Shown: positions 1 to 64,000 of the stretch, piece after piece
Layout of the letters: each line of letters opens with the position of its first letter
Position numbering within the stretch: the stretch's first letter is position 1
Source: Conchocele bisecta
Lineage: Eukaryota; Mollusca; Bivalvia; Lucinida; Thyasiridae
Direction: 5' to 3'
DNA: 64,000 nt
Assembly (NCBI GenBank): GCA_029237695.1
Contig: CM055271.1
Span: 31,926,462 to 31,990,461 of the forward strand
Program-made: the position numbers and the translations under genes
Notes under the pieces: generated by a model
Told to the model about the DNA's origin: nothing
What the model saw: only the letters and a program-made list of their open reading frames with translations
The model's database searches: none

Positions 1-386
1 AGGATGGTCTCCAGGAAGGTCGAACAATTAAATAATTTGGAAATTGACTCCGAAACCTGGCTAGATAGCTTGGAAATGATGTATTAACTAAGAAAACAAG
101 TTAGATTTTGAAAATAGACCGTCAAATGAATTTATTTTCTTCAAAAAATCTATGATTAGCCAACAGGTTAAATTCCCATAGGAAAATATTTTTTTGTCAC
201 AATAAAATCAATATTTTATTAAATAAAACAAAATTGGGGGGGGGGGGGGGGATGAAGTTTTTGTTATTGATAATTTATATATTTAATATGTGTAATAGCC
301 AAAAGTTCGTGGGCAGCAAAACGTGGATCAGACAGTAATTAAGTAGTGACTTTTCTGTACCAGTCTCAGTTGCATATTTATTATAG
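1..386. other. AT-rich non-coding sequence with poly-G tract
   Basis: No gene is seen. The sequence is AT-rich, with a pure G run at about 236-251 followed by AT-rich DNA. Parts (around 160-220) resemble the interior of the 1744-2244 element (shared words such as TTAAATTCCCATAG and AATAAAATCAATATT), so this may be an old relative of that repeat. The first foldback element begins at its right edge. Confidence 0.5.
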
Positions 387-741
387 GAATGAATGGCCTT
401 TTTGTGGAATTTATCGGGGTATAAACTTGGAAAAGTCGCGGGAATACTGGACGAAGGCCGAAAGGCCTCGTCCAGTATTCCCGCGACTTTTCCAAGTTTA
501 TATCCCCGATAAATTCCACAAAAAGGCCATTCATTCCGTATAATTCCAGCATTTGAAATAAATTCATCAAGAAAATGTGTTTATTTTCCGTTTTCTTAAG
601 AATTATTTTAACTGCGCCTCACGGTTACGGAAAGTAGTTCGGCGTGGGAGTTTACTGGGATATAAATTTTGGACAGAGACTTGCTACGAGCCAATCAAAT
701 GTTAGGGAATTGTGTAAATATATTTGTGCTGGAATTATTGC
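387..741 (-). mobile_element. Foldback element FB1, copy a, plus its ~200-bp partner unit
   Basis: Positions 387-540 form a long hairpin. GGAATGAATGGCC at the left is repeated inverted at the right, and the arms meet at a centre around AAGGCCGAAAGGCCT (about 455-468). The right arm is followed directly by a roughly 200-bp unit beginning ATTCCAGCATTTGAAATA and ending TGTGCTGGAATTATT (about 741), so this unit is bounded by inverted ATTCCAGCA words. The same hairpin-plus-unit pair recurs at 7786-8145, 50576-51095 and 62478-62695. It is probably a non-autonomous DNA transposon; no transposase is present. Short open frames across the arms are by-products of the palindrome. Confidence 0.8.
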
Positions 742-1257
742 ACTATTGCATTATAATTTTTATTTTAACATGTTATTACACCGTGCAAGTCTATTTTATG
801 CAATAACTATTCGTATGACCTAGGGTTTAGAAATACTATATACATGTACACATTTACAATGAAACTATTTTTCATAATCGTTTTCATCACTTTCTAGGCA
901 TATCTGAGACGCAGTCAGCCGTTAAATCATCACTCAAGTAAGATCCTCTATTCTCTTAGTATCCATGTAATCTTACAATGTCATACAAATGTAACATTTC
1001 ACTTTGTATATCTGTGTGATATTTATCCAGGCGACATAATCAATGAAACGTCATAGAGAAATGTTGGTAAAGACAATAGAACAATCTCTAAGATCACTAT
1101 GGCTGATCTGGGACATAACAAAGTGGACCATACGTGTGTACGATCGTGATGTATTTATCAATGTTTCACACGTTCTCTCAAAACATGTGAAACATATTTG
1201 AGCATGTGTTTATTTTATATGTATCTATATTCTACGATGGTACATGAATACACATCG
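742..1257. other. Intergenic, nothing recognised
   Basis: AT-rich DNA with stops in all frames. I see no transposon end, coding frame or RNA gene here. Confidence 0.4.
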
Positions 1258-1500
1258 GGGGGCCGTTTCACTAAACTTCATACGACTAATATATTCGTAA
1301 GTGCTAAAGTATGATAGTCTGTAAATTTCACATTAACACTGTTTTCTTGTAAATAATTGTTGGATTTACATTTATTGAGCATAGGCTGCATATGCAGCCT
1401 ATGCTCAATAAATGTAAATCCATCAATTCAAATTTGCAGGCGATTCTAAATTTGCGCTTACGAACATTTTAGTCGCAAGAAGTTTAGTGAAACGGCCCCC
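1258..1500. mobile_element. MITE with GGGGGCCGTTTCACTAAACT termini and a 60-bp perfect palindrome
   Basis: The left end GGGGGCCGTTTCACTAAACT (from 1258) is matched by its inverse at the right end (1480-1500), giving about 20-bp terminal inverted repeats. The interior carries a perfect 60-bp palindrome with no loop at 1362-1421 (centre GCATATGC). A second copy at 22986-23660 has the same ends but lacks the central palindrome arm and is split by another MITE. No coding capacity. The superfamily is not assigned. Confidence 0.8.
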
Positions 1501-1743
1501 GGGTGTTTTCGTTTGTTTGTTTGTTTGTCATTGTACAATTTCGAAGACTATATTGTTTAAGACTGAATTTCTTGTGTAAAAAACCATTGGGCACAGTATA
1601 TATTTTCACTATTCATTTACACAATGAAATTCTAGTATTTAGGTGTAGTTTGTAATTGTTTGCAAGTTGTGTATGTGTATGTAAATTAACTGGTACGTGA
1701 AAATGTGTATTTTCTTTCGTAGTCGGTGTAAACCCATTAGTTA

Positions 1744-2244
1744 CTGTCTGTTTCACGAAACCTGCCCAAATCTTACGGCCATATAAACAATACTTATGAA
1801 TGAGCTTTCTTTTTATTTCGTTAAATTTTGTCAAATATTTATTGCAAAAAAACACACAACAATTTCTCCATATTAGATCCCCATAGACATCTTCAGATGT
1901 CTCTGGGGGTTTAACATGGGGATTTTTGTCTAATTTCAGAAATAGTGGACCGATTTTTAAAATGTAACTTTTGTTTTCCTTGTTAGACCATTTCCAAGCT
2001 ATCTAGCTAGATTTCAGAATCAAATTTTCGTTTTTCGACTCCTCCTCCACCTCTTTTTTCGCCATGTTAAATTCCCATAGAGAACTAATTTTTCGTAATA
2101 AAATCAATATTGGACCAAATTTCACGAAATAAAAAGAAGGTTCATTCTTAAATTTTGATAAAATTTAATATTATCGAAAAAAAAGATTGTGTTTGCATTG
2201 TTTATATGGCCGTAAAATGAGGGCAGGTTTCGTGAAACAGACAG
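1744..2244. mobile_element. 501-bp TIR element with TA target duplication
   Basis: The ends are CTGTCTGTTTCACGAAACCT (from 1744) and its inverse ending at 2244; the inverted repeat continues about 50 bp, through CGGCCATATAAAC on the left and GTTTATATGGCCG on the right. Both sides are flanked by TA (1742-1743 and 2245-2246), which suggests a Tc1/mariner-like TA duplication. The interior is AT-rich and non-coding. The element is a MITE or foldback derivative. Confidence 0.75.
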
Positions 2245-2356
2245 TAGGTTGTGAAGTCCGATGAGGTGGAAGACTCGGATCTCAGACAAGTAAATTGCCG
2301 ATTATAAAAATGATTCACACCCACCCATTTCTGTAGACTTTATAGCGTTAAACCGA

Positions 2357-2603
2357 TATACGTGGCTGTGAATGGAGAAATGAGGCTTATGGGTTTTGCG
2401 GCCAGTGTAGATCCAGATCAGCCTGTGCATCCGCACAGTCTGATCAGGATCTGAACTATTCGCCATTCCACCAATGAAACACCCGACATGTTTCTATCAA
2501 GCAATACAGATCGTTGTCAGGCTACAGGATTGTGATATTTGATGAGGAGCTACACTGATCACAAAACCCATAAGCTCCATTTATCCAGCCACGACCACAT
2601 ATA
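2357..2603. mobile_element. MITE-T copy (TATATGTGGCTGTGACTGGA ends)
   Basis: The element begins TATACGTGGCTGTGAATGG and ends with the inverse (CCACATATA at about 2603). Subterminal inverted sequences continue inward: GGCTTATGGGTTTTG at the left and CAAAACCCATAAGC at the right, then TGATCAGG-type words. Full or partial copies of the family lie at 16928-17182, 37268-37502, 51727-51830 and 56727-57345. No open frame. TA-type insertion is likely but was not proved for this copy. Confidence 0.75.
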
Positions 2604-3008
2604 GTCGACAGAAATGTGCGTATGTGCCGTGAAACACGGTGCCGTGAAACATTTTTGATATTCAGTCAATACAATTTTTGCATTTTACAGCCATTTGTAG
2701 GTGTTGACGGGATAAATAGAACAGTAGGTTAGTGCCGTGAATGGGAAAAAATATCTGGCGCGGCACGGAAACGGGATGTGCTCGGCAGAGCCTCGCCCAT
2801 CCCGTTTCCTGAGCCTTGCCAGATATTTTTTCCCATTCACGGCACTTTTTAACCTACTATTCTCTATCTATTTTCCTTATTTCTGAAGCAAAGTATATGT
2901 TGTGACCATGAGTGGTCACAATATATACTTCTGATGAGAAATAAAGAAATTATTGAACCTTGCCGGATATTTTTTCCCATTCACGGAACTCACCTACTAT
3001 TCTCTATA
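2604..3008. mobile_element. Foldback element FB2, copy a, with FB3-like hairpin inside
   Basis: The sequence GTGCCGTGAATGGGAAAAAA (about 2732) is inverted at about 2825-2845, with AAACGGGATG and CATCCCGTTT inside the arms. A second partial right arm lies at 2955-2998. Between them a small GTGACCATGAGTGGTCAC hairpin (about 2902-2919) resembles the FB3 family. The left flank has GTGCCGTGAAACACGGTGCC and a TGACGGGATAAATAGA boundary shared with the copies at 5978-6245 and 52575-53010. Confidence 0.75.
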
Positions 3009-3711
3009 TACGTGCATAGGAGGCAGTAAAGACAATTTGTTCGGCTTTTTTTCTCACTTATTGATGCATGTATATTAATTTTAATGTATTTATAGACCTC
3101 GGTCCGTTACTTCAACCTGTGGCCTGCCCTGAAACACCGTACCGCCTAGCCGTTGACGTAGCTAAATAGAGGATCTCAAACGAGAGCAGGCAGAAAACTT
3201 GGAGATATCCGATATGTTTCAGTGTAAAGATGGCATTTACTATTTTCGCATTTTAGTCGGTGTCAGAAAGTGAAAATATATACATTTGCTGAAATTTTTT
3301 CTATAGTCTTGAATTTTGTGTTTATTTTCATTCTGAGACATAGTACATTAACAAACAAATTGGTACCATTTTTTTCCCATCACTATCTTGGCCGGCATCT
3401 TTAATTCAAAATGGCCACCATTATTGTTAATAACGCTGTATAGGTGTGAGTTTTTGCTAGATAATTTTGTTATGATCTGATGATTGTTTATATATTTGTA
3501 ACTTATACATTTTTGGATAGTGTTTGAACACACTAATCAGAAACTTAATTTTGAAATGTTGTCCAATACATAGAGGGCAGCCATCTTGGATTTCAAAATG
3601 GCCACCAATCCAAAATATAGTTTACAATATCATTGTTCATATATTATGTCAAAATGGCCGCCAAGACAAGTAATTGTTTGTACGTTTTTATATAATTCAG
3701 TGTTTCTTCTT
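3009..3711. other. Non-coding; several AAAATGGCCACC motifs
   Basis: No gene is seen. The stretch contains CAAAATGGCCACC at 3407 and 3594 and CAAAATGGCCGCC at about 3650, plus CAGCCATCTTGG at about 3579. They resemble the YY1 core (GCCATNTTG on one strand). Apart from these the sequence is AT-rich and unremarkable. Confidence 0.45.
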
Positions 3712-4171
3712 TAAAGGTACATGCCCACTCAACAGGCCCAAACTGTTCTTTATAGGAATTAAATAAGTGTATAATTGTGTCACTATTCCACCAGTTCTAA
3801 AATTTACAAATGCCCGCTATACAGATATAATCATTTAGTAATATGTATTTAGTGATAGTGACACGCGGTGGTATCAGGCTATTTTCATATGAAAATGAGG
3901 CACCTGAAAAAAATAATATTTTCGATAGATTATAAAGTATGATCATTGCACATCAAACCATAAATACAGAGAATAAATAATGAGGTCCGTTAATATTTTA
4001 AGGAAACATGGTTAACGCCCCTGATATCAGTGTGTACATTTACGTCCGATATAAAATGTATAATAATGACAATCAATACGTGGGATAATGGTGAATGTAT
4101 GTTTATTTTGCCAGAAAGTGTCTCAGATGATGTCTCTGATGTAAAGAACATTTTGTGCCTACTGAGTGTTA
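3712..4171. mobile_element. MITE-A copy (TAAAGGTACATGCCCACTCA ends)
   Basis: The left end TTAAAGGTACATGCCCACTC is clear. The right end reads AAAGAACATTTTGTGCCTAC and TGAGTG, then diverges before the terminal GGGCATGTACC, so the last bases are mutated or lost. The interior shares long blocks with the copies at 19294-19735, 23094-23600, 48905-50560 and 61376-62386 (for example GTGTCACTATTCCACCAGTT and the GAGGCACCTGAAAAAA word). Non-coding. Confidence 0.7.
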
Positions 4172-4875
4172 AACATGTTAAATGACATAAAGTATATGAC
4201 TACCAGCACAAAGACTAGTTATGGTATTATTATTATTTGAAATATATTACTAAATAACAAACATATGTAATGTGAAATGCTTTAAATAATTCAAAATGGC
4301 CACCATATAAGCAGAATATTAGTTGGCATTACTGCATCTTCAACTTACCCAAATATTATTTTGATGTTGTTTCAAGTGCATAAATATGTGTCATCAATCA
4401 ATCAATCAATATATATTTGTGTCACTGTGTGTATTATAACATAGACTGGCACAAATGGTTAATAGATAGTAGAACTCTAATATGGCTGTTAATATTTACC
4501 TCTATTATATATCTGCTATCAAATGACTGTGGTACTCATCATTACATGTGTCATCACGTTGATTTTATGCATGAAACATGAACTATATACCTTTAATAAT
4601 ACGATAAGAAACACCTTGAGCGATTAAAATCAATAAACAAGTAAGTAATCCAATGTGTCCTCCAACATGTCACCATTCTATAAATGTATTCGTGTTATTG
4701 ATTGCAGTGACAGTAACATAGTACACATGACAGAAAACATACATAATGTACCTAATATGGCCTTCTGTGGCAAACATTCAAGATTTTCGATAACTACTGT
4801 GCTTGTTGAATAATAAGCTCTTCGTTTAATTACACATTGAGTATATTAGCAGAATATTCATTTATGTAATTGTGT
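4172..4875. other. AT-rich non-coding sequence
   Basis: No gene is recognised. It contains a short AATC tetranucleotide run (about 4395-4410) and one TCAAAATGGCCACC motif (4291-4305). Confidence 0.4.
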
Positions 4876-5165
4876 TTACGGTCTGTCAACAGCTAACGTC
4901 AGTTTAGGGTGGGTTAGCGGGGTCGAAAGCCATATTCCACTAAAACGAACTGAGGGGGTCACACAATCAGAAATGAATATTTACAGGAAAATATATATTC
5001 AGCTTTGAAATTAGAATAAGCTGATCTAGTGCCAGGTCCTCACCATACCAGTCGCTTAGCCCCAAAGCCCTAAAAGTAATATAATTAGTACTAATCCTAC
5101 TACATTTATAATGGGATTCAACTCTCAAGTAACAAGGAAGTAAAACACGTACCTAATCGTCTCTG
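4876..5165 (-). repeat. Rep-G family fragment (reverse orientation)
   Basis: The block from GTCTGTCAACAGCTAACG through TAATGGGATTCAACTCTC matches, in reverse orientation, the repeat at 39685-40140 and 51895-52330 (shared AGGTCCTCACCATACCAG and TAGTACTAATCCTACTAC, with diverged spacing). This copy is heavily mutated. No protein is encoded. Confidence 0.6.
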
Positions 5166-5977
5166 AAAGCAGGGATATTGTTATTCCGTATGAAAGGCAT
5201 CATGAAATACCCTTCATATACTTCCAACCAACCTCCAATTTAGCAGACAATTCAGACTTATCATGACATCATATGATTAATATAGTTTACTGCATTCGAT
5301 CAGATGTTAATATTACTCAAACATGTTGTACATGTATATTCACGACACCTTTGATGCCTATGACAGTTATAAAATCAATAGTCTTGTGTGATGAAGTAAC
5401 TAAGAGCATTTTGATTTTGTTTAATCCAGATTATTGGTCATTGACACACATGTGATCAGCTCAATCTTTGAAATGATCTGTCGGTCTTCAGGGGTTCAAC
5501 ATATGGAAGATGGGCATTCTATATGCATTGGCCTAAACTGGAAGAATACCAACCAAACAGATAACTTAACCCAGATGAAAGTATTGAATGCTAATCTAGG
5601 GACAGAAGTTGGATATTCGAACATGAGAACACAAAGTAATGGCCATATAATAATTAAATAATACAATAGTCGTTATTCACACGATACCATACGAGTTCCA
5701 AAAATATATGGCTTGCAAACTGGTGTCATGACGATCACATGACGGTCCTGTCAGAATATCACATTTTATAAACACCAGTTGTTAAAGAAATATCCTCCAA
5801 ATATATTCACATTTCACGTGTATGCATTATTTTAATTATTATCATCTGTGTAATATATATATCACAATTCCCAGCACTGGGATATATTTGCAAGTCCTAC
5901 ATGGACAGTATGTATACAATGTCATCCTCTTAAACACAAGACAAACTTGACTCAAACAACCTATGAGCAACAGTCGC
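5166..5977. other. Intergenic, nothing recognised
   Basis: AT-rich DNA. Two overlapping 60-75-codon open frames around 5273-5661 have no recognisable motif and sit between repeats, so I do not call them genes. Confidence 0.4.
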
Positions 5978-6245
5978 AGTAAATAGAGAATAGTAGGTTA
6001 GTGCCGTGAATGGGAAAAATATCTGGCAAGGCTCATGAAACGTGATGGGCGAGCACATCCCGTTTCCTTGTCGCGCCAGATATTTTTTCCCATTCACGGC
6101 ACTAACCTACTATTCTATTTATCCAGTCAACACCTAACAATTTCTTTAAAATGCAAATATAGTATTGACTGGATATCAAAAATGTTTCACGGCACTGTGT
6201 TTCACGGCACATACGCACTGTGTCGACGGGATAAAATAAGGTGGA
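5978..6245. mobile_element. Foldback element FB2, copy b
   Basis: AGTGCCGTGAATGGGAAAAA (about 6000) is inverted at 6085-6110, and the TAGGTTAGTGCC edge is inverted as GGCACTAACCTA. The right flank carries the family's TGACTGGATATCAAAAATG and GTGTTTCACGGCACATACG block, here reverse-complemented relative to 2610-2690. Confidence 0.75.
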
Positions 6246-6679
6246 TAGTTGCCGAGAAGGGAACTGCCTCTTCCATAACATAGTAGGTTGATGGTACAGG
6301 GTGCTTAGCCATACATCTGAGGAAGCTATTGGTGCATGTAATATCCCAATGTATGTCCAAAACTGTTGATGCCATCTACAGAGCTTTCGTCGAAATTGTG
6401 ACAGCTCGGTCTAACATTCCACTATGTACAGTGGGTCATACAAATACGTCGATTTGCCGCAGGAGTACATAAGGATTTAGTGTTTGGCATATATGTAATA
6501 AGTAAACGTGTACATAATGCTTCCATAGTAAGTTAGCACGTTTAGTATATGTATGTGATTGTTATGATATGATGGAATGTACAACCAAATCAAATACAAA
6601 CTATTAAAGTAACACAGTAGACGATATGAAATGGAATGTGTTACATATGGTCTTGAATGTATTTATTGTTACTCTAATT
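6246..6679. other. Intergenic, nothing recognised
   Basis: No repeat boundary, gene or RNA could be identified in this stretch. Confidence 0.35.
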
Positions 6680-7095
6680 TCTTTAACGGCCTGGCAATAG
6701 CTGAGATAATTTTAGTCAGGGTTAATGGGACCGAATCTCTTATTTCACTCGTAAGAACGGATGGGGGATCCTAAAATCAGATGAGAATAATTGCACAAAA
6801 ATAAATATTCAACCCTGAAATTAGAATAACCTGATCCGTAAGTAAGTCCTCAGTAAGCCAGAGTCATATGGCCCCATCCCCTAAATATAATATGATTACT
6901 ACTATGTTACAAGTCTTATATGTTGAACAATACTTGAATACCAAGAATTGTTCAACATAACCGGCTGTAACTCTCACGAATCCGAAATCGAAACATGTAT
7001 CTGAGGACCAAATCAGGAATTTTGCCATTTTGTTAAGGTTTCAATCCAGTTAAACCGGCTGGCCTAATGTGACACATATCTGTTGACAGGCCGTT
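6680..7095 (-). repeat. Rep-G family copy with short inverted ends
   Basis: This is a reverse-oriented copy of the repeat at 39685-40140. It is bounded by TTTAACGGCCTGGCAATAGC on the left and CTGTTGACAGGCCGTTAAA on the right, so the two ends are inverted copies around AACGGCCTG. The internal words AACCTGATCC, AAGTCCTCAGTAAGCCAGAG and ATATGATTACTACTATG are family-specific. It is non-coding and could be a SINE or MITE; the (AAAC)n tail on other copies favours a retroposon. Confidence 0.6.
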
Positions 7096-7785
7096 AAACA
7101 TCATTAAATAAATAACTACATTTCCCGTTACATAGTGTACGTATGAACCAATTATAATGAATAGGAAGTAATAAAAAATGCTCGCAACATCCATTATTCA
7201 CCGATTTTGTAACAGTTGATTGATGTGAAAAGGTATACCAGCCTAACATTAAATCTGAATATCAAGAAAAACATTATCCTTTATAATACATGCCTTATGC
7301 AATTTAAATTCCACCAAGTGTGATTTTCTGGGAAACAAACGCCAGTACTTTACATGAAACAAAAACTTAAATGTGAAAACAACAGCAAAGCAGATGTATA
7401 TGATTAACAATACAGGCCACCAATTAGATACTGTATTGTATAAAACTGCCATTTAGATGGCATACATATAACTACATGCACATTAGTGTTGACCAAACAG
7501 AGCGGTAATCATAAGAACATGAATGTCCTTGTGCGCTATACTAATGTGTCATATAGTGTGTCATGCCTGGCTGGCATGGTTAAATATCATATCAATGTCA
7601 ATATTGCATATCAAACACAAACTTTCTATCATCATAAACACTGATATTGCTGATTTAAATTACAGGTACCCAATTGGAACATGTCAAAGTATGCTAAATG
7701 TGGTGGCCATCTTGAATTTTCAAATTACAGAATAGTGTTATTGCTTACACATGTGGCTAATATATTTATTTAATCGATATCGTAC
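7096..7785. other. Intergenic, nothing recognised
   Basis: AT-rich; one GGTGGCCATCTTGAA motif at about 7701. No coding frame carries a recognisable domain. Confidence 0.35.
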
Positions 7786-8148
7786 ATAAAATTCCAGCAC
7801 AAAACTATTTACACAATTCCCTAACATTTGATTGGCCAGTAGCATGTCTCTGTCCAAAATTTATATCCCAGCCTCCCATGCCGAACTACTTTCCGTAACC
7901 GTGAGGCGCAGTCAAAATAATTCTCAAGAAAACGGAAAATAAACCCATTTTATTGATGAATTTATTTCAAATGCTGGAATTATACGGAATGAATGGCCTT
8001 TTTGTGGAATTTATCGGGGATATAAACTTGGAAAAGTCGCGGGAATACTGGACGAGGCCTTCCGGCCTTCGTCTAGTATTCTCGCGACTTTTCCAAGTTT
8101 GTACCCCGATAAATTCCACAAAAAGGCCATTCATTCCTATAATAAACA
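7786..8148 (+). mobile_element. Foldback element FB1, copy b, with partner unit
   Basis: The partner unit (ATTCCAGCACAAAACTATTT at about 7791, ending AAATGCTGGAATTATA at about 7983) is followed by the hairpin 7988-8143, whose arms are GGAATGAATGGCC and GGCCATTCATTCC and whose centre is GGCCTTCCGGCCTTC. The order is the mirror image of copy a, so the pair has inserted in the opposite orientation. Confidence 0.8.
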
Positions 8149-9790
8149 TATCACATTTCTAATCAAAACCGTTGCTATTCTCTTGCTGATGAAATTGTTT
8201 GATTAGAACGGTGGCCATTTTGAAATACAAATCTATATACACAACACTTTAATTTCATTATTCACATCGTGCTACATGTTCAAATGGCAAATATCATTTG
8301 CTGCATGATTCTGTTGATATTTATCCATTTTATCATTCAAATTGCTTATATTCAATTGAAACTAACACACAATGTAGTGTTATGGCGGCCATTTTGAATT
8401 TTAAAATAGCACATGTACCTGTTATTGAACAGAAATGTAACTACATGTATTTCATTTTTGTTATATATATATATCCTATAAATAATGTGAATAACTTGTG
8501 GTAGAAAATGTTCTTATTCTCTTGGTAAAAAGAGTATAAGGATCTTGAATGACGGCCATTTTAAAATTCAAGGTGGCCGCCACATGTGTGATCGAAATAA
8601 ATGGTACCAATTAGCAAAAATTTCATAAGGTTCACCTTTTAACACCGAGTATATAATTGAGAAATATCGACAGAGAAAAATAATTTTTATCCTAGCAACA
8701 CAACTATTATAGATATGTCTTATGATATAATATTAGGTTCCTGCACTTTGTAAACACTTCATATTACCAAACGGGAGCACATTATAATAGTTGCAGTAAG
8801 TATACAGAGTCACTGATGCTTCTAATGACGTATACAACATGATGACGTCAACGTCAATACATTAATGTTCTGTCGCGCCAGTACGGATGTCAGTTGGAAC
8901 GTCTCCATTGTATTTAATACTTTGGCATAATACGAATACATACTTATAGACCTTCAGCCAGCAATAACTCCCTCGCCTCCCCCCCACATGTGGGAATTTT
9001 GGTGAGCATGATTTTCGGATTCAGTAGCCGATTGTCTATCAATCCTGGTTGTCTGCGCTCAAAAAGCCGCTGAATGAACAAATGGCGGCCATTATATTGT
9101 TTTATTAAGGACTGTTAACTTTCAGTCTGTTCAATATTAACCGGGTAAATTGCTATAATTAAGTCACAATTTGAATGTAAAATGATTTAGAATACATCTT
9201 ACATTTCATTACATCCGTAAATGGCAACATTTTTCAAACATATTTCAAAATGGCTGCCGAAATAGGCTGTTTTACAACATTGTTCTGCGAGTCGTGTGCT
9301 GTTACGAACAAATACAGACATTAATACAGTTGAAACACATATACATTGCTTTCCCTCATAACTAAATAGAAACTACAGGAGATAATGATGCAATATCCTT
9401 CCACAATTGTCAGAACAGTCAAAATGGCTGCCAAAATGTTCTTGTTTTGTTCTATTCTTTACTGTATAAGTTGTTATAAACAGCATTTCATGCATCTATT
9501 ACATGTATACATACCAGTTACTATTACATGTATACACATCAAATCATGTGATAGCATATACATATACAAGTATACAATGATACAATGATACAATTATATC
9601 TTCAAAATGGCCGCCAAAATGATCAGATGTTCAATAATATTGATGATGAAGCTGCAGTTTTAAGTAATTAAATAACTAACATTGTTATGTGTAGAGTGTG
9701 ATATTCTGCTTATTTTCAAATACGGATGTATATTGAAGAAATGTTTCAAAGTGTGTCCAAAATGGATTGACTGTTGACAAGGAATACAAT
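8149..9790. other. Non-coding stretch with repeated GGCGGCCATTTTG motifs
   Basis: No gene is seen. AAAATGGC(C/T)GCC or its complement occurs at about 8211, 8384, 8551, 8570, 9081, 9246, 9419 and 9603, spaced 20 to 500 bp and on both strands. They match the YY1 consensus, but may instead be relics of one diverged repeat family. Confidence 0.45.
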
Positions 9791-12700
9791 GTTATTAATG
9801 TTAACGAGCACATTTCTCACAATCAATTAAGCGAGCATGATGATCATTGGCCAAGTCAGTATGTAGTATGGTATGATGAATGGTATGAGTATGCTCATTG
9901 AAAACATGCATGGCTTTCTCCCACATTAAGCATCCCGCATATGTCTTCACATGTGACAATAATATAAATTAACCCTTGGTCGTGAACATTGGAAAATAAA
10001 TACAATACATGGTAACGATATGTAAGTCATGCAGTCAATGGTGTAATCAGTTCTACAGTAACCACTACATGTACTGTATTCATTCTTATAATTAAACATT
10101 ATTGAAATTTATACACCAAAAACCTAACCATAATTATACAGTGTCACCATGACGGTCGATCAGATTCAAGATCATGGTCGCTTTTGCAATTAGGAGATGT
10201 GATATTTACGGATCTATATGTACACTTTTAATGCAGCTTAAATTTCTAAAAATAGTTGATAATACCCTTAGTCCGAGGAGGTCCCGCATCTTGCGATGAC
10301 ACCAAACTCTGCTAGCCCATGACATGCATATACTCGAATACATGCCTCTGGTTGCTATAGTAATGGAATATGAGTGTCCATCAGCGGTGTAATAAATTTG
10401 AAAGACAACCATAGTGATTGTTATGCTGATTCAATGCCACATATGGGTATATGGAGGCAAAGACGTGTATATTAGCTACAAACTACGTGGGGTATGTATG
10501 TGCTAAACAGGTACAATGTAAATATAATTTTGCATTCAGTAAATAAATGTACACACGGTACATGACTACAGAGTTGTTTGATCATTAGAATGACATTACC
10601 TGTTGTCAAATAGAGAAATATTTATTCCGACGACACCAAAGAGCCAGCAAAATACATAACTGTGGTACAATGCGGCAGAAAACGCCTTCCACAAACCTGA
10701 TCCTTAAGGTCTGCGTAAATAGTGAGAATGCCATGTAGAAAATAGTTAAATGGCATAGTAAAATCCAAAATTTAATATGTCTCGATAGAGGCTATGTGAT
10801 ATTGTTTAGATCAACATGTTGATACATTGCATAATATGTTATGGAGATACGTTATCATTCATGGGGATTTAAACGTATATTGACGGTTCTATGAGTGTGT
10901 GTGGCTACACGTGGTAGATACTTATTAAATTGGACTATATCTATGTTTAAATACCCCGGTTTGGCTTTTTCAGACTACATACATAATAATATTGGCTTGT
11001 ATATTGTATATTGTTCTATAATTATATAAATGAGCTTGGAGGACATATCAGGCGTGGAACAGGGGGGGGGGGGGGGGGTGTTCAGGGGTCCGGACCCCTC
11101 CCCCCCCCCTGCTCCCGACAAAAAAGAAAGATGAAAATCTACAATACTCGAATAGTTGGATGACTTTTTTCGTGGCCTAGGTGTCAGGAAATCGCATCTG
11201 CGGCGATCTGGCATTTAAACATTTCCTGGGGGAGGACACCCAGACCCTCCAAATTTACGATACGATGTTATGCAGCTATATGCCAATCGGAACTATTATA
11301 AGTTGATTACAAACCTACATCCTTTTTGATTTTTGGTAATTTGACACACCAGGTGTAGAATAACACGTGTGCTATAATTAAGAACACCGAATGCAAATTA
11401 TGAAATGGTATACCAACCTTACAGGTTATCAAGTGTCACTATTATAAAATCATGGTTAACTATTTACTTACAACGCCTCATTTACAAAATACAATATCGT
11501 CATGGGTCAATCTCAAATAAGACTAATGGAGCAATATACCTGCATGTATTAGGCAATGGTCATGATGCATGCACTGGTGTGCACTTGCACTGGTAATGTT
11601 TGACGGTCATACACATTGGAACACACATGTTCTCGTAGTGTATTTCAGTAGTCATACAAGTTATACATATTTACTACATAGATGATTTTATAAGTACATG
11701 TGCCAACTACACATTTGAATCCTGTTCCTGCTGATGACTCAGAATTGGTTGACGGAATATTATTAGAATGCACGATAAATAGTGTGTACATTATTTGGAA
11801 CCGGGATATATCTCAGTTTCATCGGTTCTACTACCTAATTTTATTTTTATGTCGCACCAACTCATTTACTTGCTGGCTGTCATCTTGAAAGTGTATAACA
11901 ATATATTTGATCTGTTTTACTCCAGCTTAGCTTGCTTGTATTATTTACAGCTATCTTAATGTTCTGTATTTTAGTACTTACTGTCATAGAAGAAGAAGAA
12001 GAAGAGTTTATTGACATAAACTATATACAGTTTCTAGTCATAATAACTTGCTCAATTTCTAGCAATATATGAATAACATGATAGGTAATGAGTGAAACAT
12101 GATATTAGTTGCATGAGTTTGAAGAAGTAAGTATTTTGAGGGTGGAAATTGCTTAACAACTGTTCATAAATTGCAAAATTACATGTGCATGTATAATTGT
12201 TGTCGTTGCCACTATTGGAGAACCCGTGTTGTCCGATAGTGTCAAGTACAACGATTTAACATGGTGGTTGGTGGAATAAGCTGTGATATGTAACGGAGTA
12301 CGGCGGAGTAGGCTGTCGGCTGTCAAATGGGAACCCAAAACGCCTGTCACCAGCGTGAGGTCAATCTCGGCTGCGCACTCACACATTCTGTATGGTGTAT
12401 GACGGAGGTCGTGTTGTTTAAAATAGTTTGATCCGTTATAGTACTCAGCTGTCAGGGATTAGACTGTGTGAATGAGCTGCCGTGACGTTCCCCACCCCGG
12501 CTGGACACGCCCCAAAATCCCACGTGACTGCCCACGCACATAATTCAAACAATTTGGAGCTGTGGTGTATAATTCATGACTATCTATACTATAACCAGTG
12601 TAGCCCCAGGTCTGAACGCTCTCAAATGTGCGTCAAGACCAGGAATCACACTGCGTTGTACACTATTGCATAGTACATATCCATTAGAAGAATGTATGTG

Positions 12701-13179
12701 CTAATCAATTAAGCTGCTTCAATGGTTTCCTTATTGATTATACATGTAATAATACTCGTTTTGCAGTTAACATGGTATGCATGTATTATTGTTGTCATTG
12801 TTACCATATCCAACCGTGATTAGCTAATAGTAACAATGCAAACAATATGCCATGACTGAATAATGATTGAATTATATTTACAAATTATTTTTTTAATCGA
12901 CTGCGAACAAAATGGATCTCAAGAATTATGCAACGGACCCCTGTCCAGATCAGCCTGCCCGGCGAGCAGGCTGGTCAGGGCTTAACGCATTGGTCAATAT
13001 TGTCGGACGTGTTGTATTGTTGGATGACAATGAAGCTAGTGGTATTCTATTCGATTGTAAAGTAGCTGGCTTAGTGTATACTGATTGTATGTACGTTGCA
13101 TAACCCTCAATTAGCACTTTGTCCTTTCACTGCGCATGTGCGCGGCTCCCGTGACAAACGAAGTATGCAACAACATTCT
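9791..13179. other. Long non-coding stretch; few landmarks
   Basis: No gene can be supported. The landmarks are a G-run and C-run pair at about 11061-11109 that forms a GC hairpin around GGGGTCCGGACCCC; a short GAA run at 11993-12006; and two related words (GTGTAGCCCCAGGTCTGAAC at 12599 and CGTAGCCCCAGATCTGAACG at 13187) that suggest a small diverged duplication. The rest is AT-rich DNA with stops in all frames. Confidence 0.4.
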
Positions 13180-13254
13180 CAACCAGCGTAGCCCCAGATC
13201 TGAACGCATAATCATGCGATCTCATCAGAGACAATGCTGTTTGTCGACTATACT

Positions 13255-14172
13255 TCATTGTCGTTGCATAGTGAGGCGTCTCCTTATTGTAAACGCTTCT
13301 GTTATGAATTTACACAGATTTACCAATTCGCACCTGCTCGTAGATTGTAGTAGAATCGAGAATTTGTACATACTGGGACGGTTGTGATAATAACGTTTGA
13401 TGTATTTCTGTCTAATATTGTCAAAAACCGGGCATCTAATAACAAAATGATATTCATCCTCCAAATCGTTTGAGTTACACAGTTGGCAGAGGCGTTCATG
13501 TCTCACAATTATATTTGCCCCATACCTGCCAGTCTATATTCTTAATGGGTGTGATGATAGCAATAGTTTGCTTATTGAGCATCTCAGCCACCTGTTTCTA
13601 ACTTTGTCCAGATAGCATGAATACTGAAAACATAGTTTGACATATTTATACAATGTAAGTGCTCCATTACTTTGTAAATCGGCTTGCCACTTTTGTATGA
13701 AACAATCAAGTTCTGCTTTCTTAAATAATGCACAAAAATTGTTTTCGGACACTGATTGAGGGTCATTCCAAATATATGAGAATCCCATATTATCAAAAAG
13801 ACTCTTAACCTTGCTTACCCAATTGTTAAGTCCGTTTGTACAATCTAATAGAGCACTATTGTATATCACTTTCAGAATACAAGTTTGCCTTTTAACTAGC
13901 TTAAATCAGTATTTTACCATTCGAATATGTCTGTTTATGTAAAGAGGGTAGCGGCACAGTTCACCATATACACCTACATTGCTAGTAGAAAGTTTTACAC
14001 CTAAAACAGTCTTACAAAACGTGAGGTGAATGCGTTCAATTTCTTTGGATTTTGTGTTACCCCACACTTCACATCCATACGACAGAATTGAGGACACGAA
14101 CGCTTCAAATAGTTGGCACTGTATATGTGGGTTGAAGTCGTAGTGTCTAATGTTCGCCAACAAAGTGTTCAT
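13255..14172 (-). pseudogene. LINE C-terminal region with CCHC-type knuckle
   Basis: The segment SILSYGCEVWG near 14090 is the conserved region after the RT thumb in EEP-type LINEs. Following an in-frame stop, the same frame continues to CQLCNSNDLEDEYHF at about 13485, a Cys-x2-Cys then His-x4-Cys knuckle typical of the 3' end of these elements. The frame ends at a stop at 13255-13257. Confidence 0.75.
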
Positions 14173-15282
14173 GGCTTTTAACGCTTTTCGGTTTTAGTAG
14201 CGCCTGTTGATTGAGAGAAAACGACCCCGTGAAGTTGAAAACGACCCCGAGGTAATTGAAATCGTCTATGACATCAAGTACGTGGTCTTGATAATACCAG
14301 TTTTCGTCCGCTCTAAGCCTGCCTCGTTTTCGGAACACCACCACCTTCGTTTTGCCGGTATTTACTTCAAGTCCCCATCTCGTGCAGTACTCGTACAGTC
14401 GATTAAGGCTTGTTTGAAGTTCGTCGGGAGATTTTGCAAACAACACCATGTCGTCTGCGAATAACAGTAGTAGGATTGTTATATCATCGAATGTCAGACC
14501 ACTGTTAATGCTGTCTTGTAAATATAGTTCCAAATCTTCTATAAACAGGGCGAACTAATATGGGGGACATTATCTCCCCTTGACGTAATCCGAGCGAGAT
14601 TTCGAAAAAATCGGTGTACTGACCACTGTGCTTTCACACATGACTTTACAGTTTTATATATCCCTCGTACAATCCGTAGCATTTTCCCGTCCACCCCGAG
14701 ATGATGTAATTTCAGCCATAATCCGTTCCGGTAGACAGAATCAAACGCCTTCCGCAAATCTATAAACGCACAGTAAAGTCTTTGTTTCCTGCTAAGCATT
14801 CTTTCAATAACGGAGTTCAATACAAATATTGCGTCTATCGTCGATTTACCCTTTTGGAACCCGAATTGCGCGTCTGATATAACATTGTTGTTTTCACAGC
14901 ACTGGCTTACGCGGTTATTTAACACACTCGTGAACAATTTCCCCAGAAAACTTACTAATGTTATACCTCTATAATTGTTTGTATCTTCTGCGTCGCCCTT
15001 GTTTTTATACAGCGGAACTATGAAACCTTCGGTCCACTTGTCCTGGAAATATCCAGTGTCAAACACCATGTTAAAAATGTCTGCCAAATGTGCCGAAATA
15101 ATATCTCCCGCCTCCAAAAAGAATTCGTTCAGTATATGGTCCTCGGCTTCGGCCTTTTCCCTGTTGAGTTTTCGAATCGCCCTATCCACTTCCGGTATAG
15201 TAATGGGTTGGTCCAGCTCTTCAAATGTTGCCTCCGGTGTGTTGAAATCGTGTGTGTTGTTGAATAACACTGCAGTCTCCAA
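14147..15282 (-). pseudogene. LINE reverse transcriptase domain, broken
   Basis: The RT fingers and palm are readable: NYRGITL near 14960, QFGFQKGKSTIDA near 14860, FIDLRKAFDSV near 14750, then, after a frameshift close to 14535, the catalytic FADDMVLFA near 14450 and the primer-grip-like TGKTKVVVF near 14360. The two halves are in different frames, so the copy is inactive. A further frame change near 14170 leads into the C-terminal part. Confidence 0.9.
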
Positions 15283-15410
15283 GTGTGTTTCGTGTATTTC
15301 ACTAGACAGGTTCTTAAAATATGTGTGAAAGTCGTTTGCTGATATATTTGATGAGTTTTTGTTTTTTCGTTTAGAAAAATATTTCCAGAAATCCTTTGGC
15401 TTTTTTGTTT

Positions 15411-16640
15411 TCAGATTTTCAATTTCCTTTGCTTTTGTGATTTTGTATTCCGTGCAACGCGCTTAAATGTCTTTTTACAGTCGCTCAATGTGTGTCTATT
15501 TGCACTCGACTTTGTAGCGTTAAATTCCGACAACGCATTTCTGTACCGTTGTTTCGCTGCTATACAATCAGCGTCAAACCAGCCGTGATTGTTTCCCTTG
15601 TACCGCGGACTGCTAGTGTCTCTGTGTATTTTGTGTTTACTAAATAGGGGATCGGTGACATTGCGTATTGTATTGACGAATTCTGATATCGTGTCGTTCA
15701 CCGTCTGCTCACTGGCTGTATCGGAATTTATATTTGTTGTAATCATATTCAAACTTGGCAGGCTACTGATTATGCCATTGCGAAAGTTATCTCGTAGATG
15801 TTCACGCCACCTATATACTGTTTCATCGCGATGAGTTTGTAAACATGCTGGCGGGGTACACGCAATTGTGAAGGTTAACGGTGCATGATCATTGAATTCG
15901 TTGAAATTCTCTACTCTAAAATTAATCACCGAGTTAAAGTCACGCTCTTTCAATAGTAAATAGTCTATTACACTGCACCCCTGGCGATTGTAGTATGTAT
16001 ATGCACCGGTCATGTGATCGTCTCCTAGGCGCCCATTGGCCAATCGAAGGGACGTCGCTTTGCACAAGTCGATTAGTTTGATTCCCTGCGCGTTTGTAAC
16101 CGTGTCCTGGGAAACTCTGGCTAGTGGCGAATCCGGGATATAGTCGTCACTGTCTAAGTCACGCATGCACCTGTCTAGCACAATATGGTCTGCTTTACAC
16201 GAAACTCTCGCATTACAGTCCCCGGATATTACTATAGTGGATGTCTTCTTGCAAAGTTCGATATAAATCCGCATCTGTGACGTTTCTAGCTGGAGAATCA
16301 TCGCCCCACAAATATACTCCACACAGATATATGTCCTCAGTATTACGAAAGAAGCGACGGTCTAATTTTAACCACACTATTGTGTCATAATGGTTCCGTA
16401 TAATTTGTATTCCGTTTTTTATATTGTTCTTACAGTAAATCACCAGCCCCCGCTGTTTCTACGCGCCCGCCTATGTTTGAATTTGCGATACAGGTTAAAA
16501 CACGTATAACCACTCAGTTATACATCGCTGTTCTCGTCTGTCCATGATTCCGACAGTATTATTATATCGTGTCCATTTAATATTTCCGAAAAATCTGAGT
16601 CCCGTTGTTTGTCATACATGAAGTAATATGTGCTAGAAAT
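15411..16640 (-). pseudogene. LINE endonuclease (EEP) domain, broken
   Basis: This segment encodes the AP-endonuclease-like domain that nicks target DNA before target-primed reverse transcription. Visible motifs are DIIILSESWT near 16560-16590 (the catalytic Glu), YLCGVY, ISGDCNAR around 16210 (the catalytic Asp/Asn of the GD.N motif), VIDYLLL near 15960, and NDHAPL near 15880 (usually SDHxP, with the catalytic His). The frame changes near 16320 and near 16440, and a stop lies upstream of that, so no functional protein can be made. Downstream of the domain the frame continues through a basic linker to a stop at 15411. Confidence 0.85.
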
Positions 16641-16927
16641 CATCCATTCAGCATGGTAGAAAAGATAATATTTTCTATATCCAATTTGCAAATTGGTACC
16701 TACGACCTACACTATTGACAGTAATACTTATACTTATTTATTTATTTTACTTAATGGTGTTTCAAGGCTTGTCAACAGCTGAGAGTATTAATTATATGTA
16801 TCAGAGACGTTCATGTTGGAATACACAACATAGTAAACATGGTAATTGTCATGGTTGCATAAATATGAAATGGACATATAGAGAGACGAACAGACATTCA
16901 TCTGTATCTGAAATGTATGTGGATAAC

Positions 16928-17182
16928 TAATATGTGGCTATGACTGGAGAAATGGGGCTTATGGGATATGCTACCAGTGTGGCTCCTGATCAAATAGCAC
17001 ACTACTCTACCCTGATAACGATATAGTATGCTTGTTAGAAGCAGGATGGGTGTTTCACTGATGGAATGGCGAACAGTGCAGACCCTGATCAGATTGTGTG
17101 GATACACAGGCTGATCTGGATCTACACTGGTCACAATACCTTCGGCCCCATTTCTCCAGTCACAGCCACATATACAGGTGTT
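16928..17182. mobile_element. MITE-T copy, complete
   Basis: It starts TATGTGGCTATGACTGGAG and ends with the inverse (CTCCAGTCACAGCCACATA). About 45 bp of terminal inverted repeat is recognisable, including GGGGCTTATGGGAT on the left. Near the middle is an incomplete CTGATCAGATTGTG/CAGGCTGATCTGG inverted pair. Non-coding. Confidence 0.8.
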
Positions 17183-18910
17183 AGTAGCTACACGTTCATA
17201 TGAACCTTTCATAAGTATCTGGCAGCGTATAAGGTAAGAAAAATTAGTACATGTAAAATGGTCATTGTAAATTCGGTGGGAGGGGAATATATAGTTAAAA
17301 CTACTTTGTTGTAACATTGCATCATCTGCTGTAGACATTATGTAATCAGAATATGGGCATTCACTATATATTACAAACACTAGTAAGTACAATTAATTAC
17401 CATTGATACAATTAATAGACACCTAGAGAGATTTTCGTAATGAGACATATAGCGTAGTTGTTACCATCACTAAGTAAATGCGAAGCGGACGGACAGACGG
17501 ACGAACACTCGGACACACTGTATTTGAAGTGTGCACGGATAGCTATCAGTAGTGCATAAGTAGTCGCATATGCATTTAAACAATTTATAAGCAAGTGACA
17601 GTGCACATAACATAAATGAAATTCATTACATGTAAAATTCCCATTATAAAATGTGTGGGTGGGAATGGTGAAAACTACGTTGTTTTAACATTGTACCAGA
17701 GACTGCAGACATTAGATAATCGGCATATGTGAAATTAACATGTCTAATGAACACTACTAGGTACCATTGACACGAACAAAATACAAAAATACAATACTTT
17801 TATGGAGTTATTAAGGTAGATGTTTTGCCATTGAAATTCAATGGGTGGGGTAACAAAACGAGCAAAATTCTTCATCTGAATTAGAAGATATTATTTAATT
17901 GAACATTATTCCATTGTATAGTTATGAACACAACAGAAAACATACAAAACTGCCATATCAGTCGTTTCTAATGATAAAAAAAACAGTCGATTTTCAATGA
18001 AAAATGTGATTTTTCACAATTGCGAAAAGTCCGAAGGTGGTATACTTCTTTAAAATGGTGCCAAACATTCATCCAGCGGGTTACAGAGCGCAGACATACG
18101 GCATAGAACTCGTAATTGAATTTAGTTTCAGAAAAAATATGTCTGCAAAATCCGACAGGGTGGGGGAGGGGGCGGGGGTCATTTCTGGCTGACGGCCTAT
18201 TAGGGTGATGCGGCCAGCCAATCAAATTAACTCCATGGGTTATTACGCGTGTGTAAAAACACGGCATAACACGGTTAAATTAAAGTTAGTTAAGGCATAT
18301 GTACCTGTCGGTCCGCCCTGGTTGTCGTCACGCGGGATTCAAATCACCCGATTTCGCTCGTTTTACAGCCGTTATATACATGTACATATATTTGGAGCAA
18401 GATACATGGGCTTTCCCAGCTTTTTTGAAACGGGGACCGACTTCATGATGTTTGTGAGACTGCCGAAATCGGTATGTGGTCCGAGGGTATGCTCACCCAA
18501 ATGCACAATATAATAATTTTTCCTCAAACCTGGGGTTGAACTATCAAACCCCGTGAAACTGTTGAGGTATCGATGTGCACAATACTGAATTCCTGAAACC
18601 AGCGTTTTAGCTCCCACAATCGGTCTGACGAATGATTGTGCATTTGGCGCTTAAACAAATGTTTAAATGTTCAAACGCTGAAACGGTAGTTTTCCGAAAA
18701 ACAATCGATCGAAGCAAGAACCAGATGGTTTATTGTGAACACCGATAAATCAAACCTGGGTTTTAAGAAAAACTCCAAGTGCACATTAATTCTTCAAACC
18801 CGAGTTTGTGCATGGTCTGAGGAATTATTGTGCATTTAGTTTGCCATTGGAACGGCCAGTGAACAAAACAGTCCACTGGGGTGGTTGAACTTGGTTAGCG
18901 CGGCGCCCGC
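17183..18910. other. Intergenic, no gene recognised
   Basis: AT-rich sequence. GTACATGTAAAATGGTCATT (about 17247) and TTACATGTAAAATTCCCATT (about 17626) head two loosely similar blocks, suggesting a diverged duplication of about 380 bp. Open frames of 60-100 codons here have no motif and overlap on both strands. Confidence 0.4.
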
Positions 18911-19049
<139 letters not shown>

Positions 19050-19293
19050 GCTTACATTGCCATGGACTTGGTTACACCATACATGTACATTACCCCAAAC
19101 AAACGAAATTCCACCCACATCTACCAAAAAGCCACCAAAATACCCATATGACACCAACATACTGACCATCTGTTAAAACACGTGTGGGTACAATTGTATA
19201 TTTTAATTGAGAAGAGAGTTAAGATTAATAAAATGCAAAAACTGAAGAAAAAACCTTACATTTTGCAATTTTCACCCAACTGGTACCTTTTCT

Positions 19294-19735
19294 TTTCCGT
19301 TAACGGTGCACTCAGTAGGCACAACATATGTTCATTATATCAGAGACATCATCATGAGACATTTTCTGGCAAAATAAACATTCATTCACCATTGCCCCAC
19401 GTAGTGATTGGCATTATTATACATTTTATATCAGACGTAAATTTCCACGCCGATATATCGGGGGCGATAACCGTGTTTCCTTAAAATGTTAACGGACATT
19501 ACTATTTATTCTCTGCATTTATTTTTTTTGATGTGCAATGATCATACTTTAAAATCTGTCGAATGTTTTTATTTTTTTCAGGTGAAAAAATATCATGCCT
19601 CATTAATGATTTGCATATAAAACTAGCCTGACAACCGCGAGTAAAATAAATAAAAGTAGGTGATTATATCTGTATAGCGGACACTCGTAATTGTTAGAAC
19701 TGGTTGAATAGTGATACATCTGTACACTTTAACGG
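19294..19735. mobile_element. MITE-A copy, degraded ends
   Basis: The internal blocks CAGAGACATCATCATGAGAC, GATATATCGGGGGCGATAAC and TTAACGGACATTACTATTTA are shared with the complete copy at 23094-23600. The left end retains CACTCAGTAGGCACAA (about 19310). The right end is cut near 19735 just before a different TIR element. Confidence 0.65.
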
Positions 19736-19742
19736 TCGCAAC

Positions 19743-20140
19743 CAGTGGCGTAGCCAGGCATACGTACGCACGCACGCACGCACGCACGTGCGTACGAGAA
19801 AAAATAAAATAATTAAAAAAAAAAAGGCTTATTTTTCGAAATATGCAATAAAATCTTGAGGGTGGGGGGGGGGGGGGTTGCTATTGAGTCTGGAACAGAA
19901 CGCATTTTGTATCAAACGTACATGTCGATTACAAACAAATGGTGCCGTAAATAATGCAGGAAAACGCGTTAGATAGGATCTCCGTGTCAAAAAAAATCCG
20001 GGTGGGGGGGCATGCCCCCGGACCCCCCTAGCACACACTCTCCCCTCACTTCGCTAGGTCGACGAGTGAGCCATGCTCACCCAATGTTCTACCATTTGAT
20101 ATGTGTGCGTATCAGAAATTTGTCCCTGGCTACGCCCCTG
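19743..20140. mobile_element. 398-bp TIR element flanked by GCAAC direct repeats
   Basis: The left end is CAGTGGCGTAGCCAGG (from 19743); the right end CCTGGCTACGCCCCTG (to 20140) is its near-perfect inverse. GCAAC lies immediately outside both ends (19738-19742 and 20141-20145), consistent with a 5-bp target duplication. The interior holds an (ACGC)n run at about 19765-19788, a poly-G tract and the palindromic GCATGCCCCCGGACCCCCC. Non-coding; superfamily not assigned. Confidence 0.8.
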
Positions 20141-20145
20141 GCAAC

Positions 20146-21087
20146 TATTCGAGAAAGACGGTGCGCCACAAAAATAAGCGGCAACATTTCACCTTGATAG
20201 AATGACGTCATCAGTGATCAGGCAAAAAGCACGTGCAATTTCGCGGAAGTGGGTGACCAGAATTTGTCGTTGGCAGAAGTTTTCAACAGACATGTTTTTC
20301 AAGAGTTAAGCCAAATACAAACATGTTATTTGCATACTTAAACAGTTAACAAATATAGTATTGTAACTCTATTTATAGAAGCCATTCTCTGGAAGTCAGC
20401 ACAGGATGTAACAGTTTCAAATTACATGAATTGAATATTGTCTTCGTGATAACTGATACCGGTAACCGCAGGTAACCAATTGCCGTGAATTTATTACATT
20501 GGTCATAGAGTGACATAATTGTAAGAACCTTGAGTGTGGCGTGGATCGCCCAATGGGGGGCGTGAATCGCCCAATGGGGGTGGGGGTGGGGCGGTTGTGG
20601 GCATAAGAGTCCGGACCCCCCCCCCCCCTGCAATTATTTCTGTATCCGCACCTGCAAACACCATGTGATGTCATACATCACACAATTTACGTCACTTGCT
20701 GACGTCAGAATGTCATTACATTTTACCTGCACAAACATTTTTGAACTGCGTTGAATATTCAGGAAAGTTTGACCGAATATGCAGATGGTAATGCCATATA
20801 AATTTGTTTGGAAAGCCTTAGGTGCGCAGAATTAGCCGACACCATTGTAACTCTTTTACATTTCCTTACACTGCATAATCGTGACTTCATGACTGTCTTG
20901 ATTTACAACTTGATTGGGTCGGTGATGTTCTCGTTTATACACTGCGTTACATAAGAGTTATGACTGAGTAGTCTTTCCAGATGTGCGTTTGAAGCGTTCT
21001 TTGTTTACTTTCTCCTTCGTGGAGAGTGACCTAAGAAATTTGCTAATACACAGTATTAGGTAAGTTTATAGTAGTATTTTTGTGATA
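20146..21087. other. Intergenic; GC-rich palindromic patch
   Basis: No gene. Two tandem words CGCCCAATGGGGG (about 20548 and 20567) precede a G-rich/C-rich pair and GAGTCCGGACCCCCC (about 20608), similar to the patches at 11.06 kb and 20.01 kb. This may be a shared terminal segment of a transposon family. Confidence 0.4.
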
Positions 21088-21401
21088 TATTGTAGAATTG
21101 TCTCTCACTAACAACATGGTGAAGTGTGAACGTCAACACACCGCAGATATTTTCTAGATTTTGGTGAGCGAAGTCTAAATGCTATATTTTACTGTAGCAT
21201 GGTGTAGCGATATAGTGCAACCCGTTGCCTATAAAGCGGAAAACAGGCAGCTAGTTTGTGTCGTGTTGTAGAATTGTCTCTCCTTAAACAATATAGCGAA
21301 GTATGAATGTCAATGCCCTGCGGGTTTTTTTCTATATTTTAGTGCGCGAACTGTAAATGCTATTACGTACATGTTACTGAGTTGCGATATAGTGCAACCA
21401 G

Positions 21402-22609
21402 TAGGGCTGTAACGATACGGCAAGGCCACGATACGATACGTATCGCGATACTAGGACCACGATACGATACGTATCGATACGGGAACGATACACAGTAACA
21501 ACAGAGTGAACGGCAAACAACACCTTTTTATTTTCAGAACAAAAAACAAATATACCCCCCACCACCACCCACCCGTTGCCCCAACCCTGTAGGTTAAATG
21601 TGTGTATTGAACTAGAAAGAAACTATTGAAATATAGTCGTTACAACTGCTTGCTCACATAACCAAATTACAGTTTGATATTCATATTCGTTTTCAGAAAT
21701 ACCAACACATCAACGTTCTTACTCGATAGGCCAGCTCGCTGTGCACTAACTATGTCACCTGCGGTGGAAAATACACGTTCACTGGGGACCGAAGTGGCTG
21801 GCACACCCAGGCACATCTGGGCTAGCACAGCCATATTCGGGAACCTGTGCTGGTTTACTTTCCACCATTCAGTAATATTTGTTGTTGTTGTTAACTTGTT
21901 AAGTCAAAGCGTCCCCATTTCAAATCGTCCCCATGTCAAAAACGTATAGTTGTCAAAACGTCCTTCCCGTTTCACCAAATATTTCGCAAACTTTCGGCTC
22001 TAGTATGACCTGTGTACTATTTAGAATATTATTATGATTTATTTGGTGATACTACTTCGAATCTCTAAGCAATAAAAACAATAACTCGTGTCGCAGGGTT
22101 TAGAAAAATGTGTACCGGTCCGCGACTAGAACCGGGGACATTAACTACGTTGTGACCAGCAAATTTTCAACTGGGTACGTTTTGTATTGGGGATGTTTTG
22201 GCGTGTATTCGTGGACGTGTATTCATTGGCCAATGCGCAGGTGCGTGTCTTATTATCCAATCAGACGGGAGATGAGACTGTGCATATTATTAATTCGGCT
22301 TCTGCAACTTCCGGAATATTATGAAAACAACATTGACAACAGACAGCGTAAACAGGTATATACTCTGAATATACATGCATACACCATGACGGTAATGTGA
22401 CATGTCACGGTAGGTATAGTTTTACAATTTACAACTAACAGTTCAGAAAAAACACCCAATTTACCACAAGTCAATTGTTGTCTTGTATACAAACACTGAC
22501 ATTACAGAAGTGCATTTAACACTATTTTCATCAACAATGTATCGTTTGTGTATAGATACGGTCTGAGCGTATCGATGTATCGTATCGTTGCACTAGCAAC
22601 AGCCCCCTA
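21402..22609 (-). mobile_element. Internally deleted hAT DNA transposon with 8-bp target duplication
   Basis: The left end TAGGGCTGTAACGATACG and the right end (inverse of TAGGGGGCTGTTGC...GTATCGTATCG) form imperfect inverted repeats with clustered CGATACG words. The octamer GCAACCAG flanks both ends exactly (21394-21401 and 22610-22617), the length known for hAT elements. At about 1.2 kb it is far shorter than an autonomous hAT; only the end of the transposase gene remains. No neighbouring gene depends on it. Confidence 0.9.
21667..21903 (-). pseudogene. hAT transposase C-terminal dimerisation domain remnant
   Basis: The minus strand encodes 78 codons ending in a stop at 21667-21669. Visible motifs are EWWKVNQHRFP, MAVLAQMCLGVPATSVPSER, VFSTAGDIV and SAQRAGLSSKNVDVLVFLK, the classic hAT-family C-terminal dimerisation region (WW..N..RFP...A...L..PATS..SER.FS.AG...). 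The upstream catalytic part is deleted; an in-frame stop lies at 21904-21906. Confidence 0.9.
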
Positions 22610-22690
22610 GCAACCAGTGTTGCCTATAAAGCAGTAAATGTGCAGCTAGCATTCAGGGTATGTCATTGTGATCACACGGTCTATTATTTA

Positions 22691-22985
22691 GTCCGGCGTA
22701 ATTGATTTTTCATCAACACGACTGGTTTCTTCCTTTTAATGATGACCATGTTCCAGCCGTTAACGCTACGAGTTACTGAGATGGCGGCGTCCTGGAACAT
22801 TCTGTTTGTTTTCTTTTCACCTGGTGAGGTGATAGGTAGTCGGTTACATCAGTGGATGTCACTATTTTTGGATGTACCTGCCCTTTGTCCGTCTGGTGTT
22901 CTGTCGCTGTTCATCGGAGATATCGGTCCAATAGTCAATGTCCACTAAGTGGTGACGGAAACTTTTCCTGCTGCTAAAGCTTTCA
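22691..22985. other. Intergenic, nothing recognised
   Basis: A 69-codon open frame (22739-22948) shows no motif and is not called. Confidence 0.35.
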
Positions 22986-23660
22986 GGGGCCCGTTTCACT
23001 AAACTTCATACGAATAAGATGTTCGTACGTGCAAATTTAAGATCGTCTGGAATTTTCATAGGCTCAATAAATGTAAATCCAATAATTGTTCTTAAAGGTA
23101 CATGCCCACGCAGTAGGTTATAATATAGTGATACAGATACTTTTGTATATTCTGTACGTATGACATTTTCTGGCATTTTCACCATTACCCCACATATTGA
23201 TCGGCATTATTATACATTTTATTTTAGACAAAGAATTTCACACTGATATCAGGGGCGATAACCGTGTTTCCTTAAAATGTTAACGGACATTACTATTTAT
23301 TCTCTGTATTTATTTTTTGATGTGCAATGATCATACTTTATAATCTGTCGAAAATATTGTTTTTTCAGGTGACGCATTTCATTAGTATAAATAAGTAAAA
23401 AATATCATGCCTCATTTGCATATGAAAATAGTCTGATACCAACGCGCATCACTCACTATCAGTAAAATAAATATTACTAAATATTACTGTTTTCCGGGCA
23501 GTTGTAATTTTTAGAACTGGTGGAATAATGACACAATTATACACTTATTTAATTCCTATAAAGAACATTTTGTGCTTACTGAGTGGGCATGTACCTTTAA
23601 TGTGAAATTTACAGACTATCATCATTTTAGTCGTACAAAGTTTTGTGAAACGGCCACCAG
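22986..23660. mobile_element. GGGCCGTTTCACTAAACTTC MITE split by a MITE-A insertion
   Basis: The outer ends GGGCCCGTTTCACTAAACTT (about 22988) and AAGTTTTGTGAAACGGCC (about 23637-23655) match the MITE at 1258-1500. Its interior is interrupted at about 23093 by a full MITE-A and resumes with ATGTGAAATTTACAGACTAT at 23600. Confidence 0.8.
23094..23600. mobile_element. MITE-A, complete reference copy (~505 bp)
   Basis: The ends are TAAAGGTACATGCCCACGCA and TGAGTGGGCATGTACCTTTA, giving inverted repeats of at least 17 bp that continue as CAGTAGG/CCTACT-like words. Insertion at TA is suggested by the flanks (TTCT|TA and TA|ATGTG). The interior is non-coding and shared with four other copies in this window. 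Confidence 0.85.
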
Positions 23661-23788
23661 GTGCATGTGCACTTCTAACAGATCACAGTCCGTTCAATAG
23701 GACAAAACAATTTTCCTAGGCACTTGTTTTCTTTTACAGTGTAACAATATGTACATGCTTACCACCAATATTTGTTAAATATTCTTTT
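23661..23788. other. Short spacer
   Basis: AT-rich spacer ending in a T-run that marks the start of the next element. Confidence 0.3.
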
Positions 23789-24362
23789 TTGTCAAGTCCG
23801 CTTGCGGAAAGCGAGACAGTGATCACAATGACGTCCGGGTGTCCGTCCGTCCGAAATCTGCGTTAAAGTTTTTAAATACCTTATATCTCTGCAGTCCTAA
23901 GTCACATTGACTTGAAACTTCATGTGCTTATTAGTCATGATCCATATATTCATGCTGTATCCCACTCATGCGGCCCCTGTGCCCAAGGTCAAGGTCAAAT
24001 GACTTAGAAGTTTGCGTTCCGATATCTGCGTTAAAGTTTTTAAATACCTTATATCTCTGCAGTCCTAAGTCACATTGACTTGAAACTTCATATGCTTATT
24101 AGTCATCATCCATATATTCATTCTGTGTCCCACTCATGTGGCCCCTGTGCCCCTATGTCAAGGTCAAATGACTTAGAAATTTGCGTTTAAGTTTCTGTCA
24201 AAATTTGCGTTAAAGGTTTCACATACCTACTATCTCTGTAACCGTAAGTCAGATTTGCTTGAAACTTTGTATGCTTATTTGGCATCAAACTTCAAATAAA
24301 TACACTCTTAGACCATCAAATACCTCGGCGGGCTCGACTATGCGGGCTGCGGCCATCTGGTT
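23789..24362 (+). mobile_element. Helentron-like element H1 (two internal tandem units)
   Basis: After TTTTTT it starts GTCAAGTCCGCTTGCGGAAA, with an internal TCCGCTTGCGGA palindrome, followed by GTGTCCGTCCGTCC. Two units about 160 bp apart (CTGCGTTAAAGTTTTTAAA at about 23860 and 24020) contain CTTGAAACTTCAT and AAGGTCAAATGACTT. The 3' part CTCGGCGGGCTCGACTATGC then GGGCTGCGGCCATCTGG resembles the terminal region of other families in this window (28640, 53350). A terminal TCTTGTT is not seen, so the 3' end may be lost to the foldback insertion that follows. Confidence 0.6.
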
Positions 24363-24394
24363 ATACATGTACATCCCGTTTGAAAAACTGGACA

Positions 24395-24832
24395 TATCAG
24401 AGCTCCAGATAAGTTTTGTATCTAAAGAGTATTATACCCTCATATTTCAAATTCAAAGTGTATTTTACTTTTACAAATGTATTATTGATGTTCTTCCTTA
24501 TTAAATAGGGAACAATGATAACAAAAATTCAAACAAATTTAAAAATTCACTTATTTGAGCTGCAAAAAGCAGCTCAACTAAGTAAAATTTCAACTTTATT
24601 ACCGTATTTTCACTCCTCAATTTGAAAATCAATGCATATTTTCTAAGATTTGAAGTTGAACATTTAAAAGCACTGCTCAAATAAGTGATTTTTTAATTTT
24701 TTTTGTTTATCATGTGTTCCATATTTAATATGGACATTTGTAAATGTAAAATACACATTGAATTTGAAATCTGGGGCTATAATACTCTTTTAGATACAAA
24801 ACTTATCTGAAGCTCTGGTATTTTGTAATAAC
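24395..24832. mobile_element. Foldback element with ~150-bp arms
   Basis: CAGAGCTCCAGATAAGTTTT with TGTATCTAAAGAGTATTATA (24398-24440) is inverted at about 24775-24828. The arms continue inward through AAATTCAAAGTGTATTTTAC and TTTACAAATGT, and AATTCACTTATTTGAGCTGC is inverted near 24660-24690. The centre is AT-rich. Non-coding. Confidence 0.75.
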
Positions 24833-24984
24833 CTTCTATTGGCAGGACGGGCATAGCTTGTTCTTGCAATAACTAGAGTTCCACTTGATCGCAACCAAAT
24901 TTGATATACCTGTTTTTCACGGCAAGACAAAGAACCCTATCGATTTTCAAAATCTTTAGATAACTGGATAATTTTCACATTTTT
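24833..24984 (+). repeat. Fragment of the CGCAATAACTCGAG / TTCGGTATACATG repeat
   Basis: GCATAGCTTGTTCTTGCAAT and the following AACTAGAGTTCCACTTGATCG block is a unit of the family that makes tandem arrays at 29431-30157 and 31056-33589. Only one unit remains. Confidence 0.6.
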
Positions 24985-26620
24985 AGCTCACCTGAGCCAA
25001 AGGCTCAAGTGAGCTATTGCTACCGCTGTTCGTCCATCTACAATTTCAAAAGTCTTCTCCGGAACCGCTGGGCCGATGTTGGTCAAACTTCACACACATG
25101 GTACATAGGTATTACAAATTTGTTAAAATGGAGGATGCTGCCAATCCAAAATGGCTGCCGTCTAAAAATAGCACAGACGGATTTCGAAGAAACTTGGCAG
25201 GAATGATAGACGTACAGTGATCATTTGTGGGTGGCATATTCATCTTTACCGGAATCCCGACCGGAGACCTGCTTTCAGGGCTAATTTCTAATCAGCCCGG
25301 GGAGGGGCCTATGGCATACCACCCCCGGTGGTGTCGGCGTCCACAAACTTAACGTTGGGGTAAATGTCTTATAACATCTGTTTCCTTTCATGGAATGCCT
25401 TGATATTTCATACATGCATTCATCTGATGATACTCTATCGTGCTATAGCAAATCCATGACCCACCCCTTACCCCAAGGTCAAGGTCACAAACTTAACACA
25501 TTCATAAACTTAACGTTGGGGTAAATGTCTTGTAACATCTGTTTCCTTTCATGGAATGCCTTGATATTTCATACATGCATTCCTCAGATGACCCTCTATC
25601 ATGCTGTAGCAAATCCACTACCCACCACCCAACCCTTACCCCAAGTTCAAGGTCACACACAAACTTAGCATGTTCATAAACTTAACGTTGGGGTAAATGT
25701 TGTGTAACTTCTGTTTCTTTACAGGGAACACTTTGATATTTCATACATGCATTCATCTGATGATCCTCTATTGTGCTACAGCAAATCCATGACCCACCCC
25801 CACCCCTTTCCCCAAGATAAACATCATTAACTTAACGTTGGAGTAAATGTCTTTTTATAATTTCTGTTCATTTACAGGGAACGCCTTGATATTTCATACA
25901 TGCATTCATCTGATGATCCTCTATTGTGCTACAGCAAATACATGACCCACCCCCACCCCTTTCACCAAGGTCAAGGTCACAAACTTTGCACATTCATACA
26001 TGCATTCCTCATGTGAATAGCTATCGTGCTGTAGAAAATCACCAACTTAGTGCGTTCATAAACTTAACGTTGGGTTAAATTTTTATAACTTCTGTTTTCA
26101 TGGAGGGCATTGATATTTCATACATACATTCATTTTAATATGCTATATCATGCTATAGCAAATCCACGACCCACCTTCCACGACTGACCCCAATGTCAAG
26201 GTCCACTGCACACCCATTAACCCAAGATTAATTTATATAATATTCATGTTTTTTTTTATACAACTGTGCCAAGTTTGAGTGAACGCTGCCAACAGGCGAG
26301 CTTTGTTGTCTTCTGACAACTCTTGTTGACCAAATATGATCAAATCATATATCAAATTGAAGATATCAATGAGACGATCGCTCTGGTGCAGTTTTAATTG
26401 AAATTGGATGATTAAGTCATCCAAGATGACCGAATATGGTCGCATCATACAATGTATATCCCTTACAGTTGTCAGCGAAATGGGATGATTACGTCATCCA
26501 AAATGCTAAAATGGTGACCCCAGGGTCAAAAATGGGCATGGGGTCATATAGTGTTAAAATTTAATTTTTGGCTGAATATGGTCATGTCATGTACCAAAAT
26601 TAACGAGCCGATCAAATGGG
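24985..26620 (+). mobile_element. AGCTCACCTGAGC-family element interrupted by a tandem-array element
   Basis: After TTTT at 24981 the element begins AGCTCACCTGAGCC with the palindrome partner GGCTCAAGTGAGCT. Sequence to about 25220 and again from 26328 to about 26560 matches the intact family member at 36208-37160 (for example TTGAAGATATCAATGAGACG against TTGAAGGTGTCGATGAGGCG). The intervening 25221-26327 is a different element with five diverged units of roughly 150-180 bp beginning AACTTAACGTTGGGGTAAAT. It ends with GTTGTCTTCTGACAAC hairpin and TCTTGTT at 26321-26327, preceded by CAACAGGCGAGC. Confidence 0.65.
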
Positions 26621-26701
26621 TTTAGTACTAAATCCCATATATTACCTGTACAGTACATGTACTTTTACATGTAGGGGGGGGGGGGGGGGGGGGGGGGCAA
26701 A

Positions 26702-26735
<34 letters not shown>

Positions 26736-27015
26736 GGGGGGGGGGGGGGGGGGGGGGGGAATCCCAATGAATATTTATAATAAAAAAAACTATATTCAGC
26801 CCTGAAATCAGAATGATCCTGCTCTGATGCCAGGTCCTCGCCACACCAGAATCACTTGGCCCCCTCCAAAAAGCTGTAGGATCTTTCTACTTTTATAATG
26901 GGCAATAACCCAATTCAACTCCCAGGTAACAAAAAGAGCCAAAGGTAAAAACGTACCTGAGGGCCAAACCAGGCAAATCGTTATTCCTACAAGGAGGAAC
27001 CCCACCGTTAATTTA
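26621..27015 (-). repeat. Rep-G family copy containing a long poly-G tract
   Basis: This is a reverse-oriented Rep-G copy: TTAGTACTAAATCCCATATA at about 26625 and CAGGTCCTCGCCACACCAGA at about 26832. A G tract of about 80 nt (26674-26759, broken by CAAA and one T) replaces the short C-rich CCCCCC word found in other copies, so the tract is an expanded form of a family feature. Confidence 0.7.
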
Positions 27016-27177
27016 CGCCCCTTTTTCGACTCTGAAAATGTTTTTATTTCCTTTTCCGGCGAACAACTACTTCTCCAGTTTTCTCTTCATACTCGGTAAA
27101 AATTCCCAACATCAAGTGCAGGAGGACTAACGTTAACATCTGTCCCACTGATCCATCTGCTGTTATGCCCCTTTTTA
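27016..27177 (+). repeat. Flank repeat (CATCAAGTGCAGGAG family), left part
   Basis: The segment with CTTCATACTCGGTAAAAATT and CATCAAGTGCAGGAGGACTA ending GTTATGCCCCTTTTT is continued after the inserted element at 28757 (GACTATGAAAATTATTATTT). Related uninterrupted sequence occurs at about 35640-35790. Confidence 0.55.
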
Positions 27178-28756
27178 GCCAGGTTTTTTGAAAAAAAATC
27201 CAGGCTATTGGATTGGCGAAAGCCGGGCGGGCGGGCGGGCGGGCGTCCACAATCAATGTTAAGTTTTCGTGTTTGAGTCCATTTCTTTGTTACTGTACCA
27301 CCTAGGACCACCAAACTTTCACAGCTTCATAATCAAGGGGTGCCCACCACATATCACTATCCAACATGTTACTTTTTTTTAAAACTTGACCCATTTTTTT
27401 CCGCGTAGTCGACTTAGCCATTTTCAATGTTAAGTTTTCGCGTTTACAATGTTAAGTTTTTCGTGTTTAAGAGTCCATTTCTATTTGTACTGTACCACCT
27501 AGGAGATATTACCAAACTTTCACAGCTTCATAACCAAGGGGTGCCTACCACATACAACTATCCAACATGTGACCATTTTTTACCTTCACCTATTATTTCT
27601 ACGTAATTGACTTACCCACCCATTTTGAACGTTAACTTTTTAATGTACGTCTGGTTAAAGTTTTTTGGTTAAAACTTTTTCGTTATACTATATCTCTGCA
27701 ACTGCTTTGCCCATTACCTTGAAACTTCACATTGGTGTTTATCATCATCCATATTTTCATTCTAACCCCCAACCGTGCGGCCCCTGTGCCCAATGTCAAG
27801 GTCAAATACTTTGAATTTTTTTTGTTAAAGTTTTTTCGTGTACTATATCTCTGCAACTGCTTCACCCAATACCTTGATACTTCACATGGGTGTTTATCAT
27901 CATTGTCGCTCCTGCTTGCGGAAAGCGCGATCCTGTGCCCAATGTCAAGGTCAAATTACTTTGATTTTTTTTGTTAAAGTTTTTTTGTGTACTATATCTC
28001 TGCAACTGCTTCACCCAATACCTTGATACTTCACATGGGTGTTTATCATCATTGTCGCACCTGCTTGCGGAAAGCGCGATCCTGTGCCCCATGTCAAGGT
28101 CAAATTACTTGAATTTTTTTGTAAAGTTTTTTCGTGTACTATATCTCTGCAACTGCTTCACCCAATACCTTGATACTTCACATGGGTGTTTATCATCATT
28201 GTTGCACCTGCTTGCGGAAAGCGCGATCCTGTGCCCAATGTCAAGGTCAAATTACTTTGAATTTTTTTGTTAAAGTTTATTCGTGTACTATATCTCTGCA
28301 ACTGCTTCACCCAATACCTTGATACTTCACATGGGTGTTTATCATCATTGTCGCACCTGCTTGCGGAAAGCGCGATCCTTTGCCCTATGTCAAGTTCAAA
28401 TTACTTTGAATTTTTTTGTTAAAGTTTTTTCGTGTACTATATCTCTGCAACTGCTTTACCCAATACCTTGATACTTCACATGGGTGTTTATCATCATTGT
28501 CACACCTGCTTCTGGAAAGCGCGATATCGTCGGCATTTTGGCATACGTCCGTGCCGTTCGTCGTGTGTCCGGTTAAAGTTTTTTGGTTAAAGTTTTTCCA
28601 TCTACTATATCTATTTTTTTAGTGTCCATGCCTTGCCCCAAGGCGCGACATGCAGGCCACGGCCATCTAGTCTACAAAAAGTGGGTATAATTATGTTATC
28701 CAAGTGTCTATGCTTGGAAAAAACCTGGCCTTCGTGGCTTTGCCTCGTTTCTTGTT
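27178..28756 (+). mobile_element. Helentron-like element H3 with ~149-bp tandem array
   Basis: It starts AGCCAGGTTTTTTG right after TTTTT; AAAAAACCTGGC at 28718-28729 is the inverse of the start. A GGGCGGGCGGGCGGG block follows the 5' palindrome. An array of about five units of 148-149 bp (about 27820-28500) contains ACTATATCTCTGCAACTGCT, CTTGATACTTCACATGGGTG and AATGTCAAGGTCAAATTACT. The 3' end has the CATGCAGGCCACGGCCATCT word (about 28649), then CGTGGCTTTGCCTCG and TTTCTTGTT. Small open frames in the array repeat with the unit and are not genes. A second copy begins at 62696. Confidence 0.75.
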
Positions 28757-29030
28757 TGACTATGAAAATTATTATTTTTTCTTTGTTCCGTGAATTACTT
28801 CTACAGTTTTGGTCGATTCTCTTCATACTCGGTATACATTCCAACCATCAAGTGCAGGAATGTGTAACATAAAATTTTCCCTGTCCCACCGATCCGTCCG
28901 CAGTTATGACTCTGAAAATAATTTTTTCTTCAATCACTCACTCAGTGAATGAATGCTGTTGTATTCATGAATGCTCAACAGCGGTTTTAACAAACAATTT
29001 TCTAGTTTCATGAAATTTCACACATACATA
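28757..29030 (+). repeat. Flank repeat (CATCAAGTGCAGGAG family), right part
   Basis: GACTATGAAAATTATTATTT continues the repeat interrupted at 27177, then a second partial unit with TTCATACTCGGTATACATTC (about 28824) and CAGTTATGACTCTGAAAATA (about 28902). Similar sequence is at 35470-35830. Confidence 0.5.
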
Positions 29031-29430
29031 GTCCACGAGGGGTGATGTGCGCAAGAATGACAACTCTTGCATCACTAATTTTTTAGTTATCTCCCTTTGT
29101 TTTTTTTTGTGCATTGATTTCGTCTCCGGAGCATAAATCGCACACCCTTTGGAATATATTCATGAAACTTCACACACGTGTAGACCGCAACCCAAAGGTG
29201 TGTCACGCGCAAGAATGACAACTCTTGCGTTGCTAATGTTTTAATTATCTACCTTTGGTTTTTCTCTTGCTGATTTCCTGTCTGGAGCATAATTCACACA
29301 CCATTTGGAATATTTTCACGAAACTTCACACATGTGTATACCACTACCAAAGGTGTGTCGCGCACAAGCATGACAACTCTTGCGTCGCTATTTTGTTAGT
29401 TAATTTTTTAGTTATCTCCCTTTGTTTTTT

Positions 29431-30157
29431 ATACGCCCGTTTGAAAAAACGTGACGTTTTATGTATTCATCTTGTACAGGTGGGCGGGCGGGCGGGCGGG
29501 TGGGGGGGCGGGCGGGTGGCGGGCGGTCACAGCTTGTCCACGCAATAACTAGAAATCTACTTGACTTGATTATAACCAAATCTGGTATACATGTTTATCA
29601 CGGCAAGCCGAAGAAGCCTATTGATTTTCAAAAGTTTCCGATGACTCATCTCCCCTTGGCGACCATTTTTATTTTTCGTACTCTGTATCCTTGTCCACGC
29701 AATAACTCGAGTTCTACTTCACCACTCGTAACCAATTTCGGTATACATGTTTATCACGGCAAGACGAAGAAGCGTATTGATTTTCAAAAATTTCCGATAT
29801 AGTACACAAAAATTATCTGCCCTTGGCGGCCATTTTTAATTTTTGTATTCTGTATTCTTGTCCACGCAATAACTCAAGTTCTACTTCACCGATCAAAACC
29901 AAATTCGGTATACATGTTTATCACGGCAACACGAAGAAGCCTATTGATTTTGACATTTTTTCGATGACTTGTCTCCCCTTGGCAGTCATTTTTAATTTTC
30001 GCACTCTGTCCTTGTCCACGAAATAACTCCCCAAGTTTTACTTCACCGATCGAAACCAAATTCGGTATACATGTTTATCATGGCAAGATGAGTTATCTCC
30101 CCTTGTTGACTGGCCTTGCCTCGACGGGCGTATATTGTGACCTTCGGCACTCTTGTT
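29431..30157 (+). mobile_element. Helentron-like element H4a
   Basis: It starts ATACGCCCGTTTG after TTTTTT. ACGGGCGTATA (30124-30134) is the inverse of the start region TATACGCCCGT (29430-29440). The 3' end is a GTGACCTTCGGCAC hairpin (30137-30150) followed by TCTTGTT (30151-30157). Inside are a GGCGGGCGGGCGGG tract (29482-29525) and about four tandem units of 150-160 bp with CTTGTCCACGCAATAACT, AATTCGGTATACATGTTTAT and ATCTCCCCTTGG. Confidence 0.8.
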
Positions 30158-31055
30158 CAATCACTGATTTCCTGTCAACACCCTTTGGAATATTTTCATG
30201 AAACTTCACACATGTATGTGTGACTGTAGATCACGACCAAAAGGTGTGTCACGCGCAAGAATGACAACTCTTGCGTCGCTATTTTATCAGTTAATTTTTT
30301 AGTTATCTCCCTTTGGTTTTTCGTGCACTTATTTTGTGTCCGGAGCATAACTCGCACGCCCTTTGGAATATTTTCATGAACTTCACACATGTGTAAAACA
30401 CGACCAAATGGTGTGTCGCACCCAATAATGATAACTCTTGCATCACTAATTTTCGATTTATCTCCCTGTGTTTTTTTTTGCACACTGATTTCTTGTCCGG
30501 AGCATAACTCGAATACCCTTTGGAATAATTTTATGAAGCTTCAAACATACATAGATCATGACCGAAAGGTATGTCATGCACAAGAATGACAACTCATGCC
30601 ACACTAATTTTCGAGTTATCTCCCTTTGTTTTTTTGCTCACTGATTTCTTGTTCGAAGAATTAATCTAATACCCTTCTGAATATTTGCATGAAACTTCAC
30701 ACATGCATAGGCCCGCCATGACCCAAAGGTGTGTCACGTGCAAGAGTGACAACTCTTGCCTCACTAATGTTCGAGTTATCTTTGTTTTTGTGTACACTTA
30801 TTTCTTATTCTGAGCATAACTCAAATACCCGTTGGTATATTTTCATGAAACTTCACTCATGGCCCAAAGGTGTGTTGTGCGCAATAATGACAACTTTTGC
30901 CTCACACATTTTTTAGTTATCTCCCTTTGTTTTTTTCACACTCAAATACCCTTTTGAATTTTTTCACGAAACTTCACACATGCATAGACAACAACCCAAA
31001 GGTGTGTTGTACACAATAATGACATTGACAGACAACTCTTGCCTCACTCATTTTT

Positions 31056-33589
31056 ATACGCCTGTTTCTTGTATGGGTGGGCTGGCGGGCCGGCACAGCT
31101 TGTCCACGCAATAACTAGAGTGCTACTTGACGGATTTTAACCAAATTCGGTATACATGTTTATCACGGCAAGATAAAGAAGCCTATTGATTTTGAAAATT
31201 TTCCGATGACTTATCTCCCCTTGGTGGCCATTTTTATTTTTCGCACTCTGTATGTATCCTTGTCCACGCGATACTCAAGTTCTACTTCACCGATCGTAAC
31301 CAAATTCGGTATACATGTTTATCACGGCAAGATGAAGAAGCGTAAATTTTCCGATGACTTATCTCCCCTTGGTGGCCATTTTTAGCTCGACTATTCGAAG
31401 AATAAGTAGAGCTTATGTTGTCACCCCGGCGTCGGCATCACCGTCACGTCACGTCACGCCTTGGTTAAGGTTTTTAGTCAAGTTTGTATATGGAATACTA
31501 CTGGCCCTACACCCACCATACTTGGACAACTTCATCTCCTAGTGATGTACATCAATAACCCCTGATCTATATTTGACCTTGACCTACATTTCCTCTTGAA
31601 TTACTTGGTTAATTCCCCTTGGTTAAGGTTTTTAGTCAACCTTGGTTAAGGTTTTTAGTCAAGCTTGTATATGCAATACTACTGGCCCTACACCCACCAT
31701 ACTTGGACAACTTCATCTCCTAGTGATGCACATCAATAACCCCTCATCTATATTTGACCTTGACCTACATTTCCTCTTGAATTACTTGGTTAATTCCCCT
31801 TGGTTAAGGTTTTTAGTCAAGCTTGTATATGCAATACTACTGGCCCTACACCCACCATACTTGGACAACTTCATCTCCTAGTGATGCACATCAATAACCC
31901 CTCATCTATATTTGACCTTGACCTACATTTCCTCTTGAATTACTTGGTTAATTCCCCTTGGTTAAGGTTTTTAGTCAAGCATTGTATATGCAATACTACT
32001 GGCCCTACACCCACCATACTTGGACAACTTCATCTCCTAGTGATGCACATCAATAACCCCTCATCTATATTTGACCTTGACCTACATTTCCTATTGAATT
32101 ACTTACTTAATTCCCCTTGGTTAAGCTTTTTACTCAACCTTGGTTAAGATTTTTTTTCAAGCTTGTACATTGAATTCTATTGTGCATCCAGACACCATAC
32201 TTCGACAACCTTTTCTCATAGGTATGTACATCAATAACCCCTGATCTATATTTGACCTTGACCTACATTTCCTCTTCAATTACTTACTTAATTCCTTTTG
32301 GTTACGTTTTTAGTCAACCTTCTATATGGAATACTACTGGCCCTACACCCACCATACTTGGACAACTTCATCTCCTAGTGATGTACATCAACAACCCCTG
32401 ATCTATATTTCACCTTGACCTACATTTCCTCTTGAATTACTTACTTAATTCCCCTTGGTTAACGTTTTTAGTCAAGCTTGTAGATGGAATGACACCATAC
32501 TTGGACAACCTTTTCTCATAGTGATGTACATCAATAACCCCTGATCTATATTTGACCTTGACCTACATTTCCTCTTGAATTACTTACTTAATTCTCTTTG
32601 GTTAAGGTTTTTAGTCAAGCTTGTAGATGGAATACTCATGGCCCTACACCAACCATACTTGGACAACTTCATCTAGTGATGTACATCAGCAACCCCTGAC
32701 CTATATTTGACATTGACCTACATTTAACCTTAAATTACTTACTTAATTCCCCTTGGTTAAGGTTTTTACTCAACCTTGGTTAAGGTTTTTAGTCAAGCTT
32801 GTAGATGGAATACTATTGTGCATACAGACACCATACTTGGATAACTTTTTCTCATAGGGATGTACATCAATAACCGCTGACCTTTATTTTACCTTCACCT
32901 ACATTTAACCTTGAATTACTTGCTTAAAGTTTATAGTCAAGCTTGTATATGGAATACTTCTAGGCCTACATCAACCATACTTGGACAACTTCATCTCCTA
33001 GTGATGTACATCAATAATCCCTGACCTATATTTGACCTTGACCTACATTTATCCTTGGATTACTTAGTTATCTCACCTTGGTTACAGTTTTTACTAAAGC
33101 TTGTATATGGAATACTCCTGGGCCTACAGCAACCATACTTGGAAAACTTTATCTTCTAGTGATGTACATCAATAACCCCTGATAACCTACATTTAACCTT
33201 GAATTACTTACTTAATTTCCCTTGGTTAATGTTGTTAGTCAACCTTGGTTAAGGTTTTTATGCAGGCCGCAGCCACCTTCTTTGTCAAGCTATGTGTACA
33301 TCAACAACCCTTGTAGTCGAGCTATGCTGTTCTCCTACAGCTCTTGTTATTTTTCGCACTCTGTATGTATCCTTGTCCACGCGATAACTCAAGTTCCACT
33401 TCATCGATCGTAACCAAATTCGGTATACATGTTTATCACGGCAAGACGAAGAAGTCTATTGATTTTGTAAAATTTCTGATGACTTATTGACCCTTGGCAG
33501 CCATTTTTAATTTCCGCACTCTGTATCCTTGTCCTTGTTAACTGGCCTTGCCTCGACGGGCGTATATTTTGACCTTCGGCACTCTTGTT
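31056..33589 (+). mobile_element. Helentron-like element H4b, split by H5
   Basis: It starts ATACGCCTGTTTCTTG after TTTTT and ends with ACGGGCGTATA, the CTTCGG hairpin and TCTTGTT (33583-33589), the same ends as H4a. Excluding H5 (31384-33348) it is only about 570 bp with two or three CTTGTCCACGC units. The surrounding H6 unit is restored as CATTTTT|TAGTTATCTC when H4b is removed. Confidence 0.8.
31384..33348 (+). mobile_element. Helentron-like element H5 with ~158-bp tandem array
   Basis: The start TAGCTCGACTA (31383-31393), with palindrome partner through AATAAGTAGAGCT, is inverted as TAGTCGAGCTA (33314-33324). The end is a GCTGT-TCTCCT-ACAGC hairpin (33326-33341) followed by TCTTGTT (33342-33348). 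Ten or so units average 158 bp near the left, carrying CCTTGGTTAAGGTTTTTAGT, ACCATACTTGGACAACTTC and TTTGACCTTGACCTACATTT. It lies inside H4b; removal restores CCATTTTT|ATTTTTCGC, the sequence of the neighbouring H4 unit. Confidence 0.85.
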
Positions 33590-33649
33590 TAGTTATCTCT
33601 TTTTTCTAGATACTGTTTTTGGCAGATTTTCTTCATACTCGATATATAC

Positions 33650-33803
33650 CAGGGTTTGACACTAACTTTCGGGCGAGGGATTCCGCAGCATGGACATCCC
33701 TATTGTTACATTATGTTGAATGGGATTTTCTTGAAAATTCAGGGATTCCTCCTACAAAACAGGGATCCTCGGGATCCCGGGACACTGCGAGTGTCGACCC
33801 CTG
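33650..33803. mobile_element. 154-bp TIR element flanked by TATAC direct repeats
   Basis: The left end CAGGGTTTGACACTAAC and the right end GCGAGTGTCGACCCCTG are imperfect inverses. TATAC lies directly outside both (33645-33649 and 33804-33808). It is short and non-coding. Its ends resemble hAT-like CAGGG termini, but the duplication seen is 5 bp. Confidence 0.6.
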
Positions 33804-33808
33804 TATAC

Positions 33809-34100
33809 AGAGTCGAAAAAGATAGTGTTCACTTTTATTTTGGCTGTAATTTCTCAAATAAATCGATATATGTCACAAAAATTGCACAATAAGTTCAGGC
33901 GATATTGGCCTATCATACCGGATGGTAATATCGATATTGCAATGCTTCAGTGGCGTTGAATAGTGCTATGTAGTTTTGAGATTTTTTGCACGTTCAAGTC
34001 GTAAAACTTGTTCACGAATGTTAAAAGGTGGTTGACCTCATTATTTAGACACTTTGCTAGTAGCAAATCACAACACATTTGTTAGAGATGACGTTGCAAA
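33809..34100. other. Spacer; probable Tc1 left flank or 5' end
   Basis: No gene. It leads directly into the Tc1 remnant; a terminal inverted repeat for that element was not located with confidence. Confidence 0.35.
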
Positions 34101-35195
34101 ATGCCTAGGCTTTACCAAAATCAGAGAGTCCAAGCTGTCACGATGCTAGCCTCCGGTCAAACCACTACGGCCGTCGCTAGAGCTGTCGGTTGCCATTTTT
34201 CGTCTCCAACGTAGTTTCCAAATGACAGGTGACATAGTGGATCGAGCTCGTACTGGTCGACCCAGAGTTACTACGTCCCGTACAGATCGATTTATTATAG
34301 GAATGAATGGCCTTTTTGTGGAATTTATCGGGGTATAAACTTGGAAAAGTCGCGGGAATACTGGACGAAGGCCAGAAGGCCTCATCCAGTATTCCCACGA
34401 CTTTTCCAAGTTTATTATAGGAATGAATGGCCTTTTTGTGGAATTTATTGAGGTATAAACTTGGAAAAGTCGCGGGAATACTGGACGAAGGCCGGAAGGC
34501 CTTGTCCAGTATTCCCGCGACTTTTCCAAGTTTATATCCCCGATAAATTCCACAAAAAGGCCATTCATTCCTTATAATTCCGGCATCTCCGACGTTGATT
34601 TAAAACGCCGTCGAGCACAGCGACGCCGAGACAATACCGAATTTCAGGTTAATCCGTTATAAACCATTTGAGAAACGTAACCAAATCGACCATGTCAGCA
34701 ATACGTTGGTCAGATAATAAATCAGTGGGCTAGTGTTCTCTTTACAGACGAGTCTAATTTGAGTCATGCTGATTTCGCTGATTCGTGCCTTCTGCAGAGG
34801 GATAAGATTCGGTTGGGGTGGTGTCCTGGTTTGGGGAGGAATCATGGACGGATGTAAGACGGAATTGGTTGTCATTCGCGGGAACATTAATGCACAGTCG
34901 TTACGGCCAGCAGTGGTTCCTTTTCTGCAGAGACACGGCCCAGACATCCTGATGCAGGATAATGTAAGGCCGCACACGGCTAGAATTACCCTCAATTTCC
35001 TTGGCTTGCCTTGGCCCGTGCTGCATCAATCACCAGATATGAACCCAATTGAGCATATCTGGGATGAACTGGGCAGAAAGGGTAAGATCCAGACACGTGC
35101 TAAACAATGTACGGGAATTATCCGAAGCCCTGTTCCAGGAATGGAATCGGATTCCAGAAGACGTCATTTGACGTTACGTACAGTCTATGCGTAGA
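34101..35195 (+). pseudogene. Tc1/mariner transposase, broken and interrupted by FB1
   Basis: ATG at 34101 opens a frame with QRVQAVTMLASGQTTTAVAR, the first helix-turn-helix of Tc1 transposases, closed by a stop 37 codons later. After a frameshift RTGRPRVTT (about 34245) is the GRPR-like linker. FB1 sequence occupies about 34290-34578. The catalytic region resumes with VLFTDESNLS (about 34735; first catalytic Asp), GGVLVWGGIMDG, LMQDNVRPHTAR (second Asp) and SPDMNPIEHIWDELGR (catalytic Glu). Only 30 residues separate the second Asp from the Glu instead of the usual 34, so a small deletion lies in the core. The copy cannot be active. Confidence 0.9.
34290..34578. mobile_element. Foldback element FB1, copy c (tandem/partly duplicated)
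   Basis: Two GGAATGAATGGCC starts (34300 and 34421) and a final inverted GGCCATTCATTCC (about 34559) show a partly duplicated hairpin: arm, centre AAGGCCAGAAGGCCT, a partial inverse arm, then a full hairpin with centre AAGGCCGGAAGGCCTT. It lies within the Tc1 transposase reading frame, and the ~200-bp partner unit is absent here. Confidence 0.8.
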
Positions 35196-35889
35196 CGCAT
35201 AGTGACGTTATTGCGCAAGAGGTGGGCATAACCGATATTGATTGAAACATCTGCCCATCGCATTTTTTATTCGTAAATTTCACGCAACCGCCAACACTTC
35301 AACAAACCCTATGGTGTTTCAACTGGCGTCACATGAGAACCATTGAAAGCACCCAATTCTCAATTCACCATTGTCTTATGGCCCACAGATTTCCTTAAAT
35401 TTTAATATATCATATGCCATGCTTTGACATGACAGTACATCTAAAATCTACCAACATATACAGTGAACACTTTCTTGTTTGACTCGGTATACATCCCATC
35501 CATCAAGTGTAGGAGTGCATAACTTAAAAATGTTCAGTGTCCACCAATCCATCCACAGTTATGCCCCATTTTCCACTTTTCCACTTTTCCGGCGAACTAC
35601 TTCTATAGCACCATTCCATTCCTTGTCATGCGAATTCTACAGTTTTTGGCCGATTCTCTTCATACTCTGTATACATCCCAACTGTCAGTGCAGGAGTGTG
35701 TAACGTAAATATTTTCGTTGTCCCACCGATCCATTCGCAGTTATGCCCCTTTTTCGGGGCTGAAAATAATTTGTTCTCCAATCACTCACTCAATGATTCC
35801 TGTTGTATTCATGAATGCTCAACGGCGGTGGCATTTTGTTTTACAAACAATTTTCGTGGGAGCATGCGATGGGTAATTTAATGATCGGG
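35196..35889 (+). repeat. CATCAAGTGCAGGAG family copies and spacer
   Basis: From about 35470 two diverged units are present (CTCGGTATACATCCC, ATCAAGTGTAGGAGTGCATA; then TCTGTATACATCCCAACTGT). GTTATGCCCCTTTTTCGG and GGCTGAAAATAATTTG at about 35740 supply a contiguous version of the site that H3 occupies near 27177. 35196-35470 shows nothing recognisable. Confidence 0.5.
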
Positions 35890-36200
35890 GTTCATATCCT
35901 TACCGGAATTCCGACTGGAGACCTGGTTTGGCCCTCACATACGTCTTTGGCATTCTGTATGTGACAGTTGAATCTGGTTATAACCCTTTTGTGAGTATTA
36001 CGATTATTCGTAAGCCTATTTTAGGGGAAGGGGCCAAGTGACTGGTGTGGTATGGATATATTTTTTCTCGATGTAAATATTCCGTTCTGATTTTGGGATT
36101 TTCCCCCCAATGCAGCAAGTTAAAACGGGGTAGAACCCATTTGCTCGGCCTTACATGACCTAGCTGTTGATAACAAACAAACAAAAGAAAAAAAAATCTG
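35890..36200 (+). repeat. Rep-G family fragment, forward orientation
   Basis: Contains CTTACCGGAATTCCGACTGG, CCTGGTTTGGCCCTCACATA and GGGGCCAAGTGACTGGTGTG, matching the repeat at 39685-40140. It ends ACAAACAAACAAAAG, the family's (AAAC)n-like tail. Confidence 0.6.
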
Positions 36201-36207
36201 GTTTTTT

Positions 36208-37160
36208 AGCTCACCTGAGCGAAGCTCGTGTGAGCTATTGTTACCGCAATGTGTCCATCGTCCGTCCGTCGTCCGTCCGTGAACATTTTCAAACGTCTTC
36301 TCCTCGGTAACCATTGGGCCTATTGTCACCAAACTTCATGGTCATGGTCCTTAGGTAGGGGGATTACAAAATTGTTAAAATGACGTCATTACGTAATCCA
36401 AGATGGCTGCCATCTAAAAATAGCACAAATTCTTCAAAAATCTTCTCAAGAACCACCAACCGGATTTCAACAAAACTTGGTAGGAATGATCGATGTACAA
36501 TGCTCTTTCAAAGTTGTTAAAAGGTGACCCCGGGGTAAAAATTGGTCATGTCATCCAAGATGGCCGCCGAAAGGTCAAAAGGTCGTTCTTTTATTAGAGA
36601 TTTCAAAATTCTTCTTCACACGAACCGCTTGGCCCATGGTGGCCAAACTTCACAGTTATGGTCCATGGGTGAAGCCTTTTCAGATTTGTTAAAACGGAGG
36701 TTGTCGCTAATCCAATACGTAGAATGCTCTTTCAAAGGTGTTAAAATGACCCCGGGGTCAAAAATGGGCGTGGCCCTTCGGTCAAATTTGATTTTTTACC
36801 AAATACGCTTATGTCATATATCAAATTGAAGGTGTCGATGAGGCGATTGCTCTGGTGCAATATTTGACGAAATCGGATGATTATGTCATCCATGATGGCC
36901 TCCAAAAGGTCCATTTATTCAAGATTTTGAATGTCTTTTTCTTAGGAACCGCATGGCCGATGCTGGCCAAACTTCATAGTAATTTAAGATCCTTGGGTGA
37001 AGCAATTTCAGATTTGGTAAAATGAGTCATCGCTGAATCCAAGATGACCGCCATCTAAAAATAGCACAATTTTTTTAAAACACATGAACTCAATGTCACA
37101 TTCTCCTCTGGTGTTCATGGAGTCCGGTGAGCGAATTAGGGCCATCATGGCCCTCTTGTT
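36208..37160 (+). mobile_element. Helentron-like element, AGCTCACCTGAGC family, intact ends
   Basis: It begins AGCTCACCTGAGC after TTTTTT, then GTCCATCGTCCGTCCGTCGT. The 3' part has CCGGTGAGCGA (about 37124), partly inverse to the start, then a perfect GGGCCAT-C-ATGGCCC hairpin (37139-37153) and TCTTGTT (37154-37160). About three internal units of roughly 180-350 bp contain GGCCAAACTTCA and ATCCAAGATGGCCGCC. Non-coding. Confidence 0.75.
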
Positions 37161-37267
37161 TAGTGGCTGCGAGTAGTGCGTAGGCAAACGTCCATTTCTA
37201 CTAGTTATTCTCATAAACGTCCCCAGGGATATGCAAATAAATAACCAAGTTATGTAAATAACCAAGT

Positions 37268-37502
37268 TATATGTGGCTGTGACTACAAATGGGGCTTATG
37301 GGATGTGTGACCAATTTAGCTCCTAATTACATAGCACACTCCTGTAGCCTGGTTACGTTCTATATTGTTTGTTTGAAGCGTGATGGGTGATTCGTTGATG
37401 GAATTGCAGTCAGTGCAGATCCTGATCAGACTGCGTATGCACAGTCTGATCTGGATCTACACTGATCACAAAACATACGCCCCATTTCTCCAGCCACATA
37501 TA
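37268..37502. mobile_element. MITE-T copy
   Basis: It starts TATATGTGGCTGTGACTAC and ends CTCCAGCCACATATAC, the inverse. Internal words GATGGGTGATTCGTTGATGG and CTGATCAGACTGCGTATGC match the copy at 16928-17182. Confidence 0.75.
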
Positions 37503-37610
37503 CTCAGATTGATCCATTCACAGCTCCAGATAAGCCGCGTATTTGCGTAAAGACCCAATTAAAATTGCCAAAAACCAAATTGAAATCAAAAGTAGTGAGT
37601 ATCAAAAAGC

Positions 37611-37647
<37 letters not shown>

Positions 37648-39316
37648 GACTTTATTTAAAGAGGGTTACACATTTAGTTATAAACTAATCTTCCATGAGG
37701 CCCTCACAGACTTACATACATGTATATACAAAATGTACAGAGTTAAAGGAAAAGTTTAAAACATGACGCAACAAGCAAACATACATTTGTACAACCAACC
37801 CATGGCTAAACACTGGACTCAAACATTTCTCCAAAACCTGCAGCTGTCAATTGCATAGACAGACATAAATGGTTGGCATACAATCGAGAGATGAAAGCTC
37901 TTAACTTTTTGGACGCTAGCGATGAAAACAACAGCCAAATATGTCATGGAATTTCATTAGAACTGCGTTGTGACAACGCAATTCTAATGAAATTGCATGT
38001 CATATCTTCACAGTATTCAGAGAGCAATAAGAAAATAAGATAACAAATTGTCGGCTGCTGATTTTTTACTATTTATAGTCATTTATTTTTCAGCATGCAA
38101 AGCATTAAAGTGTGATAGTCCATCTGTTTTCCCTGCTGATGTCTATACTTCAACAACACACATACAATCACATACAATCACATAGCAATAATTGTGCACA
38201 TACAAAATGTACCATCAATCTTCCAATGGTAAACACACATAGACATACACTATATATATACACACACATTCATTATATTAATATATAAGATGCGAAATTA
38301 CACGGAAAGTCGTAGTGTCAATGACATAATTCTCCAAATCATTTTGCTTTCATCCATTGAATGCATTGGCAGTGAAATTTTGTGGCAGTATCTATTGTTT
38401 TTAAATAGGCAGGTAAACAGTTCCAAATAATAGAGCCAGAATATGATATGCTTTGTTTGAAGATTTCTTTATGTGGTCTTGGAGTAATATAATTTTTGGA
38501 GGTTGTGGATCTTAATGTTGGTAAATTTTCATTGTGTGGTCTTAAGTGAAACAATTCATTAATGTAACTTGGTGTTTTATTTCTATTAACATTAAACATA
38601 AATTTGGCTTTTCTTAAGAATATACGTTCATAAACACTTAATATTTTTAGTTCTTCCATGCTTTTAACTATATCAGTATACTCATAATCTAGAATTATTT
38701 TGCAGGCTCGTTTTTGCAGGTTGTACAATCTGGTCAGATTGGTCTGAGATGTACCTCCCCATATAATACTACAATAGTCAATATGTGGCTGTATGTATGT
38801 TTTGTAGAATTGTACGCGGTGTTCGAACGACAAAAAATAATGTTTTATTGTGCTAAGAAGCCATAAATTGGTTGCAATTTTCTTCGCTATTTTGTCGGTA
38901 TGAGTTGACCAGGTTAGGTTATTATCGATATGAACACCTAGGATTTTGTCATTAGATACAGTATTTAAAATTTCACCATTAAGTTTTAATCTCAAACAGT
39001 TAATGTCCAAACGTATTTGATTTTGGTGCGTAGTTACTAACATTACCTTTGTTTTCGTTGCATTAATAACCATTCCATTTTTAGTACACCACTTTGACAG
39101 TTTTTCTAGTGCATTTTCAAGATTTGATTTTACCGTTTGTATTGATTTGCTCATTTCGTAAAGTGTTGTGTCATCAGCATATAAGTCAGTGTTAACTACG
39201 TTTGTGTATAAAGGCAAATCGTTTATAAACAGTAAAAACATAAGTGGCCCTAATATAGAGCCCTGAGGGACCCCGGATGTGATGAACTCTGATGAATTTG
39301 TCGTGTCTTTATCATG
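37611..39316 (-). mobile_element. 5'-truncated CR1/jockey-like LINE with (ATT)n tail
   Basis: On the minus strand the element runs from a truncation near 39316 through the C-terminal RT coding region, about 700 bp of 3' UTR and a microsatellite tail (AAT repeats on the + strand at 37611-37648). 5' truncation plus a simple-repeat tail is typical of CR1-group insertions. The UTR contains a hairpin at about 37960-38012 (TTTCATTAGAACTGCGTTGT and its inverse). Confidence 0.85.
38339..39304 (-). pseudogene. LINE reverse transcriptase, C-terminal part, frame intact but truncated
   Basis: The frame encodes the palm-to-thumb half of a jockey/CR1-type RT. SGVPQGSILGPLMFLLFIND at about 39210-39290 precedes LYADDTTLYE (about 39175, the catalytic YADD motif), then TKTKVMLVTT (about 39045), ILGVHIDNNLTWSTH (about 38925) and QPHIDYCSIIWGG (about 38770), ending at a stop at 38339. 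The 300-plus codons lack stops, so the insertion is fairly recent. The upstream fingers and the endonuclease are missing. Confidence 0.85.
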
Positions 39317-39324
39317 CTAGAGAA

Positions 39325-39485
39325 AACAATAAACAGACCACAAATATAGCAAATTTTCTTATTTTTCCATGAAAACACATCTTGGTATATCAAGGAGACA
39401 ATTGTAATGAAATACCAAGATGTGTTTTCATTTAGAAGCAAACAATTGAATAAGTGTGGTCTGCTGATGTGTAAACAGTTGTTTG
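39325..39485. mobile_element. Small foldback element
   Basis: ATGAAAACACATCTTGGTAT (39369-39388) is perfectly inverted at 39412-39431. Outer parts are also inverted: AAACAGACCAC (about 39331) against GTGGTCTG (about 39457). It abuts the truncated LINE end. Confidence 0.7.
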
Positions 39486-39684
39486 ATTCTATTTTACACA
39501 ATTAAAATTTTGAAATACCCAATTGCTTCAGAAATGATGGAGTGACAATACTCAATTACTACTTCCTTATCTGGAGCCCTGGGGGTGCTACTATTAGAGG
39601 TGGGGCTACTATTAGAATAAATTTTGTTCGCCCATTGATCTTATGTTGGGTCACAAATTTAGTAAAAATTCATATTTCTGTCCT

Positions 39685-40140
39685 TCAGGTGGGTGGTGGT
39701 CGGGCGAACGAGACGGCGTAAATTAACGGTAGTGGTTCCTCCTTATAAGAATCAATATTTGCCTGGTTTGGCCCTCCGGTACGGTTTTATCTTTGGCTCT
39801 TTTGTTACCTGTGAGTTCAATTGGGTTATTGCCCATTATAAAAATAGTTAGATTATTACTGATCCTACTGCTTTTGGGGCCAAGTGATTCTGGTGTGGCG
39901 AGGACCTGGCATCAGATCAGGAATATTCTGATTTCAGGGTGAATATATAGTTTTGTTATTGTAAATATTCAGTTCTGATTTTGGGATTTTCCCCCCATTT
40001 GTACATGTACTTGAAAATGTACATGTACTTGTACAGGTAATATATGGGATTTAGTACTAAACCCATTGACCCGGCCTTAAATGACCTTAGCTGTTGATAG
40101 GCCGTTAAACCCGAACAATCAAACAAACAAACAAACCTCT
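39685..40140 (+). repeat. Rep-G family, long copy with (AAAC)n tail
   Basis: GTAAATTAACGGTAGTGGTT, TGCCTGGTTTGGCCCTCCGG, GTTATTGCCCATTATAAAAA, GGCGAGGACCTGGCATCAGA and AATATATGGGATTTAGTACT are spread over about 430 bp. It ends TAGGCCGTTAAACCCGAACA followed by CAAACAAACAAACAAAC. Six copies in the window occur in both orientations. The A-rich simple tail suggests a SINE or LINE 3' end; no RNA polymerase III boxes were identified. Confidence 0.65.
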
Positions 40141-40311
40141 ATCTTTCAGATTTGTTTGTCACATGAAAGAAGGAAGAATGATCCTGTAAATCCTGTACAA
40201 CAATTGACGAATACCGTATAAACCAACATTCTGTGATGAGTTTATTCGAGTTCTTATAAACGATTTTCAGTAAGTGCAATTCACATATTAAGTAGGAAAA
40301 GTATTTTTTTT

Positions 40312-41018
40312 ATGCCCCCTTTGCGATAGCAAGCAGGGCCTATTGCGTTGCTCTTGAGGTTCCATTCGTCCGTCCGTACGTGTACATTTACGTCAAAATG
40401 TTTGTAAGAGTTTCTTCATCATGTACTTCAATATTTCCTTAAGGATTGCTTTAATATTTGGACAGAGGTCATTCACCTGAACATGTGTGACACACTCGCA
40501 CCACCAATGACATGACCTTGGCCGTTGTGACCTTCTAAATGGTGCTGACATTTTCTTATGTCAAAAAGGTTGTAAAACTTTCTCAAATGGCTGCATTCAT
40601 TTGAAATTTAGTTTTCTTTTTTTATGCACTATCTCTAAAGACTCCAGGGCATACATATCCATGTTTTACAAACATAATGCCTAGTTCTGCATTATTTCAC
40701 AAGTACGATATGTGTTGCATTCCCTCAAATAGAAGTTGATTATTTTTATGAAATATAAATTAAAGTGAAGAATAAATTTAAATGAACTAAATAAGGCAAT
40801 GTTTTGTCTTGTCATCATTCAATGTTAAGTTTTCGTGTTACAGTCATTACTTCAACACGTTATCAGCTACATTCATCAAACTTTATACAAACCTTTACTA
40901 TGATATGTACATGAATATAGGACTATTCTTGGGGGCCCAGGGTCAAGGTCAAGGCCCCAGGGTCAAGGTCAAGGCGGAACAAGGCGAGACATTTGATTCC
41001 ACAGAATTCTTGTTTACC
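40312..41018 (+). mobile_element. Helentron-like fragments (ATGCCCCC start; TTCTTGTTTA end)
   Basis: After TTTTTTTT the start ATGCCCCCTTTGCGATAGC with GCAGGGC partner and GTCCGTCCGTACGTG is family-like. Around 40945-40976 AGGTCAAGGTCAAGG is repeated twice. The end is GATTCCACAGAATTCTTGTTTA (hairpin plus TCTTGTT-like motif), matching 59268-59290. The 5' and 3' parts may belong to two different elements. This DNA is directly upstream of the zinc-finger gene's first recognised exon. Confidence 0.5.
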
Positions 41019-41239
41019 TCTTGCCCTGTGCAGTTTGGCTCTGTTCGATCCTGGTTCAGTGATGGGTTAGGCACTGATTGAAAAATAATATTAAGCTTGA
41101 TTTATACAAAATATCCTGGTAAATACAGGAAAACATCAAGTAAACAATGGAACTGCATTCAGCATAATACTCAACATGCATATGATAAACTAGCATGTGT
41201 GCCAGAAACCGGGATATAAAACTGTCAATACTTTTGCAG

Positions 41240-42948
41240 ACATGTTTAATTCGAGGGCGTCCAATCGGAGCACAAGACCGTACACTTTGTACCAGCCATC
41301 ACCCAGTGTCCACACATCACCAGGACGTCAGTCGTTCGCTGGGGTAAACATGCTGACAACTCGCCCATCACTGAACCACAGACCTGATCCTATTGACATG
41401 AGAAACCAGTTCCTTGGAAAGACAGATACGGCAAATACACAACAAAACATTATATCAGCAGTTAGAGATTCGGTGAATGTGAGCAGAAACTTACAGTCTG
41501 CATTCTACACCAACAGTCAGCAGAATAGTCCACATGATCATGATGATTCTCCGACATTTGGTATTCAACCATGGTCACAGATTCATCGATGGGGTCTTCC
41601 TTCCCAGGAATCTGCAACTCGAGATTGTATAAACCGTCCTATTGTCTATTCACAAGGACTTCACTCGTCAAGTACCACAGCCACTGGGCTACCCTCACTA
41701 GCTTCACACACAAGAATTGTGCAGTCGGGAAGTTCATTAACACAGAGCATTAATTCACAGCATTTAAGTACTACAGGAATGCTGTCTCCCGATGCTCCAT
41801 ATCGGTCCACAGGAGATGCATTCATGTATACACCTAACATTCACTCAAATAGAAATCCATATGTGAATCAATTCTGCCAGGGTGCAAACTTGCAGTATTC
41901 TAAGTTTCAAAATATAAACTTCCCATTGAAAATGGTTAATGATCATTGTACTTTGAAAGAAAACTCTACAGCCACTAACATGATTTCAGATCCAAAATAT
42001 GAATCCCATTCTATCGGTACCGAAAATTTATATGCATCTGTCAATGGTTGCCTAATGCACATGAGACCAGGTAGTGACTCTTGTCCACCATGCTGTGCAT
42101 TGCCTTGTTGTGAAAGTGATTCAGCCTATTGCCAACAAGGACAGAAACATTCCAGTATTGTTATAAATGGTGGTTGTGCAGATTCCAGGACAAATGTTGT
42201 AATTAACCAAGGCCCTATGCCAGTTGGAGGTAGTATTATAAACAACACTGTTTCGGGCTCCAACAAACCTACTCAATCAAATGCTCACAGTCTGTTACAA
42301 CAATGTCCGCGTAAAACAGCAGAATATGAGAATCCTGTACACACGTATATGACAAGTGACAAAGTAAGCACAGACCATTTCCAAGCCAATGCCAGCGAGT
42401 CTACTTGCATGAATCCGCAGTCTGAGGAGCCACATTTAACTGGAAATGCCTTGTCATATGCACCACTTAATTCTAGAGACAAAGAGAATGTTCTGTATTA
42501 TCCAACAGGCAGAATCCCAGAAAACTCAAATTCGATATTGGCCTTTAGAATCCTGAAGGATATAAACAATTGTTCCAAGGAGACAAACATTAACAGTACT
42601 TCACAATATGACACAAAACTGAATTCTTACAATTTTAGGAATCTTTCACCTGAGCTACTGAAAACTAATAAGAAATCACCTAATAAGAAAGAAGTGGATG
42701 CTGACAATCTGAACAGAAGTATAATATATGCTAGCCCGTCACCTGTCACCCAACCCAAGATGTCAAATCAAAGTAGTTACAGCGGGCATCATTCTCCGTC
42801 GCAGATAGGTGTCGCAAACATGGGAAATAATTGTCCAGATCTGTCAAAGATGTCGCAGTCTGTCGGTGTTTTCCATACAGAAATTAACATCGAAAGGCCA
42901 ATAGCTTTGCCAAAGATACCGAAAGTACCAACAAGGAACACCAGGTAG
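41240..42948 (+). CDS. Zinc-finger gene, exon A (N-terminal disordered region)
   Basis: A good acceptor, ACTTTTGCAG, ends at 41239; the first ATG in frame follows at 41242, so it can be an initiator or an internal Met (exon entry phase 1). The frame runs 568 codons to a CAG|GTAGTA donor at 42944/42945; without splicing it stops at TAG 42946-42948, formed by intron bases. The product is Ser/Asn/Thr-rich and lacks a known domain, with a cysteine cluster CPPCCALPCCESD near residue 281. Splicing to 47007 preserves frame (phase 2). Neighbouring exons encode zinc fingers, so a nuclear DNA- or RNA-binding role is inferred for the whole protein. No ortholog was recognised. Confidence 0.75.
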
Positions 42949-42961
42949 TAGACCTCCTGGT

Positions 42962-45900
42962 ATGGATGGAAATTCTTGTGCAGGCTCAACAAGGAGTAAA
43001 TCCAATTTACTGAGGAAACTCCTTGCTATGTGTAATGAATTGGAGACCCGTACTGCTCATAATCCTGGGAGCCGATCTTGTGAATCAGAAATTCTTGAAA
43101 CAGGCTCAGACAACACAAGTGCTAGGAACACAAAAGCTCCTGAAAGTTTGGGTTCAGATTTCAATAATAATGTGATTTCTGAAAATATTGTTACCTCATC
43201 AGTTGGTGCAGAGAATGAACTTCAGTTAGGTCTTAAGATGAGAACAAGTAAAGAAAGAATGAGTAAACTTTATCACCACACAAAAAGTACTGAACGTTGC
43301 ATTGAGGATGATTCTAATTGTGACAGCAAATGTACATCGTCAAATAACACATTTACCAGGATTAGGGATTACCAAAATTGTGAGATTGTAAAGGAGTGTT
43401 CATATGATACACCAAATGGTACTGATGTAGAAAACAGTGGATATACATATGTGATTGTTGATTCAAATAAAACAAATAAACTAGAAAGCACATGTAATTA
43501 CAGTGGCAACTCCCTTAAAACTGATGAAGTACTCAATGGCAGCATGACACAAACTGTTGCAGACACAGACACCAGAGTGGGTACCACAGACAGCAGTGTT
43601 GATAAAGCTGAACCAACATTTACGTATGTTTTACTATCAGATACTGAAGATACATCCGATGAAACACCAAAATTCACATATGTTTTATTGTCTGATGATG
43701 AAATAATGTGTGCAGATAAAACAGTGGAACAAGAGAATGGTAATGAGGTAGAAAATAATGATGTTGGTAAACTAACAACACACAATGCAATAGAGGAACA
43801 TATGTACATTGAAGACAATTTGAAATCAAACAGGAATAATCACATTAATAGGAACAATAATAAGGCAAATAATGACTGTGAGACTACAATGAACCTATCA
43901 GAAAAGGGACCAGCTAACATTGCGGTACATTCCAAATCATATGAAAAATGTCAACATAGAAACACAACCAGGGCAAGCATCATTGATGTGTCAGACAGTG
44001 ATGCTAGTACGATTTCAGCTTCTGAGGACAGTAATATCTCGTCATCTACATTTCTGTATAGCGATTCCTGTGATTCAGAGTCTTCTAGTGCTTCGGGGTG
44101 CAAGCAGAAGCGTGATAATCTTCGTAAGAAAAACTGGAAATTATATGAAAAATCAGACACATTTGATTATTCAAATTCTAATTTGACATTACATGGAATT
44201 ACAAAGAAATCAAGTAGGAAACTGACAACAGGAAGTAAATCCAATTACAAATTACGTAAGATGGCTGCTTCAAAACAGCAATTATCACCATACACAACCA
44301 GTCCTATAGAAGGTAATGCTCTGACTGATAACGTCTCTCTTCCCAGCTCTCTAGATATATCAATAATGGAAGAGTTAACTGGTAATGAGTTACAACTTGA
44401 CCTGAAGAACCATAGGCAAAGCAGAAGATTGACATGTAGACAAAGGCCTGACTATTCTATGATTGTACAGCAAAGGCCTCCGACCAGTAGATTCCATCAA
44501 GCGAAGAAAGATCTTCCTGAAAAGGACAAACTACAAGAGGAAATTAGTGCTCCAAATTACTTCAAAACTCTATCTGAGGAGGCAGGGAGTTGTAAAAGTA
44601 ACGAAAACCACACTACCTTAAAATCAAGAAGACAATGTCCTGAGAAATTAAAGGAAATGAAAGGACAAGATATAACCCATGATGCTAATGATCTGAGCAG
44701 AGAACTTGATCAGTTTATGTTGCGTAGAAAAATGAGATCTACCGCACTAGAATCTTTCAGCACATCATTGACAGAATCAGTAAGATTGAACCTTCCAGGG
44801 AACACATTTGCCAGTGATTTGAATGACATTTATGGTGAAGCTTTGAGCAATTCGCGTGATATGTCCAATGCCATTGATAACAGAGACAGCGATGCAGATG
44901 GAATGGATGATAGTGAAGTTCAGAACAAAATAATGTGTGATATAAATAGTGTCGTGAATTCTAAACCCATTGAAATGATGGATACAAGTGACCAATCAGA
45001 GCAACATCCAATACATACTAATGTAAACTTTGTATATGAAAGAGATCTGAGGCAAACAGATATACGGAGCTGGGTTAAACAGTCGCACAAAATAGATTCT
45101 GGAAAGCCAACTATTGCTTTCATACAACCAACTGAATCACCAATGCCAGTATTGAGTAAAGTGAATGGATTGCGACAAAATAACACAGATTGTTTAGAAA
45201 GCAATGAAATGTGTCGGAAGGAAACCAACAATAATCTGATGCATGATTCTAGTATTGGACTGATGCCAGTAGACCATTTATGTAGTGACCAGTTGGAAGA
45301 TAATAATGGTGTTGGCAATTTCTTGGAATCTCAGTATCTGTATACTGCCTACTTACTACCTGATAAACAAACATCTGCAGAAACAGGTAATGATTTGTCA
45401 AATTCATATACTGATAGTGATTCAAGTGAGCATATTAATGCTGTACATTTACATAAGCCGTCAGTTGAACAAACTGACAAGGAGACGAACTTGGTGAAGT
45501 ATGTATCTGCTAATCAAATGAGTTTTAGAAGAAATGAACATAAAGCACAAGCTAAGCAATCAAGTGAGTTGTCAACAATGGGAAAGTCAAATAAATTGGC
45601 ACTTGAACAAATTAATATTGGGAAATCAAATGAATTTGCTGTTGAACCAATAGCGAATGGAAAATCAGACGAACCATCAGTTAAACATGTATGTAAACGT
45701 GGTGAATTGCCAAACAATCAAATTAATTATGCACAGTCAAATTCCGATCAAGGCAAGCAAACAAATGTTCAAAACACGTTAACTCGACAAGTACTGAAAG
45801 ACTGTAAGGGTCTCAATGAATATGAAGATGAATTGACACCTTCAGGAGAACGGAATAAACATGGCTTTGAAAATGTATTTCTGGATTTCATTAACCTTAA

Positions 45901-47011
45901 AAAGAGTGTAAAAGAACGTACAAACAATTGTTCTAATAAAATGAATAAAAAAGCAATTAAACATCAGCACAGAGTGGAAAAGTACCGTACAACCAATTAC
46001 CATAGGTCCAAGAAAAGGCAGCTGGCCATGCTAGCGTTGATACTGAGTGCCGGAATGAAGCCACCGTCACAGTGGCTGCTTGAATCCTGCAGTGACGGCA
46101 GCACTACCGAGAGTGATGAGGAGGAATATGCAACACACAGAGAAATAGTGAGACGGCTGAAATTGGATTCTGCGGAGATGCGAGGTCGGAATAAAGGTGT
46201 TGAAGAACATGACAGTAGTGATGTTAGAATGGAAATACATGATCAAACTGGTGCTTGCAAAATCCTAAAGGATGCAATGTGTCAGACTGAAGACCATATT
46301 CATGAGCCCATTGAAAACACAGGAGAAAAAGAAGAACAGGATGAAGTCATTGGCGAGAAAACTAATAATGAAACTTACAAGTCAAAGGAATTCATATTGG
46401 AACGAAATACTGACCTAACCTGTGATAACAGCAATAGTTACAAGTCTCATTCAGATTCTGAGGAAGAACATTCTCATGCAGCTATGAATCTACCTGCAAA
46501 GGCAAGCAGCATACTGGTAGCTGATCATTTTACGAATGAACTGAAACAAAACTCGCAACGAGCAATGAAATCTTTGAGGCCACGTATGTGTTCAAAGAAA
46601 CATTCCAATAGAACATCTAGAAACAACCATTCTGTGACCCAACCAAGGCAGAAAAACATAATGAAACATACATTATTAAGTGATAAGCAGCTAAGAAGTG
46701 AACATGTCCTAGAGCCAACAGGCATTTCAACAGAAAGATTGGAGACAACAAAATATGTCGGTCATAGAAATAGAGCGAGTGATGTACAAATATCACTAAA
46801 GCTTTTACGATGTGATGAAAATGAATCTCCTGTGGTTATGAGTAGAGGGACAGATAACAACTACAAATCAAATAAAGGGCAAAAGAATACTACACAGTCG
46901 AGCTATTGTTCATCTTCCAGAAAAGTAAGTGATCTTTTAAGCCCGAGTGAGTACATTCTCAGTCAAGATGCCGTAGGAAAGCAGCCAGAACTAGCAGCAC
47001 TACAAGGTTGA
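42962..47011 (+). CDS. 1349-codon open frame inside the exon A-exon C interval
   Basis: An uninterrupted frame from ATG 42962 (in the +1 frame relative to exon A) to TGA 47009-47011. Random AT-rich DNA could not stay open this long, so it is coding. The product is acidic, Ser/Asn/Glu-rich and probably disordered. FTYVLLSDTED and FTYVLLSDDE are an internal repeat (about 43618-43700), with a weaker GYTYVIVDS upstream; GKSNK/GKSNE/GKSDE repeats lie near 45590-45670. A more conserved-looking block QLAMLALILSAGMKPPSQW is at about 46020. No zinc finger is seen. A strong acceptor (TTCTTGTGCAG, end 42983) lies just inside and has the same phase as exon A's acceptor. A GTAAGT donor-like site is at 46925. 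It is either an alternative exon of the gene or part of one frame-shifted exon. Confidence 0.75.
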   Translation: MDGNSCAGSTRSKSNLLRKLLAMCNELETRTAHNPGSRSCESEILETGSDNTSARNTKAPESLGSDFNNNVISENIVTSSVGAENELQLGLKMRTSKERMSKLYHHTKSTERCIEDDSNCDSKCTSSNNTFTRIRDYQNCEIVKECSYDTPNGTDVENSGYTYVIVDSNKTNKLESTCNYSGNSLKTDEVLNGSMTQTVADTDTRVGTTDSSVDKAEPTFTYVLLSDTEDTSDETPKFTYVLLSDDEIMCADKTVEQENGNEVENNDVGKLTTHNAIEEHMYIEDNLKSNRNNHINRNNNKANNDCETTMNLSEKGPANIAVHSKSYEKCQHRNTTRASIIDVSDSDASTISASEDSNISSSTFLYSDSCDSESSSASGCKQKRDNLRKKNWKLYEKSDTFDYSNSNLTLHGITKKSSRKLTTGSKSNYKLRKMAASKQQLSPYTTSPIEGNALTDNVSLPSSLDISIMEELTGNELQLDLKNHRQSRRLTCRQRPDYSMIVQQRPPTSRFHQAKKDLPEKDKLQEEISAPNYFKTLSEEAGSCKSNENHTTLKSRRQCPEKLKEMKGQDITHDANDLSRELDQFMLRRKMRSTALESFSTSLTESVRLNLPGNTFASDLNDIYGEALSNSRDMSNAIDNRDSDADGMDDSEVQNKIMCDINSVVNSKPIEMMDTSDQSEQHPIHTNVNFVYERDLRQTDIRSWVKQSHKIDSGKPTIAFIQPTESPMPVLSKVNGLRQNNTDCLESNEMCRKETNNNLMHDSSIGLMPVDHLCSDQLEDNNGVGNFLESQYLYTAYLLPDKQTSAETGNDLSNSYTDSDSSEHINAVHLHKPSVEQTDKETNLVKYVSANQMSFRRNEHKAQAKQSSELSTMGKSNKLALEQINIGKSNEFAVEPIANGKSDEPSVKHVCKRGELPNNQINYAQSNSDQGKQTNVQNTLTRQVLKDCKGLNEYEDELTPSGERNKHGFENVFLDFINLKKSVKERTNNCSNKMNKKAIKHQHRVEKYRTTNYHRSKKRQLAMLALILSAGMKPPSQWLLESCSDGSTTESDEEEYATHREIVRRLKLDSAEMRGRNKGVEEHDSSDVRMEIHDQTGACKILKDAMCQTEDHIHEPIENTGEKEEQDEVIGEKTNNETYKSKEFILERNTDLTCDNSNSYKSHSDSEEEHSHAAMNLPAKASSILVADHFTNELKQNSQRAMKSLRPRMCSKKHSNRTSRNNHSVTQPRQKNIMKHTLLSDKQLRSEHVLEPTGISTERLETTKYVGHRNRASDVQISLKLLRCDENESPVVMSRGTDNNYKSNKGQKNTTQSSYCSSSRKVSDLLSPSEYILSQDAVGKQPELAALQG

Positions 47012-47995
47012 GCACGAGACGAGTACCAGTCAGTTCAGTTGACAACAAATGTATAACCAGAAACTGTAACATGAAACTAAAAACTAAGGCAGCAATGTGT
47101 TTGTTAGCCAGTATAGAAAATCATAATCGCTTCTATAAGGCTAATGAATGTTCTGTTGAAGGAATTCAGAACAAAAAACTTGACGAAGAATGTCCGTCAC
47201 AAACATGTTGCAACTCCAATGGAGTTGATGATTCCATCAGGACATTCGGTTATAATGGTAAGAGGAGAAATACCACAGTTACAAAGAGCTCAGACAGGAA
47301 AAAAAGTGACAACAAAAGTCGACAAACACAAGGTGAAGAAAGAGTCTTGGATGGCGATACTCAAAAATATAATACAAAACATGTGAATGTTGGTAAAAGT
47401 AGTTCAAATTTTAGACGAATCACACGCTCATGTTTATCATGTAATGTAGAAATATCACAACAGAGAATTGACAGTGGTAAGCTGCATGAAACACAGTGTT
47501 TATTTTGTCATAGGCTGTTAAAAAATAAGCACTACTTGAAGCTGCATTTAAAATGGTGCAAATTGAGTCCGAATTACAAATCTGTTGAGTACCGTGTAAA
47601 CAAGAATGGCAAATCTTCCAAAATGACACATTTATTACGTAAATCGTGGAATACAATTAGAAATTGGAATCGTATTTCAACAAGTGCCAATTGTGTACTA
47701 TCCGCATTGGAAGATGTTGAGAATGAGTGTGCGATACAGGAAAACCAACAGTCACTAAAAGACAATGGACAAGGCCCCAAACCGTCCAGTTATCTAGAAT
47801 ACGACCAAGATTCACCCATAGTGAGGCCAAAAACATTAGTTGTTCAGATGCGGAGAGAAAATATTCAGAAAATGGTTGACGAAAACAATGCAAAGGATGT
47901 TGAAAATAACCCCACTATCGAAACTGCTGCTAAGAAGAGAGTATCCGCTATTGATCCAGCCACAAAAGCAGACATTGGGAAAATCAACCGAAAAA
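47007..47995 (+). CDS. Zinc-finger gene, exon C (C2HC finger)
   Basis: The exon begins after CACTACAAG (AG at 47005-47006) and is read in the same frame as exon A once 42945-47006 is removed. It ends at AAA|GTAGGT (47995/47996, phase 1); unspliced, the frame would stop at TAA 48022. The product is Lys/Asn-rich with a CLSC pair at 47431 and a finger CLFCHRLLKNKHYLKLHLKW then C (47497-47562), C-x2-C-x12-H-x3-C. Joining to 54128 gives a continuous frame (codon A|AA, Lys). Confidence 0.75.
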
Positions 47996-48235
47996 GTAGG
48001 TTTACTGATTCAACATTAACATAATTTTCTTGGTAGTTCTTCTGTTTATGCTATTAGATATAGTCGTGCCCCAATTTCTGTACATCCTACTAGAGTATGA
48101 GAGGGCATGCATGCACTTCTTAGCGATGAGTCCATTATTAGGGATTCATATCTTAACCCATTACATGCGGAATACACCTTTACGGGTATGAATTTTTTTT
48201 TAATTCTTTATTTTTATGTTTGATACATGTAAGCA

Positions 48236-48440
48236 TTAGGAACACATTCAATGAAAGTATAATGTTGTGACCCACTCATTTGAACAGCATTAGGAACACA
48301 CTCAATGAAAGTATATGTTGTGACCACTCATTTGAACGGTCTCAACGAGGCGGTTCAAATGGTGGTCCTAACATATTTCTGAGCTCATATAAAGAAAATA
48401 TTTCGGATTTTCCACAAACAAAATGGCATACATGTATCCT
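48236..48440. mobile_element. FB3 foldback, copy a
   Basis: TGTTGTGACCACTCATTTGA then ACGGTCTCAACGAGGCGGTT forms the family hairpin. The left part is partly duplicated (ATTAGGAACACATTCAATGA and ATTAGGAACACACTCAATGA). The right arm is CAAATGGTGGTCCTAACATA. Confidence 0.65.
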
Positions 48441-49106
48441 CAGCATGTAATAGGTTAACAGTGAATGTTACTGGGATTGACACCTGATCCATATAGTAAG
48501 GGTATCTGGCAATGGATCGGGGCTGAATTTTAAGCCCCACCACTTCTCCATCCCAAAATTTCCGTCTGTCACTAACTCGTAAAACTTTTAAACCGTAATA
48601 GGTAGAGAGCTGAAATTTGGAGTAACGTCCTTATGGTGTTTATATGCGCACATGTTGATTTATAGATTTTTTATGCTACCTCTGACCATGGGTTGTATCC
48701 CCATTTTGGACTTACAATTTTACAATTTTGCCTTGTAACTCGTAAAGCTTTTACACCGTAATACATGTTTAGAAAACGTGTTAGAGGATCAGTACGACTT
48801 CAATGTATGTATGTTGTTATACATATGCATTTAATAGAACATACCATTTGGTTGATTTAATATGATGTTTATTAAACTTGTAAACTTCTAATAATTAGCA
48901 TATTAAAGCTACATGCCCACTCAGTAGGCACAAAATGTTCTTTATATGAATTAAATAAGTGTATAATTGTGTCACTATTCCACCAGTTCTAAAAATTACG
49001 AGTGACCGTTATACAGATATATAATCATTTACTAATCTTTATTTTACTAATATTGACTCGTGGTGGTATCAGGCTATTTTCATATGCAAATGAGGCATGA
49101 TATTTT

Positions 49107-50286
49107 TATGTTCCCTGCAAAAATATTTTCGCGGGGAGCATATAGTTACCGCTTTGTCCGCCGTCCCAGTTTTACGTTAAAGTTTTTCAAATTGCTATAT
49201 CTCTGTGACTGCTTGGGATATCAACTTGAAACTTCATATCCACATTGATCACCATGCATATTTTAATTGTATACCCTACTCATGCTGCCCAGGAGCCCAA
49301 GCTCAAGGTCAAATAACTAAACGTTTTGTTAAAGTTTTACATTTAAGTTTTTCAAATTCAATTAAATTCAAATTAGCATCCAAATATTTATTGTGACTAA
49401 TAAACAAAACATTGCGTTAAACCTTTCTAGAATTTATCTTATGTTACCAATTGAGATTATGATGTGAAACTTCATATATACACATTTATCACCATTTCAG
49501 GCTGTCCATTATCTATAAATTCCTATAAATTTGGCAATCCCTATATTTTCCCTATATGTTCCCAAAATCCCTATAAATCCCTATATTTTTCAAAAATCAG
49601 TAGCTAATTTTTGTAAAATGCTCAAAATCAAGTCTGATATTCAACTTACTGGTTTATTCTAAACACAGTGCAAGGTTAGAGATGCATTGACTAAATTATG
49701 ATCGTATTTACCAGTTTTCTTTGTTTGGATCATGTTTTATCTCGTAAGATGTGTAATTCAGTATTTTCAGCAAACATTTAAAAAAATTGCCATCCTTAGT
49801 TTACCGGTAGCTGATTGAGATGATGTAACATTGTGTTTTAAGTCTGAGTTGTCTTGCAGTGGCTCAACCTGTTTTAGAAAATAAAAAATAAAAATTAATC
49901 AAGTTAATAATTGTAAACCATTTAAAAAACAGAGGAGAGGATACGGAATGGCTATAAGGGGAGGAGGCCATTAATCTAGATTTATAACTCGAAAAAATCC
50001 TTTACGTACACACATACATGCCGTAAAATTGGAAAATATTGAGTTTTGTCCCTATAAATCCCTATTTTTTTGGCAAAAATCCCTATATTTATCCCTATAT
50101 TTTTGGAAAAAAATCCCTATATTCCTATATATTTGGAACCGAAAATGAATGGACAGCCTGCCATTTATATTGCTTAATAAGCATACTTCATCAATACCCA
50201 GGGTCAAGGACTTGGTGAATTTCAATCCAGGCGTCGTCGGGGAGCATTTGTCGGATTTACCAACCATCTACTTTAATTATTTATAC
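49107..50286 (+). mobile_element. Helentron-like element with GGGGAGCAT ends, split by a TIR element
   Basis: After ATTTTT it begins ATGTTCCCTGCAAAAATATT with partner CGCGGGGAGCATATAG, then TTGTCCGCCGTCC, GTTAAAGTTTTTCAAATTGC and CTTGAAACTTCATATCC. Its 3' part, after the inserted element, has CAGGGTCAAGGACTTGG and CGTCGTCGGGGAGCATTTG (the latter inverse-related to the start). A TCTTGTT terminus is not visible. Confidence 0.5.
49498..50160. mobile_element. 663-bp TIR element flanked by CCATTT
   Basis: CAGGCTGTCCATT at the left is exactly inverted as AATGGACAGCCTG at the right. CCATTT abuts both ends (49492-49497, 50161-50166), suggesting a 6-bp duplication. The subterminal regions are rich in CCCTATA(A/T) words on both sides (about 49540-49590 and 50050-50120). 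No transposase. Superfamily not assigned. Confidence 0.75.
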
Positions 50287-50335
50287 TAATTAAATGCGTC
50301 GAATGAAAAAATAATATTTTCGACATTATTAAGTA

Positions 50336-50525
50336 CAGTGAAACCTCTCTAAACCGGACACCACGAAAACAGCTGTGATCTTATTTTTGATTGGTGTAAT
50401 ATATCTCAGATTACAATGTATGTTCATGTCTTAGAATGCGCATATGCCTGATTAACAGTAGGACATCTCTATAAAGTGGACACCCTGGGGAGCTTCCATG
50501 ATGTGCGTTTAGAGAGGTTCCGCAG
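50336..50525. mobile_element. 190-bp pogo/Tigger-like MITE at a TA site
   Basis: CAGTGAAACCTCTCTAAACC at the left and GTTTAGAGAGGTTCCGCAG at the right are inverse-related, with TA on both sides (50334-50335, 50526-50527). The subterminal GGACACC and GTGGACACC words are typical of the invertebrate CAGTGAAACCTCTCT family. The empty site is visible in another MITE-A copy (TAAAGTATGATCATTG at about 3945). Confidence 0.7.
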
Positions 50526-50575
50526 TATGATCATTGTACATAAACAAAATAATACAGAGCATAATATACATGTAG

Positions 50576-51095
50576 GTATGAATGGCCTTTTTGTGGAATT
50601 TATCGGGGTATAAACTTGGAAAAACCACTTTCACAATTGGCGATAAAAATAAACAATTGGCATAATAAAATTCAATTTTCTATTTTTTTTTTCTTTTTTT
50701 TTTCGAAAATTGTAATTTTTTATCGCCAATTGTTTATTTTTATCCTATTGATTATCATAGGAATGAATTGCCTTTTTGTGGAATTTATCGGGGTATAAAC
50801 TTGGAAAAGTCGCGGGAATACTGGACGATCCATCGACTTTTCCAAGTTTATATCCCCGATAAATTCCACAAAAAGGCCGTTCATTCCTTATAATTCCAGC
50901 ATTTGAAATAAATTCAACAAGAAAATGTGTTTATTTTCCGTTTTCTTAAGAATTATTTTAACTGCGCCTCACAGTTACGGAAAGTAGTTTGACGTGGGAG
51001 TTTACTGGGATATAAATTTTGGACGAGAGACTTGCTACGGGCCAATCAAATGTTAGGGAATTGTGTAAATATTTTTGTGCTGGAATTATTGGCTA
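50576..51095 (-). mobile_element. FB1, copy d, with nested hairpin and partner unit
   Basis: A first partial arm (TATGAATGGCCTTTTTGTGG at 50577) is followed by a separate AT-rich hairpin (TTGGCGATAAAAATAAACAA near 50637 and its inverse at about 50720-50745). A complete FB1 hairpin follows at 50757-50895 and the partner unit at about 50889-51092 (ATTCCAGCATTTGAAATA to GTGCTGGAATTATT). The hairpin centre is shortened. Confidence 0.75.
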
Positions 51096-51243
51096 TTATA
51101 AGGTTCGACAATGTCCAGCCGTGGGTAAACCTTTGTCGGGGCACGAATTAACTGTTTGAACCCCAAGGCCGTAGGCTGCGGGTTCAAACAGTTCCCGAGT
51201 CCCACGGCAACGTTTACCCACAGCTGGATATGGTCGAACGTTA
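51096..51243. mobile_element. 148-bp foldback
   Basis: GTTCGACAATGTCCAGCCGT and GGGTAAAC are inverted at 51210-51238 (GTTTACCCACAGCTGGATAT then GGTCGAAC). The inner AACTGTTTGAACCCC and GGGTTCAAACAGTT form a second stem around 51150-51195. Confidence 0.75.
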
Positions 51244-51726
51244 TTGTGACATTTCCGTTGGAAATATCGTATAATTTGAGCATATAATTATGCAGTACTT
51301 TCGGTACTTTGATAATCTGCTCCATTCAAACAGCTGATTTACACATACATATTCAGGGGCCACAGTACACGCAGCGTAATGCAGTCGCATCAATTTCATA
51401 ATTTCAGTGTGACTGTTGTGAACTGGTTTGGTGACGTAATGGCGCGTTCTCGTAACGTCATGAAACACATGCATTACGTAGGTGTTGGCTTGGCCCCGGA
51501 ATGAGCATTGTCTATACAGCCTTGCATGTGCTGTACGTTTGAACACGGCTGTGAGCGGTGTCGAACAATGAGTCATGTAACAATAGCAATTTTATGCCCT
51601 ACCATTATAGTGGAGGGTCCATTTAGCGTTAACCATTGTCGGTCTGTCCTTCCTTTCTGCCCTGTCTGTCCGTCTGTCGTCTGTCAGCAAGCACAGTTTG
51701 TGGAATGATAATACGATACTGCCATA

Positions 51727-51830
51727 TATATGGTTGTGACTGGAGAAACGGTGCTTACAGGATTTGTGATCAGTATAGCTGGATCACAAAACCCATAATC
51801 ACCATTTCTCCAGTTACAGCCATAAATGGT
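51727..51830. mobile_element. MITE-T deletion derivative
   Basis: The TIRs (TATATGGTTGTGACTGGAGA; CTCCAGTTACAGCCATA) are only about 60 bp apart, so the centre is lost. GATCAGTATAGCTGGATCAC marks the deletion join. Confidence 0.7.
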
Positions 51831-51894
51831 AATACGATGCCACCATTTATAGAAAGCAGTTAAATTAATTTAAATAAAATTAAATAATTAATCA

Positions 51895-52330
51895 AAGAAT
51901 TGGTGGGTGGTTGGTCGGGCTAACGTGATGGTGTAAATTAACGGTGGGGTTCCTCCTTATAGGAATCACATTTTGCCTGGTTTGGCCCTCAGGTACATTT
52001 TTATCTTTGGGTCCTTTGGTAACCTGGGAGTTGAATTGGGTTATTGCCCATTATAAAAGTAGTAAGATTATTACTGATCCTACTGCTTTTGGGAGGGGGC
52101 CCAAGTGATTCTGGTGTGGCGAGGACTTGGCATCAGATCAAGATTATTTTGATTTCAGGGCTGAATATATAGTTTTTGTATTGTAAATATTCTGTTCTGA
52201 TTTTGGGATTTTTTCCTCATGGAACATGTACATGTACTTGTACAGGTAATATATGGGGTTTAGTACTAAACCCATTGACCCGGCCTTAAATGACCTTAGG
52301 CCGTTAAACCCCAACAAACAAGCAACATAA
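51895..52330 (+). repeat. Rep-G family copy
   Basis: TTAACGGTGGGGTTCCTCCT at about 51937, AGGTACATTTTTATCTTTGG, GTAAGATTATTACTGATCCT and GGGGTTTAGTACTAAACCCA, ending GGCCGTTAAACCCCAACAAA. It closely matches 39685-40140. Confidence 0.7.
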
Positions 52331-52574
52331 TCAGAGAATTTAACAAAAACTAGGGTTCATGCTGATTGTTATCCCCTGGCTGATAGGCAAGAGGGGATAT
52401 AGCATTTGTCCATGTACGTACATACTTGGCTACGTTAGTAACACCTTTAATTTTTATCACGCCCGCTTGTGGTTTGCGTGATATAGTTGCCGTTTTTTGC
52501 GTGCGTCCGACATTTGCGATAACATCTCCAACACCGTAAGTCCGATTGACTTGACACTTCAAATACCTCTTTTT

Positions 52575-53010
52575 ATCCCGTCAACACAGTGCGTATGTGC
52601 CGTGAAACACGGTGCCGTGAAACATTTTTGATATCCAGTCAATACTATTTTTGCATTTTACAGCCATTTGTAGGTGTTGACGGGATAAATAGAATAGTAG
52701 GTTAGTGCCGTGAATGGGAAAAAATATCTGGCGCGGCACGGAAACGGGATGTGCTCGGCAGAGCCCCGCCCATCCCGTTTCCTGAGCCTTGCCAGATATT
52801 TTTTTCCCATTCACGGCACTAACCTACTATTCTCTATCTATTTTCCTTATTTCTGAACCAAAGTATATGTTGTGACCACTCATTTGAACCGTCTCGGCGA
52901 GACGGTTCAAATGAGTGGTCACAACATATATTTCTAATGAGAAATAAATAAATTCCTGAGCCTTGCCAGATATTTTTTCCCATTCACGGCACTAACCTAC
53001 TATTCTCTAT
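52575..53010. mobile_element. FB2 copy c with an inserted FB3 hairpin
   Basis: The order GTGCCGTGAAACACGGTGCC, TTGACGGGATAAATAGAATA, GTGCCGTGAATGGGAAAAAA, centre, inverse arm, FB3 hairpin, second inverse arm (CACTAACCTACTATTCTC) repeats that at 2604-3008. The FB3 hairpin (52865-52929) has perfect 31-bp stems starting ATATGTTGTGACCACTC and a GGC loop. Confidence 0.8.
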
Positions 53011-53400
53011 ATCATCATCCATCTTTTCATTCTATAGTCCACCCATGCGGCAGCCCCCATGCCAATGATCAAGGTCAAATTACTTTGAAATTTGCGTTAA
53101 TTTGTTTTTTGTACAATCTGCGTTATAAAGTTTTTAAGTACCCAATATTTCAACATATGACTTCACATACCTCTTTATCATCATCCATATTTTCAATCTA
53201 TAGACCGTCCATACGGCACACATGCCCAAGTTCAAGGTCAAATTACTTTGTAATTTGCATTAATTTGCAAAATCTGCGTTAAAGGTTTTAAGTATCCAAT
53301 ATATCTCCACAATACGATTGCTCCAACCAGACACATAGATGCTGGGACCATCAAATGCCTCAGCGGGCATGATATGCTGGCCGTGGCCATTTAATTCATT
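53011..53400 (+). repeat. Helentron-like 3' fragment, two tandem units
   Basis: Units with CATCATCCATCTTTTCATTC and CATCATCCATATTTTCAATC (about 53010 and 53173) contain AAGGTCAAATTACTTTG. The end GATATGCTGGCCGTGGCCAT near 53371 resembles the terminal GGCC palindromes of H1 and H3. It follows a related 5' part at 52455-52575 (ATCACGCCCGCTTGTGGTTT), now separated by FB2. Confidence 0.5.
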
Positions 53401-54127
53401 AACTCATTAACGTCTTCACCAATTTGGATAATATTTGGCATACGACCCACCAAACTGCCCATGGTCAAGATCACTGAGGATGTATGTTCACCTTGTTTGT
53501 AAGGCAAATTTGTAAGGCAAAAGAACCAACGTCTGACAGTCCAAGGTCAAGGTCACTGAGGACTTGTATGTAAGGCAAAAATGTTAAGTTTTTTTTCTCA
53601 ATATCTTGTGAACCATTTCACGGATTATGATAATATTTGGCCACAGTGTGTGTCATGGGATGATTTGCTTTACATTCGAACCATGTCCGACCGCTCAAGG
53701 CCAAGGCCGACTCACTGTTTGCAAACAGTATGATTGAGGTCTGTAGTGTTGAAAGGGTTTATTGAACTCGATCCATTCAAATGAGTGTCACTGTTCATGG
53801 GCTGGCTCTGGTATTACCAACCTTGCTGCTTCACCATTTTCCATTCTATTTGATTTTTAAAAAAAAATCCTAAAATTGTTGAAATTTGACACAAAATTCA
53901 GAGCTCATGTAAAATTGGAATCTGCCATCACTCTTAAATTCTTCGTCAATTTCCAACATCGTTTATAGAAAATATTTTCAAAATACGACAATATGACCAG
54001 GGATCTAATTTCAGAGCTTGTCACATACAGTTTCTTGTAGATATAAGAAAATATAATGAAGGAAATGATTGAATTTTTTTCCCAAATCAATATGTGGTAT
54101 GTTAATTAGTATTCATACGATTTCCAG

Positions 54128-56679
54128 AAGTAACTGATTCACAAACCTGGACGAGGCAATCGTTCTACAAATGCAGTCGCTGTAAATACTCTACGTCGAA
54201 CAGGAGAGGCTACGACAAGCATCTCTACTATCACACAACACGCGAGTCTCGGACATGCGTACCATGCAATAGGCTGTTTGGTAGTCTTCAAAGCTATAGA
54301 TACTTTCATACTTTGAACAAATTAAACCATGAATGTGTTGAAAATACTGATCAAGAGGCAGGTGATATAGATTCACCAGGGATTAATGCAAACAAAGATG
54401 GTAAAATCATTTCTGGACTTGACAATGGACATAATGATGAAAGTGTTGATGTGATTTTTGGAGAACAAGCTGATTCTGTATTTGAAACGGAAACAATTTC
54501 AGATGGCCCATTTCTGAAAGCTGCCACAGAGCCATTTCTGAAAGCTGCCACAGAGATTCATGTTCAACGAATTACCGAGGCCAATGGTGAAGAATCTGTC
54601 ATAGCTATTGTTGAAAATACCAGTGGAGATTCAGATGATGATTTTAATGAGACCAATTCTTACATAGTTAGTCTAGAGCCTGACAATAATGTTAATGAAC
54701 CAAATCATTCTGATGTAAACATTCCATTGGAATACGTAGAATTGAAATCTGAATTTTCGACAATGAAAACCGAAGATAATGTAATGAACATGGACTATAA
54801 CTATGGCTATGAAACAAGTACATGTATTTCCAATATGCCAGCTGATCCATATGCAATAAAGTGTGCATACTGCGGACTTTCTGTTTTCTCCTTTGAAGAG
54901 TTAAACTTGCATGTAGTTGATAACCATACACCACATCGTGACAACAGAGAAGTTAAACACCCGAAAAATCACAGTATGTATTATGACCACAGTATGGGTG
55001 TTGATGGGAATAACAACACTGCGATGGATTTATCATTCAAAAAGTGTGGTGAGGATAGTTTGGGAACTTGCAAAATTCCATCTACAACTCAGTCTGAAAA
55101 TGTATTTTTTGAAGCTAATGAAACTGAAAATTTAAATATATCAAATGTAGATGTTAAGATAAAAATTGAACTGGATGCTAATTTTGACAGCAGTGAGAGG
55201 AAATACTACGGTGGTAATGGACAAGACCCGGTTTGGAACAATGCAGTCGAGCATGAACCTACTGGCAGTAATGGAGCTAACAAAGAAAACTTAGAAAACG
55301 CTAGAAACGATAAAACTAATACTGGAAACATGAGAATTAACAGCAGTAGTAGTAATAGTGATGACTTCATAAAACGTGAACCTGGTGATGGTGACGATGA
55401 TAAAGCGAACAATAACAATCCAAATCCTAATGACAGTAGCTCTAAAACCAAAGATACTGAGCTACTTTTGTGCTTGATTTGCCATACAAGTTTTTCAATT
55501 AAAGCAGACCTTTTGAAGCATCTGGTGAAAGTTCACAAGTTAACCAATCTCTGCCAGCTGTGTTACTTCAGTGATGGTGAAATCACCAAGTTTGCGAACG
55601 CGGTCTCGTTACGGAACCACAAGCTCCGCTACCATCCCCAGGATATGGTGCTGTGTGTCTGTGGAAGTCTCCTTATTGATGAGAAGATGTTACTGTCTCA
55701 CCAGAGGAAATTTAAATGCATTGAGAATGGTAACAATGATATGGTGAAGTGTGTGTGTGGAAAGCGCTTTATCAATAACGACATGTTGTTGGCTCATCAG
55801 TCAAAGTGTCGTAGGAGACACACATCTGATGAAATGGAACAGAGGAACATATGTATCAAGCGAGGAAAATCTCGAAGTAGGCGGAACAGCGCGACAAGCA
55901 ACAATGATAGCACATTCAAGGACATTAAGCAGAATTTTGACCATTATGACTACATGGCTCCTTCAACATCTGGATCTGTATCTTCAACAAGTAAAAGGTC
56001 AAGGTCGTATACCCCAGTGTGCAAGTCAAGTGATGCTGTTAACAACAATTTATTAAGTGCTATCAAAACACAACTTGACACAAAAGCAAGCGCTACTCCA
56101 CAAAGGAAAAGTAAAACATCATCTTCAAAGAAGCGTAAAACGTCTTCAAAAGTTGAAGACCTCCAAAATAACAACTTTACACCAAAACGTCTGTTTGGAA
56201 TGGATATAGCTGTCAAAGGAACACCCATTTCTACCAAAATGAGTATACAAGCTCTTAGAGCATTGCGTGACAATTCAAATACAAACATTGGTAATTCAGG
56301 TGATGGCTCCGAGTCGTACAATGCTGTCAAACCAAACAAACCAGCTGCTGACATTACACCATGCAGTGTGACGCCTACACCAGCAGCAAGTATGACATCT
56401 GCCGGTGCTGCCTCACAAACCAATGAATCAAAGAACACCGTACCTCGCACAGGTAAAGAAGTAATTAAAACGGGAAAGGCAAAGGACAAGGCAAAACCAG
56501 CGAAGAAGAAAGGTCGTAAATGTGCGAAGCCGGACGAAGAAGGACGATACCCGTGTAAGGTGTGTAGACGCCGGTTCAAACGTCCCTACCTGTACGTGCA
56601 CCAGAAGTGGTATCATCAGAAGAAGCAATGGATCCTTGTACCGACTTCCTGGACGAAACCCAGGAAAGGTAAACGATAA
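54128..56679 (+). CDS. Zinc-finger gene, last exon (seven C2H2/C2HC-type fingers)
   Basis: The exon starts after CGATTTCCAG; from GTA at 54130 it encodes 849 residues to TAA 56677-56679. Fingers by exon residue: 15-35 (CSRCKYSTSNRRGYDKH, C-x2-C-x12-H-x3-H), 245-266 (CAYCGLSVFSFEELNLH), 448-469 (CLICHTSFSIKADLLKH), 475-502 (CQLC, long loop), two C-x-C fingers in series (CVCGSLLIDEKMLLSH, CVCGKRFINNDMLLAH) and 809-827 (CKVCRRRFKRPYLYVH). Between fingers the chain is acidic and Asn/Ser-rich. Basic SKKRKTSSK and AKKKGRK stretches look like nuclear localisation signals. It is probably a nuclear nucleic-acid-binding protein. The tandem C-x-C fingers are unusual. A run FLKAATEP/FLKAATEI is duplicated near residue 135. 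No ortholog was recognised; no canonical AATAAA is evident just downstream. Confidence 0.9.
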
Positions 56680-56726
56680 GGTATATATAGCAGCATTTTA
56701 CAATATTCTTTTCTGGATATATTGAT

Positions 56727-57345
56727 GTGACTGGAGAACTGGGGCTTATGGGATTTCTGACTTGTGATTTGTAGCTCCTGAGCACACTCCTCTAGCCTGA
56801 TAACAATGTTCATTATATGACTGAGAGTCCACCCAATATATGTCCAATAGATTGCTGACATATATGATATTCACCTGAATATCAATCTAGAAGCGAGGCG
56901 AGTCGGAGAGTGATATTCTAAAGGCTATATTGACCTAGATGCGCGAGTCACTGATCACGCATTGGAAACCTGACACGGTTCAACGACGAGCCAATTGAAC
57001 AAAACTACGCAAATTGTGTCATCCAATCGGCTACAAGCTTACACATGTACTTCGCCCTTGACAGCAAAACAACAACAATGGATGCGCAAACTTGTGCATA
57101 CCGATAAATGACGGGTTTCTGCAAAACCATTTACGGACCTTTGAAAATTTATATTCACCGAGGTCTCGGGTCCGTAAATTTTGTGTACACCTCCTCAAAA
57201 GTCAATAATTGTATAATATTGTTTGCAAGAAGCATGACAGGTGTTTCATTGATGGAATTGTGAACAGTGTAGATCCTTATCAGACCGCTCCTGTCGCAAC
57301 ACTCAGAAGTCTCATTTATCCAGTCACAGCCACATGTATATATAT
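56727..57345. mobile_element. MITE-T split by an insertion of ~400 bp
   Basis: The left half (GTGACTGGAGAACTGGGGCT to CCTGATAACAATGTTCATTA) and the right half (AAGCATGACAGGTGTTTCAT to CCAGTCACAGCCACATGTAT) together match 16928-17182. The insert (about 56822-57225) includes ATTCACCTGAATATCAATCT and TTGAAAATTTATATTCACCG, and no coding frame. Confidence 0.65.
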
Positions 57346-57399
57346 GGTGGAAGTCTTTATAAAAATTACAAACAAAAAAAACAATCACTCAATTTTAGC

Positions 57400-57510
57400 A
57401 AGTTCATCAGTAGCCGATTTCACCAACATTGCAAAGTATACTTTTCTAGCAAAGTATACTTGAGGGAGTAATCATTTATTTTTCCTGAAATGCATTATTG
57501 TATCCCCCGG
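57400..57510. repeat. AAAGTATACTTT repeat fragment
   Basis: CAACATTGCAAAGTATACTT, CTAGCAAAGTATACTT and GAGGGAGTAATCATTTATTT recur at 61690-61770 and, inverted, near 61000-61050 and 61935-61985. It is the edge of the foldback family at 60780-61060. Confidence 0.6.
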
Positions 57511-57539
57511 ACTCCGTCGGGGGAAAATTTGGATTTGAC

Positions 57540-58172
57540 AGCGCGCCGCGTCCGCCACAGACACTTCTTGTCCGGAGCATAACTCGAACATCCTTTGGAA
57601 TATTTTCATGAAACTTCACACATGCATAGACCACGACCCGAAGGTGTGTCGCGCACAAGAATGACAACTCTTGCATAGCTAATTCTTGAGTTATCTCCCT
57701 TTTTTGTTTCTCGCACTGATTTCGTGTCCGGAGCATAACTCCACCACCCTTTGGAATATTTTCATGAAACTTCACACTTGCATAGACCACGACCCGAAGG
57801 TGTGTCGCGCACAAGAATGACAACTCTTGCATAGCTAATTTTTTAGTTCTCTTCCATTTTTGTTTCGCGCACTGATTGACCATAACTCGACCACCCTTTG
57901 GAATATTTTTATGAAACTTCACACATTCAATTAGACCTCGAACCGAAGGTGTGTCGTGCACAAGAATGACAACTCTTGCATAGCTAATTTTTTAGTTCTC
58001 TCCCTTTTTTGTTTTCGCGCACTGATTTCGTGTCCGGAGCATAACTTGACCACCCTTTGGAATATTTTCATGAAACTTCACACATGCATAGACCACGACC
58101 CGGAGGTGTGTCGCGCACAAGAATGACAACTCTTGCGTAGCTAATTTTTTAGTTATCTCCCTTTTTTCTTTT
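57540..58172 (+). repeat. H6-type tandem array, about four units
   Basis: Units start near 57565, 57720, 57870 and 58020, with TCCGGAGCATAACTC, TTTGGAATATTTTCATGAAA, GGTGTGTCGCGCACAAGAAT and GACAACTCTTGCATAGCTAA. It is homologous to 29031-31055 but with the diagnostic GCATAGCTAA variant, so it expanded separately. Confidence 0.75.
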
Positions 58173-59100
58173 GCACACTCTACAAACTGGACAATAATGC
58201 ATGAAGACCCGTTTTCTCGTCTGCTCTGTACACACCTTTTCTCGTGTGCTCTGTACACCTTACCTGTAGAGAGAACAATAGAGACTGGGAGAACCATTCA
58301 CATGTCCATTCACATGTTTTTTTCATTTTTTTTTTTTTCATTTTTTTTTTTTTTTTTTGTTTTTCAAATTTTTTTTTTTTTTTTTTTTTTTTCAAAAAAA
58401 TTAATTTTTTTCAATTTTTTGTCTAGTAGCATAAGGTCGTAAGTGCTATATACAGACTATTCACCTGTGCATGTGCTAGCATGTGCAACTGACCACTGAC
58501 CACTTACAGGTAATTTATACAGGTAAATGATTATATTACATTTCCGTAAACTGTGTTGAAAATATTGTGACAATATGTGGACCTGTGTATATATGATATG
58601 TAGATAAATATAGGACTATTAAAAAACATTCTGGGCTCCAGTAGAGAGCATTATTCTCTTCTCTTTTTTTTAATTTAATTTTTTTTTTCCATTTTTTGTT
58701 TTTACATTCTTTTTCAATTTTTAAACTGACCACTAACTTATTACAGGTAATTTATACAGGTACATTATTACATTTCCGTAAACTGTGTTGACAATATTGT
58801 GGCAGTATGTGGACCTGTGCAGATATATGTAGATAAATATAGGACTATTAACAAAATTTCTGGGCTCCAGTAGCGAGCATTATTATTATTTTTTTTTTTG
58901 TATATTACATTTCCGTGAACTGTGTTGAAAATATTGTGGCATTATGTGGACCTGTGCAGATATATGTAGATAAATATAGGACTATTAAAAAAAAATTCTG
59001 GGCTCCAGTATTATTTTTAATTTTTAAACTTTTTTTTTCCATTTTTTTTCTTCAAATTCTTTTTCAATTTTTGTCTAGTAGCATAAGGTGGTAAGTGCTA
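58173..59100. repeat. Poly-T tracts and three ~130-180 bp units
   Basis: 58317-58420 is nearly pure T with scattered C, A and G. Then TTTCCGTAAACTGTGTTGA, AATATTGTG, ATGTGGACCTGTG, ATAAATATAGGACTATTA and TCTGGGCTCCAGTA recur at about 58540-58640, 58770-58873 and 58908-59008. Low-complexity open frames here are not genes. Confidence 0.7.
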
Positions 59101-59125
59101 TATACAGACTATTATCATATAATTA

Positions 59126-59189
59126 CAATTATTGACTAGTGAGCCATAGAATATAATCTGATATTCTATGGCTCACTAGTCAATAATTG
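59126..59189. repeat. 29-bp perfect stem, 6-nt loop
   Basis: CAATTATTGACTAGTGAGCC and following ATAGAATAT (59126-59154) is exactly inverted at 59161-59189 around AATCTG. It would form a strong hairpin. It is probably a foldback element; TCAATAATTGTATAATAT also occurs near 57200. Confidence 0.85.
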
Positions 59190-59199
59190 TATAATATGT

Positions 59200-59364
59200 T
59201 CGGGCGGGCCAGTGAAAATTGCTTTCGGGCCCAGGCTCGAGGTCAAGGCGGGACAAGGCGAGGTATCTGATTCCGCGGAATTCTTGTTTACTTATCTCCC
59301 TTTGTTGTTTCGTGCTCTGATTTTGTATCCAGAGCATAACTCGAACACCCTTTGGAATATTTTT
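59200..59364 (+). repeat. Helentron-like 3' end plus H6 fragment
   Basis: GAGGTCAAGGCGGGACAAGG, GATTCCGCGGAATTCTTGTTTA (59269-59290) is the same 3' end as at 40985-41018 with a better hairpin (ATTCCGCGGAAT). An H6 fragment follows to 59360. Confidence 0.55.
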
Positions 59365-60360
59365 ATGCCCCACCACGATAGTGGAGGGGGCATTTAGTGT
59401 TACCCTTGTCCGTCCGTCCGTCCGTCCGTCCGTCCGCACACACGAATGGGTACTTGTTGTAAGCGTACGGGGATCTTATTGGGTAGGGTTAGGACAGTGT
59501 TGGGTACTCTTGTTGGGTATTTTTATACAGTAAAAACCCAACAAGTATTCATTCGTAGGAACGTTGCGTACCCATCCTACCCGGTCGTCCGTCACAAAAA
59601 ACTTTAAAACACGCTGGGTAAATGTCTCATAATTTCTTCATCCTTCGTCCGTAAGCACCCCGTCACAAAACTTTAACACGCGGTAATGTCTCATAATTTC
59701 TTCATCCTTCGACCGATCTGCTTCATATTTCATATACACATTGCTCTGATGGTTCACTACCGCCCTGTGCCAAATCCACGTTCGTCCTGCCCCCGCCAAG
59801 CCCAGGGTCAAGGTCACATACTTGGTGCTTCAAAAACTGTAACGCTCGGGTAAATATCTTATAATTTCTGTTTTCTTTCACGGATCAGCTTCATATTTCA
59901 TATACGCATTGCTCTAATGGTCCTCTACCGCCCTGTGCCAAATCCACGTTCGTCCTGCCCCCGCCAAGCCCAGGGTCAAGGTCACATACTTAGTGCTTCA
60001 AAAACTTTAACGCTTGGGTAAATATCTTATACTTTCTGTTTTCTTTCATGGATCATCTTCATATTTCATATACGCATTGCTCTAATGGTCCTACCGCCCT
60101 GTGCCAAATCCACGTTCGTCCTGCCCCCGCCAAGCCCAGGGTCAAGGTCACATACTTAGTGCTTCAAAAACTTTAACGCTCGGGTAAATATCTTATAATT
60201 TCTGTTTTCTTTCATGATCATCTTCATATTTCATATACTCATTGCTCTAATGGTCCTCTACCGCCCTGTGCCAAATCCACGTTCGTCCTGCCCCCGCCAA
60301 GCCCAGGGTCAAGGTCACATACTTGGTGCTTCAAAGACTTTAACGCTCAGGTAAAAGAAA
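59365..60360 (+). mobile_element. Helentron-like element H8 with 167-bp tandem array
   Basis: After TTTTT it starts ATGCCCCACCACGATAGTGG with partner GAGGGGGCAT, then CCGTCCGTCCGTCCGTCCG. Four near-identical units (CACGTTCGTCCTGCCCCCGC at 59777, 59945, 60111, 60278, spacing 166-168 bp) each contain CAGGGTCAAGGTCACATACT. The 3' end is not recognised. A related 5' end is at about 51592 (ATGCCCTACCATTATAGTGG). Confidence 0.7.
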
Positions 60361-60745
60361 ATTTTGACTTGACTTGGCTCATTTATTATCAAAGCGATAT
60401 GTGGGACATCCGTGTTCTATGAACACATTTTCTAGTTTATTAAACTTCACACATGCATAGAAGACGACCCAAAGGTGTGTCACACGTAAGAATGACAACT
60501 ATTGCGTAGTTAATTTCTTAGTTATCTCCCTTTGTTGTTTCGTGCACTGATTTCATGTCCGGAGCATAACTCGAACACCCTTTGGAATATTTTCATGAAA
60601 CTTCACACATGCATAGACCACAACCCTAAAGGTGTGTCACACAAGAATGACAACTCTTGCATCACTAATGTTTTAGTTATCTCCCTTTGTTTTTTCCGTC
60701 ACTGATTTTGTCTCCGGAGCATAACTTGAACACCCTTTTTTCAAA
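60361..60745 (+). repeat. H6-type units, two
   Basis: TAGAAGACGACCCAAAGGTG and ATAGACCACAACCCTAAAGG head two H6 units of about 170 bp; the second breaks off at CCCTTTTTTCAAAC. Confidence 0.65.
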
Positions 60746-60779
60746 CTACTTGTGTATCTGGGGAGGGGGATACACATGC

Positions 60780-61060
60780 GCTTGTCGACAAGCGTCCATT
60801 TCTAGTTTCATATAGAACTACTGCATATATTTGATGATTAAAAGTATGCAGAATTATTATACTGAATTTATTACATATATTATAAAATGGCTGTGATAAT
60901 GAAATAAATTCAGTATAATAATTCTGCATACTTTTAATCATCACATATATGCAGTCGTTAGTTCTATATGAAATAATGCATTTCAGGAAATATAAATGAT
61001 TACTCCCTCAATTATATTTTGATAGAAAAGTATACTTTGCAATGTTCGTGAAATAGGCTG
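60780..61060. mobile_element. Foldback with TGCAGAATTATTATACTGAA arms
   Basis: TTCATATAGAACTACTGCAT and ATTAAAAGTATGCAGAATTA are inverted at about 60915-60985; the centre is AAATGGCTGTGATAATGAAA. A related copy lies at 61775-61905. The right flank carries the AAAGTATACTTTGCAATGTT word. Confidence 0.75.
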
Positions 61061-61199
61061 CATTTGTTGTTTATTATTCCCTCCCCCGGTCTCGGTAGTC
61101 AACAGTTTGGACTGTTATGTGTCTGTCCATTTATCTTCTGTGTCTGGTTAACCCATTACATTTGGAATACACCTTTATGGGTATGAAATTTTTGAAATA

Positions 61200-61350
61200 T
61201 TTTATTTTTATTTTTGTTATTTCTCAATGAAAATATATGTTGTGACCACTCATTTGAACCGTCTCGATGAGACGGTTCAAATGGTGGTCACGACATATAT
61301 TTCTGAGGTCATATAAATATAATATTTAGGATTTTCCACAAACAAAATGG
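61200..61350. mobile_element. FB3 foldback, copy c
   Basis: ATATATGTTGTGACCACTCA, CCGTCTCGATGAGACGGTTC and GGTCACGACATATATTTCTG form the family hairpin with a small deletion in the right arm (AAATGGTGGTC). Confidence 0.75.
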
Positions 61351-61375
61351 TGTGTATCCTCGGCATGAAATGGGT

Positions 61376-62386
61376 AAGGTACATGCCCACGCAGCAGGTT
61401 ACACTGTACTACTACTTTTCATTTTCTGTCATGCCTTATATGAGCCATTTGTCTACCCACTAACGTGTTATTTGTAATTACGGCGCGTGTTAAATCGCAT
61501 TTTATATGCCGCGACCAGAAAGGGTATTTTCCGACCTCGTGCTATTTTTACCAACACGCGTCGCGTTACACGGTCAATCATATCACATATTCGACATGCG
61601 CAGTGAAGTATCGGAAGTTGAGAAGAAAAATCTCTGTTCGAGTCCAAATCTAAATCTCCACGTAACTTTCCATTTGGTGATCAGTAGCCGATTTTATCAA
61701 AATTGCAAAATATACTTATCTAGCAAAGTATACTTTGAGGGAGTAATCATTTATTTTTCCTGAAATGTATTATTTCATATAGAACTAACGACTGCATATA
61801 TTTGATGATTTACAGTATATAGAATCATTATACTGAATTTATTACATTATCACAGCCAAATCCAAATTGGCTGTGATAATGTAATCAATTCAGTATAATA
61901 AAAATGAATAAATTTATCATAAAACTGAAAATTTCTCCCTCAAAGTATACTTTGCTACTAAAGTATACTTTGCAATGTTGATAAAATAGGCTACAGGTCG
62001 CCAATATTAACCACTCTCTCTCTCTGTACTCCCTGTCCCTCAGACATTTCGCCTTTTTTTTGACCGACGCCGTTTCATACAATTTCCGTCCTGGACTTTT
62101 CGACATGTTGATATTCTTGTTCACATATTGGGAAGCCTACTGGCGCGCGTAGTATACTGCGCATGCGCACCGCAAGCCGTGATGTGAAAGTCGTCGTCCC
62201 CACACATTATCAAAATAGACTGTTACCGCCGCGCGTTGCTAACAGTAAATTGATAATTAATATATGATTATATTTGTATAGTGGGCACTCGTAATTTTTA
62301 GAACTGGTGGAATAGTGACATAATTATACACTTATTTAATTCTTATAAAGAACATTTTGTGCCTACTGAGTGGGCATGTACCTTTA
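61376..62386. mobile_element. MITE-A copy with large foldback-containing interior
   Basis: The ends are TAAGGTACATGCCCACGCAG and CTACTGAGTGGGCATGTACC plus TTTA. The interior 61400-62230 differs from other copies: it contains the foldback at 61690-61985 (AAAGTATACTTT and TTATACTGAATTTATTACAT words in inverted orientation) and GC-richer DNA. It is either a longer relative or a host for nested insertions. Confidence 0.65.
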
Positions 62387-62477
62387 AGATGTTTGCTGGA
62401 ACTTCTCTCATCTGCAACCGGGAGCATTTCAGTTCCAACAGGCCGCATTTTCTTGTTTACTTAACTTCACATCATAA

Positions 62478-62695
62478 TAATTCCAGCACAAAAATATTTA
62501 CACAATTCTCTAACATTTGATTGGTCCGTAGCAAGTCTATGTCCAAAATTTATATCCCAGTAAACTCCCATGCCGAACTACTTTCCGTAACCGTCAGGCG
62601 CAGTTAAAATAATTCTTAAGAAAACGGAAAATAAACACATTTTCTTGATGAATTTATTTCAAATGCTGGAATTATAAGGAATGAATGGCATTTTT
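62478..62695 (+). mobile_element. FB1 partner unit, copy e, plus start of FB1
   Basis: ATTCCAGCACAAAAATATTT to AAATGCTGGAATTATAAGG is the partner unit (about 200 bp). FB1 begins GGAATGAATGGCATTTTT and is interrupted at its T-run by H3' at 62696. The rest of FB1 should lie beyond the window. Confidence 0.75.
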
Positions 62696-64000
62696 AGCCA
62701 GGTTTTTTGAAAAAAAATCCAGGCTATTGGATTGGCGAAAGCCGGGCGTGCGGGCGGCGTCCACAATCAATGTTAAGTTTTCGTGTTTGAGTCCATTTCT
62801 TTGTTACTACTGTACCACCTAGGACGACCAAACTTTCACAGCTTCATAATCAAGGGGTGCCCACCACATATCACTATCCAACATGTTACTTTTTTTTTCA
62901 CTTGACCCATTTTTTCCGCGTAGTCGACTTAGCCATTTTCAATGTTAAGTTTTCGCGTTTACAATGTTAAGTTTTCGTGTTTAAGTCCATTTCTTTGGTA
63001 CTGTACCACCTAGGACCACCAAACTTTCACAGCTTCATAATCAAGGGATACCCACCACATATCACTATCCAACATGTTACTTTTTTTTTTAACTTCAATT
63101 TTTTCCGCGCAGTCGACTTAGCCATTTTCAATGTTAAGTTTTCGCGTTTACAATGTTAAGTTTTCGTGTTTAAGTCCATTTCTTTGGTACTGTACCACCT
63201 AGGACCACCAAACTTTCACAGCTTCATAACCAAGGGGTGCCTACCACATACAACTATCCAACATGTGACCATTTTTTTACCTTCACCTATTATTTCTACA
63301 TAATTGACTTAGCCATTTTCAACGTTAACTTTTTAATGTACGTCTAGTTAAAGTTTTTTGGTTTTAAAACTTTTTCGTTATACTATATCTCTGCAACTGC
63401 TTCGCCCATTACCTTGAAACTTCACATGGGTGTTTATCATCATCCATATTTTCATTCTAACCCCCAACCGTGCGGCCCCTGTGCCCAATGTCAAGGTCAA
63501 ATTACTTTGAATTTTTTTGTTAAAGTTTTTTCGTGTACTATATCTCTGCAACTGCTTCACCCAATACCTTGATACTTCACATGGGTGTTTATCATCATTG
63601 TCGCACCTGCTTGAAGAAAGCGCGATCCTGTGCCCTATGTCAAGTTCAAATTACTTTGAATTTTTTTGTTAAAGTTTTTTCGTGTACTATATCTCTGCAA
63701 CTGCTTCACCCAATACCTTGATACTTCACATGGGTGTTTATCATCATTGTCACACCTGCTTGCGGAAAGCGCGATATCGTCGGCATTTTGGCATACGTCC
63801 GTCCGTTTGTCCGTGTGTCCGGTTAAAGTTTTTTGGTTAAAGTTTTTCCATCTACTATATCTATTTTTTTAGTGTCCATGCCTCGCCCCAAGGTGCGACA
63901 TGCAGGCCACGGCCATCTAGTCTACAAGAAGTGGGTATAATTATGTTATCCAAGTGTCTATGCTTGGAAAAAACCTGGCCTTCGTGGCTTTGCCTCGTTT
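62696..64000 (+). mobile_element. Helentron-like element H3, second copy (cut by window end)
   Basis: It starts AGCCAGGTTTTTTG after TTTTT and follows the H3 copy at 27178 nearly base for base, including the GGCCACGGCCATCTAGTC region and the final AAAAAACCTGGCCTTCG. It has three copies of the ACTTTCACAGCTTCATAA segment instead of two, and about two complete 148-bp units instead of about five. The sequence stops at GCCTCGTTT, just before the predicted CTTGTT terminus. Confidence 0.8.

Follow-up and report, generated by a model that had tools for sequence, protein, structure and literature searches.

The window analysed here, a 64,000-nucleotide stretch of the Conchocele bisecta genome, contains a locus at which four long open frames succeed one another on the plus strand. 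Frames A, C and D lie in frame 1 and frame B lies in frame 2; A overlaps B by 44 nt and B overlaps C by 61 nt. The frames, together with the intron and exon that link C to D, are the following.

41194-42948, plus strand: frame A, open frame in frame 1
42905-47011, plus strand: frame B, open frame in frame 2, 1368 codons from stop to stop
46951-48024, plus strand: frame C, open frame in frame 1
54106-56679, plus strand: frame D, open frame in frame 1
47996-54127, plus strand: probable ordinary C/D intron with the ends GTAGGT ... TTTCCAG, from its splice scores and non-coding ends
54128-56679, plus strand: exon D, which encodes C2H2-type zinc fingers and includes the stop codon, from a PF00096 match and two relatives

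The original prediction singled out the interval 42945-47006 as one with perfect intron borders that is itself a single open frame. Inspection of the sequence located both borders, CAG/GTAGTA at 42945 and CTACAAG/G ending at 47006. Removing the interval joins A to C, and recomputation with the exon at 54128 returned exactly the product proposed: 41242-42944, 47007-47995 and 54128-56679 together make 5244 nt, or 1748 codons including the stop, with no internal stop. The interval is also open throughout in another frame, as had been stated, with B stop-free and 1349 codons long when counted from its first ATG at 42962, and its first bases do complete the TAG at 42946-42948 that ends frame A. Because A and C share one frame, however, any interval of 3n bases removed between them would join both.

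According to one explanation, 42945-47006 is a coding intron whose removal yields a 1747-residue protein, while B serves as an alternative exon or as a separate product. The GT and AG ends and the phase agree with such a model, the spliced form would retain the zinc-finger parts C and D, and the ATG of B at 42962 has G at both -3 and +4. The border pairs, however, are no better than chance. Between the A/B and B/C overlap zones there are 15 in-phase GT..AG pairs (17 with slightly wider limits); in 5000 dinucleotide shuffles of these zones the mean was 9.6 pairs, and at least one pair occurred in 99.8% of shuffles. In the stricter form AG/GT..AG/G two pairs were observed, and 16% of the 5000 shuffles contained at least one. 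Most likely the interval starts with GT and ends with AG by chance.

Splice sites were scored with generic metazoan weights rather than weights trained on this genome, against a background of the 320 GTs and 453 AGs found between 42 and 48 kb. The claimed donor at 42945 scored 1.3, a value reached by 8% of the nearby GTs. The claimed acceptor at 47006 scored -9.1, which 56% of the nearby AGs match or exceed, such that it resembles an average AG; nine bases upstream of this AAG lies an in-phase CAG at 46997, whose own tract is also poor. The likely C/D intron scored 3.1 at its donor and 1.5 at its acceptor, placing these sites in the top 3.1% of the GTs and the top 1.3% of the AGs, respectively. 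An ordinary spliceosomal intron would have both donor and acceptor above background, and 42945-47006 does not; its borders are not the perfect ones that had been described.

A weak acceptor alone is not decisive, as exitrons (exonic introns) also have weak splice sites in the account given in PMC4484396. The interval resembles them in its length of 3n bases, in its position inside a long stretch of coding sequence, in its terminal GT and AG and in the weakness of its splice signals. As that account defines them, though, exitrons keep the frame of their host exon, and their retention never introduces a stop. Here, retention of 42945-47006 stops frame A at once at the TAG at 42946-42948, so that the interval falls outside that definition of an exitron (PMC4484396) and retention cannot yield B in frame. 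A coding intron is accordingly a very unlikely explanation. We consider slightly less likely still its dual-use form, in which removal of the interval would produce the 1747-residue zinc-finger protein, whereas retention would truncate it and B would be translated separately, starting at its own ATG, into a 1349-residue product.

Frame B carries the coding signature of the frames around it. Over 42949-46950 it contains no stop codon, and the other two forward frames contain 83 and 206. Its codon usage correlates with that of A (0.74), C (0.86) and D (0.89), and when B is shifted by one or two bases the correlation with all four pieces falls to 0.15-0.42. When the scores were trained on the other three pieces (A, C and D), the average for B was +0.31 bits per codon in its own frame, against -0.21 and -0.36 when read out of it. 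The codon background included the C/D intron itself, and the value of -0.30 obtained there is not a held-out one.

The coding signal also continues through both junctions. In overlapping 90-nt windows, the positive frame changed from 1 to 2 at the first overlap zone and back to 1 at the second with no gap, and the signal at the B/C zone was the weaker of the two, yet still positive. Stretches from the zones were then compared with 1500 random draws each from other genomic DNA at 23 loci. At the A/B zone, five stretches with lengths of 49 to 346 nt gave P values of 0 to 0.01, and at the B/C zone four stretches of 170 to 245 nt gave 0.005 to 0.041; the ends of the C/D intron were without coding signal (P 0.35 and 0.69). 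The locus therefore shows the pattern by which an assembly-split gene is recognized, a continuous coding signal across adjacent frames with no non-coding gap, although less strongly at the B/C zone.

Ahead of their first ATGs, B and C still show coding scores, over 12 and 30 codons respectively (B being within the training set in this calculation). Such scores speak against separately started products, and we rejected B and C products of this kind; they also count against the coding intron. With border pairs at chance and coding signal through both junctions, neither the coding intron nor the two overlapping products put forward originally find support.

It has also to be asked whether ordinary short introns bridge one or both zones; for the passage from B to C, for example, a donor at 46925 (AAA/GTAAGT) could pair with either of two acceptors, 47139 and 47169. 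This donor, a near-perfect consensus lying within frame B 84 bases ahead of its stop codon, scores 5.6 against 3.1 for the likely C/D intron, and both acceptors bring the frame back. The acceptors, however, are weak (-3.7 and -3.2; all of these scores use the generic weights), and the sequence to be removed looks coding (P 0.019 and 0.005). For the passage from A to B, the best of 146 candidate introns would cut clearly coding DNA, with 0 of 1500 draws reaching the 211-nt and 346-nt cases. Short introns are therefore an unlikely explanation.

Programmed ribosomal frameshifting within a single mRNA, with a +1 shift where A ends and a -1 shift where B ends, would fit the frame relations and the TAG that directly follows the first zone. 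In-phase heptamers of the form X XXY YYZ, however, are absent from 46940-47013 and number three in the whole of B, and a pair of programmed shifts in opposite directions, separated by 4 kb, is not known from any single animal mRNA. We give this mechanism hardly any credence.

The chance-level border pair, the poor acceptor and the coding signal through both junctions together favour one exon with two frame offsets. Here, A, B and C would be parts of a single uninterrupted coding exon, about 6.75 kb long (41242-47995), joined across a normal intron to exon D. A net extra base within 42905-42948 would take the reading out of frame 1, and a net missing base within 46951-47011 would later return it there. 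Both offsets would most likely be leftover single-base indel errors of the assembly. The predicted parts are as follows.

41242-42945, plus strand: piece A of the proposed large exon, frame 1, from the first ATG to the codon before the TAG, 568 codons
42905-42948, plus strand: putative first frame-offset zone, the A/B overlap, with a nearly flat codon-score posterior
42905-47011, plus strand: piece B of the proposed large exon, frame 2, stop-free, with codon usage as in A, C and D
46951-47011, plus strand: putative second frame-offset zone, the B/C overlap, with a nearly flat codon-score posterior
46951-47995, plus strand: piece C of the proposed large exon, frame 1, in which a pattern scan found a single finger-like Cys/His motif

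We regard this reading as probable: a single exon, about 6.75 kb in length, whose two single-base offsets most likely arose as errors of assembly, and a gene product of roughly 3100 residues that carries zinc fingers at its C-terminus. One giant exon with a +1 then -1 change of frame had been among the possibilities originally listed; the single exon and its two offsets are favoured, while the slippery heptamer that a ribosomal change of frame would call for is missing at the B/C zone. Two single-base sequence errors had been listed as well, but simple sequencing slips were considered less likely because no homopolymer sits at either junction. This is correct for the two points chosen there, but the overlap zones do hold short runs, the longest of them three bases (TTT at 42906, AAA at 42912, 42922 and 46978), and errors of the assembly are now the favoured source of the offsets. 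Three-base runs allow a slip without pointing to one, and they are not a classic error site. Codon scores could not fix the exact slip sites, since their posterior is nearly flat across both zones; a slip may sit almost anywhere within the overlaps.

Indels that fragment genes are known from long-read assemblies (PMC12007338). As far as that work describes its cases, the likeness lies in intact-looking pieces in different frames, single-base offsets and a chromosome-scale assembly, and the difference in the sites, which lack a long homopolymer here; the sequencing technology behind the present assembly may also differ. A literature search on frameshifted mollusc gene models matched no paper.

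The offsets could instead be natural, reflecting a frameshifted allele or early decay of the gene in the sequenced animal, in which case this copy would encode a truncated 568-residue protein without zinc fingers. This is what the assembled sequence gives at face value, and each junction is found once in the genome as assembled: a DNA search of the window's own genome (1.89 Gb in 1196 contigs, with the window on contig C7) matched both junctions only at their own locus. Two opposite shifts within otherwise intact frames (1368 and 857 codons), however, are unlike the product of long decay. Assembly error appears preferable to a natural allele because the remainder of the gene is intact, and errors are the most likely source of the offsets; a natural origin has a small but real chance of being correct. 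It counts against the error reading that an intact exon D and long frames A, B and C would fit a low assembly error rate too. The surrounding 274 kb might have served to gauge the indel rate but were dropped, since several of the other long or broken frames there resemble mobile elements in their motifs, and in such elements decay and errors are inseparable.

Joining A, B, C and D through the two offsets gave the 3101-residue protein used in the search for relatives. Asn and Ser are abundant in all four pieces, and the predicted protein is most likely largely low-complexity, ending in C2H2-type zinc fingers. Exon D matched PF00096 with 28.3 bits, above the curated cut-off of 25.2, as a C2H2 zinc finger should; pieces A, B and C differ in this respect, matching no Pfam family at E <= 1. 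Finger-like motifs were picked up by a pattern scan once in C and four times in D, and alignment of D with two related proteins, P0010 and P0011, brought out further invariant Cys and His at about residues 450-570. The zinc fingers suggest that the protein presumably has a nuclear, nucleic-acid-binding role. Two repeats were also seen: an exact 24-base tandem duplication at 54508-54555 in exon D, which yields PFLKAATE twice, and the motif [FY]TYV[IL][LV][SD], which occurs three times in frame B (protein P0002), at residues 180, 239 and 257.

P0010 (52% identity) and P0011 (54% identity), each aligned over 17% of the query, were the two relatives of exon D at E <= 0.001 among the 7986 scored candidates sharing most words with it, and they share with D mainly the finger cluster at about residues 450-570. 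BLASTP of C against P0010, and of B against P0010 and P0011, gave nothing better than E 0.15. The joined 3101-residue protein had no match at E <= 0.001 among 5495 candidates, and the B-C join (1684 residues, of which region 1300-1570 was scored) had none at E <= 10 among 521. No relative covering a disputed junction was found in the searches with the joined protein, the B-C join and exon D. Scans based on the exon D alignment, run over viral contigs (103 pattern matches) and genome contigs (62), confirmed no relatives, and among PDB sequences exon D had weak zinc-finger matches only (best E 0.0035).

Several other features were observed nearby. Very long C and G runs lie at 18912-19049 and 26674-26759, comprising 120 C and 16 C, followed by G runs of 24, 33 and 24. 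Chains of broken frames on the minus strand, at 13255-16361 and 38339-39316, resemble mobile-element reverse transcriptases in their motifs. Downstream of the window, frames occur on both strands at L010:3400-6703 and L011:724-4045; the latter set forms a chain of overlapping pieces with a putative polymerase-like motif. At about 253.7-254.2 kb in window coordinates (the end of L023 and the start of L024) there is a run of 500 N, possibly a scaffold gap.

The observation from which this analysis started was thus accurate, and its striking form is most likely a chance consequence of three abutting frames, the finding itself being most probably an ordinary one. Were the dual-use element real, it would be a stop-introducing coding intron carrying its own long selected frame, and a new way to pack two long proteins into one locus. 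If instead the single exon with two offsets holds, the locus would be a caution that giant low-complexity exons in large animal assemblies may mimic coding introns, because suitable GT/AG pairs are nearly always at hand when two small indels offset each other.
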